This document shows positions 1-64,000 of a stretch of 64,000 nucleotides of DNA, in pieces. The stretch lies in the NCBI RefSeq assembly GCF_963678975.1, contig NC_089275.1, forward strand, positions 24,489,977 through 24,553,976, read 5' to 3'. Both the position numbers and the translations under genes were made by a program. The DNA comes from Dysidea avara (Eukaryota; Porifera; Demospongiae; Dictyoceratida; Dysideidae). How positions within the stretch are numbered: position 1 is the first letter of the stretch; each line of letters starts with the position of its first letter. Below the pieces are notes generated by a model. That model was not told the DNA's origin. It ran no database searches and was given only the letters and a program-made list of their open reading frames with translations.

Positions 1-44
1 CGGGCTAAGTAGGGATTAAATTTGCACATCAGTGATCTTTTTTT

Positions 45-227
45 CAGTACAATGCTTCCTTGATTATCCAACCAAGACAAGTTCAGATAATCAAAGCCCA
101 TTAATTTATGTAATAAAGCCCTGTTCAATCACTCTAATAGAATTTACACCTTAGATAAATTACTCAAATAGAACAGTCATTTCTGCTGTTCAGATAATTG
201 AGTGTTTGAATAATCGAGGGAGCACTG
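45..227. mobile_element. pogo/Tigger-like MITE
   Basis: The two ends form imperfect terminal inverted repeats: the left end reads CAGTACAATGCTTCCTTGAT and the right end, reverse-complemented, reads CAGTGCTCCCTCGATTATTC. The TTATCC/GATAA core next to a CAGT terminus resembles pogo/Tigger-family ends (inference). The interior carries the dispersed motif CTCTAATAGAA / CAAATAGAACAGTCA. No transposase ORF. A related, cleaner copy lies at 53579-53733. Confidence 0.5.
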
Positions 228-300
228 TATTGCTCATTGTAATGATCCCCACTACCTGTAAGATTCCTAATTTTTCTTACACTTATTTGTTAACTACTGT

Positions 301-826
301 ATAGGGGGAAAGTTTCGATGGGTGAAAGTTCCGCAGTAGAGAGCAAACAAATTTATTCATAGTTAAACTTTTGCGTGGTGGATGGCGCCTGCTCAAAATG
401 CTTAGTCGCGCACATAAACAATGCACATTACAGTAATTTGTTGGTAAGAGGGCGTGGATCACGATGGGACATACACTGGCACCTGATGATCGATTAAAGT
501 GGGCGTGGCTCTACATTGGCGTACACACGGCAATGCACATGGCTTTGTACATGCCTCCAGATTGTTGCAACATGTCTTAATAAATGGGTGTGGCTCCACG
601 TATGATTATCAACAGACAGTGATGCACAATCCAATTAAGTGGGCATGCTCACAAAAGAAGCTGGGCTGTTGCAGGACTTTCCACATTATTAAGCAACTTA
701 ACTTATGTGACACGTCAGTCAACCCAGACATCACAGCCAGCAGCAGCATTCGCAGGGAAACTTTCAGTTTTTGACAAAACCGCGAAATCTGCGAAAGTTT
801 AGCTCATTGAAACTTTCCCCCCTATA
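301..826. mobile_element. MITE with AGGGGGAAAGTTTC inverted termini
   Basis: The left end reads TATAGGGGGAAAGTTTCGAT. The right end, reverse-complemented, reads TATAGGGGGGAAAGTTTCAAT. This gives TIRs of about 16 bp flanked by TA-rich sequence. The interior has degenerate repeated segments containing GGGCGTGGCTC and GGTGTGGCTCCACG. The 91-codon ORF inside shows no recognisable domain, so I do not call a gene. Confidence 0.55.
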
Positions 827-868
827 TGGTATTACTGTAAGTTCCGTAATACCAAGTAAGCAGAAGAA

Positions 869-1207
869 AGAATGGTGTCAGACAATGAACCGTACGAGCT
901 AGATGAACAACTTACAAACGTAGAAGCCCTTTTGCATATTTTTCGTGTTGTATTGGTCACACGGTATTACACACAGGCAACAGTACAGGAAGAGCAGCCT
1001 CTTCACTTTAATTGCACATGGAGGCTGGTGGAAAAAGTTAAGACGACCCCTAAAAATAATGTGATTCCACAAAGTGCTATATCAGCGAATCAACACCTTT
1101 GCACTAGAGGTAAAAAGAAATCGGACACAAAGATGGAAATGTTAATGGATGCATTGTGTAGCTTACACTCTACCAAAAGGCACATGTCCAGCTCAAGCAT
1201 AGCATAG
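869..1207 (+). CDS. orphan ORF, unrecognised (doubtful)
   Basis: A 111-codon ATG ORF starts at about 872, just past the MITE that ends near 826. I recognise no domain. Composition is mixed, with a Lys-rich stretch near residues 85-95 and a Ser-rich end. There is no obvious splice context or conserved motif. It could be a chance ORF or a remnant exon; nothing in its surroundings suggests a role. Confidence 0.12.
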   Translation, partial: RMVSDNEPYELDEQLTNVEALLHIFRVVLVTRYYTQATVQEEQPLHFNCTWRLVEKVKTTPKNNVIPQSAISANQHLCTRGKKKSDTKMEMLMDALCSLHSTKRHMSSSSIA

Positions 1208-1420
1208 GTCATTGTACCATTGAAGGGTATACAGAGATTGGACATTTGTCACAATTGCAAACTCAAATGCTGCAAGTGGGTTGATTATTGTGTGTTAGAT
1301 GTGTCGTTTACTGAGGAACGCAACCAAAATTTGCTCTTTATCATTTTTTAAAACAAAAATTCAATATTTGCACTTTTGTAGATGATTTTTTTACAAACTA
1401 GTACAATAAAAAATTATTAC

Positions 1421-1645
1421 TTTCAACATGAAGTAGAGTTCCAGCAATAAAATGTAACAAATATGAATGATGGTACCTACTGCAACAAAGCTGTGGGAAA
1501 ATCTCTACATTGGTATGCTATTGCCATCTGTTCGTTGCCAAAGTAGGGATTTTCCCACATATCTATGTAGTAATAGCTACCATCATTCATATTACCTTGT
1601 TTCATTACTTTTTATTGCTGGAACCCTACTTCATTTTAAAATTAC
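1421..1645. mobile_element. foldback MITE
   Basis: Long imperfect inverted repeat. The left arm (1428-1520) contains GAAGTAGAGTTCCAGCAATA and ATATGAATGATGGTACCTAC. The right arm (1540-1635) contains their complements, ending GCTGGAACCCTACTTC. The arms also share GGGAAAATC / GATTTTCCC near the centre. No coding capacity; a hairpin-forming nonautonomous element. Confidence 0.6.
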
Positions 1646-2377
1646 TATACTAGCTTTTGGTATAGCATAGCACATGGTGGATGTGACTGCTTATCAGAGT
1701 GTATCAATCTCCCCTGTCCTGTGTGAGCTAAGCAATAGATTAAGGGATGTGGTTTGCCATGCTTAGTTTTACAACAGCATTACCACAGCTTGATTATTAA
1801 GGGGTGTGGTCATGGTGACCTCTAATGGTTAATGGCATGCCAGTGTGTTCTAAGACATGGTCGGATAATGCAATCATTTTATATAAGTGTAGCTACACGT
1901 TTAATCACCTAAATGCGCTCCTTTAAAAAAAGCATCGATACAGAAAATTATTGCATTGGTATGGTTTCCTACCTGGATTGGATCACACGTGAAATGAATT
2001 AATAAGTGTGATGATGTGGAAGTGTATTACCACATTATAGTCAAAAGTCTAGTGTATCGGGACTGTCTGTAAGCATACATGGAGCCACGCCCATTCACCA
2101 GTGGATGTATTGCAATCTGTATGATTCCATGCCCATTGCTACCTGCAGATTTATGTAAGGCCCAAAAATCAATTGTTTTCGTATGAGCCACAGTCTAACC
2201 TTGTGGCAGACCAGCTTATTTTGTGAGCCATTCCTACTTATTGAGGATGTGTGATATTGTTTGCAGGCATACGTGGAGCCACAATAATTCATCAGCATGG
2301 TGTGTTGCAGTTTGTAGGCATGAAGCTACACCCACTTACAGAAAACGTGTTTTGCTGTCTGTACACTTTCATGGAAC

Positions 2378-2927
2378 TAGGGCTGGGACGAAGTTTCGAA
2401 TGTTTTGTGGGTTCGAAGGTTAAGTAAACTTCGAATTTTAAAAGTATCCTTTAAAGCTTCGTAATGCACTCATAGCCTATGAAAGAATTACAAGTAAATG
2501 TCGCTACCTTTATTGCAGCTGCTATTCATCTTGTGCGATCGGTGTTCATCTCTTCACGATCAATCTTTGTGTGTCACACCCACTTAGATTAGCTTGCTAC
2601 CATAGTTGTAGCCTTAAAACACCTTATAAAGTGATAGATAATGCACAGAAACGTCCTTTTAGCCATTAGTTGGTGTTAGCCTATGTATAATTGCAGTATA
2701 GCGGACACACCCATTTGCAATCAATCGATCGCGTCATTCAGTACTGCTGCTATACATTTTCCAAATGCTTACCAACTTATTAAATGGATTAGAAAGATAA
2801 AACTTAAGAAGGATGTACATAAATGCAAGAAAACCTGTAACTTGAAAGCTAAAACTGAAGCTTCGAATGTTCAAACATTTTATTAGCGAATGTTCGAAGG
2901 TAAATTTCACTATTCGTCCCAGCCCTA
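2378..2927. mobile_element. hAT-like MITE with 8-bp TSD
   Basis: The left end is TAGGGCTGGGACGAA and the right end, reverse-complemented, is TAGGGCTGGGACGAATA. The flanks are CATGGAAC (2370-2377) and CACGGAAC (2928-2935), an 8-bp target-site duplication with one mismatch. TSD length and the GGGCTGGG terminus fit the hAT superfamily. The 550-bp interior has no transposase; TTCGAA-containing subterminal motifs occur near both ends. Confidence 0.7.
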
Positions 2928-3734
2928 CACGGAACCATACTCACTGATTGATCATATCCAGACTACCCTCTAGGACCGTGGGTAGTGTAGTGTAGATTTT
3001 AACACTGCTTAATTAGAATATTCCGTCATTACTAGAGTAATAGAACACAGGTCAGCAAGTAATTTTTTACAACTGTTTCATTTTTTAGTTATTAAAATTC
3101 TGGCATTTTTGGTTTTCCGAATATATGATGGCTGAGGCATCGTATGCCAGATGGGGCAGAGTTACAGGACCAGGGAGCATCAGGATCTGCTGAGTCATTG
3201 GACAGTAAGCCAGTGAGTGCAGGTGGTCGACAAAATCGTAAGCAAGAATCATTTGAATATCGAATCAAAAAGTTGCAAAAGAAAATGCTTACAAAACACT
3301 ACTACATTACTTTCCACAGCAATTTTCGTGGAGTGATAGCTATTCGATACTCTCAATTTCACTAAATCACACTAACAAATAACAATTCACCATGAAATAC
3401 ATGTACTTAGTAAGCGTTACCGATCTTTAACAACACAATCTTATTGTAAAACGGAGTCTATACACCCTGTAATATACTTGTGAATTTACTTGTACATATC
3501 CAATAGTATAAGTTGACTCTTGATCTTCATATAAGTTTTAATTAAACACTTGGTAATTGATATAGCGCATAAAACGGTCAAGTCTTTGATAATTGTCATG
3601 TACACCAAATACGCTACACGTGTGCAGATATGACATCTAATATCCACGGTATATCCAAAACTACAAGACCAACTTATGCAAAGCTCATCGCTATGATTAC
3701 CTCAATAAGTCTTGATACTCGCTCAAACGTTAAT

Positions 3735-4050
3735 GCAATATTAACATTATTATGTATGTATACAAGCACGCACAAGACAAACATAAATACACACAAAAAG
3801 ACAAATAAATGTGTATGTGCATGCATGTAAGATCGATGGCAACCTAAAGAAGGAAAAGTACAAATGTACATATGTAAAAGGTTACACATATGCATATGAT
3901 TCATAAACACAAACCGAAAGCTCACAAAACAAACTGCAGTCATTATTTCTAAGCCAGCAACCTTGGTTAGCACTTGAACAACACATGAATACTGATATAC
4001 ATATGCTTAGGTATAACACACACACATATACACACACATGTGAGAACATA
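3735..4050. repeat. simple-repeat-rich stretch (CA/TG)
   Basis: Intergenic DNA with CACA and ATACACAC runs around 3765-3815 and 4015-4045, plus ATATG-rich spacers. No coding signal beyond low-complexity ORFs on both strands. Confidence 0.5.
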
Positions 4051-4245
4051 TAATTGCATGGGTGATATAAATCAGCCTTCAGGGAAGTTCAAAACATATG
4101 CAATCATCATTCAAAGTGTACTTCGATCAAATTGAGTATTCTCAGCCAGTCTGTTCCATTCAATGTCACCACTCCAAATGTACAACTACTTTTGTAACCT
4201 TAGGGGAGTGTACGTGTGAATAATCAATATGTGTAGTGCTACATG

Positions 4246-4650
4246 TTAAGCCCAATAATTGTCAAAGAAATTATGAGCTTCTCTACTTTGTTCTGACCTT
4301 ACAATGAGAGTGGGCGCCAACTCATTGCAGTTGCCATCTTTGTGTTCAAATTTTGCAATAGACGATATGCACTGCTGTAAATACCCTAACAACACATGAC
4401 CTTTTACATTTAATGACGGTGAATGAATGGGATACATGTGGTATACGTAGAAAAAATGCGAATCGCAGTGACTCTCAACAAATAGATCATATTCAAGTAC
4501 TTCATTCAGAGCCATGGATTCCTCTGTATAGCAGAGTAAGTGGAAAGAGGAGCCCTGCTCGTAGTGCTTATAGCCAGAGCTGCATTTATTACCCATACTT
4601 TTGTATGGGATTTGTAATGGTCGTTCACTGATGAGCACGCCGCTAAACAA
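4246..4650 (-). CDS. unrecognised 134-codon ORF
   Basis: Single open frame of 134 codons with ATG at 4650 and stop at 4246. Composition is protein-like (mixed hydrophobic, acidic and His/Cys-rich residues) with no low-complexity bias, but I recognise no family. It contains a Tyr/His-rich stretch at about residues 68-76. It lies alone between repeats with no clear splice partner. It could be one exon of an unseen gene, a decayed retrocopy, or chance. Confidence 0.22.
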   Translation of the reverse strand: MFSGVLISERPLQIPYKSMGNKCSSGYKHYEQGSSFHLLCYTEESMALNEVLEYDLFVESHCDSHFFYVYHMYPIHSPSLNVKGHVLLGYLQQCISSIAKFEHKDGNCNELAPTLIVRSEQSREAHNFFDNYWA

Positions 4651-5689
4651 TGCAAATCAATCATTTTTTTGTTCAATAGTATAGAGCGTGCATATGGTCC
4701 ATTAAAAATAGCACTATATATAAATACTGTAAGTTCACCACAATAAAAAGTGCTTGATACGGGAGATCATCACCTTACATGCAAATTTAATTCCTCCTTA
4801 CCCATGCTAGTGTATTCATTGTTGTCCATGCCTCAGGCAGCATGGTCTCAAATATCAATGGTGTTTGACATCACTTTCCTTTATATCAGCTGTTAGTAAG
4901 TTACTACAACATGAGCATGCATACCATATGCCCATACTGCATATGCATGGAAAACTTACAAATACAGAAGACCATTGGCACTCTGGCCTTTTTAGTACAT
5001 AAGAAAATAATGTTGATGTGCTTTATGCTTCCTGATGACACTAATCTAGAACAAACTTTGGCAAGCTACCCAGTGCCAGATATGCTCTTACGCAAGGAGG
5101 CATAGTTAAAGTTATGGTGTGGCCAGACAAGAACTAGAGGAGCAAGGACAATGATAACCACTGCTCCACAAATGCTGCGTCTATGAACCCAATTGTGCTC
5201 TGGAGCAAACTGGGCAAAGGAAATCTGTGACTCCTCAAAGAGCGGGATGAGCATGAAAACCCAACACGTACTGTGGCAGCAATAGCGATGACAGAGGCGA
5301 TGCAGAAGCAAAGTTTCACATAGCTTGAGAACTACCACCTGGTGCACTTAACTTGTGCTGCATGTAAAACTTCAGGTAGACGTGCCTACACTTGATAAGG
5401 TGACAGCAACACAGTGTATGAAGTATATTGGCTTAAGTACATGTAGGAATTAAATTTGCATGTTAGGTGATGATCTCTCTTGTTGTTAGAGGCATGATAC
5501 AAGAAACACAGATGATTTTTATATTCCTCTCATGTGATAAGACACTACACAAACTTCTTGCTGCATTTCCCATAAATTGACCTTTGCACCGCAAGCAAAA
5601 AGGAATGGGACAAAGAGAACAACAATGGTTTAGTAAATGATCCATACACTGTAACTACAAGTATAAGGAAAAATTAGGAATTTTAAGTT

Positions 5690-5875
5690 CAATTAGGGAT
5701 CATAGAAATAAATGGTAGTGAAATAAAGGAGGTCACCTACACCTGGCGATAGATATACTAGTGGACGTTTAATCCCTACTTCAGATCTAGGGATTAAATG
5801 TCCACTAGTACAGGTGTAGGTGACCTCCCTCATTTCCTACTGTTTATTTCTTTTATCCCTACTCAAACCTAATTT
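5690..5875. mobile_element. palindromic repeat (AGGTGTAGGTGACCTCC family)
   Basis: Foldback structure. The left arm holds GGAGGTCACCTACACCTG and TACTAGTGGACGTTTAATCC. The right arm holds GGATTAAATGTCCACTAG, then CAGGTGTAGGTGACCTCC, then ATTTCTTTTATCCCTAC. Parts of the same unit recur near 1-30, 5445-5460, 15650-15690, 24655-24690 and 55145-55230, so this is a dispersed nonautonomous family in the window. Confidence 0.6.
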
Positions 5876-6138
5876 TCCTTCTACTTGTTTACTTTTTTTG
5901 CAACATTATTATGACAGGTAAACCCACGCATACCGCATTAGAAGAATGGTGTCAGGCTTATTGTTTCATCTGAACGCACACCCCGACTATCAATTACTGA
6001 AATAGTGAAGTGGCTATGTTACGCTTCATTTTCAACCCGTTAAACAACATCATGAATGAAGAACACTAAAAGCTCGAGAAGGAACAATCCAGTCACAATG
6101 GAAAATTCAGACTATTCTTGTTACAAACAAAGGGAAGC

Positions 6139-6317
6139 CATTGTGCAGCACTACCACGAATTAACATCTTGGTCTGTCAACAAAGATAAATGAGACACAA
6201 CCATTGAACTTACAGCAATAAGGTGGACATTGTGCAGCACTACCATGAATTGACACCTTGGTCTGTCAGCAAAGATAAATGAGACACGACCATTGAACTT
6301 ACAGCAATAAGGTGGAC
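6139..6317. repeat. 89-bp tandem duplication
   Basis: Two head-to-tail copies, one starting at 6139 (CATTGTGCAGCACTACCACG) and one at 6228 (CATTGTGCAGCACTACCATG), both running to AGCAATAAGGTGGACA. They differ at only a few positions, so the duplication is fairly recent. No coding signal. Confidence 0.75.
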
Positions 6318-6349
6318 ACAAGTCCATGAAGCTTACTGCAATATACCAC

Positions 6350-6600
6350 AAAAAGGCATTCTGTTGGACTGAAGCAATATCAAACAGTAAAAAAACAAGT
6401 CTGTAGTTTTAGCCGTTATCAAGTTACACTTGACTGAAGGCACCGGCCAGCCAGTCAGTCAGTCAGTCAGTCAGTCAGTAGAAAATTTCACCAATAAATT
6501 TTGTAGCATCATACCAGGGTATTGGAAGGTACTGAAGGCATCGTGAGGTTTTAGGGTGATCCCTTGGCCCAGAAAAGCCCAAACCTTCATGATGCCTAAT
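6350..6600 (+). repeat. interspersed repeat family with (TCAG)n core, copy 1
   Basis: Contains AAGGCATTCTGTTGGACTGA, a CTGAAGGCA segment, a run of CAGTCAGT units and TTTCACCAATAAATTTTGTA. Related copies with the same order of segments occur at about 41520-41790 (+), 20060-20310 (-) and 54330-54610 (-). Shared flanking phrases include a version of ACCAATACTGCCAAGGTACT. No ORF or Pol III boxes recognised; family class unknown. Confidence 0.55.
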
Positions 6601-7255
6601 ACTGTATTTACTTGGTTTAATGCCACACCTTCACTAGTAGCCGCACTTGAGTGGTGTCACAATAGATTTTGAAAATAAGGCCTTGCTTCAGTGTTTAGTA
6701 TCAGACATCGCTTCTTTTAATTTGTTTGTTTTTTCGTATTCACTTTAAAAGTATTGAAAACATCTACCAATCTAATATACAGTATATGCAAAAGCGTATT
6801 TTTGTTCTAAAATATAATTCTATCTTGCAATTTGACCAAGCCATTTCATAAACAAAACAATGTGCACATGTAAAGTTATAGTCCCAACACCATGAATTAT
6901 AAACGATGCCAGATAATTCTGCTTATAAAACTGTCCAGCACCTCATTGGGATGACGAAAGGTACACCTCGCCTGAAAACAGGTCATTCTGTAACAATTAA
7001 GCTACAGCTACTTTTTTATTTCAATTAGGTACTTGTATGGTATAGTCCACATCCAATTGCAACGGAAATGAAACCTGATGATATATTTTATACTTATTTT
7101 CTTGGTCCCTAAGCTACAAACATACTTTTTGATGAAGTAAAACTTGAAACTAAGCCACTAAGACACTCAATCTATTATTGTTGGTGATAGAAATTGATAG
7201 CAAAATTTAATGGGTGGATTTGGAATGTGATACACTTACAACACTATATATTTAC

Positions 7256-10200
7256 CTTTCATTTCGTAGACTGCATCATCAGGTATGAATATACCTTGAT
7301 CACGTTGCCTGTTTTTATCACGCTGTTTACGCACTTCCTCGGTAGGGCAAATTACAACAGCACGACACTTGTAGCCTTCAAAATTCTTCATTTTGCGTGT
7401 TCGGGCATTCTTGTACACGTTGGTCTAAGAACAAGTCATCAATGCAATACACACATCAAGGGTAATTTACTTGGTCAATGATGTAGTTCCTTGGTTGACG
7501 AGCAGCAAGAATAAAAAGCTTGTTCAAAATTTGAGTGGCTTGCTTGATGAGCTGTTCCCAGCGCCCATGGTAATTCCTTTTCCGTTGCAAGCCACTAACC
7601 TGTGTTAAGAAAGCAAGAACAACAAGTACAGTACAAAGAAAAAGTAAGAATTGGAAGTTCAAAAAGAAATGCATGGGACACAAAGGAGGATAAAGGTAAG
7701 TCCATGAAGCATGCATTGTATGTATTGCAGACTTGCAGTAAGCCAAAAGGCATCTGTCGGGCTAAGTGACATGTAACACAACCTATTGGAAGTGTTTTAA
7801 ATCACAAGCAAGACACTTTTGAGCTTGTTCATATACCTAACCAATACTACCAAGGCACTGGTCAATATTCTTTTGTAAGAAAATGTAAGCCTCCATGACC
7901 TACTGTACTACAACACAAACACACAAAATCATAGTAAATATTTAACTAAGAAGTACAAAATGCAATACAATCAAGTGTACCACAACTAAATTAATGAAGA
8001 TCAAATTCTTAGAGCCTTTACCTTCATTTTATCCATGATCAAGTTAGTACCCAATATGTTGAAGAACTGGTCTGGATGATCCTGAGCATACTTCTCAGCC
8101 CAAGTAGTCTTACCACTAGATGGCAATCCCACCATCATAATTGCCTGTTAATACACAAGTATATATGCATGTAGTAATACCAAATAAGCATACCTACCTC
8201 ACAGTCCTGTTTTTTAGCTGGGGGTTTTGCAGCTCTTACAAGATGGTCACTACTTGCCTTTTGCAATGGCTCAAAGTCATCAGGGATTTCATAATGCAAA
8301 GACTACAGTATATAATATATGCAAGATATTGTGAACCAAAAGGACACAATAGAACAACTATATACAATTCATAATACAAAGACTATACTACAACCTTAGG
8401 GACCTAGTAAGAGATACAGTACCTCACATCACAGATAAATTTGGTATTCTAAGGATTAGAGATACTGTTTAAGCACATATTTCCAAATATAGTATGTACT
8501 CCAATGCTATTCAGAGTTACACATTAAAGTATCGATCAGTACATACACCATATAGCACAAAGATATGATGTTAAACTCACCTCTTGTCCAAAGTTGAGAG
8601 ATATCCTCACATTCTTTGTAGTAACGTGAGGAAACAGCACTTTACCACGAAAGTCTGGACTAAGCACAAAACACTTGCCAAAATGTTTTCCATTCTTTGA
8701 AAATGCAATGTTTTGCTCCTCACTATGTAAATCCTATAATAAAAATAATCAATACAAATAATATAGCTCTATTTTACTCTGAATACAGAATCAATATGAT
8801 ATGAGCATACAGCTAGTACTTGTACGAAGAGTTCATAATATAAGCACTTGTACAGTATTATGAATTCTTGCTTGTACATTAGGAGAGATATTGCTTGTTC
8901 AGGATTTCAGTCTACTGCGGTGTGGATCCTCAGTAGGGGTGGAATGAATATACCAGTATACCCTTCTCTGGAAGAGTTACAGAAGCTACAGTAAGAATGC
9001 TTTACAGCTAACTTTTATATACAGTTACAGAGTAATATCGGTGGGAGCATGCATACATTAAAATGTGTACTAGCTGTCTGGGGGTTGTTATGTTGTCATG
9101 AGGCCATGCACAGTCACCATAAGCATTAATTGACAGTGATTGTTAGCACTTTGAACTACTTTCTTCACTAGATATGGAATATTAAAATGTTAAAGTTCCC
9201 TATTAAGTTTTTTTCCTCCAAGCTAAATGGCTACACTTTATAATATTAGTACATTGAATCAGTATCGATGTTTAGACTTGATCTATATATCAAAATATCA
9301 GATTGGTTCAAAATTTCACTATCGACACACCCCTGAGTTCCAACAAGAAAGAGTGACTATAATTAACTTACAACAAAGCAGCCAATCACATCACCAGGAC
9401 CAAATGATTCACCGTAAGAGTTGAACATCCCTGCAGTGGAACTCTTACCAGTAGCACCATACCCATATGACTGGGCTACTTCTCCTAAAAATGAAGAACA
9501 AACAGCTTTGTGTAAAATATAGTGCTTTAAAGGGTATAGACCTATTTACAATCTACTGCATACATGGATGTACTTAGATTCTATTTTGGGTTGTTTTGGA
9601 TGGATAATAAATCTCCTATATATACTACATGGAAATGGGTAAATGCAGGTCTATTACTCTCATGATCCCAAGTTCTGCAGTAGATGGGTTTGAAATGTAT
9701 ATGCATGAAAATTTGGTAGACTTGTGACAGTTAAATGTTGACATGCAAGTGCACAATTACATAAAATAGCAGACAGCATAAACTATTACGTATCTGCATG
9801 TACAATTTTCACAATACGACATAAATCTGTACCAAGATTCATGGATGAGTTTTCAGTAGAAAACCCAACTCTAACAATGTGAGGGTGCTCTTCACCAGGC
9901 AAATCAACATCTAAGTATTCCCCAATCTATAACAACAAATACACAATATGAACCATGAACACCCAACACACTCAACTGCAGACCTTGCATTCAAAGCAAT
10001 AGCGGCCATCCTTGCAGCCCCAGGTGGCCCGGCTACCAGCCCACAAATATGCAAACCCTTTCTCTGTCCTTCCATAGCCACCTAGTCCATCCTTTTGAAT
10101 TGTGAAGTGCAGGTCAGAATGGTCTAAGGATCAAAACAAGTTCATGCCAATAAACGTCTATAGAAAGAAACAGGCTGCATGCAAGTCAATCAATAGAATA

Positions 10201-13200
10201 ATATTATGTGCTTAATTTTACACATTACAATTACAAAAAAATACACAGAAATCATGCAAAACACACCATAAAGCATAATATGCTACATACAGTGGGACCT
10301 CCATTATCTGAACGCCTGTGTGTTCCAAATAGTGTCATTTTAAAAGTCAAAATTGGTAGATAAAAGCAACGTTGGTGGATTATGTATATTATTGCATTGG
10401 GAAGAAGAGTTTGAAGTGTAAAATATCTTAATTACAGGTGTAATTGTCAAACCTTCGCACTATGTACAAAAACTGTATTTTAAACACACATCAATGGGTA
10501 TACTATGATCACAACGAAGAGCTTAACTATAACTTACATCGATCCATCACAATCAACGAGTCATCATCAGGTGGAACATAGTCATCTTCTGCCAGGTACT
10601 CATCTATGCTGTAGTGATTATACATATCGTAATATAACATAACTGCATATATTCCCCTAATTAAAGAGACCAGGTAGAAACAGGGTTACACAATATAACA
10701 AACACGACCAAGAGATTACAGGTGATGCAATAAGGACATGGATATAGCATACAGTATGAAGCATTCAGACTTTTATACATACATCTCATAGGTAGTCTTT
10801 TTCTCCTCTTGTTTTTCACCTGTAAAATAAAGTACAAATGATAACAATATGAAATAACATAGCAACATATCTACACTTCAGTTGTGCACATGATAATAAT
10901 ACAAAGCAAAGGAGGTCGGTCACATGTTATCACCAGGCAAGCATCTTGTCATTGATGTCAAAGAAAATTTCAACCGAATCAACACCTCAGTACCAATAAA
11001 AAAGTATTCTATTACATGAGATAATATCAATGAAGCACAGTTCCCAGAGCCCTTTTATCAGCCACTCAACACTTTGTGTGGCTTTTCTAGTTAAAATACA
11101 ACAGCTATGTACACATGCATACTTCTCGTAAATGTGACAAAAGGACTTCATAAGAACAGTATTGATTTTTTGTTGCACAATTACACATGCCAATACATAA
11201 TAGCAAGAGTTCATAATATATATATATATATTTAGGAGAGTATCCAACGCCTGTATTACCCCTTCAAAACACATTGTGTAATAATTGTGCAACATTGTGT
11301 AACATATCCGAATATTTTAGTATAATCTCCAACACATGGCTTTGCCATGAAAGACTTGTTGATAGGCATCGATATACCAAAGTGAAGACCTGCAAGCACT
11401 TCAAGGCCCTTCTAGTTCTTGAAGCAAGTTAACACCTTTGGTGATGATGACTATTGCGTAAGGGGCAATACAGTGTTGGATACTCTCCTAAATATATATA
11501 TTATTATGTACTCTTGATAATAGGGCTTTGAAATATGACCAACCTCCCCTGAATAAAAATACAGAAATACACCCCTACAGATGGTAAACATTAATTCCTG
11601 ATGATTTTTTAATCTGTCGACATGTGCCATCAATGAATCTTCCCACAAGATAATATCAATATGTGACTGGGTCTGGCAAAACCGGTCTTATCGACCATGA
11701 TAGCAGATTTGATTTTCCCCAAGAACACAAAGCTACATAAACTATTAAATTTCACAATCAAAATCAGCCAGACTTGAGTGGTCTGCTTTTTCTGACTGCT
11801 TTTCCCAAGCACAGTGGCGATCCGTACGAGCGGTCTGGGGCCCCAATGGAGCTCTGGCCAGTCTGGGGATGGCTGTGTGTGGCTGTACAGCTTTGTGGAG
11901 TTGAATAAAGACATGTGCTGTAAATGTCCTTTCATTTTAGCCAGTTTTGAGACCTTAAGGTTACGGTATACTTTAAAGAACCTGCTGTAAACCAAGCAAG
12001 GGATAAATAATTTCACCGTGTTGTGGAAGTAATACAACTATTTGTACTTGTTTGTTTATACTGCAGAACAACAACTGTTCTTGGGTGTGTGGTTCAAAAA
12101 GGCGTGCCAAAAACGAGACTAACAGATTACTGAATCCCTACAATTTCGACACAAGTAACTAAGCAACTAAAATATCTAGGTCCTGTGGAACTGATATTTT
12201 AAGTTACTGTTTGTGAAGACGTTTTATTAAACTTTTAGTAGTTTCTTCGAGTGAAACAAGCTCTTTGAAGGCTTGTATCTCTGTCACTGGGAAGAAACAC
12301 ACCAAAAACACTTCCACAGGACCTAATAAATTTAATGTACGGTATCACCATGCCCCAGAGCTGCATTTGGCGGCGGAAAAACATGGTAGTGACAGGCTGG
12401 CTTACCTGTCTTACTACAACAACTTGTAGTGTTCCACCTGGCTCAAACTACACTGTAGCAACATAAAAACATTAAATATGAAGGGCTTTGTGTTCACTTT
12501 AAACCTTTCAGGCTGCTAGACTCAGTAGACTGGTTTTATGGCCTTCTCAAAAAGTACCGATAGGCATTCAAAAATTTGAATGATTGCCCGTGACTATACC
12601 GTAACCTTAATGGCTCATAACTTGGCCCAATTCATCCCTACGCCTTCCTCTTTAATTATTTTAAACAATCTCTTTCCCGCCTCCCACCTCTTTTGGAACT
12701 TGCCTGGTACAGTCAACCTCGGTATAAAAACTATCTAAAATGGTGGGAAACTTAAGTGTTGCATGGCTACTTCTACTGTGGGTGCTCTTGAAGGTAAGAA
12801 GTTGCTGTAAATTGTGTGAAAATTTGGTACACAGGGCTTCTACCATTGGCGAGCTACAACACACTGAATACTTAAAACCAGTATTTCTCGATACTATTAA
12901 ATAGGCGATAAGACTGTTTTTGTCAGACTGGGTCACATATATTACCTTGTGCATCTTCCTCTCGTCGTCTTTTCCTACTGGTAGACTCCTCAGTGGTAGC
13001 ACTGGCAGTTGCATCCCTTTCCTTCTCTTCAGCCTTATCACCTTTCTTCTCTTCAGCCTCATCACCTTCCTCCTCTTCAGCCTTATCACCTTCCTCAGAT
13101 GCTGGCACTTCTGTAGCAGCAGCATCATCCTACAATAAAGTACATTGTATATTTATATAGTCAATACCCATCAGTTGCTTATCAATCATAGCGGTATTCA

Positions 13201-16143
13201 TGTCAGTCTCAATAATCACAGTACAATCAATTCACTGGGGCTCAGTGGATATTTGTTTGTTTGTTAAGGCTTTACACAACACAAGTGTTGAAGGTCTGTA
13301 GGACACCTGGTCCTACAGCCTTATAAAGTTGTTACATAGAGTGTGTTTGAAAAGGTGGAGAAAGGAGAAAAAATCCATGACTGGACCTGAGCAGCCTTGA
13401 ACCTGCAGCCATCCGATTAACACTTGAACACTTACAGGGGTCTGCCAGGCGGTCAGGATGTTTTCTCCGAATTTCATGTATACGTATCCATAGGAACTCT
13501 AGAGTGACTTATTATTTCAAAGTACCCCATGTGGAACCAAATGGATACTAGTTTATTAAGTCTTTAACTATTTATATTGTAGATAGTGCTTCACGCAATT
13601 TTCAAAAAAAAAGTACTTTGTTTTGAAAGAAGTCTGTGAAAAGCATGCAAAACATTCTGCTCACATACAGTACATTTTTCAAGAACTGCACCAATTGTTA
13701 GCGCCCAGCTAATGTCTAATCAGTACTAAATACATTTTCTTTAAAATTTCCAATTGAAAAGAACTGATGTACTAAATAATGCAGAATTGGCAAGCACAGT
13801 AGATTTTGTGAATTATATATGACACAAACTGCATGTACACGTGTTGCATCATGCCACTTGCCTTAGCAATGTCAGTTGTTTCATCTTTCTCAGCAGCTAT
13901 ATAGATAAATAAACTAGATAACACAACCCACAACATATGCTAGTATCCATGTACAGGCATCATGTAATTCATACAGAAACACTGTGACTGTATGTAAATA
14001 TATACATGTATATACATATAGCTATTTCATATACTTGTATCGGCCACTTCTGTTGTGGCAGAGTCACCAACGGTCTCCTGTTGTTCCATTTCTTCTTGTT
14101 CTTCTTCTTGTTGTTCTTCTTCTTGCTCTTCTTCTTGTTGTTCTTCTTCTTGCTCTTCTTCTTGTTCTTCTTCTTGCTCTTCATCTTCTCCATCAACATC
14201 TTCATCAGGTTTCTGCTCATCAGCAGCAGCACTCTCTTCATCTTGACCCTCTGCTAAAGTGAAACAACATTCCAAGTAAGCCAATGTTGCTATGCTAAAT
14301 TATGTTCATACCTGCACTGTCAGATAAGGCTAACTTAAAGTCACTTTGATCTAAAAAGCAACACAATAAAGACAATTAATTAACACAAATATAGGACCTC
14401 TCACCTGGTTGTTCGCCATCACCAGTATAGCCTATAAAAACAGATCAAGGCCAATTGAAGTTAGTGCAAGTATATACTGTATGTACTTGGTCTTTAGCAG
14501 ACAAGCATACTTGATAGTGCTCAAGTATGTACAGTACTTTTGAGAAAGCATAAAATGGCCACATGCCTGATAGTGATCAGCATAAGCTGACTCATGGCTA
14601 CCACATCATATAACAAACTTTCTCAAAAAGCACAAAAGCATGAGCATGTTTATGTTAGTGGTGGTGTTTACCAATAATATCATACAGAACAGTTCACCTG
14701 GTTTCAGTTACCAGCCATACCTCCTTCAAGTAAACATGACAAAAACAGAAAATTAAGTGGCGCTGAACCAAACAAGTGCAAGTGCAACTGCACAAAACAA
14801 TTTGTTCAACCCGCATGAACTATTTTAGGGTGGCCCAAACTTTGCTAGTGTAAAACTTAATCCACACCTAAAGAGCTGTTGTGATAGCCTGTGATACTTT
14901 AGTTTAGCGTACAAAGTTTCATGAAATAACACGCCTTCATTTTACGCCTACATACAGTAACTCTAAGTTTCAAGCCGATTTTTAAAACAACTTGGCCAAT
15001 GAACAACCTATCGCTAAGACACTTCGGTTCCAACCATTTCTCACCTTGTAGAACAATTCTACTCTTTCCTTTTCACTGATAACACAATACAGAAAGTAGT
15101 GACAATGCACACCTGTGAACTACAACATTGGCTATATAACAACTCCATCAAGCCCAAAGCACAAAAATTCAAAGTATACTATTGTAGAGTAACGCTTACC
15201 CAATGCCTATACCAAGTTGTGATGGTCTGTGGTGCATAATTTTGGAGTTATTTAGTGAGAAAGGAAACCGTGTGGCTAGTCAGGGCACTCAGTATAACAG
15301 TAATCACCGATGGCAGCTGGTACAGTTCGCCAGTGAAGATAATGTATTTAAAGTGTGAATGACAGTAGCTGTATCGGATAGAGCTTGTTTTGTTAGTCCA
15401 CTGAGATGTGGTTACCACAAACATGCTGTCCAATTAACTTTGTACGGCTGCTTTTAATCCTTCAGCACCACCTTAATACACTATGTGAACAGCCTTTATT
15501 CATTGAATGGTTACTTTCTGTTTGCTCATGTGGGTATTGGACAGACGTATTGACAACGCAGAGTGCCAATTGGGCACGCCCAACTGTGGGTGCATACTGG
15601 CTAAGAATTTCAAAGGGATCAAAAGGAATAAGCAGTAGTGAATTGCCTACACCTGAAGATATACATGTACTAGTGGACAATTAATCATGGGTATAGATTG
15701 GTTAAGCATATCTTGACCTCCCTTTGTTTTACTACCCTAAATTCCTAGTGGTTCTGTAAAAGAACCACAAAAGCCTATAACAAAGCAAGAATGGGAAATA
15801 CACCATGCATGCCCATGGGTGTAAAAAGAAATGTGCACCATTTCCCATTTCTCGCTTTGATCATATATAGGCCTTTACTATATTCATCACCACTAACAAT
15901 TCCAAAAGTTGTAGATCAGGCCTGCACATTGGAGACCCTTTCTCCACTACCCACGTAAAAAAAGGGTCTGAACACGCGACTTTCGTATTTTTATTAACGC
16001 CCACCTTCTGATTGAAGAGCACCCGTCAATCGCTGCTGCAGCGTGGCCTTGTTACCATACGGTGATAACCCTCGTTTCTTCAATTCATCTTTTAGCTCTG
16101 TCACTTTCAGCGGCGATACGAAAGACTCGAGTTGTTGACTCAT
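7256..16143 (-). CDS. HNRNPU: hnRNP U-like protein (SAP-SPRY-P-loop), 3' end not found
   Basis: Nuclear RNA/chromatin-binding hnRNP U/UL family member. Exons in transcript order: 16143-16005, 14431-14405, 14350-14312, 14253-14035, 13896-13862, 13129-12946, 10819-10783, 10608-10538, 10123-9984, 9926-9833, 9484-9372, 8733-8581, 8302-8198, 8144-8022, 7599-7471, 7424-7256. All junctions keep phase, giving about 592 codons. Exon 1 encodes a SAP domain (start MSQQLESF; motif [15 protein letters not shown]), then acidic Glu/Gln-rich exons, a SPRY domain ([38 protein letters not shown]) and a polynucleotide-kinase-like P-loop domain with Walker [32 protein letters not shown] and CRAVVICP. The expected C-terminal segment after VYEMKG and any RGG tail were not located in the 5-7.2 kb region. 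The intron after exon 5 uses a GC donor. It is divergent from EFCAB2. Confidence 0.93.
11950..12615. repeat. inverted CCTTAAGGTTACGGTAT segments
   Basis: ACCTTAAGGTTACGGTATAC near 11951 is mirrored by ACTATACCGTAACCTTAATG near 12593, about 640 bp apart, inside an intron of the hnRNP U-like gene. This suggests a TIR element, but no TSD was identified. The 135-codon minus ORF (11630-12037) overlapping its left end shows no domain. Confidence 0.35.
13258..13470 (-). mobile_element. tRNA-like SINE copy
   Basis: On the minus strand this reads CTGACCGCCTGGCAGACC, then ATCGGATGGCTGCAGGTTCA, then TCCAGTCATGGATTTTTTCT, and ends near an inverted AAGTGTTGAAGG motif. The GGTTCAAGGCT segment resembles a Pol III B box. 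Two other copies exist in the window (28400-28575 + and 37165-37355 -) sharing the same core and a CATACTxxxT tail. It sits in an intron of the hnRNP U-like gene. Confidence 0.6.
15768..15876. mobile_element. short foldback element
   Basis: AAAGCCTATAACAAAGCAAG followed by AATGGGAAAT on the left pairs with ATTTCCCATTTCTCGCTTTG and TATAGGCCTTTA on the right; both halves also share CACC/GGTG near the loop. It lies in the first intron of the hnRNP U-like gene and has no ORF. Confidence 0.55.
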
Positions 16144-16370
16144 TGCAGCTTAGTGAGTACTAATTGGAACTAAATATAGAACAAGATAGTACACTAATTT
16201 TCGCACTCTATTGCACAAAATAACATCGATTTATCAACTAAACACATGTACTCACCTGCAAAAGTACCAGCAGGTAAAGGACCAACAAAAATGAGAATAG
16301 GCGTGAAGCAAAACTTACATGTGACTACTACGCATGCGCACCGTGGTTACTAGGGTTACAGAAATCCACT
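16144..16370. promoter_or_regulatory. probable bidirectional promoter, hnRNP U-like / EFCAB2
   Basis: Only 227 bp separate the two divergent start codons (16143 on minus, 16371 on plus). The interval is short and locally richer in CpG than the surroundings near its EFCAB2 end (ACTACGCATGCGCACCGTGG). GCATGCGCA resembles an NRF1-type site (inference). No TATA box is evident at a useful spacing for either gene. Confidence 0.6.
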
Positions 16371-19300
16371 ATGGCGGAACCCTCTGCTAGTGTTCCTTCC
16401 ACCGTAGAAGACCCGATACTCACAGAGGCTAAGAAGAGAGTGGCTGAAACTTTTGATACATTTGATCATGAAAGTAACAAGACAATAGATGTGAGGTTAG
16501 CGTGCTATAATTAGAATAAATAAACAACTTGCAGAAGTAAAGCGTTCAGAATATCTTATGTTTTACCCTTATAGAACTGATGTGTACATTTCCAGTCCAT
16601 GCAAGTACCAGTAACTTTAGTTCAGCTTTTCAGTAGACTGTTCTCAGCATTATAAACTTGACCAGTTAGGCACTGGAGGGTGAATATAGAAGGCAGAGCC
16701 ATTGTTGCAAAGCCAGCCGGTATAGATATAATATGTCTAGGTATATACTTATGATCATAGTGGTAATTACCTATCATGCAAGTAGAAAATGGTATTTATG
16801 CAATGAGAAAATGGCAAATACACACATAGTTTGTTATGTGTGTATTTGTACACGCGCATGAGAGATAAGGGTGTGGGGAGTATGACACCTCACCAGCTGT
16901 CCCCTGTACTAGTAACCAAACCCTTGTGTAGTTGGAGAACAATGATAGTCAAGTCAACAGTAATGGGGTAACAATAAGTGCCATTTTGTTGTTGGCAATT
17001 TTACACATTGCACACTTTTAAAAACAACTTTATAGATTTTTTTTTTTAAATTCTTGATTGTTATATTAAAATCACATTCCGCAATAGTTTTTACAGAACT
17101 CTCATAACCATTTTATCTAGCCCAAAACCATACCTCATCTATAGCATTTCTGGTAGCTACAAACTTACATGTAGGTGCACTATCTATATAACATTCTCAG
17201 GACTTGACTACTCTATTAGAGTAAATTACTTGATTGCCTTATTAGAATCAGGAGCACATCGAATCCTGTGGACAAGGGAGCATGTATCTCTGTAAACTAC
17301 TAATGCAACAGGCAATTCAAACATGACATCCAGTGTTACTGTGTATATCATTGGTTACATCATCTTTACGTGCAACAGGGATATGTGGAATTAACTGCCA
17401 CTTTGTATTCTGTCAAGACAGCCAAACTGGCTTTGATAGGTGGCCATCAAGTTGAAGGATAACTTTACAATGGTCCAGTTAAGTAATTTCACATCACTTG
17501 TGAATACAGAAAGACGTGGTATACCTGTACTACTATTCTTCTGTCATGCCATTTGACTTCATTTCCATAGCTTTGTTTCAGTGATGCCAGAAATGTGACA
17601 TACTCAAACATGCATCTTCGTATAATGTCCTAATAAGGAATTTTATAAAGTTACCCTTTATAGCACATGGCGGCCATGTTTGAATTTTGCTGTTTACGGA
17701 GTTACTTTCTCCCTTGTCCATAGGATTCAATGCGCTCCTGTTAGAATGCAGTAAATATATTGACTGCTCTATTAGGATAGATTAATCTCTCACATGTACA
17801 GAATATCAATTATCTGAATGCTCTATTAGAGCAAACAAGAATTGGGAGATTTACCACTATGACAGTACTGGTTGTCAAAGCAGCATAGTGGTGCATCCCA
17901 GTACCCTAAGTATGGCACACTGTTTTCCTAACTAACAAACAAACCTTGGACAGGGTGCATAATCTCATGTCATAGGGTTGTGATACATGATTAACCTCTT
18001 CTGGCATACATGTGTTCGATGCCGTTTTTATAAATGCATTGCATTTTTCAAGGGGGGAAATTTTCACTACTTTTTAAAACTTTCTCTTTGAAAAAAGGCC
18101 ACTGTACATGCAGTAATGTGTGAAGTTATGAAATTTTGTAGGGAAGTGGGAACTATTGTCAGAGCACTTGGATGTTATCCATCTGAAGCTGATCTTGCAG
18201 ATATTATAGCAGAGGTATTGACATTTATAAAATGTTTAAATGTCCATCTTGTAGTTGTTGATCCATAAACCTATGCACGCATACCTTAAGAAATAATATG
18301 TTTACCCAAAATATTGGCAGGTTACAAAGTACTTGTTAACAATGGCAACTAGATTTTGTATTCTTTAAGGCAGCAGCAAGATTTGCTAATATGGGAAAGG
18401 AGAGTATCAAACTTTGTTACAAATAACTGGAAGTTAAATGGCTTCCTCTCCCTATTGTTAACTCTTGGTGATAGCCATATTGTTACCTATTTTATTTGAT
18501 CACATGAGCTTTGCATGGTATGAGTGCAGAGGAGGTTGGATATATGTGCATTTCGCTTACTTTAATAACATAATTATTATTTAGAATTTGACACGAGTCT
18601 CAATAGTCATAATGCAAAACCAACAATCACTAGGGCTTATTAGATCTAACTCTTAGCTTAAATAAAAAAATGTACTTTGTTTTAAAAGAGCTCTTGTTAG
18701 GTACAGGAAACAGTGATTTTTTCACCATTTTGCCAAGAAATCCAGAGGCTCTTATGAAACAAAGCCTTGAAGCACTATCTTAATATCCACTGTTCCCCAT
18801 TGTTGTTTGATTATTGACACTCGCATTAAATTCTAAATAGTAAGAATGCAGTTAAAGTAAGTGACATGCACGCATTTCCTACCTCGGGATGAAGGTTTTT
18901 TTTGTTATTGCACTTAATTGTTTTGTGTATAGTTTGAATTAGTTTCACAACAAGTTGTTGTCCCCTTAATTTCTGACAGGACAACACTCCTAGATACCAT
19001 TTTTTGATAAATCATTGCATAGCTTCTATAAGCAATAATGATTCGTAAGTTGCAACCACCGTTTGCATTTGCTTACAACACTATGCAAAAAAATTACCAG
19101 TGGTTGTATAGAAGCCCTTGTTCTAATGAGAAATTTTGTGCAGTACTTGCATTAATCGTGTCAAAATTTCTGTAGTCACCACCATTTTATGCTATTAAAA
19201 CACCTGCAATTCTTTACCAGTCTCCCTTTTCCTTTGTGTCAGCTTTGACTGCTTTATTGATGTAATGCTATATACATGTAGGTGGAGGAAGAAGAACCAA

Positions 19301-21268
19301 CTGGGTTTGTGCGTTATGAAAAATTTGAACCAGTTCTATGTCGGATACTCTTGGAGCGCAGATTCCAGCCAGCTAGTGAAGAGCAGTTGCTAAAGGCCTT
19401 CAAGGTAATCCATGCATACAGAGCAGCTTCGATAAATTAGTTATCACCCAACTAAATCAGCCAGTAGTAGAACCACTCAGATTAATGCTATTATCAGCAA
19501 TGGATCAAATAGCAAGATGTGGAAACATTGCAATAAACCATAGCAGGAGCTTATGAGCCGCCAAAGGCAGCGAAGGAGCATGAAACTGAGTTCCATGGCA
19601 ATCCAAATTACATCACTGTGCTTGTTTTATATCACGCACAAATGGCGCTCCAGTCACATGAAGTAGAGACAAGTTCACCACCATCAAAGAATATAAAGAC
19701 CTTGAGGAAGACTCAGGCCATCACCATGTGTCACTGGTCATGCCTATTTCGTATACCGCTTCAAATAACAAGATTTTACTTTCCTTATGTGGAAACTAAT
19801 CGGCGATTGATTTGAATTGTGATGGCACGTGGCAGGCACTGTAAGTTTCATGCTCCATAAGCTCCTGACCATAGATACTCTATAATAGCACGTGACATTA
19901 CAACACATGTGTTATTAGTATAGTATCATGAATCCTTGATTATCCGAACAGCAAAACTAATTGTTCTAACTGGTGTATGTTTCTATTAGAGTAAGTGTAC
20001 TGTGTATGTTCTATTAGAGTAGTTGAACATGACTCTACTATACAGTACAGTACTGTATATTAGTGTTTTTCTTGCCCTTAAAAATCACCTGAACAGTCTC
20101 ACTTTTCCTTCACAATAGCTTTGTGGTGTTGGTTAAGTAGAACCAAGTCCAAAAAATGCCTTCAGAGCTGCTTCAAATCGAGTTTCTAAAAATTTCCTAT
20201 TTAACTGAATTTTCTACTAACTGATTAAATAACTAGCTAACTAACTGATGCCTTCAGCCAAGCATAACTCGACAATATACATAAGGCTACAGGCTTGATT
20301 TTTTTATTGTTCTACACTTCGTCCTGCAGTACATGCAATGCACGCATCATACACACATCATGCATGTACTTACTATGTTAAGGGAACAGTTATTATATCA
20401 GGCTATGTGAGTCATTGACCTGACCTAGCATATTGAGAAATTCTTCATGTGAGGCTGCAGTTTCCAAAGGTTCAGTAACAACTCCCTTTACACCATTAAC
20501 TTGTTTGTAGTACAAACAATTAAGTAAGTTGCTCAGAAACTGACCAATTTTTTTGTCGATCTATACTGTAGTCTTCCATTATGCTTGATAACGGCAAATA
20601 TGCAGTGTTGCGAGCAAGCTTTCATTTCCTGGACCAAAAAATCAAATCTAGACTGCAACTTTCATAAAGAGCCTTACCTCCTTTGCTTTATCTATACTGC
20701 TTGATCTATATCTGATTGGCCCGACAAGTGGTTTGTGTTTTGTGTCTGAATGTTATGTAATGGTCAATGAAAACGGATAGGTTCCCGGGTAATGGAGCAG
20801 TCTAGGGCACCCAATTTTTGATTCAGAAGGTTGCTAGTGTATGGTAATGCTGCATCGGTAATGGCAACAATTCCATTGTCACAGGATTGGGCAGAGTTTG
20901 CTTCTCTGTCCAATTTGAGCAAGGCAAACACTTTCTTTTTTTCTATCAATATGTTGTATTTGTAAAATAAAATAAAAAAATAAAAAAACTATTACATGGT
21001 CAATAGTGTGTGATTAAATGACTAGTATATTTGCTTCTAGCTGTATAATAATTTGTACATCATGTATCTGTAGGTCCTGGATGTTGACAAGAAAGGTCAT
21101 TTAACAAAAGACGAAGTGGCTAAGGCAATGAAGGAAGAAGGGGAGCCATTCACTGATGATGAATTTGCTGAGATGTGGAAAGCTGCAGTACAAGATGGCA
21201 AACAATTATTTATGTATCATGACTTTGTTCCTTCCATGCTAGAAGAAAATAAACCAAATGTGACTTAA
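16371..21268 (+). CDS. EFCAB2: EF-hand protein EFCAB2 / dynein regulatory complex subunit 8
   Basis: Small calmodulin-like protein of the nexin-dynein regulatory complex of motile cilia and flagella. Exons: 16371-16495, 18142-18214, 19282-19404, 21074-21268 (stop TAA), giving 171 residues, near the usual length of the family. Phases join exactly. The first EF-hand loop, in exons 1-2, reads DHESNKTIDVRE; Lys replaces the usual central Gly. The exon 3 start VEEEEPTGFVRYEKF is a hallmark of the family. The last EF-hand loop DVDKKGHLTKDE is canonical, with acidic residues at positions 1, 3 and 12 and Gly at 6. The start at 16371 (MAEPSAS) is the only ATG in frame ahead of the first helix. A motile ciliated cell type is implied. 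Confidence 0.95.
17200..17840. repeat. cluster of TCTATTAGAGTA motifs
   Basis: Within EFCAB2 intron 1 the motif ACTCTATTAGAGTAAATTA and variants (GACTGCTCTATTAGGATAG, ATGCTCTATTAGAGCAAAC) recur. They flank a segment with shared phrases (CATAGGATTCAATGCGCTCC versus its inverted form GGAGCACATCGAATCCTGTG). This looks like an inverted-repeat element of roughly 600 bp whose ends carry the dispersed motif seen throughout the window. Confidence 0.45.
20060..20310 (-). repeat. interspersed repeat family with (TCAG)n core, copy 2
   Basis: Reverse-oriented relative of the 6350-6600 repeat: it contains GGTTAAGTAGAACCAAGTCC, TTTCTACTAACTGATTAAAT and CTTCAGCCAAGCATAACTCG. It lies in the last intron of EFCAB2. 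No coding potential. Confidence 0.45.
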
Positions 21269-21676
21269 ATATTGTGTTTCAAGTAGACCTATCCAAAAAC
21301 TGGCTGTTCTATTAGGGAGTTTTGGTCACTACCTGGGGCAGTATCACATCATACAGGTGTAGGTCCTTTTACCATAGGTGTAAAGGATCTATGCTTTTAC
21401 GAATACTTGGCACGTTAAACTTATTAATTTTTCGCTGCATGGAGAGAAGAACCGTTTGTTTTCAAGTGGTGCTGGTGACGCCATCAGGAAAATTCCCCAG
21501 ACACGCCCAGACCGGCTAAATTAAATTTTGATAAATGAAAGCCGTGCAAACTCTGATCTGTTCACTCATCACAAACAATCGCGGATTTCAGAATGTTGTT
21601 TCTCTTCGCAAAACCTTCCTTGTTCCTGATTTGTGTAGTTAAACGATCGGAGTCAAATCGCTGCGAGGATCTCTGC

Positions 21677-21837
21677 TGATCGAACTAGTCTCGCGTGGCC
21701 AGACCGCTTTTTCTCAGCACGGCGCTTATCGATTAAAATTATAAGCGCCTGCTCGAAAAAGCAGGCGCTTATAATTTTAATCGATAAGCGCCGTGCTGAG
21801 AAAAAGCGGTCTGGCCACGCGAGACTATGATCGAACT
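21677..21837. mobile_element. near-perfect hairpin element with 10-bp direct repeat (MULE-like MITE)
   Basis: The element spans about 21687-21827. Both arms are essentially identical complements of about 65 bp: left begins AGTCTCGCGTGGCCAGACCG, right ends CGGTCTGGCCACGCGAGACT. The loop is only a few bases (CGAAAA) between CGCCTGCT and AGCAGGCG. TGATCGAACT occurs directly at 21677-21686 and again at 21828-21837, a 9-10-bp target-site duplication that fits Mutator-like elements. It sits about 30 bp before the ATG of the kinase fusion gene, so it is probably in its 5' UTR or promoter. Confidence 0.75.
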
Positions 21838-21859
21838 GCTGATACAGTGATAACCGTCT

Positions 21860-24800
21860 ATGATGTCAGTGGCCCATACATTGACGAATACTCTTAAAGA
21901 GTTTGAAGGCTATTTTACACCCCATGTGATCAGGAATGTGAAAGAAATAGGCAGAGACGAAGTCGAAAGAAAATACCGCGAGGGTGCAGACGCCATTATT
22001 GTTGATCTAGATTGGGAAGAGCAACGGTATGTGGGTAAAAAGCTCCACTCGATATTCTTTAAACCCAACACGCAATTGGAAGGGATGAAATGTATGCTTG
22101 CTAAGTTTTGTAAGGAGATAAAACTCGTAAGTGAACTTGATCATAAAAATGTCGTCACTTTTGTTGGGGTCTATTACATTACTGCACCCTCCAGTGAAAA
22201 TTCTTTTTTGCTACCAGTATTGGTCATGGAGAAAATGCCATTTAGTTTGACCAAGTACATTGACACATTCCGGCATATCCCTGAAACTGACATCATTAAT
22301 ATTTTATGCGATGTAGCTAGAGGCTTAATCTATTTACATGATGACAAACGTGTCGTACATGGTGATTTGTCTTCAAACAACATTCTTCTCACTTCAAGTT
22401 TTTGTGCCAAAATAGCTGATTTTGGATCAGCCCAAGTGGTCAATCAATCACGTGTTTCAGCTACTCCATTGGTAATACAACCTGGTACTCCTGATTTTAT
22501 GCCACCAGAGGCATTAATAGATCCTCCATGTTATACAATATCAGTAGATGTGTTCTCATTTGGTTGTGTTATTATCCATATGACCACTTGTAAATGGCCA
22601 ACTCCTACAGTCATAGTATCAGAAGCTAGTGAACTAGAACGACGACAGGAGTTTATCCTTTTGATGAGAAATTCTCATTTTTTGCTATCAATTGTAAAGA
22701 AATGTCTTGACATTAAAGAGAAGAGACCTTCATGTAGAGATCTCTTGCTGTGTTTGTCAGAAATAAGGGCAGCACCAAAAGAGTAAGTACCTAAATTACG
22801 CATGTTACGTGAAGTGATTATGTCATTAAGAAACATATAGTAGCTATAGGGATCACGTAGACTTTCTACCAAGATTGCAGTATCTGTCAGTATTACAGTA
22901 CTAGTGTGCTAGTTGGCATGTATTGTCCAAGAATTGAATTTGGAAAGTAGTTTTTTTGTTTGTTTGTTTTTTGTTTCTGATGTTCAAGCCTTCTTGTATT
23001 CATACAATGGCTTATTTACTTAGCATCTCATATGTACTCTAGTTTCCTGTTTTGCTGAATTTAACCTTAGTGTTAGGAAAATTTCAGCATAGAAAATTTT
23101 CATCTATTAAAATTTTGACGCAGCATATTTTTGTCGCTAGCATAATCAACAAAAAATTTTGGACGGAACAACTATACATTAATAGCTATTTGTATGTGCA
23201 AATTATTTGTATATATATATATATATATAGTTAAGAATAATTCGTCGTTTTAATTTTCGTTGATACAGCCAGCGATGAAAAATTTTTGACGACAAATTTT
23301 TCCTGATTTACGGTAGTCTATACATTTATACTATTTGGTGACCATTCTAGCTTTCACCTCAGATTTTGCCACCCTATCATGATTTTTGTCTAACAAGCCC
23401 GGCAAAACTACTTCCTTTCACAATGTCACTGTTGTTAAGTTTATTGTTAATAAAGGTACATCTGCTTGGGTGCAGCGTGTAAAGGGACTTGTATGTAGTG
23501 TTACATTCTGCAGTCATCTGTTAATGTTTGTTTCAATGTCATGACAAGTGTCTTAGTTAGCTATATTATACACCTATAGTCTGAAAAGGGCCTTGACTTT
23601 GGTCTTTAGCTGTACTCATTCTTCACAACTCCAACCACATGAGTGATGATTGAATCTAGTGATGTGGCTTTAACCAAGTCTGACCACAATCACTGAACTT
23701 GTCAAAGGTACTTGTTTTCTACTTCACGTAAAGCATGGGGCCACTGCTTCACTGAAGCAGCTACTCACCTGAAATGAGTTGGTAAACCATAGTTTCTGTA
23801 ATGAGCGATTGCAACTTGCTTGGCTGACTTGCCTGCATTAAAGGACTTTTTGATAAACAGTTCTGAAATTTAAAGGGCTTCACAGTGCTACTAACGAGTG
23901 CTCAGGTGAACGCAAACCAACTATGTATATCAAGAGTTCGTATTATGAACTCTTGTATTATATATGGCAAACAATGCTTTATTGCCCACTCTTTGTGGAC
24001 AACAAAGCACAGTTGCCCACGTGCTCTAGTGCGGGATAAAAGTAGCCCGCGGCGCTCATGCCAGTATGACTAATCACCCAAGTCGGTGAAGGCTGATACC
24101 CCTCGCTGCGCTGAGTGGTCAATCACCCCAGCCAACACTAGTTCTACTACTGGATTGCTTTTATAGACTTACCTAAATGTTTCGATGATGGGTGGGAGAA
24201 GGTAACATTGCTGTTACGTTTGTTAATATAAACAGACAAGTCCTGGAGATATCATGGAAATACTTCACCATGTGTCACAATAGAATCGATTGTGGATTAC
24301 TACCCAAACCTGCCATAATTCGCGATGAACTTCTATTATGCCGCCAAACTATGGTGAACTACGTGTGAGTTACTTTGTTAAACTAGTTTGTGTGCATTCA
24401 GGCTGCTAATAGTTCATGCAACGCATGTTAATTACAAGTCCTAGTGTATGGTGAAGCTACACGGCTAGAAACTTCCATAAATCATTTAAAGCATTGCCTT
24501 GCTCATGCTCTATGAAAAATAAAGCATTTGGCGCTTGGCCTCTTACTTTATTTTTCATATAGCACTCACGGCAATGCTTTAACATGTACATATAAAATGG
24601 CCTGTACACCTTCATCAGCTAGTGGACATGGATATCAGGCTGTATATGACTGAAGTAGGAATTAAATGTCCACTGTTAATAGGTGAGACTGTATTGTTGT
24701 TTTGTGGCTTTTCGTTTCTGTAATTCCTGTAATTTTCTTTTACTTATTTTGTTGCTAAGGTAATGCTCTATGGTAGCTAAAAGCTGTCAATTTTATCCTT

Positions 24801-26961
24801 TATGTACTATAGAAGAGACATGGATGAGGATAATTTGGACCAAGCATATAAAATGATTAGAAAAATTGGCTTGAAAGAAACTATGCAATATTTGTTCAAC
24901 AATGCACTGGAATCTTCTCCACTCATTCCTATTCAAAAAGATTTGCATGGCATTGAGCCTGGTGACCATCTGGTTTACAAGACTATGAGTGGATGGAAAA
25001 TACATTTTTATGTGGTTGCAAATCTAGGCAATGGTAAAATCAAGGTGATTGGTGCCTTTCTTGAAGGAAATAATGATCCGTTTATTGAAGAAAAGCTCGT
25101 ATTTGATCCAAACAAAGCTGAGCAGTTGAAAATTGACATTAAAATCCTTTATAAAGCTCAAATTATATTAGGACATGGCAACATTAGCAAGAAGCTATAC
25201 AAGGCTGTGGCTAATCTCAATGAAGAACAAGAGCGTTTGGAACATTTCAAAATGCATAGGAATAAATATAGTGTTCTGTACAACAATTCTGAGCATTTTG
25301 TGATGTTTGTGAAAACAGGAATAGCCAAATGCCAAATGAGCAAAGAAATTGTGAACATCTTTAAAAAGTTTCTGTTTGTACAAGCCATTGAAAGTAACAA
25401 CTTGGATACATTCCAGTCCATGATTAAAAGCTATAAATGGATGAGTGCAACTGCCAATTCACAATATGATGACTTGTTAGCAAATGAAGTACGGAAAAAT
25501 GCTCTGTTGAGTGCTACGAGAGAAGTAATGGTACAGGTCTCAAAAGAAGTTTTAGAGGAGACTAGCAAGGCTGCCACACTCCAGTCAACTGTAAATGCTG
25601 CTAAAACCATAATTGCAGGGCAAGTGTCTAAAGAATTATTAGAAGAGAGTGGAAAAGCAGTGACATCACATGCATCAAAGAATGCTGCTTCTGTTGTTGC
25701 ACAAGTCACAAAAGAAGCAATAAATCAAGGAGCAACATCTACAACTTCAGAGACTATCAAAAATGCAGCAGCAACTGCAGTTCAGAACAATCTTAAAATG
25801 TCTGTTGTTGCTGGAGTAGCCTTTGAAAGTGCTATGTATTCTTTTAAAATGAGCAAAGCTGTCTATAAGCATATGAAAGGCCAGATGGATGGAGAAGAAT
25901 TTATTGGCTATACTGTAGAACAAACAGCCACATCTAGTGGTAGTGCAGCAGGTGGAATTAGCGGGTCAGTAGCAGGAGCTGCAGCTGGGGCTGCATTAGG
26001 GTCTGTTGTTCCTGTACTGGGCACTGCAGTAGGTGGTCTATTAGGAGGATTGATTGGTGGAATAGGAGGAGGTGTGGGGGGTAGTCTTCTTGGGAAAGAA
26101 GCTGGCAGAGTAGTCAATTCCATGCGAGAAAGCAAAGATTGGCAATTAGAAATTAAGAACATTGGTGACATTGCTATTTGCCCAAATAACCAACTTATTG
26201 TTGTGGATCAGTCAGTATCACAAGCATTTGTGTTTGACGGTGGATTATCATTGATAAAAGTACTTACATTTAAAGGAGATGGTACAATAACTCAACCATC
26301 ATGTGTTGCAGTGTGTGATGTAATTGCCATCAGCGACAGGAAGAAACATGTTGTAAAAATCTTTTCGTTTGAAGGAACTCACCTATCAACGATAGGATCA
26401 AAAGTAGGGAGCAAAATAGGCCAGTTTGACTATCCCTTGGGATTATCCTTTAATAGCAAAAGAATACTGTATGTAGTAGACTTTTACAACTGTAGAGTGC
26501 AGGCTTTTGATACTAACAAGTGCAATGCGTTCTGTGGTATGGTTGGTTCTGAAGGATCCAATCCTGGACAGTATCAGCACCCAGAGTACATTGCTATAGA
26601 CAACAGTGATCATGTATATGTGACTGACTACAGCAGTAACTGCATTAACATGTACAGTGGAGTTGATCATATTTTCCTATGTAAAATTGGCTGTAACAGA
26701 CCATGCACCATAGCTTTCAGTCCAGACAATCATTTGATAGTTGGTGATTACGAGAATAATTGTCTCTGTATGTTTGGTCCACCACAGAAGCAACGCTACT
26801 CTCGTGAGATGACCAGCATATTTGGAAATAAAGGTGAAGACAGAGGAGAATTTAATGAAATATGTGGTTTAGCTGTTAATAACCAAGGCACTATCTATAT
26901 AGCAGACAGTAAAAATGATCGTCTACAAATAATAGGAACTAGCATGTGGAGAAAACTATAA
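21860..26961 (+). CDS. protein kinase - LRAT-like - glycine zipper - NHL propeller fusion
   Basis: Two exons, 21860-22782 (donor GTAAGT) and 24813-26961; the split codon GA|A keeps frame, giving about 1023 residues. Residues 20-305: protein kinase domain with degenerate Gly loop, Lys60/61, Glu86, catalytic HGDLSSNN (Asp169), DFG 187-189, PPEA 215-218 and closing Arg289. Residues about 350-490: LRAT/NlpC-P60-like fold with PGDHLVYK, His372 in WKIHFYV and NNSEHFVMF, where the family's Cys is Ser467. Residues about 530-640: Ala-rich helices with a duplicated QVSKExLEE motif. Residues about 682-740: GxxxG-rich hydrophobic glycine zipper, probably membrane-inserting. Residues about 760-1020: NHL repeats (LYVVDFYNCRVQAF, VYVTDYSSNCINMY, IYIADSKNDRLQII). 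No signal peptide is seen. The role is unknown; the architecture suggests a sensor-effector kinase. Without splicing, exon 1 ends right after the kinase domain with TAA, so intron retention would give a kinase-only form. Confidence 0.85.
22783..24812 (+). other. intron of the kinase fusion gene, repeat-filled
   Basis: About 2 kb from donor GTAAGT to acceptor CTATAG. It holds an AT-rich segment with inverted AAAATTT/GACG motifs (23060-23325), a palindrome CAAGAGTTCGTATTATGAAC (about 23930-23955), a hairpin at 24487-24582 and a fragment of the palindromic family near 24655. No exon candidate recognised inside. Confidence 0.7.
24485..24583. mobile_element. short hairpin MITE
   Basis: TAAAGCATTGCCTTGCTCAT and CTATGAAAAATAAAG on the left pair with CTTTATTTTTCATATAG and CACGGCAATGCTTTA on the right, around a loop of about 20 bp. 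It lies in the intron of the kinase fusion gene. Confidence 0.6.
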
Positions 26962-27263
26962 AATTGAAGAAATTCATTCAACATGTATTATTACTGTACA
27001 TTTAGTATTGTATCTGGTACGTGCATTTATATAGTTGTATTGTTGTTTGTTTGGTCAAGATATATGCTGCTTTTTGTTCCAAAATTAACAAATGTGTCAA
27101 TCAAAGTCTCACAGAATTGTATTATTAATATATTACTGTTGTATTGCAGTGTATCAGACTTGGACTTTCTGTTCTGTTTCAAACAAATGGTTTATAGTAT
27201 GTTAAAAAAAGAAAATAGTTGATTATTTTCAAACAGTGGGTGGTATCATCACACATACAGAGG

Positions 27264-30200
27264 TTAGTCAGTTTGGTCGACTTCTAAAACACTGTTCAAT
27301 GTTTTTCTGTCATTAGCTGCTGCAGTACTTCTTCCTAACACTTCTACATAATTAGCTGGAACTAGCCTACAACGATTAGTTGTAGTTATCACAACAAATA
27401 ATAAAGATTTCATACCCAATTTTGTTATTCTTTGCTGCTAATATCCAGCCTCTCACTCTTGGTTGATTTTCTGATGGTGCCAAAATCTAATCAAAAATAT
27501 ACAAGCAAACAGAAGTCACTTAAGATCCAGAAAACACTACACCAACCAGTTAAAATGCTTCAGCTACTGACAGTGGGCTGTCTAAGGAAATTGTTGGGCT
27601 GTATATCCACCCAGTTGTTGGCATAAAAAAGTATATCTAACACTGCAGCTACTTTAACTGGCTTTAAATATTTGACGTTAAAATATACACTAAGACTATA
27701 CCATTAAGGTACTTTTGCTGTTAAAGATATTTCTAGGGTGGATTTTAGAGATGAAATTTTGGGGGGCGTGCATGATCCGTATTATGTAGTAGATACAGAA
27801 TATAAATTACAGGTGCTTCCATAACTTTGTGTATACATTAGTTTACAGAATTGGGATTTGGTAAGTTTACATATCCACCAAGTACAGTTTCACTCTGTAT
27901 TCACAACACGCATGCACACAACACACACACACAAACCAGCAGTATGATGGAAAGACGTTTATTGGTGTACATGTACTATGCACGGTTTTGCCTAGATAGT
28001 TGTTGCACTTTTATGATAGCGTGTGCATATATTTGTAATAACAGCTTTTGCATGTGGTTTCCTGCAAATAGAGGACATATGACAAGATCATAATTTGATA
28101 AATCAGTGTTCACACTTGGAAATTTACACAGATTGCAAACGACATAGTAAAATTGTCTTTAATTTATATAACCAAAACCTACACGTGCCAATACTGAAAA
28201 AAAGAAGCCAAAACCTGAATTGTACTCTGCCTGTGTTACTGCCTGCCCACCTGACCACGGTTGCAAGGCTAGAGACTAAATGACACATCATATATGACCA
28301 CCAATTTTGCCACAATTGCAAACTCACCAGTGGCATGTGCCTTTCAGGGTTCGACAAGTGATTACCCTTTGTGCCTTGCCTTTTCTTTTATCTTCAATCA
28401 AGCTAATCGGATGGCTGCAGGCTTGAGGCTGCCCAGGTCCAGTCATGGATTTTTTCTCCTTTCTGTACCTTTTCAAACATACTTTATCTAACAACTTTAA
28501 ACAGGCTGTAGGACCAGGTGTCATACACACCTTCAGCACTTGTGCTGTAAAGTCTTAATAAATAAGAAAAAATAAAAAGCTGGTCATCTTCCTTCATGCT
28601 ATGAAACTGTATCGAGGTGTTAATTTTCCGTATTGGCACTTCCCTTATTTAAATGCCACAAATTTATTTAAAAGTGCTCACGTTGTTTTGTTAAGAGATA
28701 TTACTGGTAGACAGTTGGCAGACACTGTAACGGACCCCTTCACTTATGAACCTGATCTGGCAATCGAGTGACACACTCCTTTACGACCTAGCTGAACTAA
28801 TAATGATCGAGGGACATGCCCCTTAATGATTTAGCTGTATTTGTAGCGATTGACAAGTCTCTTATCAGTAGCATGGTGAAAAACAGGACATGGAAAGACC
28901 ATGTCCCTTAAACATCACTTATAGTTCTGTATACTCTAATAAAGCAGTTACCCTAACATGTTTGATATCCTAATAGAACAGTCACATGTGTATATTATAG
29001 CTATAAAAATATTTGGAAATGGTGCAAACTATATGAGATGGTCACATATGTATTTATAAAATCACCAACCAATTCTTCACCACTAGTAAAACTGATTTCA
29101 TCAGGTTTGTTGCTATTGAAGTCATACAATGTTTTTCCAATGACATGATTTCCACCTGCACTGGCCCTACAATGTTGTACACCATACCCATCATGTACTA
29201 TAAACTATACACATTGTACTCACCAGTTAGGTACAACTGCAGGAGATGGTGATTGCAGTAATGTTATCAGTTTATACATCAACCATGGGATGCCGAAAAT
29301 AACAACAAAGAACATCAGAGTTGGCCAAGCCCTTTGTCTGAAATAAATTTGTTTATTTCTATGTCCAATAGAATTTCAAATTGGACAATAGCACAGTATG
29401 GTTGATATGGTGGTGTCTCTGTTCCTTATTAACAGGGATAGGCATGCTGTAGTTAGAACACAATGGCAATAAGGCTATTTGTCAAATTTGTTAATAAACG
29501 AACACTGGAAAGGCGCAATCACATGAGTTTCTCCACCAACGGAAATAATTCATGTATGAATACAAAAGGAACTTGCTAACACATGATAAGGATGTTTTGC
29601 TCCTAAAGCTATAACTATATTTATTTCTGGTTGTATTATAGCCACCATTGACTCCCACATTAAAAGGCACATGTAGTTCAAAATATTAAAAGACTAGTTA
29701 TATTGAATTATTGACATGATTATTTGCTACCTGTTTGTGTTGTGTCCACTAGGTGAATGTGACAGTACTGTCTCATCCCAAGCATTCTCCTAAAAGACAT
29801 GTACTGTTTTAACACATACTGTATCAATACACACAGTAGAGTCTAGCACAGCTCAAGAAGCCAGCAAGCCATGCCGGTGTGTTGCTATAAACATGGACAA
29901 TGACACTATTTCACCCCCACACATGCTACTCCATGTGATGCATGGAGTTCCCACACACCGAGTTTGCCTGGGCCATTCTTGAGATATGCACATCCAAATT
30001 TTCATTAAATGGTCTCTTTTTTCCCCTTCCTTTTTATTTGCAAACTGCCATAAATACCACCCATTAAATTTTGCACATGTACAGTGTAAAGAGGTCTAAA
30101 GGCAAATCTACACCGTAACTTTGGTGCAAATCAGATCTACACCAAAACAGCCAACTTGTGAAAAAGGCTTCAGCCCCCAGCCCAAAAAATCCAGAGTGAA

Positions 30201-33200
30201 AAGTTGTGAAATCAAAGATGGTGATAGCTAAGAAATGTGATGTTAGCATCAATCATTTTTAATGACAGCTTTGTAATCATTAAAAGAGACAATTTGCATT
30301 ATAAAGACATAGCAGCCATTTCTTGCAGTAGAGTGGCTAAGCAACAAATTTTGCAAAAAAAAATCATTCACTTTGTAACAAATTTTCTGTGAAAGTTCAG
30401 TAACATATAAAAACGATTTCAGACATCAATATTTGGAACTTTCTAAACTGCGTTAGCCATTTCTATCTGGCCGGGAAGCCATACAAGTATATTCAAATTG
30501 TTTTTTGTGTGATAAATTATTACCGATCCAATCAGAAATTCTTTCAAAACAAGGTAAAATAAACTGTTTTAGACTATGGTACAGCTCATTTAGAGGGTTA
30601 CTAAATCACTTAGTCACTGACATGCTCATTTAGTCACCTACACATGTTCATTAGTAACCCGCCCTCAGGCAATTTTGTACTTGAAAATAATTATAACACG
30701 AAAGATACACTGGAGTACTTGATAATACTGTGATACAATTCTCCTCCGTGTTCTGCGAATAACTCTGGACAAATAGTAGACTAAACGGCGTATCTACTGT
30801 AGCTCTAGCCGTTACTCTGGTTACCGGTAGAATAATTATTTTTGTGGGCGCTGTAAGGACTTCAGGAAGAAACCGTTCTGCCGTTCTGCATTGCCCACCC
30901 TAATGCTCTGGCTATAAAGGTATGTACTTTAAACCATAGTCTAAATAAGTTAGACACCGCGACCAACGGGAACTAAACGATTTAGTAACCCCTCTGGCCC
31001 TTAGTAGCGTCCTTGCTGCGCTCGGGACGCTACAGCCTCAGGCCATCGGGGTTACTACATCGCTTAGTTCCCTTGGTCTTGGTGTCTAACTATTATTTAG
31101 TTGCTCTCCTAAAGGTGCCAATATATTCTCAGTGTAAATAGTACAAGCACAATCCAATAGAAATAATATGTTGCACATCTATGGCTTAGTATAGCATAAC
31201 CTTCCACACTTCTTAAGATTGCAACCTAATCTGGACATCTCCCTTGATCAGCTTTTGGATCTGGCTATATCCTTTGCTTTCCTATGAAGCCAAAAAAATT
31301 TCTATTAAGTACTTTTATGGCTTCCCATATCTTTTGTATTGGCTGCTCTACTGCCACCCAGTGGCAGATACAGGGGGGTTGCAATGGTTTCAGCTGAAAC
31401 CTCCTCTGAAAATAGCGCACACCCCTAATTTATTTACGACTCGTCGTGTGGGTGATAAAGTCACCACGAGTTATACATAGTATATTATATTAGGACTTTT
31501 TCTACTGGTGAAACTTCATACTTTAAGGCGTTCAACAGTAAGTAGTGACCAGTGACCTTTTTTTTAAGTCTTCGACTTACAGCTAGGCTGAAGTTGAGTG
31601 GAATCTGAAACCACCTTTGAAAATTTCTAGATCTGCCACTGCCACTATTGATTTGATACATGCTTCCCAGGGAGAAATGAGTTGCAAGATTCTTGCAAGG
31701 CTGCAAGTGACTTGCAAGAAACTTATGAAGATAGAACTTACAAAGAATAGACTTGCAAGAATCTTGCAAGAAAAGGGACATTTTCTGTGCAAGAATCTGA
31801 CTTGCAAGTCTTGCACATGATTTTTCCCTGGGTTGCTGGATGAAAGTTCTATTACGATGCTGTACTATTAGAGTGACTGTTCTATTAGAGTATCTCGATC
31901 ACACACGTCAGGCTTTAGCATTATAATTTAGTAGCTGGTCAGCAATTTATTTTCTTCAAATTGATCCTGTACATAATTAGTTGTCTTTACAAATCTCAAT
32001 TGCGTGCTAGCTACCCATGCTTCAATATTTTGTTGTGTGATTTCAATTAACTCACAAAAAGTTTGAGGTACAGGGGTATACAATGGTTACAACTTATCAG
32101 TGTACTGTAGATAGATTAACTAGTATAGGTATAGAGTGCTTTTGGTGATATAAAATTAGTCACTGCATGAAATCAAAGGCACACACAGTCACTCTAATAT
32201 TAAAAGTAGAAAAATAGTAGCTTTGTGACAACAAAACAGTAATTATCCATGCACTTAGATGACTTCACATAGCGTACTGCTTTTAGACAAGGAAATAACT
32301 ACTGTTTCTCACCCTTGTTAGCTAAATAATAGGGTTTATAATGTGGCTTGATCATTGGACAGTGTCCTCAAGATATCTAGTTCAGTTGTATATCGGTGTA
32401 TCGTATCGGTTTTTAGCAGCAATATCAGCTCCCACCGATATAGTAGAAATGTCCATATCGGCCACCGATACGATATGTATCGGTATATCGGTACACCTCT
32501 ACACACTACCTATCCAGAGTGATGACCATGGCCACCATACCAGCACTACCACTATCCACCTTTCTTACTTTATAAAAATTTCTAGATATGAGAATCCACA
32601 CAAAAACAGCTAATAACTACACCAACAAATATGTAAATGGCAGCTCCACAAGGAGTGACAACACTAGTTTAACATGTTAGTATCCATGGTAATAAAGCTT
32701 TGGTTGGTAAAGCAGCATCCAAGTGTTATGAAATCAAACGAAGCTTTGAACTATTTGTCTCAACCCTATACTATACCTGTTATTTCTTTGCTTTCTAATC
32801 ATCAAAGGGCGCTGCTACAATGGCTATCCTATGTACACACCAAATTTCCATAAGCAGTTAACCCTGTAGCTGTGACAGAAGTTTTGCAAATAAATGTTCA
32901 AAGTACTGTGGACACTTTATCAGATTCCCTGCAAACTTAGCATGTTAACTCACCTTCATAAAAAAAAATATATGCTCATTATTTGTAACATGTGTATGTT
33001 GCAAGAAGAAAGAAAACACAATTTTCACACCCGCAGTGCATAGCTCCATGGTCATAATATATAAAGGTTGCAACCATACAGTATGAAATGGCTGTAACAA
33101 TGTTAAGTGTCAATAAGGGACAACAGTGCTATACACTAACATCATTGATTCATATAATCGCAACTATTGACACCACTTTAGATTTCACAACTATAACTTT

Positions 33201-36200
33201 TACAAGACTGTACCCTTGCTATTTGGCTGCTTTGGTTTACTATTACCACTATTCAAAGTATATAATGTACTTACAGATGTTTCAAACTGTCTTAGTCTCA
33301 GAAATATCATGATTCTTCTCAACCAGTACTGTAATCTTCTGAGTAACTGAATAGCACTAATAACCTCCCAAATATGATTTCTACAACAAATGTACAACAA
33401 ATGTACAACAAATGGTACGTGTCTGATGTTACATAACACACCTGCCCACCCATACCATATTATATGGCTCTATTTGATTATTTAGTATTTGCTTCAAAGG
33501 AAATATATACTATGCGGAAATCAGTGTGTACAGTACCAGATCACTTATACCACATGTTGCCTCAACTATTCAGTGCTTGAAATAAGCAAAGCAAAGCAAA
33601 AACAAAACAAAAAAATTCTAGTTCTACAACAAATTTGTCAGAAAAAATGAATACCTTGAAACTGAAACACTGTCAAGTATTTTCTATTGCACATTACGTC
33701 CAACCAAATGGAACGTGCTTGGATAAACATCAATTATGGTCAGAAAATGTCAGATGTCTGACCATTATTTCAAACACTGCTATTTACTGCTACTACATAA
33801 ATAAACATTCACAGAATTGCACGATTTACAAACACAACAGGAGATGAACAAAGCACAGTAAGTGGGTTGTCAGTTCCCCAAAGGTGTATGCATCACATCT
33901 AAGTCAAAAATTACATGCTAAGTTTTGTAGCAGTACCATGACCTGAGAACAAGTTACACAATGACCTGTATAGAGCATATCCATTTGACATCACACTAAA
34001 TATTTTCCGTATAATTACAGGTTATCTTTGTGAATGCGTGAAGCAAGAGTGAGTTACAAGCCAAAGAATGCTACTGAAAATAAGAAAGCTGTGGTGCATT
34101 TGCTATGTTATTTGTTGCTTAGTAATATCGCTTCGCAGCTGGAAGAAACAAGGCCATTGTTTCTTCCAACTGCTCGCTGGCTTGTACCGATGGTCCCCTT
34201 TATCCCTGTTCTTCCATTGGCTATTACTATAAGTAACTCACTCGGTGTAGCGATTTCCCCCAAGTCTTTCTTTAATTGTGCAAAATCGCAAAAAGTTTCA
34301 TTTTCTCACATGGGTCCCATTGATTTTTGCCTCAAAAATATGATGTCTAGTAACCGTTACTAACTTAAAATGACGTAAAAAGATGTAAATGGATAAATTC
34401 TATAGTAAGCAATTGTCAAATCCAAGCATCTTAGGGAAATTTAAGTATCGTAGTGCTAATCCAGTACCAGCATTAAATATACGGAAACTATAGAGTCTAG
34501 AGTGGAATTTCAAGGTGGGCTGCCAATATTTGGGTGTATCCCTACTAGCAAGTACTATTGTACTTATACTGATGACAACAGTTCATAAAGTGCTCTACAT
34601 TTTTAATGCAAAACTTACTTTATGTTTGAGAAATGTTCAGCAACACCCAACAATGCTCTGAAACAGCTGTGAACAGCAAAATAGGTTGACTCCAACATCA
34701 TAGCTATCTGTGGGTATAAAGAAAGTAATATGGAATCATGTGTATCAGACACTATGTAATGTATTCTGACCAAACAATAATTGCAATTATATACATATAT
34801 GTACAGACAACACAAATTCAATTCAAAATCAGGTTGTATTTTGTTGAACAGATTACACAGTGGATTTGATGATGCATATTACACTAGAAGGCACACCACT
34901 TATTAGTAACATTAAGGCTCACCGAGCCAACTGCTCCTACTACTGACTCAACTGACTGAAATGCTGATCTTGTGCTCTCCTAACAAATAAAGCACAAATA
35001 TGAACATCTCAATATAATCATGGTGTTATGCTGGTAAATAATACCTAAAGTAATGTCATAAAATTATGCATCCTATGCTGTTAGTAAATGTTTCTAGTAG
35101 CATACGCCACCAATTATTGGCACCATTATTGTAATTCCTTAATTCAATGACATATGAACTTCCAGTTTGAGCCAGTTAACAGAGCAGTCCTTTATCTCTT
35201 AAGTAGCACACCAAATTTTAATTATCTCATGTAGTGAACATTTTGCTATAAGGAAAATTGCAAAGCCTATCATGCACCAATTATCGGCATGGGGTATATG
35301 CCTATTATTGGCAACTGTACTTTCATGATTACACGAACACAATATGTGCAATTTTGCGTGTAACTCCATGATGCCTCATTGGTTCTTTGTGAAAATTTTA
35401 TGGGAGGTACAGTCCTTGGATAATCACAGACGTTTTATGAAGATGAGGCCAGCCATTCGAGAGATATTCAGGTTAGATGCAAAAGCATACTGGTCTCCAA
35501 CATAAAATTACACCATAGCTTGTACACTGTATAGCACTGAATGAGAACAAAATTAGCCTCTATATATTACATATGTACATATTTGCATATACAAGTGTAC
35601 AAATTTGCGTAAATAATTTGCATAATTAGTATAAAATATAACCTCTGCTTGTCGGACAATAGCATTAGGCTCTCTGTCCTGGTTGTAACCAAAAGTACCC
35701 AATGGTCTATAACCACCATATCCACCATATCCACCATAAGCACTACCAACACTTCCTAGTGAATACCCTACAGGACATGTAGTTTCAACACTATAATTAT
35801 ATGTATGGACTAACCTGCTCCAGGGTAGCTGTAATTATTATAACCAGTAAAACCTGTTCCATAGGGTCGTGACAAGTAGCTTCCATTATATCCATAACCT
35901 TACAAGTTAAATTCAAGAGTTAAGTATATGGCATAAAATAAGGAGTACATGCAGTTACTGTATAAGCTTTGCAAAGGACATTGTTTTAAATTTTGGGGTA
36001 GCATATAGAGCGTATTCACGAAGAAATTATAAACGAAGTGCTTACAATACGTGTGGAAAGAAGCCCAATGCTACAATACAAAAATATCACGTTTTTGCCA
36101 CCAGACCTGGTACAGCAGCAGCCAATTCATGGCTATGTGGTAATCACCAATGGATGGGTAATAGCATAATAGAAGTACAACCTCGTAGCTAGTCTACTTT

Positions 36201-37653
36201 CTGATATTGCAACAGAACGTCCCATCTGTTTGCCCACACATGTCACAACATGGCGGGTACTGTGGTGAATATTTCAAAAAGCAGACCAGCTACTTCACTG
36301 TGCTTCTAGTATGTCATTATCCTTTAATAGACTATTGCCATACTGCTACAAATTGGTTTTCTCTCTACCTCTGGTGTCAAAAAACTATAAGCCAAAACGA
36401 AACAATTCTTCTATGCGTCTTCTCACCATCACAAATTCACTGAATAGGCAGTGTGGTAGTCACCTATCAATGGAGAATAAAGTACTATATACAAGGATAT
36501 GAGCATAATTAGTATGGTTTCTGAAAAAATGACCATGGAGCCCGCCAAGTTCCTACACAAGATGAAGTGTTTCACTGCTACATCAGGAAGTAGATCAGCA
36601 ACAAGTTCATGCTTCTAGTATGTTGTTACCCATTCATAGGTGGTTACCACATAGTCACGAAATAGCTGCTCCTGTACAAGGTCTCGTAGAAAAAATGAAG
36701 ATGCAATTTTTTATTCTATTGTACCATTGGGGCTTTATCCACACGTCTCAAATAAATGCCACACGTGCCTTAAATAAATGCCACACGTGCCTTAAATAAA
36801 TGCCACATTTGTGACGTCACATGAATACGCTCTATATTGTATTGATGCACCTAGCAAACTTACAGAAGTGCTGATTTTAAACTTTAACTCCTCTCCACAC
36901 GCCAACCTCAAGATTGAACATACCTGTAGTTGTATGTGAGCAAATTTGACAAAGCCAAGTTTCCACACATGCAGTTCTTTGACTTTAACAAATTGTAACT
37001 TGATCACTCAATCAACTGATCATGAGTTAGAATTTTTACACAACTCTAGGTATCATGAAAGGACTGGGCAAACTGAGCCTGATGATGCATTCCTTCAAAC
37101 TCATAAAACTAGAAGTCTGATTTTCAGTCACAATTTGATCATCTATTATGATTAAAGTACCTGGTAAAGGCAGAGCCTGTATACCAGAAGGCCTTATAAA
37201 GGCCTAAGATGTTTATATTAACTGCACTAAGTATGTTTGAAAAAGGTAGAGAAAGAAGAAAAAATCCATGACTGGACCTAGGCAGCCTCGAACCTGCAGC
37301 CATCCGATTAACGCTCAAATGCTTACAGGAGTCTGCCAGGCGGTCAGGATATTTTCTTCTTACTATTTTCATGTATTTGTATCCATAGGATCTAGTGATC
37401 AAGCAAGTGAAATTATTAGAATACGGAATAGAAACCAACCAACCAATACACTCTGCCCAACACTTATTAAATACGTACAAATCAACTTATTGGTTTTCAT
37501 ACCTGACCCGTATCCTGTTGATCCCAAAGAACTGGGCCTTGGTGGAATGGCTGGAGGTGATCTTGAGCTAGAGCTGGTAAATGACTGAGACTCCACTGAC
37601 TGCGGAATTAAATTTCTCTTTCTGACTTCCCATGGCTTTTCAGGAGCAGACAT
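27264..37653 (-). CDS. PEX13: peroxin 13 (peroxisomal docking factor with SH3 domain)
   Basis: Peroxisomal membrane component of the import docking complex that binds PEX14 and PEX5. Exons in transcript order: 37653-37503, 35898-35815, 35767-35643, 34979-34923, 34707-34619, 33380-33275, 29789-29731, 29337-29224, 29166-29070, 27486-27416, 27366-27264 (stop TAA). All phases join, giving 351 residues (human about 400). Exon 1 starts MSAPEKPWEVRKR and is Pro/Ser-rich; exons 2-3 are Gly/Tyr-rich (GGYGGYGGY). A conserved helix RQAE-ESTRSAFQSVES leads to EHFSNIK. A membrane segment FFVVIFGIPWLMYKL is in exon 8. The SH3 domain is split over exons 9-11: LYDFNSNKPDEISF, GEEL-ILAPSENQPRVRGW, LVPANYVEVL. 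The donor after GEEL is GTTGGT, which is weak. It is divergent from TMEM30A with 157 bp between ATGs. Confidence 0.96.
28400..28575 (+). mobile_element. tRNA-like SINE copy
   Basis: Contains CTAATCGGATGGCTGCAGGC, AGGTCCAGTCATGGATTTTT, CAAACATACTTTATCTAACA and ends in an A-rich tail (AATAAGAAAAAATAAAAAG) after CACTTGTGCTGTAAAG. Same family as 13258-13470 and 37165-37355. It lies in a PEX13 intron, opposite to the gene. Confidence 0.6.
30570..31105. mobile_element. inverted-repeat element(s) in a PEX13 intron
   Basis: GTTAGACACCGCGACCAACG followed by GGAACTAAACGATTTAGTAA (about 30946-30990) pairs with GTTACTACATCGCTTAGTTC and CCTTGGTCTTGGTGTCTAAC (about 31052-31092), enclosing a CpG-rich core CCTTGCTGCGCTCGGGACG. 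An outer pair TTTTAGACTATGGTA (30570) and TAAACCATAGTCTAAA (30931) suggests a second, adjacent element. No ORF. Confidence 0.55.
31360..31645. mobile_element. TIR element with CAGTGGCAGATnnAG ends
   Basis: The left end CAGTGGCAGATACAGGGGGG matches the reverse complement of the right end (CAGTGGCAGATCTAGAAATT). The shared subterminal GGTTTCAG / CTGAAACC pair supports one unit. The CAGTGGCGGATCC-type terminus resembles hAT nonautonomous elements and the copy at 56684-56981. It lies in a PEX13 intron. Confidence 0.5.
31667..31831. mobile_element. CCCAGGGA-bounded MITE rich in TTGCAAG
   Basis: Ends CCCAGGGAGAAAT and ATTTTTCCCTGGG are inverted. The interior contains many TTGCAAG/CTTGCAAG units (TTGCAAGATTCTTGCAAGG and AGACTTGCAAGAATCTTGCA), which are themselves palindromic. 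About 165 bp; no ORF. Confidence 0.6.
32385..32512. repeat. ATCGGTGTATCG-bounded short inverted repeat
   Basis: TATCGGTGTATCGTATCGG near the left end pairs with CCGATACGATATGTATCGGT and TATCGGTACACC on the right, around AATATCAGCTCCCACCGATA. It looks like a small eroded MITE in a PEX13 intron. Confidence 0.5.
37165..37355 (-). mobile_element. tRNA-like SINE copy
   Basis: Minus strand: GACCGCCTGGCAGACTCCTG, TAATCGGATGGCTGCAGGTT then CGAGGCTGCC (B-box-like GGTTCGAGGCT), GTCCAGTCATGGATTTTTTC, then CATACTTAGTGCAG. It has the best-preserved B box of the three copies. It lies between PEX13 exons 1 and 2, same strand as the gene. Confidence 0.65.
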
Positions 37654-37810
37654 GCTAAGTAGTTAATAGTAGGGGGAAAGGTCAGTGATCCTACAACTAG
37701 TCCTACAGCCTCGCCTCGCTGCCTCGCCTACAGCTAGTGTCGCGGCGCCCGACTCTACTACGTATCCGGAATTAGACTGACTTCCGTAAATATTAGTTCG
37801 CGAACGCAAG
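37654..37810. promoter_or_regulatory. probable bidirectional promoter, PEX13 / TMEM30A
   Basis: Only 157 bp lie between the PEX13 ATG (37653, minus) and the TMEM30A ATG (37811, plus). The interval is CpG-rich (GTCGCGGCGCCCGACTC, GTTCGCGAACGC) in an otherwise AT-rich region. No TATA box stands out. Confidence 0.65.
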
Positions 37811-40800
37811 ATGGCTACTGACGTGAGTTTTACGATTCGGCAGGTGGAGCCAGCAAGAGCAGACGGCACCATCGAAACAAGTGAAACGTTACCAACTACA
37901 GAAGCAGCTGAACCACGTGGAGAAGAGGGTGTAAGCAGGCGTGCCCCGAGGCGTGCCACCAGTAAGAGAAAGAAGAAGAAGGAAGAAACTAAAGAAAAGT
38001 CAAGGAAACCGCCGGGTTAGTTATAGAAATTAATTCACTGGTGTTATAGTCTATATCAACAAATGCAGTTTTTCACTTTTCGAGGTTCTAGGGTCACAAC
38101 ACTTTGCCAGTTACACGAGTAGTAGTCACGTCCCGAGTCACGTACTCCACTCAGCCAGTTGATACATTTGCACCGGGTTCAACAAGTTTGATCGTTGCTT
38201 TGGTTGGTTGCTTGATTTCATCTTTGTTAGTCTTGATTCTTGATCAACAGTATTTTAAAAGCCTTGTGTTGCTAAAAGAGCTTACAAAGCTGATTGCTGC
38301 CTTTTCAATTAAGGAATGCCACAAGGTCACTGTTTGGTTACATTTTATACTGTGTTTAATTTTCAACAACCTTGGATTCTTGGTTTACCATGCCCTTAAA
38401 AAAAACTCTTTACAGAACTACAACTATTATTAAAAATTGAACTGATTGATCATGATCAAGGTCATTCAATGTTTGCTACATATGCAAATATGTAAAATTG
38501 ATTAGCTACAAAGTTTATCGCTCAACTCTCATCAATACTGAAATCTGTTATCCTGTAGTGAAAACATACATTAGTGTTGCTAGACAACAACATCCATGGT
38601 GTAGCGTAATATTCTTTGTTACTGTATCTGTAACGATCGACCTAGTTTGAATTACTTTCTAACATTTGGCTGGACTGAAGCTGCATGATTCTAAAATGGT
38701 GCTGGTAAGTACAGTAGTTCACATAATATATCTTTGGTCCTAGCTAGTGGTAGTCCCTAGTCTCATTCAGATGTTCTTTTGCTTGGCTTGGCTGTAATAA
38801 TGGTATTAGAAAGAAATATTAAACCAAATCACCATGCAAAAGTGACTTAGTTGATGTACTAAAAATCAGCTGTGAGAGTTTCCAGCAGGGAAGGTTGGAC
38901 ATGCTGTAAATATTATTGAACTTATTTAATTGCATCATTTTATTTAGCATTTCACGTGACCCTCAATAGTTACACTACTAGGCAAATGATGAGTTTGATC
39001 AGACTTGATACAAATCACTCTTCACATAAGCTTTAAGGAAATGTACTTTAAAGCGCATAAGGTTTTGGGTGAAAATGCCAAACCCCTCTTTCATGCATAT
39101 ATAACTACATCAGACTGATTATTGTGTATTCATAAAAAGAAATCACTGTTTATATATCGAGACTACTGTTTACTAGCTCCTCTCCATAAAAAGGTCTTAA
39201 TATATTTTACTTCCTCTGGATGCGGGTGGGGTGGGACAAGACTATATATACAATAAGAAATGCTCACAAGAAAAGTGTAGTCATCATACTACTTGTTGAA
39301 AGCAACAGATTGTACAAAAACGATTCTATTGATGATCATTATTGTTACTTGTTAATGTGAAAGTGACTGCCAATCATCATCATCATCACTGTGAGTCTAA
39401 TTTCTCCATAATGGCAATGTTATTCCAATCATGTACCATTCAAAAACTAATTTATGTATATTGGTATAAGCAAGAGTCATTATATTATGTACTCTTGGTA
39501 TAAGCCCTACCTACTTTTTGTAGGAATTATATTTCAGTACTTAGTTGTGCAATTGCCACTGCAATATTATTGACATTGCAAGTGCATGTGGGCTTGTACC
39601 CGCATTCCTACAGGCTGTACCAACACATACAGTACTGTTATGTAGGTTAAAGGTCTTATAGAAATGTTGGAATACAGTGTATTCTTCATGATGACTGTAT
39701 CCTTCCTAGTAAAACTTAATGGGTGTGATTGAGAGACTGCTATAGCATGTATGATCTTTGTCATGTCATGCATCAAGAGTTCAACTCTTGGCTTTATTGA
39801 TTTTTTTTCCATCAGGTTGATGTGTACTCTAATTGATCACTGTGTATACCCTATACTAGTTGTATAGTTACAAAGTGCTCTTGGTTGCTTGGTGTGTTAC
39901 TGCATTTGTAGGTTTGCCAACTAAGCACAAATAGTATAAGAATGGAATTTCAATGTGCATGCATATGAGTTCTAGTGTTATTATATGTGTTCTGTTTTAC
40001 ATGTACATTGTCTAGGTAACAAATGGCTGCAACAGAAAATCCCTGCTTGCCGGCCAGTCTGGATGGTGAAGCACGTGTTTGTCGTCTTTGTTACTGTGGG
40101 CATTATATTCATTGCTTTGGGAATTGGTTTCCTTGTGACCACTGCTCGAGTAAGTGCCAATTGTGTGTACAGAGTATAGCTACAGTACAATACATACATA
40201 GGGGATCTAAGTATCTTTGTACTATAGTTAGCACACTGACCATTGCTATAGGTTATTTGGTAGCTCTAGTATGAGCTACTGATCGAGCCTTAAAGAATAT
40301 TTCTTTTGCAATACATACATAAAGTATGTCATAAAAATTACCTCATTAGTCATATTCTTTGTTTTACAGTTAAAGAATTTCACTTATGAGTATACAAATT
40401 GTAGACCAGTTAATCCTCCTGAAGACGTCAACAATAGTTCTACTTGTGAGCAATACTTATACCAGCAGGCTAGATTACCTAACGTTGAACGAAGAGATGA
40501 AACCACTTGTGTGTGTATGGTAAACTTCACAATAGATGAAGACATGGATACTCCTGTATTCATGTACTACTCACTCCACAACTACTTTCAGAATCACAGA
40601 AGGTGCGTTGTGTGTGTGTGCATGCATATGTGCACAAATACATGTGTACTCCTTTTCTTTATTACTCTAGCTATATGTGCAACAATAAAATTCTGCATGG
40701 TTATGCCATAGGTTTGTCAATTCCTGGAGTGGTGATCAGCTACGAGGTGAAGATTTAGAGGATGAAGGTACTTGTGAACCTTTAGACCACAACGACAGTG

Positions 40801-43654
40801 ATGTTACATTCCTACCCTGTGGAGTAATTGCCAACAGTTTCTTTAATGGTAAGACTGTAGAGTACTGAATATGTTATAGATTTACAGTACACTGGGTACT
40901 GTTCATAAAATCATGTGTTCTGTGATGAGCTGTTGATCAATACTTTGTATTTGAATATACATGTACTACAGTCTTTCACAGTATGTCCTACAGTCTGCCT
41001 TAAATATTTAACTTGTAAATATTTGATCTCCGTTTGGGAAAGATTGAGTCATAGACATAGTATACAAGGCATCCATTCCTTCTCATGCATGTCACTTGTT
41101 ATAGACATGCTTTGTGTGCATACCTTGGACATGACTAAAACACGGAATAAACCAGAAATCTCACTGGGAGAAAATTCTTTTTACTATACTAGCTTACTGT
41201 ATAGCTGCTTGAAAACAACGTTGTATGCAACAGTTGCCATGAAGTACTGTAACCTCTGAACAATCTCAGAGTGTGCTTGCGGCCCTTGAGAGCAAGTGCG
41301 TATATACCAGGCTACACATATACAGTATGGTATGTGATTATAACTGGTCTGGAATTAGTTTTTAGTTTTTTTTTACACTATTCAACTGTTAGCATTATGG
41401 CTTTAAACAAGCTAATATACATGGTTGAAGGGTTGGATTTGTGTTCAGCTTAATAGCTTTGGGGCCTGCTCTACACTTCTGACGTAGTGCATCACGCGTT
41501 CATTGTACGTACTGTGGTATGCTAAAAGGCACCTGTTGGGCTGAAGCAACGTTGAATAGTGAAAAAATCGAGCCTATAGCTCTAGCAGTTATCGACTTAC
41601 GCTTGTCTGAAGGCATTAGTAAGTCAGTCAGGCAATAGAGATTTTTTTTTTTTAAATTTCGTAGCAGCTTATTGTGTTTTAGGTCGTACCTAACCAATAG
41701 TCTCTACTAATCAATCCTGCCAAGGTGTCATGAAGGTGTTGTGAGACTGCCATTTTTTTGTGAGAAAGTGCAAACCTTTGTGATCCCTTATATACAGTTA
41801 CTATCATACAAAGGGTTGGCGTGTTTCCTTATATTACCAAATAGTTACTTACATGGCTAGTTTTGGCCTTACCATTTAGTGTCAGGGTAAATCCTAGGTA
41901 TCATTTTATTTAATCCTTGTTACAGTACATCACAAGTAGAATGATGTGAATTACATAGCCATAGGATGTACGCTTCAAAAAGTTGTAGTGCTTTAGATCC
42001 AGTTTTCTGGACTATGTTAATATTAATTTGATCCTATAGCTTTTGTAAGCAGTGTATATGTACAATATGCATCAACTCTCTACTTCCAACACCCACCTTC
42101 GATCCAGTTTCTTTGTAATTTGTGTACCTAGTGCAGACTAGTCTAAATGAAGCTGCAGAGGGCTGTATATTGCACTAGCTTATTCTTCACTGAACTTGTT
42201 GATACATGTTGCATTAAATACTGTAGACTATTCTACTTGTACCAAAGTGTGTATGGGTACATTTATTTTGTGTTGTTTACTGTATATAGACACTTTGCAG
42301 TTGATCAATCGTGATACATCTGTTGATATCATTGAAGATCGTACTGATATATCGTGGGAGAGTGATCGGGATACTCGCTTTCAAAATGCTGATGGAAATA
42401 TGACTATTCCACCTACAAGAGGTACTACCCAGCCTAAAAACTGGCAATTTGATATTTCGGAACTGAATAACAGTTTGGAGAATGAGGACTTCATTGTTTG
42501 GTTCAGAGTATCTGCCTTTCCAAATTTCATAAAGTTGTACAGTCGTCTTTATGTAATGGGCGGTGATACATTACCTGCAGGAAACTACACTCTTCAAGTG
42601 GATTACAGTATCCTTTTTGTTATGCTGAGACAAGTCTTCATCTGTGTGTTATATATTACTTCTTTAACTTGTTGTCAGGATACCCAGTAACTAGGTTTGA
42701 AGGTACTAAATACTTGGTACTCTCAGAGAAGTCATGGCTGGGTGGTAAAAACAACTTTTTGGGGATTGCATATATCATAGTTGGCAGTCTCTCCATCGTT
42801 GGTGCTGTGGTGCTGATAGTCATTCGCTTGAAGTTTTCAAGATGGTAAGAAATGCTGTTTTGCTTAGTTATCCAAATTTTTGTGTACATGCATTATGCTT
42901 ATGTGTCAGCTGTCATGTTCTGTTAACCCTTAAACCCGCAGCTGTTTTATAAAACATAAGCACTGAAAACGCATAATCCAGTAAACTGAATCACATGCAT
43001 CCCTTGTAAAACTAAAGTCCATAATACAGAAACCAATAAAGCTATCTAAAAACAGTAAACACCGTCTTACTCACCGTTAAATTTTGGCTTAAGTAGTCCC
43101 ATACTTTGTCACTTTCATCCAACCCAGAGCTTCCCGTTTCACTTTGAAAGAGCAATACCTCTGTCTTCCTTCTTCACATAACAATGTACAAATGGCCATA
43201 ACTTGGCTGTACTTCATCGTATCGACTTGTTCTTGGTATCACGTTGCTCTTCATGTGATGGCGATTCAGTTGATATATAGATATCACATGATTAAGTCAT
43301 TGTTGAATGAGCACAATGACGATACGATACGAAAGGACACCAAATTATTCAATGCATCTTAGCGGATGAGTTCCTTGTTGTATGTTGAAAGTTTATACAC
43401 AGTTAGATAGTTTAATGCCCATTAATAAATCTTTTTTCTAAGCGATTTAAACTCATTCATAACATGTAACACCTTCACACCTGAGCCACCCAGGCTACAT
43501 TTGCAATGTAGCCCAGTTGGCGATTTGCCTGGGCTACCAAAATCAATGTGTGTGTGGGGACCAATTAATACTTGCGTGATTAAACTGAACACTTGTTTCT
43601 TTTTCCTACTTTAGGAAAGAGGATGACCGTGATTACATGCACAGAAAACACTGA
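37811..43654 (+). CDS. TMEM30A: CDC50/TMEM30 family, P4-ATPase flippase beta subunit
   Basis: Chaperone and accessory subunit of P4-ATPase phospholipid flippases in ER, Golgi and plasma membrane. Exons: 37811-38015, 40016-40149, 40370-40602, 40712-40848, 42290-42607, 42679-42844, 43615-43654; phases join, giving 410 residues. The N-terminal cytosolic part is Arg/Lys-rich and longer than usual. Exon 2: [12 protein letters not shown], then the first membrane helix ([17 protein letters not shown]). The ectodomain has [42 protein letters not shown] and [12 protein letters not shown] with paired Cys, typical of the family. The second helix follows [14 protein letters not shown]. The short tail ends [12 protein letters not shown]. 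The gene is divergent from PEX13; intron 1 contains a possible alternative terminal exon (38111-38433). Confidence 0.96.
38111..38433 (+). CDS. candidate alternative terminal exon in TMEM30A intron 1
   Basis: After the acceptor-like TTTGCCAG, an open frame of 106 residues plus TAA continues exactly in the phase left by TMEM30A exon 1 (G|TT). It encodes a Ser/Thr-rich lead-in, a strong hydrophobic segment ([20 protein letters not shown]) and a second hydrophobic stretch ([17 protein letters not shown]). Spliced to exon 1 it would give a distinct two-helix membrane protein of about 174 residues. I recognise no family. It may instead be a separate unannotated gene's exon or chance; the polypyrimidine tract is poor. 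Confidence 0.35.
41500..41790 (+). repeat. interspersed repeat family with (TCAG)n core, copy 3
   Basis: Contains AAGGCACCTGTTGGGCTGAA, AGCTCTAGCAGTTATCGACT, CTGAAGGCATTAGTAAGTCA and AGGTCGTACCTAACCAATAG in the same order as the 6350 copy. It lies in a TMEM30A intron. Confidence 0.55.
43475..43545. repeat. GGCTACATTTGnnATGTAGCC palindrome
   Basis: CCCAGGCTACATTTGCAATG runs into TAGCCCAGTTGGCGATTTGC and CTGGGCTAC. A close relative lies at 60285-60362 (CTGGCTACATTTGTGATGTA, then GGGCTACATCTAAATGTAGC). Short self-complementary repeat; it lies in the last TMEM30A intron. Confidence 0.5.
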
Positions 43655-44503
43655 ACAACATGTTGTGTGGAACTATATCTAGCTATAATGTATATTTGTG
43701 TATACATAGGAAATACTATGTTGTATTGTGTGCAACTGCACTCTATCAAGGTGTATTTTGTACTAGTGAATAGTTGTTTACAAGTACTGCTAATGTGTAA
43801 GGCTGTTTCTGTCTTTGTCAGTTTGGTAACTCAGCAACCAAAGTACATAATGATATTAGCAAAATTTAGTAATACAGTAACACAGATTGTTGTATTCTGT
43901 ACTGAAATTTTCTGTTCAAGGTGCATAACAGACAATAGGGAACAAGTGCTAAATGCAAAAAAAAATTAGGAAGCCAAGGCCAAGGGGCATAGTAATACAT
44001 GCTGTATAGCATAAATATTTCAAAAGGGGAAATTTTTTTTTTGCTGATTTCGTGGTTTGGGGGTTATCAAAAAATTTTTTCCTTGAAATATTTAGACCTT
44101 CATATAGTCATAATACATTTTGGGAGTGTTTGCAAATCCACGAAAATTTATTTTTAGCAACATTGCTGAACCTCAAAAAATATACCCCTTGAATGATTTA
44201 AGCTATGTAGTAGATGAGGGGGAATGATACAGCTGATCAGTAATTATTCAGCCATCTTGCATTCCAAATCTATTGGCATTCCAATTTATGGAAGACTACA
44301 CAGATCCTAGTCCACTGTCATATCAACAGTTCTGTCCAGTTCAAAGTGCATATTTACCATGTTTCATGTGGTACAGATTTGATACATATGTATAGACATA
44401 ATTATTCTTATACACAATTGTACATTATTGAATACTCGGATTACATTGGACACATACTGTACAGTATACAAAAAATGAAAAAAATTTACAACAAATTTTG
44501 TAT

Positions 44504-47500
44504 TCATTTTGGATCTTCTGTCACAAAATAACTTGTCCCAATTGCAGGACTGAAATTGTATTGTTCAATGAATTTATCAGGATTGAAGTGTGGTCGGTCT
44601 TGATGTGACAAATGATTGAATACGGTCTTATCATAAGGCTGTTCCAATAGAAATAAGAAGTATCTGTGAGGACCACTCCCCTTAGGTGGTGTTGGTGGAT
44701 TATAGGCTAGGAACAAAGAATTGTATCAATAACAGAAATGTTAACTGTACATGTGCATTAAATGCAACTGATATGCTGTGTGTTATATTAGCTGCTGTAT
44801 TTGACTGGTTAATAGCCACCCCTGGGATTAAACAAGGTCAGTCACTTGTGAATCTGTATAGGAATGCAGGCTGCTGCCACACAATCCCATAGTAGCTGCC
44901 AGGTTTTCCTTACTGAAAGTTATAGTAGCTGTGCAACAAAACTTCACACTTGCATTATCATTAAGTAATATTACCACACACCCATGAAGTTTGTACCTGA
45001 TTTGTAAATGATGCGTCCCGAAGGCAAAGTGTTTTTTGATACTGTGTTATCAGCTGCTTTATCAAATGAACGCCATTGGTCAAACGTGTTCATTAGTGAC
45101 ATGTAAATAAAACCAAGGCTAACAATGGCTATTATTGTCTCAGAGGTTAGCTAATACAATGGCAGCTATGTAGTTTTACATGTACGGTGAATTTGATGCC
45201 AATTCAGCTATTTTGCTGCTTCCTATTGTTTCAGAGCATAAGTGTTGCAGATATGTAATGATGATGATTTAAGCAGCAAATTTGGGGCTAATAGGCTGAG
45301 TTGTGAAGTGGTAAATAAAAATTGCAAAACACTCTAATAGAACAGTCACACAGCACATGTATGTGACAAAAGTTTTGTGCTTGAGTATCCTCTAATAGAG
45401 CAGTCATTACATCTTGAAATTAGAACAGGCACAAATTAATTTGAACTTGAGATTTGTAATAACTAATTCTGAGCAAAATAGATGCAAAGTATTGAGCATA
45501 ATAGATCAGAAAAAAAAATTGCTGGAAAGAAAAGCAAAACAAGCTCATTGTGTTGGAAAATTCATATATACAGGCTGGCGCTAATGTTCTTTTTGTACCC
45601 AGTATACAGATGTCGCCCAGCATACAAATGGTTGCAACACAGCTAAGCGCCACCTTTAGCCCACATGCAATGCAAACCAACCACACTGAACATAAAACAT
45701 TCCGACTTGACATGGTCATTTACCATCGCTGAAAATAATTGAACATCAGGTGTGGACTGTATATATCAAAAACCCTTACCAATTAAGTTGATATAAGCAG
45801 GATGGATCATTTACAAGAAATTTTTGGGCTAAATGCATGATTTGCTATAGGCAAGCCATAGTTTAAAGTTTCAGTCACAACACCTTCCAACACAACAACC
45901 GGATTTTATCATGGTCTGTAAATGAACAGTTTGCATGGCTCATGAGTATTTGTACATCACACTCACTGCTAAAGCAAACAATAATCTGAAAGTACTAAAA
46001 TGTATATGTGAAACGACAAAATAAGATTACTAGTTTATGCTTACCAACAACAGTCTCCCCTGTGGATAAATCACCATTTCTCAGTCCAGAGCCCTGTAAA
46101 AAGCACAATTGTGTTTTTAGTAACTGTTACCGGTATGGTAATACTGTTACTATACTGTATATAGCATGAAGGTCCATGACAAATGACCAGAACAAGCCTC
46201 ACAATACCTTCACAATGCTTAGTACAGTAGCTAGTGTAACAGCTTTAAATATTTTTGGGGGCATTTAAATTTACAGGAAAGTGTTGATAAGAAAACTAAT
46301 ACTCCGATATGGATTTGTTGATGATGATGATGAGCAGATAAAAGTAAGACACAGAGGACAGAATCATAGGAACCTCAAAAGTAAAGGCACATGCATTTCA
46401 GAAAGATATTAGTGGTGTAAAATCGTGGCTGTACAACATGTCATTTGCTATAGACATGCAGTAGTACCTACACAATAAGTTCATCTCTTAAAACAGAGCA
46501 TGACAACAACGCCTCTCAATGATCTAGTTAGACTCATAACAATCAAGCATAGTGACCACGCCTCCTAATAGTATGAATATAACAATTAAGTATGATGACC
46601 ACACTTAGCTGCACTTCTATAACTTTAAGTGGTTGAATAGTTATACAGTGACCATACACACCCCATCATCACTAACAATAAGGCACAGCAAACATGCTCC
46701 ATTAATGATCAATCATGGCCATCACACTTGCACAGTATAGTGGAAACAATGCATATAGCAACCACAGCCACCTTCCACACACACGCTATAACATAAAATC
46801 AACAAACTACTATGTTCAACTAGTATGTTTACTAACTATAGTATACTGTAATAATAGAACTCCTTGAACTGGTTTACGTGTAGTGAGCTAGCTTCTAGAG
46901 ATGCACAACACACTATCGTGTGTCTTGATATGTACATTCTACAGTATTGGCACAATTAAGAATCCACACTTCCTGACTCAATCAATCACTACAAGAATCA
47001 AAAAATTAGGTAAACATTTCATCATACAAATGCTCAACCACTATCATCAAGTGAGAAAAGAAATTGGCAAATGCAGGAAAGTTTGGCAAGAGAAAACCTT
47101 GACAATTTGATGCAATAGGATTTTAGCAAGAAAAGGTTTGACGAATTTGGCATTAGCTCTTGCTAATACAGATTTGTATTGGACAATTATAGGATTTGGC
47201 AGGTTATAATATATCGCTCATTTGCCAAATTACTAGATACGTTGAATGCAGAAAAATTCCCAAACCCAGTGGTAACTTGATCATCCAGTAACATGTAATA
47301 AAGGATTGGAGTTATAAAAGCTGAAACTCGTCTGCATTAAGCACTGTCTTATGATACACTGAAAACTATTACCACACATTAAATTGTACTGTACATTCCT
47401 TACATTGATGTTGCCAATAATCCAGTGTAGCCAACATTTGTTATATGGATAATCAGGATTGGGAGCATCAGGGTCCACCATCATTAATGCGTATAACGAA

Positions 47501-50373
47501 TCCTAAGGATACAAGGCAACACTAAATTGAGTTTGATATCTAGTACAATAAACATAAACTGGTACACAGTGCTTATTTATAAACAGGCTCAGATGGCCCC
47601 TGTGCACTTCACACGTCATCAGATATAGATCTGAAAGTAGACACCAATAAGGCATCCACTTCATTTAGTGCACCTCATCATTGCCCAAAACACTGGTACA
47701 AATCAAGAATCAGCTGTATAAAGTGGAAGGCAAAACTTAAGCTATTAGTCATACAGTATTCAGGATAGCATGGAATATAATTATAACATACACTACCAAG
47801 TTGGACAAATTGAAGAGTGATATATGCATATAACTAGACAGATGCTAAAAGCATTGTGGGGCGAGCCTGATCTCTAGCTAAAAGACTTGTATAGCTAGCT
47901 ATACACATTAGGGATGCAACAATACAGGTAAACACCCTAATTGCGTATTGTCTTTATTGCATTCCACACCATGACTTTCTCGTAAAGTAACACTGAGAAA
48001 CGAAGAATAATAAAGAAGAAATTACGTAGTTGTATCGGAGGAGAGGGAGTGCCTTCGTTCATCCAATGTGATCAGCTTATTACTGACTTATGTTGACAAG
48101 CAATTTAGATGGCTATCAACACAACCTCACTTAGTTTATTGAAAGTACTTAATACACAGTTCTTTGATAAACTTAATGTGTTACAAATTAAAGATACATG
48201 CATTTAACACCCATCAACAGTCCTATTTTACCCGGCAGCACCTTGCTTCCCTCTGTTCATCAGATTCTGTTCCACGTGTATGCCGATCTTGCTGTCTTCT
48301 GGTAAGCCTTTGGTGTTCATCCACGTTCTCGCGTCTAATTCTTTCATATTGTCTTCGCTTAGCCAACCTACAGTAGTATTTTCGAAAGGCACAGGTAGCA
48401 AGCTGCACTTAGTGCATGGACCGGCTATTTGCGTTTACAAACCTTGCTTGTCTTTCCTCCTCGGTTTCTCTATCTCTTCTGAGCCTATCGCGCTCCCTTC
48501 TTCTTCTGAGCCTTTCTTTTCTCTGTTCTGCACTTTCAACACTCGCCATGGTCACATCGCGCCACGTGCAATAAAAGTGACCGCTGTAAATTTTCCGTGT
48601 TCTTTGCGTAAACGTTTGGGAACGCGACGATCGTACGGTCGAATAGACTACTGTAATTGTGGGACTCGCTCAGGCTCGCCCCAACTAAGAGTTCATAATA
48701 TAAAAAGAGAGGAGAGTGTCCTACTGCAGTATAGCCTGTACAAATACGAACTTCAAAGTCATGATGCAATACCTATATATAGTCACTTTCAGGATGTACT
48801 CAGCATAAGTTTCAATGACTGCTTTAGTTATTACTTTGAGATACCCATTTATACAGGTATAACCATATGCATATAGATTAGGTATTGTATATTCCACAGA
48901 TACTTCTGCTAAATGTACAATTTGTACTGTAAATCTGCAAACACTAACACTGAAATAAATGCTCACATTTTCATGAGCTTCTCATCACACAGTTTGCAAG
49001 CTTGCTCTGATTAGTTGCAGGTGACACCAGTAACCATAAAAACCAAAACTCAGTTATGCCACATTACAGAAACACACACTCCTGCAGACACAAATAGTTT
49101 TAGGCCACTGTCTCATGCTTATATTACCTATACTGGGGTTTGGGTATATGAATCAATTGTGGTAAACTACAAAATATCAGTAAAATTTCCGACTATTTAC
49201 TGTTGTTATAATTAAATACGTCATTCACATTTCTGTAAACAACTTTCGTGACTGAGATCAAGGTTTTTTGATGAACAAAAATATTCATCTCTTGAAAATG
49301 GAAAGCCCTATTAAAAAGCAGATTTGCTTTTGATTCAGTGCACCTACTGACCACTTAATTCAATCATAGATAATAGACACCCCTACCTGGATTGGAAGCA
49401 CACGCATAGTGCCCATACAAAACTACTGTTCTATCCGCGTTTCGCGCCTGAAGTTTTCAAACACTCTTTTTCATTCGAAGATTCTGTTTTACTGTCTGGA
49501 TACAGCTTGGTTGTTTTAACTAGTAAGTTTAGTAGATTGTTTCTTGGGTGGCGATTGGCCTACTACTGGTATAGGCGCTTTCCGTATAAAAAGTATTTGA
49601 ACATGTTTGTGAAAATGGCGGGGTGAACAAGTTTAGTTTAAGGTTGATGCTTATTACTAACTAATGCTACATGTACTGGTATGTGTTTCATGGTATATTC
49701 GCTCCAGTTTAGTCAAGTATCACCTTTCGCGCTTGTCAAACTTCTAGCTAATACACACCAGTACACCCACTATGAATAGGCCAAACCTTATATTCCATAG
49801 CGGTAGGTTTACTACTCACCAGTAAGCAAAACATGTTCTTATAAAATATACTCCCGGTACTGTGTACGGTATAAGGGGCACGAAGCGCGGATAGATTAGG
49901 TGGCGCTTAGAAGTTTCCAATCCAGTATGGGGCGTCTATTATCTATGATTCAATTTTGATCCTGAATGTAAATGGCTCTACAGGTGTGGATACCCCTTGT
50001 TTTTATACATGTATAGGATTAATGTGAATGTGCAATTTGTGAAAAAAAAAAATTTTTTTTAACTTACAATTTTGGCTCTGGAAAATTTCACTGATAGACC
50101 TATTTGATTTTCTGAAAATGCTTTAATAGGAACTGTCTTTCCACAAGCGACTGGCTTGTTATTTATGAAAACTTCCAGCAGCCATCTACTGCATGAAAAC
50201 TGCACCATGCCCAACTTCGTCCCCAAGAGATATTTCACCGCTTGATTCTTTGGAGGTGGCATCATCTCATTGGATGAGAACAGTGTCATAAACACGATGA
50301 TGTTCACGATAACGAATATCACCAGAAAAGAGATAACTCTAAACGGTGTAAACGAGTTCCATGCCAACATCAT
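44504..50373 (-). CDS. PEBP-family protein with N-terminal membrane anchor
   Basis: Phosphatidylethanolamine-binding protein family. Exons in transcript order: 50373-50068, 47502-47404, 46093-46045, 45053-44997 (or 45041-44997 with an in-frame acceptor 12 nt downstream), 44706-44504 (stop TGA); 237 or 233 residues. Exon 1: start MMLAWNSF, one hydrophobic segment (about residues 12-32, VISFLVIFVIVNIIVFM), then the PEBP N-terminal strand motif LEVFINNKPVACGKTVPI. Exon 2 has the ligand-pocket motif MMVDPDAPNPDYPYNKCWLH. The last exon has YNPPTPPKGSGPHRYFLFLL, the conserved GxHR. Cytosolic PEBP1 lacks such an anchor, so this member is probably secretory-pathway or membrane-bound (inference). It could also be a PEBP4-like secreted protein. 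Intron 1 is 2.6 kb and holds a nested STPR ORF and a MITE. Divergent from the F-box gene. Confidence 0.88.
47857..48683. mobile_element. inverted-repeat-bounded unit around the STPR mini-gene
   Basis: TGGGGCGAGCCTGA (47857-47870) and its exact reverse complement TCAGGCTCGCCCCA (48670-48683) bound 827 bp. The right part is CpG-rich (GAACGCGACGATCGTACG). No target-site duplication found. It could be a transposable unit carrying the STPR ORF, or the repeats may be unrelated. Confidence 0.35.
48223..48549 (-). CDS. small STPR-repeat protein, nested in PEBP intron 1
   Basis: Two exons, 48549-48443 and 48367-48223 (stop TAG), joined by AG|G in phase: 83 residues. The protein is almost wholly Arg/Glu-rich repeats of the score-and-three-amino-acid (STPR) type: RERDRLRRDRETEEERQARL, AKRRQYERIRRENVDEHQRL, TRRQQDRHTRGTESDEQREA. 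STPR proteins bind DNA in some insects, and similar repeats accompany helicase-type transposons (established knowledge; relevance here inferred). AAGGTGCTG near the end could be a further donor, so the ORF may continue. It lies on the same strand as the PEBP gene, within an inverted-repeat-bounded segment. Confidence 0.55.
49357..49955. mobile_element. MITE with ATAGATAATAGACnCCCC ends
   Basis: The left end TTCAATCATAGATAATAGAC then CTGGATTGGAAGC mirrors the right end, reverse-complemented TTGAATCATAGATAATAGAC then CTGGATTGGAAAC. TIR about 45 bp with mismatches; the inner parts also share ATCCGCG-type motifs. It lies in PEBP intron 1, about 110 bp from its first exon. No ORF. Confidence 0.6.
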
Positions 50374-50535
50374 GATCCCACTAGCGTAAATTGTGTAGAT
50401 CTCGTGACTTCGATGGTCAGGGTGTGCATTATTACGAATATACTTGTAAAATCTCAGGATCTGAAAAAGCGCCTGATCGAATTATTAGCTGAGATCGACA
50501 GAACTGGTACCTTGATTTTGCACCTCATTATTAAT
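50374..50535. promoter_or_regulatory. compact divergent promoter, PEBP / F-box gene
   Basis: The PEBP ATG (50373, minus) and the F-box gene starts (in-frame ATG 50413, or the shorter ATG 50536) leave 39-162 bp. An upstream ATG at 50413 is in frame with 50536, so the 5' end of the F-box gene is ambiguous. No TATA motif seen. Confidence 0.45.
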
Positions 50536-52837
50536 ATGGAGCAAATGAGGGACAGAGATAAGAGTGGTGAGTCCACGATCAATTTATGCACCTATCAATG
50601 TTAAGCCCCACCCCCCCCAGTACGGGGAGGGTGGGGATATAGTGGGGATTTGATCAAGTGGAAAGTCAAATTCCCCTACCTGGGGGTGAATTATCAGGTC
50701 AAATCCCCACATAGTCCCACCCTATGAGGTGGGGATAGGAAGGGGATTTGACAACCAACGTGTTGTAAAAACAGAAGCCACAGTGATAAAGTACACGAAG
50801 TGCTGCAGTTTTATCACGCAGTGTTCTCTCGCGCTTCACTTATAAAACTACTGTAAAGGATCTATGCTACTATAGAGCGCTTGTTCAAATTCCCCACCCC
50901 TGGGGGCAAAATTTAAGTTCAAATCCCCTCCTAACGCCCCACATAGCCCGTACTGGGGGGGGTGGGGCTTGACATTGATAGGTGCATTAGTAGTTCTTCC
51001 TGCTGAGCTACTGCTTCACCTATGTTCATTTTTGGCTGCTGGTGGCATGCGAGATCTGGTTAAAATGCGTTATGTTTCAAGAACGTTACGTAGTGTTTGC
51101 GAGACGCCGTCATTGTGGAGGGACTTTACCTGGTCACAGTTCGATAGTACTGAAGAACGCTGTGTGAGGAATGTGTTGAAATCGTTTGGGGAGTATATTA
51201 AAAGGTTGTCATTTCCTGATCACGTGATGCCATCGAAATTGGCATCAATGTTAAAGTATTGTAGAAATCTTGTACAACTCAGTATTCCAACAAGCAGACT
51301 GAGTGCTGATCAGTTGGGAAAGGCTATAGAGTCGATGAGGTACTTAGAGAAGCTAGATGTTCCATGGAATGGTGACATTAATCCATTACTTTTGATTAGT
51401 GCTAAGCTGAAAGAGCTTACAATTAGAGAAAAGGTAAAAAAACCAACAAGTATTGCTCCAATTTCTTATTCCTTCTTTGATTCATTGGATTCTTGGATGG
51501 ATAAGTGGGTAAAAGAAGAATTTCATCCACAAACATTGAACATCGTTAGCAATGCACATATTTTGCCAGCAACACTAATGCAGCATTGGTTTCATTCGAA
51601 TCCTAGTTCACTACCAGGTCTCACTGGCTGCCTCAAAGTGTATCGCAGACTCAGAGTTCCGATGGATCTGTTTCCTGCATTACCAGAATTTCAGTTACAG
51701 TTTGGTCAGTCATGTACTCTTCCGTATGTGAAAGCCAGCAAGTGTGGTTTATTAGGATTGGAAAGGGACCTTTTATTATTGACCAATTGTACTGACAGTG
51801 ACAATGTACTACTACACAGGGCAAAAATGGTTATGTCAAGTAACATCAATGAAGGCGAACACTTGAAAAATGACATGACCAGTCTTACTTTTGTAACCCA
51901 TTTTGATGCTTCCCTTTGTACATTGCTTCATTCTGGTCATCTTGAACAACTAGCTATGATGTGTCCTAATTTACACCAGTTAAACCTAAAGGGTAATATT
52001 CATTGTTTAAAAAGCTTACAAGGACTTCGTGTGATTAATAATTCTTGTAGTAAACTGATAGGATTAAATCTTTTAGGAATACAAGTTAAGGATGTTGAGA
52101 GCCGTGTTAGGTTATGGGAAATATTGGTTGATCTGAGGCTGCTCTATCTGGCCATTGAATTGTGTGTTTTGTTACCTTATGGAGAAGATGACCAAACTAA
52201 GCAAATGATAATTGGTTTTTATCAGAATTGTTCAAAATTAAAAGCATTAGAATCATATCGTGGAGATCACTGTGCCAAATGTAGAAGTTTTGTCAGTGGA
52301 CAATCACTACTACTGTCTAATTTTCCATCAATTACACATTGCTTAGCAGCTGATATTCACTACAATGCAGTGCAAGACATTGTCAGCAGTTGTAAAAAAC
52401 TCAAATACTTTAGATATACCCATGTTAATTTATCATGTACGTTAGCACAAAATTGTACATTAGAACAGTTTTGCATTGGATCAAATGATAGAGGTATTCC
52501 TGACAGTTTCATGGACACAGTATCTGCTCATGGTGGACTAGTACATGTAGTTTTACGTTGTCTTTCAGTGACCACTAAAGGTGTAACAGCTCTTATTGCA
52601 AATTCTCCAAAGCTCATGACATGCCATATTTATGCACATGTTATCTCATCTGAAGGTGTTCAATTCAACCATAGAGGTTTCTTTTCAGCACTAAAGAAAA
52701 AATTTCCAAAGAGGAAACTGTTTTCTTGTGGGAGTTGTAATTTAACACAAGGAAGATCAATTTATCTTAAACATGATGCTCTCAATGATTTCTTGATGGA
52801 GGAGCACAATACAGATCTTGTTTCATTGTGGCCCTGA
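50536..52837 (+). CDS. F-box / leucine-rich repeat protein with MITE-derived intron
   Basis: Putative substrate receptor of an SCF ubiquitin ligase. Proposed exons: 50536-50566 (donor GTGAGT; in-frame ATG also at 50413) and 50991-52837 (acceptor CATTAG), about 625 residues. The F-box lies near the N-terminus: LPAELLLHLCSFL, MRYVSRTLRSVCETPSLW. The rest has irregular leucine-rich repeats (LVQLSIP, LEKLDVPW, LHQLNLKGN, LIGLNLLG, LKYFRYTHV). The second exon is one long uninterrupted frame, so the gene was probably intron-poor originally. The only intron is almost entirely a 400-bp MITE; without splicing the frame meets a stop six codons into the MITE. Excising the MITE and one TSD copy leaves the same frame open. 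Substrates are unknown. Confidence 0.82.
50587..50986. mobile_element. 400-bp Harbinger-like MITE, TTA target-site duplication
   Basis: The left 40 bp begin TGCACCTATCAATGT; the right end, reverse-complemented, is identical except for one T/C difference, running through a C8 tract to AGTACGGG. TTA occurs at 50584-50586 and 50987-50989, a 3-bp target-site duplication as in PIF/Harbinger (TWA). The interior has further inverted GC-rich boxes (GTGGGGAT / CCCCAC, AGGGGATTTGA). The element sits inside the coding sequence of the F-box gene. Confidence 0.82.
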
Positions 52838-53570
52838 CTACTTTTCAATACGCACACCTTTTGGCTCAAGACTGCTTTGTGAATTCAGAAGGATGTGCCC
52901 ATATGCAGAACCAATCAAAAGTTTAAATTGTAACTACATGTCCCTACGGAGGAAAGTACTGACAAGATATTCTTATTTGCACACTAGAAAGCATATACTG
53001 AGGTACAGTGGAAGGTTTGGTATTACTTCATGAGTATTTTTGTTATATTTATATTGCTCAATGCTAAAACTTCTTGTGCCAGTAATTTCACTCTACAAAG
53101 TACAGGACAGTGTATAGTCCAGTGATCATGATTAGACTCTACAAGTGTACTATCCAAGCCATTAAAGTAAACTTGCTCAGGCAAGTAACGCTGACTGCGG
53201 GCATGTCAACTTGGTCCTCCAGTACGTGCCTCAATTTGCGCATGACATCAGAGATACAGTATTAATTGTATTACACAACGTATTCAGCATTAAGAGAGAT
53301 TTTAATTGAGTTGGTCTAGTGTGTATGTACATTAATGACGCACTGTCAATCATAACGTATAATTTAATGTGTAGCAAGTGTTGGTCTATGTTTTCTAGTT
53401 GTTTGCTTATAACTTTTCATCTCCATACTGAGGAATCTTCTTTTATTTTGATCACCAAAGCTTGCCTCCTTCTGCAAAATACACAAAACATATTACAGTG
53501 TATTATCTCGTATAGTCACATACGCCTATCCCATGGGGGATTATACTGTATACCATCTCTTCAAATACAC
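52838..53570. other. 3' flank of the F-box gene, no gene seen
   Basis: AT-rich sequence after the F-box stop codon. Short ORFs only, no splice-consistent exon or domain. It includes the probable 3' UTR of the F-box gene. Confidence 0.6.
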
Positions 53571-53578
53571 TCATCGTA

Positions 53579-53733
53579 CAGTGGAACTTCAGTTATCCAA
53601 ACCCCTTGAGACTAGGGGTGGTAAGTCTGAAAGTCCATATCTCTGAAAATATTAGTATTATCAACTACCCTAATAGAACAGTCACTACTCTAATAGAACA
53701 GTCATTTCCATAGTGATAATTGAGGTTCCACTA
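53579..53733. mobile_element. pogo/Tigger-like MITE
   Basis: The left end CAGTGGAACTTCAGTTATC matches the right end reverse-complemented (TAGTGGAACCTCAATTATC). The 155-bp interior carries two tandem copies of CTCTAATAGAACAGTCA. This shows that the dispersed motif belongs to such elements. Confidence 0.65.
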
Positions 53734-54329
53734 CTAAATTGCACCAATTGCTGCCTGTTTTTGTTTTTTTGATTACCTTGACAACTGGTGCAAACATACT
53801 GTACTGTGAATGAAGTTCATATGCAAAAACTAAACAAATGTGGGGATGATCTACTCTAATAGAACATTCACCACTAAAAAAGAATATATACTTTACATCT
53901 AACAGCCAATTGGCCATATATACTTCACCACTGTGTCACAGATGATCAGCTCACTTAATTTTGCTAATATAAAATTTGTAAGTTCTAAGTTAATTTCATA
54001 CTGTAGATCTATCATGACTAGAACATTCGATATGTATTGTATAGAAGTCTTCAAAAATGTGCATTTTATGAGAGTATTTAATAAGCAATACAATACAATA
54101 CACTTTTAGCATCTGTAACCATGCATCATTGCATCTGTAAAAATAGAAAATAACCCCCCTAACCAGCCTAGGGTGACCTTGGGGCCACATTACAGTAAAT
54201 TACAAATCTACATCATTTTTTATAAAAAAAGAAAAACCTCCAGTAAGTGAAATGTATTTGTATTTGAAGGTAGTAGAACCTCGTGAAAGGAAGTTAAACC
54301 CCCAGTAAGTGAAATGCAAAGACTTCATG

Positions 54330-54610
54330 GAGGTTTGGCCAAAAAATATCGCCCAAAAACCAGCTTCACAATATATACCTTCCTAGTACCTTGGCAGTAT
54401 TGGTTAGGTACAACCAAGCCCAAAAGTACCTTCAGTATGACCCTAAATACTTCCAATAGATTGTTACAAAATTATATTTAAAAATTATTCAATGGAATTT
54501 TCTATTGACTACCTGCCTGCCTGATGTCTTCAGGCAAGCGTAACTCAATCACAGCTAAGGCTACAGGTTTCACTGTTAGACATTGCTTCGTCCTGAAATG
54601 TGCTTTTTGT
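54330..54610 (-). repeat. interspersed repeat family with (TCAG)n core, copy 4
   Basis: Contains CCTAGTACCTTGGCAGTATT, GGTTAGGTACAACCAAGCCC, AAAAGTACCTTCAGTATGAC and GTCTTCAGGCAAGCGTAACT in order opposite to the 6350 and 41500 copies. A fragment also lies near 60625-60665. Confidence 0.5.
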
Positions 54611-55615
54611 TGCAGTACATATAATGCATGCATCATGGACTTACTTTTGTCACACTTTACATCCCATTTCTTTTTCATTACAAGGCCAAGGTGTCGATTC
54701 GTGGTAGCACAATGGCTTCCTTACATTTTTAACAAGAATCGTCCATATTTTCTGTGGTGACTGGATTGATTGGAGAGGCGCTTCTACTGTTCTTTGTTTG
54801 TAATGCTGTGAAATGGGCTGAACAAAGCTCAGAAACATAATGGCCACTTCCTATGCCACGTCAGTAATTGATAGTTGGGGCAAACGAATCGTTTGTATTT
54901 TTCATAGCGACTGGATTGAAAACAGAGGCACTTCTATACTTTGCTTCAGTTGTAGCGCTGTGTAGCTACAGGGTAAAAGGAAAGAGTAATGGTCACTTTC
55001 GAGTCAGATGAAAATATTAACTCTGGTGCCATCTTTTTTTTTTTTGATGCAGTAAGCGTGGGTTCATCAGTCATATTATTGTTACAAAAGAAGTCTGTAA
55101 CAAGTATACAGTAGTAGTGGACCTACTCTGTAATTCAGTCATGGGTATATTAAATGTCTACTAGTATATCTGCAGGTGTAGGCAACCTCCACTTTTTTCT
55201 ATGATCCCTAATCAAACTTAATTTATTTTCGTCTCTCTAATTTACGTGTACTTGCAGGTTGTATGAAGTAAGCACTTGGTTAAAAGCATATTTTCACTGT
55301 TACGGTATGTAGGTGTAGTCCATAATCATGTGATTGATAGACAACATAAAAAAATCAACTCTACTATACATATTACAGTGAATGTAGCCGCCTGCAACAT
55401 ACCTGAGAACACTTTACCTGCATCAAATAGTCATTATTTCCTAATTTAAGCGTACTGTAAAGACTTAATTTTCCTGTGCTGCCAGATTGAAGATTTTCTG
55501 TGAAACTTGCACTTAATTACACTCAATATTATAAATTAGTTGCATAATATATCATCATCCTGTTCAAGTATATAAACGCCACGTGTCGCAATGAAACTGT
55601 CTAGCTGAGGTGGCT

Positions 55616-57810
55616 TCAGCCACTTAAAGTCAGGAAGCCCGAGCTTCGCCTTTTCTTAGTTCTGGTAGCATCATCCAGTCTAGTCTTAAAAACTGCCTCA
55701 ATAAAGGCACCACCATCTTCAGACAGTTTGAAGGTGTTATCACCTTCATCATCGCCGCCAGGGTTGTCATTGTCAGACGAGTCTGAGTCATACCCAGATC
55801 GTTGCCTCTTACGAGGATTGCCACCTGTTTCGTTACCATTCTCTGGTAGAGTGGCATGACCGGACTTGTTGGTCAGCAGGTTGTTTCCACCAGTGGCCCT
55901 GCTGCTTTTTAGTGCCGTCCCATTGGCCTGAAGTGTCTTCACACTAGTCAGCAGTTCTTGAAAAAGTCCTTGAGTAATTGCATCAGTCTCAGTCATGTTG
56001 TCGGTCAGTCCACAGAGAAATAACTTGCTGTCAAAGCCAAAGAAAAAGCCGGTCTAGTGGCCCCCACCATTCCCAAGGAGTTGATGCTGTCGCTCAGAAG
56101 ACTCACAAACTCTGGCTGGAGGCAACTGCTCCACTGACAGCAATTATTGAGAAAGTGGATGCAGGTAATATAGACCAGGCTGAGGCCCTCCAGGGAATAA
56201 GAGCTGCCTTGGTATTGCTTCCCAACATCATGCCATTCAACATCAACATCATGCCATTCATAAAGATGAGGACTTTGCTACCACAGCCCCCTTTCTGTTT
56301 GGACTAAATTTTGGCGAGATTGCTAAAGAAGGGCAGAAAGGCACAACAGGAGGCAATGAAATTCCTAAAATCACCAACAATCTCAGCAAGGGAACTTGCA
56401 ATGTTCATAGGGAAAGCTGTAGCAACCTCCAGAGCTGTCAAACAAGCTCCACTACATTACAGAGCTCTTCAGAGGTTACTAAACTCAGTAATCCCGAGAA
56501 CAACTCCCTGGGGTACTCAGACAAGTGTGATTATCAGATAACTCTGATCAGCGAGATGATCAGGGATCTGAATTGGTGGTCAACTCTAGACAGACAGATA
56601 GACAATGGAAGCACCAATCTGTCTTTCACAACCTGTGATAATCATAGAATCAGATGCCTCACACCAGGTGAGGTGTGGCAACGCAGGGGCAGATCCAGAG
56701 TTTGGAAAGGGGGGATGCACTTAGCTTAAAAGTTGAAGAGCAAAAAAAAAAAAAAGATCACAGCAATAATGGCTGCCCTTTACCAAATGTATTTACTATA
56801 AAGTATATAAAAATCCTTATTCATAGCTTCATAGTTAAGCTACACTACCTCATGAACACTGTGACTGCTTTATTAGAGTGACTGCTCTATTAGAGTATCT
56901 CAATCTTGTATGCAATTTTTTTTTGAAAGGGATGAAGGAAGTGGGGGAGGAGCTGTGTCTCCCTACCTGGATCCGCCACTGGGACACCAGTACAGGGGGG
57001 ATCAATACAGGAAGCAACCCAGCACATCAACTTCCTGGAGCTTTCAGCTGCCTTTCTGGCCCTCAAAATGTTTACCACAAACCAAATGGGCATGGTTCTT
57101 CTGACAACACCTCTGCAGTGAGTTAAATTACAACCATAAGGGTGGTACACACTCAGTTCAACTGAGCAACTTACATGTAGCTCTGGAAATATGGGAATGC
57201 TGTCTCCCGAGACAGATATCACTGCAAGTAGAGCACCTACCTGGCATTCTCAACAAGGTGGCAGATGCAGAATCCAGGGTAATGAAGGACAGGTGAGACT
57301 GGATGATCAATCCGTCTGTATTCCAACAAATTCAGCAATTAATGGGTCCTCTCCAAATAGATATATTTGTGTCCCCCGCTTCTACAGCTGGAGGCCAGAC
57401 CCAGGCGAGGGATTATGCCAATCCCCCATGGTGCCTGATTTCTAGTTGCCTGAGTCAGATAAAGAGACAACAAGCCAGAGTAGTTCTGGTGACACCACTG
57501 TGGCCATATCAACCATGGTTTCCTCTGCTTCTCAAAATGCCGGAGGACTATCTCCACAAACTTCCAAGCATCCCAGATCTACTCTTGAACCCAACCAACC
57601 AGGAGTTCATAATGAAACAGGGAGTGCCAAAACTGGTTGCATGGCCCACCTCAGGGAATCTTTTGCTTCATGAGGAATTTCTACACAGGCTTCAGACCTG
57701 TTGCTCTCCTCATGGAGAGACAAAACCAATTAACTACATCTTCTACAGGTCCAGCAATGGGATTTCTATTCCTTTGCTCACACCAACTAGCCCACTTTGC
57801 AAACTGTGAG
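55616..57810 (+). mobile_element. degenerate DIRS-type retrotransposon, rearranged
   Basis: Remnant of a tyrosine-recombinase retrotransposon. The 5' gag-like part lies inverted on the minus strand (55996-55616: start MTETDAIT, Asp/Ser-rich, ending in a TRTKKRR patch). The next gag segment is on plus from about 55990 (THKLWLEATAPLTAIIEKVD). Near 56300 the frame jumps to the region just after a reverse transcriptase (ARELAMFIGKAVATSRAVKQ, APLHYRALQRLLNSVIP), so the RT core is deleted. RNase H-like pieces follow (IESDASHQ, HINFLELSAAFLALK, LPGILNKVADAESR), then YANPPWCLISSCLSQIKRQQ. There are several frameshifts and stops, so it is dead. Another element is nested at 56684-56981. No terminal repeats were identified. 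Confidence 0.8.
56684..56981. mobile_element. TIR element nested in the DIRS remnant
   Basis: The left end CAGGGGCAGATCCAGAGT resembles the reverse complement of the right end (CAGTGGCGGATCCAGGTAGG). The inside contains an A14 run and ATTAGAGTGACTGCTCTATT. Taking the element out leaves the DIRS frame continuous across TGT GGC AAC G|GG ACA CCA, with no target-site duplication. Similar ends occur at 31360-31645. Confidence 0.6.
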
Positions 57811-58117
57811 TTGTAACTATTGTTGATTTTCTAGCAGAGCTTTTTAAAACCCAGGGATACCAATATAGGTCTCTGAATGCATACCATTCAGCTATATCAT
57901 CAATCCAATGATTGCTATGAAGTTCCAGAGCCAAAGTACAAAAGATGAAGAACCCCTAAAAGCCTTATCTATTTTTCCGATCTGCTTGTTTCAATACCAC
58001 TATGAGTAGCAAAGAAATAGAGGTGGCTTGGACAAAAGGGATGGTTGAATAGACTAAAGAGGTTAACCTTAGCAACGAAATTTACACAAGGGAGTTTGAA
58101 GCATAAGCAAGTATCCT

Positions 58118-58196
58118 TGTATGTATGTATGTATATATGTACTGTATGTATGTATGTATGTATGTATGTATGTATGTATGTACTGTATGTATGTAC
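58118..58196. repeat. (ATGT)n microsatellite
   Basis: Repeats of GTAT, interrupted by TGTACTGTATGTA twice. It forms the left edge of the TGCA-rich element. Confidence 0.9.
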
Positions 58197-59383
58197 CCTT
58201 ATGAAAATTTGCACACATGCACACGCAAACACACACGTATATTTGCATGCAAATGCATGTAATCAAATGCATGTGTGTGCATGTTAGTATTTGGCCCGAT
58301 TACACACATGCATTTCCAAAGCTGTTGCATGTAAACGCTTGCATGTGTGCTATTGCATGCGTGCAACTTGTGAGCAGTTTAGCAGTTGAGCGACTGCATG
58401 CATGCAGCTTGCAAACGTTGGCTATTTATTTCATATTTGTATTTCTTTTAAATTTGTAATTCACATCTACAAGAAATGCGTGCAATACAATACAAAACTA
58501 CAAGTCAGTTACAAGCCACAAACTGTCTGTTTGACCTCACTGCACACAATTTTTTCACAAAGATGATCTTTAGTTGAGCTTTGTCCAAAAGCAATGTAGA
58601 AATTGATACAGGTTCAAATACTCTCGATCCCACTTCTTGTCTGCTTTCAATTATACATTTCTGTAGTCTTTAAATCAAAGGTTAAAAGTTACACTCCCTC
58701 ATTTTGTTACAGAAAGCAAAGAAGCCATAATGAACAGTAGCGGTAGTATTTTATTCATGTTTAGAAATGTTTCTCCACCTGTGACGCACAACTTTCAAGG
58801 AGACTCAAGACGCCAACCTCAGCTGTACTTGTAAAGTCATGTACTGCTACAACAAGTTTTCTTGTAGAACATCACATCCCACTAACAAAGACTACTTGTT
58901 TTCTTTGTACAGGTTGTCAATAGTAGCAAACAGTTTGGGCGAAAATTTTAAACATTTGTTTGTTCTCATCTGATTGGCTATTTCGTACTGTATACTGCAT
59001 GTAAGCAGAAAGAGAACAGACTGCATGTGTGTAATTTATGAGCAAACTAACCCCCTAATACAGCTAAACTTATGAAAGCAAACTGCAAGCATGCAGTATG
59101 CAAGCAAAAAGAGCACAATGCATTGCTATTGTATGAGAACAAAATGCACACGTGCAATATACAAGTAAAAGGATAGCATGAATAATGCTATTGTAAGAAA
59201 GCAAATTGCATATGTGCAATATGATAGCAAAAGAACTCACTAGGTTATTGCTACTGAACTGTATGCATGCAGAGAATATGCAAAGTTGTGCTATTGTTTT
59301 GCAACCATCTTAAGAGCACTGCACGCGTGTAGTTGCAAACCGCATACAAGTTGCACACAAAATTTTCATAAGGGTATGTACTG

Positions 59384-59516
59384 TATGTATGTATGTATGT
59401 ATGTGCGTATGTATGTACTGTATGTATGTATGTATGTATGTATGTATGTATGTATGTATGTATGTATGTATGTATGTATGTATGTATGTACTTAAGTATG
59501 TACATATGTATGTATG
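59384..59516. repeat. (ATGT)n microsatellite
   Basis: Long GTAT run from 59384 with interruptions TACTGTATG and GTGCG. It forms the right edge of the TGCA-rich element, in the same orientation as the left run. Confidence 0.9.
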
Positions 59517-59909
59517 CATTTAAGGCTACATGATCAAGGACTGGAACCAAACAACATTCTCCATGAACAAATGAACAATTTAGTGTATAGGTACATACCA
59601 TATAATGAGAGTACTGTAATTTTCAAATGGTTTAATTTACAAAAAGTTCAAAAACTGTAAGCTGATTTCGAAAATAAAAAATTTGAAATACACTAATGAA
59701 AAAAAAAAAAAAAACTCTAAACGTCTGCAAGTTGACTTTGAAATTTAAAAATACCCATTAATGATTTAAAATTAATATTGTCCATTTTTCTTATAGCAAT
59801 TAAGTATACAGTAATTTTGCCCATTGTTTTCCAATGCAGAAAAGCATATTGGTACTACAGTATGTGTTTATGCTAGCCGTGCACATAAAAGATTTTCTCA
59901 AATTATCAC

Positions 59910-62516
59910 CTTGCATGTTGTTAACTTCTGGCGTTTTCCAAGTACACAATCAATGTCTTTGCCAGACTTGCTAGAAAGATCTTTGCTGCCTATAGTTTTC
60001 TTATACCTGTGCACATGTAAAAGAGCAACTACAATTATTAGTATACTGTAAATACTTACGAGTGTCTCTTTAATGAGTGAGGCACTATACCCTTAATATG
60101 ACACGATGTCTCCAAAGAATCTGATGTGGATGATGCTGCAGCAGAATTCAAATTTGCCAACAAATCATTAAATTCCTCTTGCCCTGCAATCCAGTCATCA
60201 TCTCTACCCCTTTTAACACCTAACCCTATAATAAAAAAATATGTATACATGTATTGTAGACATGTATCATCTCAGATAAAAGGAGCCACCCTGGCTACAT
60301 TTGTGATGTAGCACAGTGACAACTTGCCCGGGCTACATCTAAATGTAGCCCAGGCTACAACTATAAACGTTAGGGCCAAAATTGATTGTGGGGATACTAT
60401 TATTGGCTTGGATGATTGATCACCCGGCACAGGCTAGATCATAAGTGCTACATACAGTATTAGCTGTAACACAGGACATTCGGGCTTTTGTGATATGTAT
60501 GCCCTCGTTGTAACTAGAGTAAATGCATGTACGTATCAGTTCACATGTATAGTATGATTCAGCCTTGATCCATTCACTTTTAGGATGAGCAGGGGGTCAG
60601 ATTACACATGGTGCCTCGGCAGATTGATTAGGTGTAATCAAGCCCAAAAGTTCCTTCAGTGCAACTAGTGCTGAGTAGTTTTGATATTTCATAGACAATA
60701 CAATATTGTTTCAGTATAAGTATGCCACTTCTAGACCTCTACTACTAGATCCAGATACAAAAGTACAGTTTCTAAACATATTTACTCAAGACAAAATTGT
60801 GTTGACAAGCTCATTGCAATATATTATTGTACACCAGCTAGTCTATATCCTTTTGTACTGTATGTACACTTAGATGCAGTATGAGTCAATGCATGGGTTC
60901 ACCAGCCACAATTACTGTGTGTTATAAATAAGGCAGTGGATACTGAACCGAAAGTCAGTTCAATACGCTGTACTGGCTATTGAACCGACAGTAAAAGTTA
61001 GACAAAATGGGTCACTAAATAATAATAAAAAACCCACAAAACTCAGCCGGGGCTCGAACTCTAGACTAAGGCAAGTGTGCCAACCACTGTGCTACTGCTG
61101 CTAGCTACCTACTATTCTATCTTATAAATGTTACTGAAGTAGTAGTATCTCAGTATAAGCTTATAGTAAAAAAACCATAACTATTAAAAGGTGAAGAAGA
61201 AACCAAAGCTGAATCCGACCCTAACCCAACCCTATCGCTAATACTATTTTTCGCAGGCCCCTAAAGTCGAATGCTTGGGGCAACTACTAGACGTGTCTCC
61301 TGAAGTCGAATGCTCGGGGCAACACACTACTAGATGCGAAAATATAAACTTTTCGGTTCAAAGTGTTATTCTAAAGTGTACAATGTACTGTGACTACTTA
61401 CCAGATGTGTCATGTTTTGATTTAACTTTGACATGTTCTAAAGCTCCATCTTCCATAACTCCCAGTCCCTTTCCTTCGCTCCAGCCCATCTTCTGCAACA
61501 TCTTGTAACCAAATTTACTTTTATCTACCAAAAAAAACTTGTATGTCAGTGATTTGCAAGTAGTTCAGAATGCAAATAATATTATACATAACTAGTCTGT
61601 CACTTAACAGATTACACCTAAACATGAATGGTGACAGTTTTAATGCATACTAATGTGGGCAGTCATGGTACTGTAGGGTTTTCACTCAAAACACAAAGGT
61701 ACCTTTTTGTGATTTCACACAGACTGACCTTTAAAACAAGTGCGAACTGCTCCAATATAAACTTAGTTTCAACTAATGGATGTGCTCATGCATGCTGTGA
61801 TGCCATAAGATGCAAGTAGTAAAACGTATAACACTCATTGTCTTACTGTACATCACCCTATACATGTACAATGACCTTTGAATGTATTGTGGGATTTTTG
61901 TCACATGCCACTTTTTGGATATTCACACATGCTGACACAGAACACTTAAAGGAGTTCAACAATAAAATAGCATTTGTTTGGTTGTGTTGTCAAGGCGATT
62001 CATGTGTGAACATCATTGGCATGCATTACTTGGCTACCACCCAATCTGAGTGCTAGGTATCTATATTTTTTCACCAGACCCTTACGTTTTGCAAAGGGGC
62101 GGCCAGACTAATTTTTTGTTGGCTCTGGTTTTTCACATAGCATGTCCTATAAAATGCTTTGTTTGTATCGAAGCACAATCTTCTGACATAACCAGCAGTT
62201 ACGTAATTGAATTCCTTTTTTGAAATGATATCTGTATTTCACCAGATCCTTTCTTTTTGCGAAGGGGCGGGGGGCGCCAGACTACAAAGAGGCACCTTTA
62301 TTTTGAGTGGAAACCGTAGTCTGCAGTGACACCTTCACAAGTAACAATCAGGGCACATGTGGATGGTATTATTAATAATATGGGTACTTCAATCTGAAAC
62401 TACAAGGATGTCTCGCAGGAGAAATATCGAGAGACTTTAATAACAACACCTTTGGTCCACTGAGTATTCTGAGGGTCTTCGCTCCATTTAACTTTCTGCT
62501 TACGCTCAGCAAGCAT
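59910..62516 (-). CDS. PINX1: PIN2/TERF1-interacting telomerase inhibitor (G-patch), 3' part not found
   Basis: Nucleolar G-patch protein; in other animals it acts in telomerase inhibition and rRNA/snoRNA maturation. Exons in transcript order: 62516-62450, 61524-61402, 60225-60060, 60006-59910; 151 codons, all phases consistent. Exon 1: MLAERKQKVKWSEDPQNTQW. Exon 2 is the G-patch: FGYKMLQKMGWSEGKGLGVM, then LEHVKVK. Exon 3: LGVKRGRDDDWIAGQEEFND. Exon 4: DLSSKSGKDIDCVLGKRQK, the conserved central block. The last donor used is AAG|GTGATA. Exons for the Lys-rich C-terminus were not recognised; the 1.4-kb TGCA-rich element lies just downstream and may sit in the next intron. Divergent from the gene at 62715. 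Confidence 0.92.
60285..60362. repeat. GGCTACATTTG palindrome
   Basis: CTGGCTACATTTGTGATGTA and GGGCTACATCTAAATGTAGC then CCAGGCTAC form a self-complementary cluster related to 43475-43545. It lies in a PINX1 intron. Confidence 0.5.
61000..61105 (-). mobile_element. tRNA-derived SINE with A and B boxes
   Basis: Minus strand: TAGCACAGTGG (A box, at about 61087) and AGTTCGAGCCC (B box, at about 61047) are spaced as in a tRNA gene, followed by a T/A-rich tail near 61010. The region between the boxes, TTGGCACACTTGCCTTAGTC, fits an anticodon-arm remnant, but I could not fold a full cloverleaf, so I call it a SINE head rather than a tRNA gene. It lies in PINX1 intron 2, on the gene's strand. Confidence 0.6.
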
Positions 62517-62714
62517 CTTCCCTTCGCTCTCGCCTTCTATTAATTCGCTCTCCAATTTTATACTCAGATACTCAAGCACGTGAAATAATCCAATTAATGA
62601 TCACTTCAGCAAATTAGGTGCGCCGTCAGACTAGGGTGGTGCCAGTAATGTAGCCATCACGTGATTCATTAGGTTGTATGTTTCTAACACGACGGTTTCC
62701 TCGCCAGAAGTACG
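62517..62714. promoter_or_regulatory. probable bidirectional promoter, PINX1 / 62715 gene
   Basis: 198 bp separate the two divergent start codons. It contains CTTCGCTCTCGCC and GTGCGCCGTCAGAC and no TATA motif at a useful spacing. Confidence 0.5.
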
Positions 62715-63478
62715 ATGGCTAATTTGAAGGGGCCCGCTGCTCAGATAGGGTTAACAGAAGATGTTGAATCTGATGGAGAAAGAGAATGGACATTTGGTAT
62801 CTTAAAGCTAACGTTTAAGAACCAAGAGTTCGAAACGCTCTACCGGCTCTTCTTCGAGAAAGTCAACCGTAGCCTGCTGGTGATAGTTTGTTGTTTAATG
62901 GTATTTTATGGAGCAGTTTATTTCTTAGATTTCTTCGTTCAAGAAAAAGTAAGAGTAAATTTTGTGCACACTATCCGGTATACGTACTACTTGCATCTAA
63001 ACACACTGAATGTTTTCAGGTGCGCATGAGGAGTAATTGGTGTTGATTGTCTTGTTATTTCTGCCTAGTTAGCACAGTTTGATTTGTGCTTTTGTGTATT
63101 GATCAGATAATGTGGCTGAATGTGTAAAAAGCATAGCTTGTTTTGCATAGTAACAATTTCCTGGAGTGTGATCAGTGAATACCATAATAGTTTGCAGGTA
63201 GTGATTGTTATGTGAAGTGACATTTCTCCCTCTGATCACCTCATTGCAAAGTTGGTAGTGATGGTTTATGTGTTGCCATACATTGTTGCTACAGCTACAC
63301 AGGTGTATTTGTATACTGTAATCTTATATATACATTGTGTAATCCTGTAATGTTATTGTGTGTAGTATACAATTTCTACATCAAATTCAGTTTTCTCTTC
63401 TTATTGCTACAGTTTGATGGCATACCATTTGATAATGCTACTCGTACATGTAGAGGAGGATTTGACTTTCATTATGGA
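62715..63478 (+). CDS. unidentified membrane protein, 5' exons only
   Basis: Exon 1 62715-62948 (donor AAA|GTAAGA) and probable exon 2 63413-63478 (acceptor GCTACAG, donor GGA|GTAAGA) are in phase 0; the gene runs off the window. Exon 1: start MANLKGPAAQ, acidic stretch EDVESDGERE, then QEFETLYRLFFEKVNRS followed by one hydrophobic helix (LLVIVCCLMVFYGAVYFLDF). The amphipathic LYRxFF...NRSLL plus helix resembles the N-terminus of membrane adenylyl cyclases, but this is weak. Exon 2 (FDGIPFDNATRTCRGGFDFH) looks extracellular with one N-glycosylation site. I make no functional call. Confidence 0.5.
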
Positions 63479-64000
63479 GTAAGAGATTGTGTTGAGTTGT
63501 AGCAGATGTTGTGAAGCCATTTGCTATAGCAATCATTCATGTAATTCCATTCATGAAATATTGTAAGCCCTTGGTATCTTTTGTGGGTGCATATTTGTAA
63601 TTCATATGGTGATCTATTTATAGTTTTTCAGGAAAATAGGTTGGTGAATCCTTATCATTATAGTATATGTATTGCAGGAAGAAATTAATAGCTTTTTACC
63701 ATACAGATCAATTGTTCTGGGTGAGATCACTGTGATCCAGATCACTTTGGTGTGATCCAGATCGATTGTTGAGTCATGCTTATACTTACAGTAAAAGACG
63801 TGTTTGCTCCTATAAACTAAAAATAACCACACTTCATCGAATCAGGGATATGTGTCTTAAATTTTGGCAACAACCTCTTACTTGTTAGTTTTCAAGCCCT
63901 TGTGTTGGTCTCAAGTATCTTTTATTATATTTATAATATACAATAGTTGCCATTTTAGCTTTACTAGTACAAGCTATAATACAGCTACATTGCTGTTGTG
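63479..64000. other. intron / 3' edge, nothing recognised
   Basis: AT-rich sequence after the exon 2 donor of the 62715 gene. It includes a short direct repeat GTGATCCAGATC (63731-63760). No further exon recognised before the window ends. Confidence 0.5.

Follow-up and report, generated by a model that had tools for sequence, protein, structure and literature searches.

Transposons that are spliced as new introns are an already known kind of element. In maize, Ds and dSpm insertions into exons are spliced as introns, as has been shown on RNA. Introners, which are likewise spliced out as introns, have so far been reported from no more than two groups when animals and land plants are surveyed; their splice sites can be shared among the element, the target site duplication (TSD), and the host exon, with codons being added or removed (main text of PMC9860276). 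The words "sponge" and "Porifera" are absent from that main text, "sponge" as it occurs in the text of PMC10228655 and PMC12768974 is unrelated to introners, and our literature searches returned no report of introners or of MITE-born introns in sponges. For the sponge Dysidea avara, excerpts of PMC12909245 describe one chromosome-level assembly and name another, GCF_963678975.1. We analyzed a stretch of 64,000 nucleotides from the latter assembly, G000:C4:24489977-24553976 (referred to as the window, to which all positions refer), in which a MITE splits the 5' coding region of an F-box gene.

According to the initial annotation, this region contains a 400-bp element with 40-bp TIRs, flanked by a TTA duplication. 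Our analysis confirmed the element; its coordinates and those of the other features of the locus are provided in Table 1. The 40-bp cores of the two TIRs differ by 1 mismatch, imperfect similarity extends further inward, and a longer ungapped comparison gave arms of 71 bases with 80% identity that start 10 bases outside the element. At 400 bp, the MITE is too short for a transposase gene. The TIR pattern matched twice in the window, namely, at the element's own two ends, and did not match in any of 100 dinucleotide-preserving shuffles of the window. A chance repeat is ruled out by these shuffles together with the genome-wide relatives described below. An assembly error in the window is judged unlikely, since an error would hardly produce an intact element that has its own TSD together with an empty site that matches it. 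The recency of the insertion into the F-box coding exon is well supported by the near-identical copies elsewhere in the genome and by the intact TSD.

Table 1. Coordinates of the MITE, the candidate splicing signals, and the coding segments of the interrupted F-box gene (a slash marks the splice junction)
Feature	Position	Strand	Remarks
5' coding segment, from the ATG through the base preceding the donor (MEQMRDRDKS + G)	50536..50566	+	N terminus similar in P0003 and P0007
Candidate 5' splice site, GTGAGT within host coding sequence	50567..50572	+	Score, 6.12
Left TTA target site duplication	50584..50586	+	
PIF/Harbinger-type MITE	50587..50986	+	400 bp exactly
Left TIR core, 40 bp	50587..50626	+	
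Candidate branch point CTAAC	50931..50935	+	A lies 47 bases before AG50981; motif only
Right TIR core, 40 bp	50947..50986	-	
Candidate branch point TTGAC, in TIR	50969..50973	+	A lies 18 bases before AG50990; motif only
Candidate 3' splice site in right TIR, GATAG/GTGCA	50980..50981	+	Best-scoring in-frame acceptor; score, 0.35
Right TTA target site duplication	50987..50989	+	
Acceptor AG named in the initial annotation (TTA + host G)	50989..50990	+	In frame, weak context; score, -7.88
3' coding segment of the F-box gene, through the stop codon	50990..52837	+	
Third in-frame AG	50992..50993	+	Weak context; score, -6.12
Competing out-of-frame AG inside the F-box	51006..51007	+	Better pyrimidine tract; score, 0.28

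The search of the 550.8-Mb assembly (108 contigs) for this element returned 1,048 candidates, 40 of which were scored as full-length copies; the 39 copies other than that of the window were compared together with 2-kb flanks. Over the element, these copies show 92.9 to 99.8% identity, and all except one carry a 3-bp TSD (21 TTA, 16 TAA, and 1 TAG). Since the copies of the pairs L031/L033 and L035/L046 share flanks, there are at most 37 independent sites. Genome-wide, the exact TIR was counted 456 times in a TWA context, compared to zero occurrences in the control, and a scan of viral contigs for the TIR gave no match. Twenty further TIR ends (L069 to L088) were inspected and gave 16 pairable elements of 258 to 372 bp, all of them below 400 bp, and a 3-bp duplication is present in 15 of these. 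Several MITE subfamilies use one TIR, as blastn at 1e-10 did not align 13 of the 16 shorter elements with the 400-bp element. The same genome also contains transposases of the DDE_Tnp_4 family (PF13359), with 150 scored matches out of 1,111 candidates; the nearest transposase-TIR pair was 9.2 kb apart when 52 transposase places on contigs C1 to C3 were compared with 100 listed of the 456 TIR places. Taken together, TSD, TIR, and transposase supply fit a PIF/Harbinger-type MITE; no autonomous partner with the same TIR emerged from this comparison.

Once the element and one TTA are removed, a single open frame of 632 codons runs from the ATG at 50536 into the F-box, as initially claimed, and ends at the stop codon at 52835 to 52837. 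The F-box-like domain follows directly after the insertion site (match, 50993 to 51127; Pfam, E value of 3e-07). The uninterrupted protein P0001, from a 1,079,862-bp contig in an ENA record, is identical to this frame in 632 of 632 residues, from the ATG at 50536 to the frame end, and is shorter by exactly the element and one TTA at the insertion site. Also encoded on the 1,079,862-bp contig is P0004, which is identical in 634 of 634 residues to a paralogue (G000:C4:24479636-24481513) that lies some 61 kb upstream of the interrupted gene on contig C4. The F-box gene family is very large in D. avara: there were 674 first-look candidates, from which the 68 scored places used in all paralogue counts were taken (this paralogue and 66 others in addition to the interrupted gene), and 60 of these 68 have no internal stop. 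That P0001 represents a distant paralogue is ruled out, since the next best of the 68 scored matches after the interrupted gene is only 74% identical and since its contig also carries the 61-kb neighbor. The most probable origin of P0001 is this same locus in a different haplotype or in a different individual. The initial annotation had proposed a comparison with an allele lacking the MITE, and P0001 encodes such an uninterrupted version of what appears to be the same locus. As the contig of P0001 encodes the neighboring paralogue as well, the MITE insertion is most likely polymorphic at one locus.

Thirteen F-box loci (L089 to L101) were compared with the listed proteins. Six of these loci have a counterpart at 100% identity, five have one at 98.4 to 99.8%, and the remaining two (L091 and L092) have no close counterpart among the listed proteins. 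Such a combination is in keeping with either a second set of haplotypes or another individual. Less probably, the presence and absence of the element may reflect a difference between assemblies of one haplotype, given the identical neighboring paralogue and the many identical pairs, which place the other records close to the genome analyzed here. P0001 starts with MPPSTGRV, followed by ILHLIINMEQ. The stretch PPSTGRV corresponds to a one-frame translation of the left TIR region of the MITE (window positions 50613 to 50633); the order in the window differs, with the PPSTGRV stretch being downstream of ILHLIIN. Immediately ahead of its start codon, the P0001 gene thus appears to be preceded by a fragment of the MITE family on that contig; consequently, the empty site may not be pristine, and it may have arisen by precise excision.

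The splice scores used here are based on vertebrate frequencies and on no more than four introns of the window, and they rank sites rather than prove them. The four reference introns are those of the CDC50 gene of the window, annotated against a human CDC50A sequence. Among the window's 3,928 GTs, the GTGAGT at 50567 ranks in the top 0.1% by this score, and it exceeds all four CDC50 donors. It had been described as a pre-existing host motif, which was borne out, as it sits in the codons for "GES" that are kept in the uninterrupted P0001. To estimate how often such a donor occurs by chance, TTA/TAA sites were examined in the window, using three coding sequences. None of 190 sites had, within 60 bp, a donor that scored at least 6.1 in the phase required for the TIR acceptor; within 100 bp, none of 188 did (2 of 188 in any phase), and these numbers were the same for a score of at least 5. 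Within 100 bp, an in-phase donor of at least 4 was found at 1 of 188 sites, and one of at least 3 was found at 6 of 188 (25 of 188 in any phase). The donor arrangement of the window copy is unusual.

Some other features of the window were recorded during this work. (i) An intron at 42608 to 42678 of the CDC50/TMEM30-like gene (exons at about 40027 to 42840) has GTATCCTTT as its donor and TTCTTTAAC near its acceptor, and by these motifs it resembles an intron of the U12 type. (ii) An uninterrupted frame of 726 codons with NHL repeats is found at 24781 to 26958. (iii) Long frames are present on both strands at 55619 to 57806; the two that were submitted to Pfam gave no match, and our impression is that they are retroelement remnants.

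The initial annotation had suggested a search for other MITE copies in exons; among the full-length copies, no further exonic one with a good donor was detected. Copies were considered exonic when the frame with the site closed was open for at least 190 codons, which left out L045 (151 codons) and shorter ones. Three of the 40 full-length copies, that of the window included, lie in such frames, and 37 of the 39 others are outside them. The two additional ones, with sites numbered along the flipped loci, are L036 (379-codon frame, site at base 2003) and L044 (190-codon frame, site at base 2001). Neither has a donor scoring above 2 within 200 bases, and Pfam gave no match for either half of the L036 frame. 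The proportion of 3 of 40 is about the same as the random expectation, which is 5.3% for 1,500 random TTA/TAA sites in this one window. A family-wide introner trend is thus not supported, since of the three exonic copies only that of the window has a good in-phase donor.

The acceptor named in the initial annotation, AG50990, is real and in frame, but its score is poor (77% of the 3,793 AGs of the window score better), and AG50981, nine bases upstream of it, is much better, being in the top 11% of window AGs and within the interval spanned by the CDC50 acceptors (-0.15 to 4.53). AG50993, like AG50990, scores below the majority of window AGs. Nor was AG50990 newly formed by the duplicated TTA and the next host G, as had been supposed: TTAG is already present in the empty site, and the acceptor would therefore be a pre-existing host AG whose upstream surroundings have changed. 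The claim that a splice here would be in frame stood in that AG50981, AG50990, and AG50993 all give the same frame (MEQMRDRDKSGALVVLPAELL, MEQMRDRDKSVVLPAELL, and MEQMRDRDKSVLPAELL), although AG50990 is not the best-scoring of them. All 39 copies have an AG five bases from the element end on the right side and, in reverse reading, all 39 have one on the left side as well. Under a simple scanning rule, the candidate TTGAC branch point would favor AG50990.

These data suggest the following sequence of events. A PIF/Harbinger-type MITE recently entered a TTA in the single coding exon of one member of the F-box family, and transcripts of the MITE allele would at least in part be rescued by splicing from the GTGAGT at 50567 to one of the three in-frame AGs, the likeliest being AG50981 inside the right TIR and the host TTAG at 50990. 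The predicted products would be MEQMRDRDKS-GAL-VVLPAELL or MEQMRDRDKS-VVLPAELL, with a net shortening by 4 or 7 residues ahead of the F-box. The host would provide the donor, and the transposon end would provide, or reposition, the acceptor. Our tentative reading is that the MITE allele may well be spliced in frame and is a candidate for a newborn intron. With greater reserve, we consider it possible that this would be a newborn spliceosomal intron, still polymorphic, from a MITE family with the TIR acceptor GATAG/GTG at both ends. If true, any copy of the family could, in either orientation, become an intron where a host GTRAGT lies upstream in phase. Of the conversion of a MITE into an intron that was initially put forward, the insertion into a coding exon is strongly supported, whereas the conversion is only a candidate and the acceptor originally named is weak.

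The intron reading is supported by the strong donor, the in-range TIR acceptor, and the three AGs in one frame. It is weakened by poor pyrimidine tracts, which precede all three in-frame AGs, by out-of-frame competitors, and by hairpins over the acceptors. In addition to the AG inside the F-box (Table 1), out-of-frame acceptors are found at 50821 (score, 0.55), 50875 (-0.1), and 50620 (4.6, at only 54 nt from the donor). The predicted TIR hairpin is very stable (z score of -12.5 against 100 shuffles) and pairs AG50981 as well as the branch point motifs of the TIR, and AG50990, AG50993, and AG51007 fall in a small predicted hairpin beside it. Some coincidence is also to be expected, because this is one insertion picked from a whole genome.

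On the basis of the sequence, a plain knock-out allele is an explanation nearly as good as intron birth. It is quite conceivable that the locus is an ordinary loss-of-function allele, in which the MITE is retained in the mRNA or mis-spliced and the loss is tolerated. Read without splicing, the frame from the ATG at 50536 gives MEQMRDRDKSGESTINLCTYQC and stops after 22 codons, 5 of which are element sequence, and the next in-frame Met, at 51047, is past the start of the F-box. The competing out-of-frame AGs and the hairpins that cover the acceptors argue in the same direction, and the loss of one gene would be tolerable given the large family and the existence of an intact version. A null allele leaves, on the other hand, the very strong in-phase donor just upstream and the three neighboring frame-keeping AGs to coincide; the frame downstream of the MITE is also still fully open, although a recent insertion would show no decay yet.

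Transcription or translation might instead start at or after the MITE, with the element being a new 5' untranslated region or a promoter piece and splicing being irrelevant. MITEs can carry promoters, and most of the protein would be retained if translation began at Met 51047, where the downstream frame has its first Met. We consider this unlikely, since there is no Met between the element and 51047, so that the front of the F-box would be lost, and since the N termini of P0003 (MEQSGESAVNLVALP) and P0007 (MEQEKERDTNGGFSINLVALP) directly resemble the interrupted N terminus upstream of the site.

The relatives of the gene were also inspected for a pre-existing intron of different content, as initially proposed, and none was seen. 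Among the 120 homologues listed out of 168 found, 101 have alignments that span LPAEL, and in 97 of these 101 (P0001 included) at least 6 upstream residues are in one frame with it. In the same genome, 50 of the 67 other scored matches start at least 5 residues before the site, and 4 of these 50 contain a stop. The alignments indicate that the insertion site was coding and without an intron. An old, fixed intron that was later filled or replaced by the MITE is highly improbable and was discarded, as no support for it was found among these data and as the intronless relatives, the perfect TSD, and the exact fit of the uninterrupted P0001 speak against it.

Intron gain is rarely caught in the act, and here both the insertion and uninterrupted versions of apparently the same locus exist. 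The exact sequence of the uninterrupted frame is available, as are public RNA-seq data of D. avara, so that it can be tested directly whether or not the transposon has become an intron. Of these data, ERR2560048, ERR2560049, ERR2560053, ERR2560055, and ERR2560056 are given in PMC12909245, and PRJEB61959 is given in PMC11229196. The locus can be compared to three known systems. (i) PIF/Harbinger MITEs, which are Tourist-like, resemble the window element in the 3-bp TTA/TAA duplication, the TIRs, the length of a few hundred base pairs, and the presence of DDE_Tnp_4 matches in the genome. (ii) The maize Ds and dSpm insertions were shown on RNA, whereas the present case is drawn from DNA; as in maize, a host donor just upstream and acceptors near the element end would remove most of the element. 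(iii) Introner families consist of many copies recognized as introns, whereas a single candidate is described here; as in those families, the window MITE is a nonautonomous element with TIRs and a TSD that lies in a coding exon, and relatives of the interrupted gene are intronless at that site (main text of PMC9860276).
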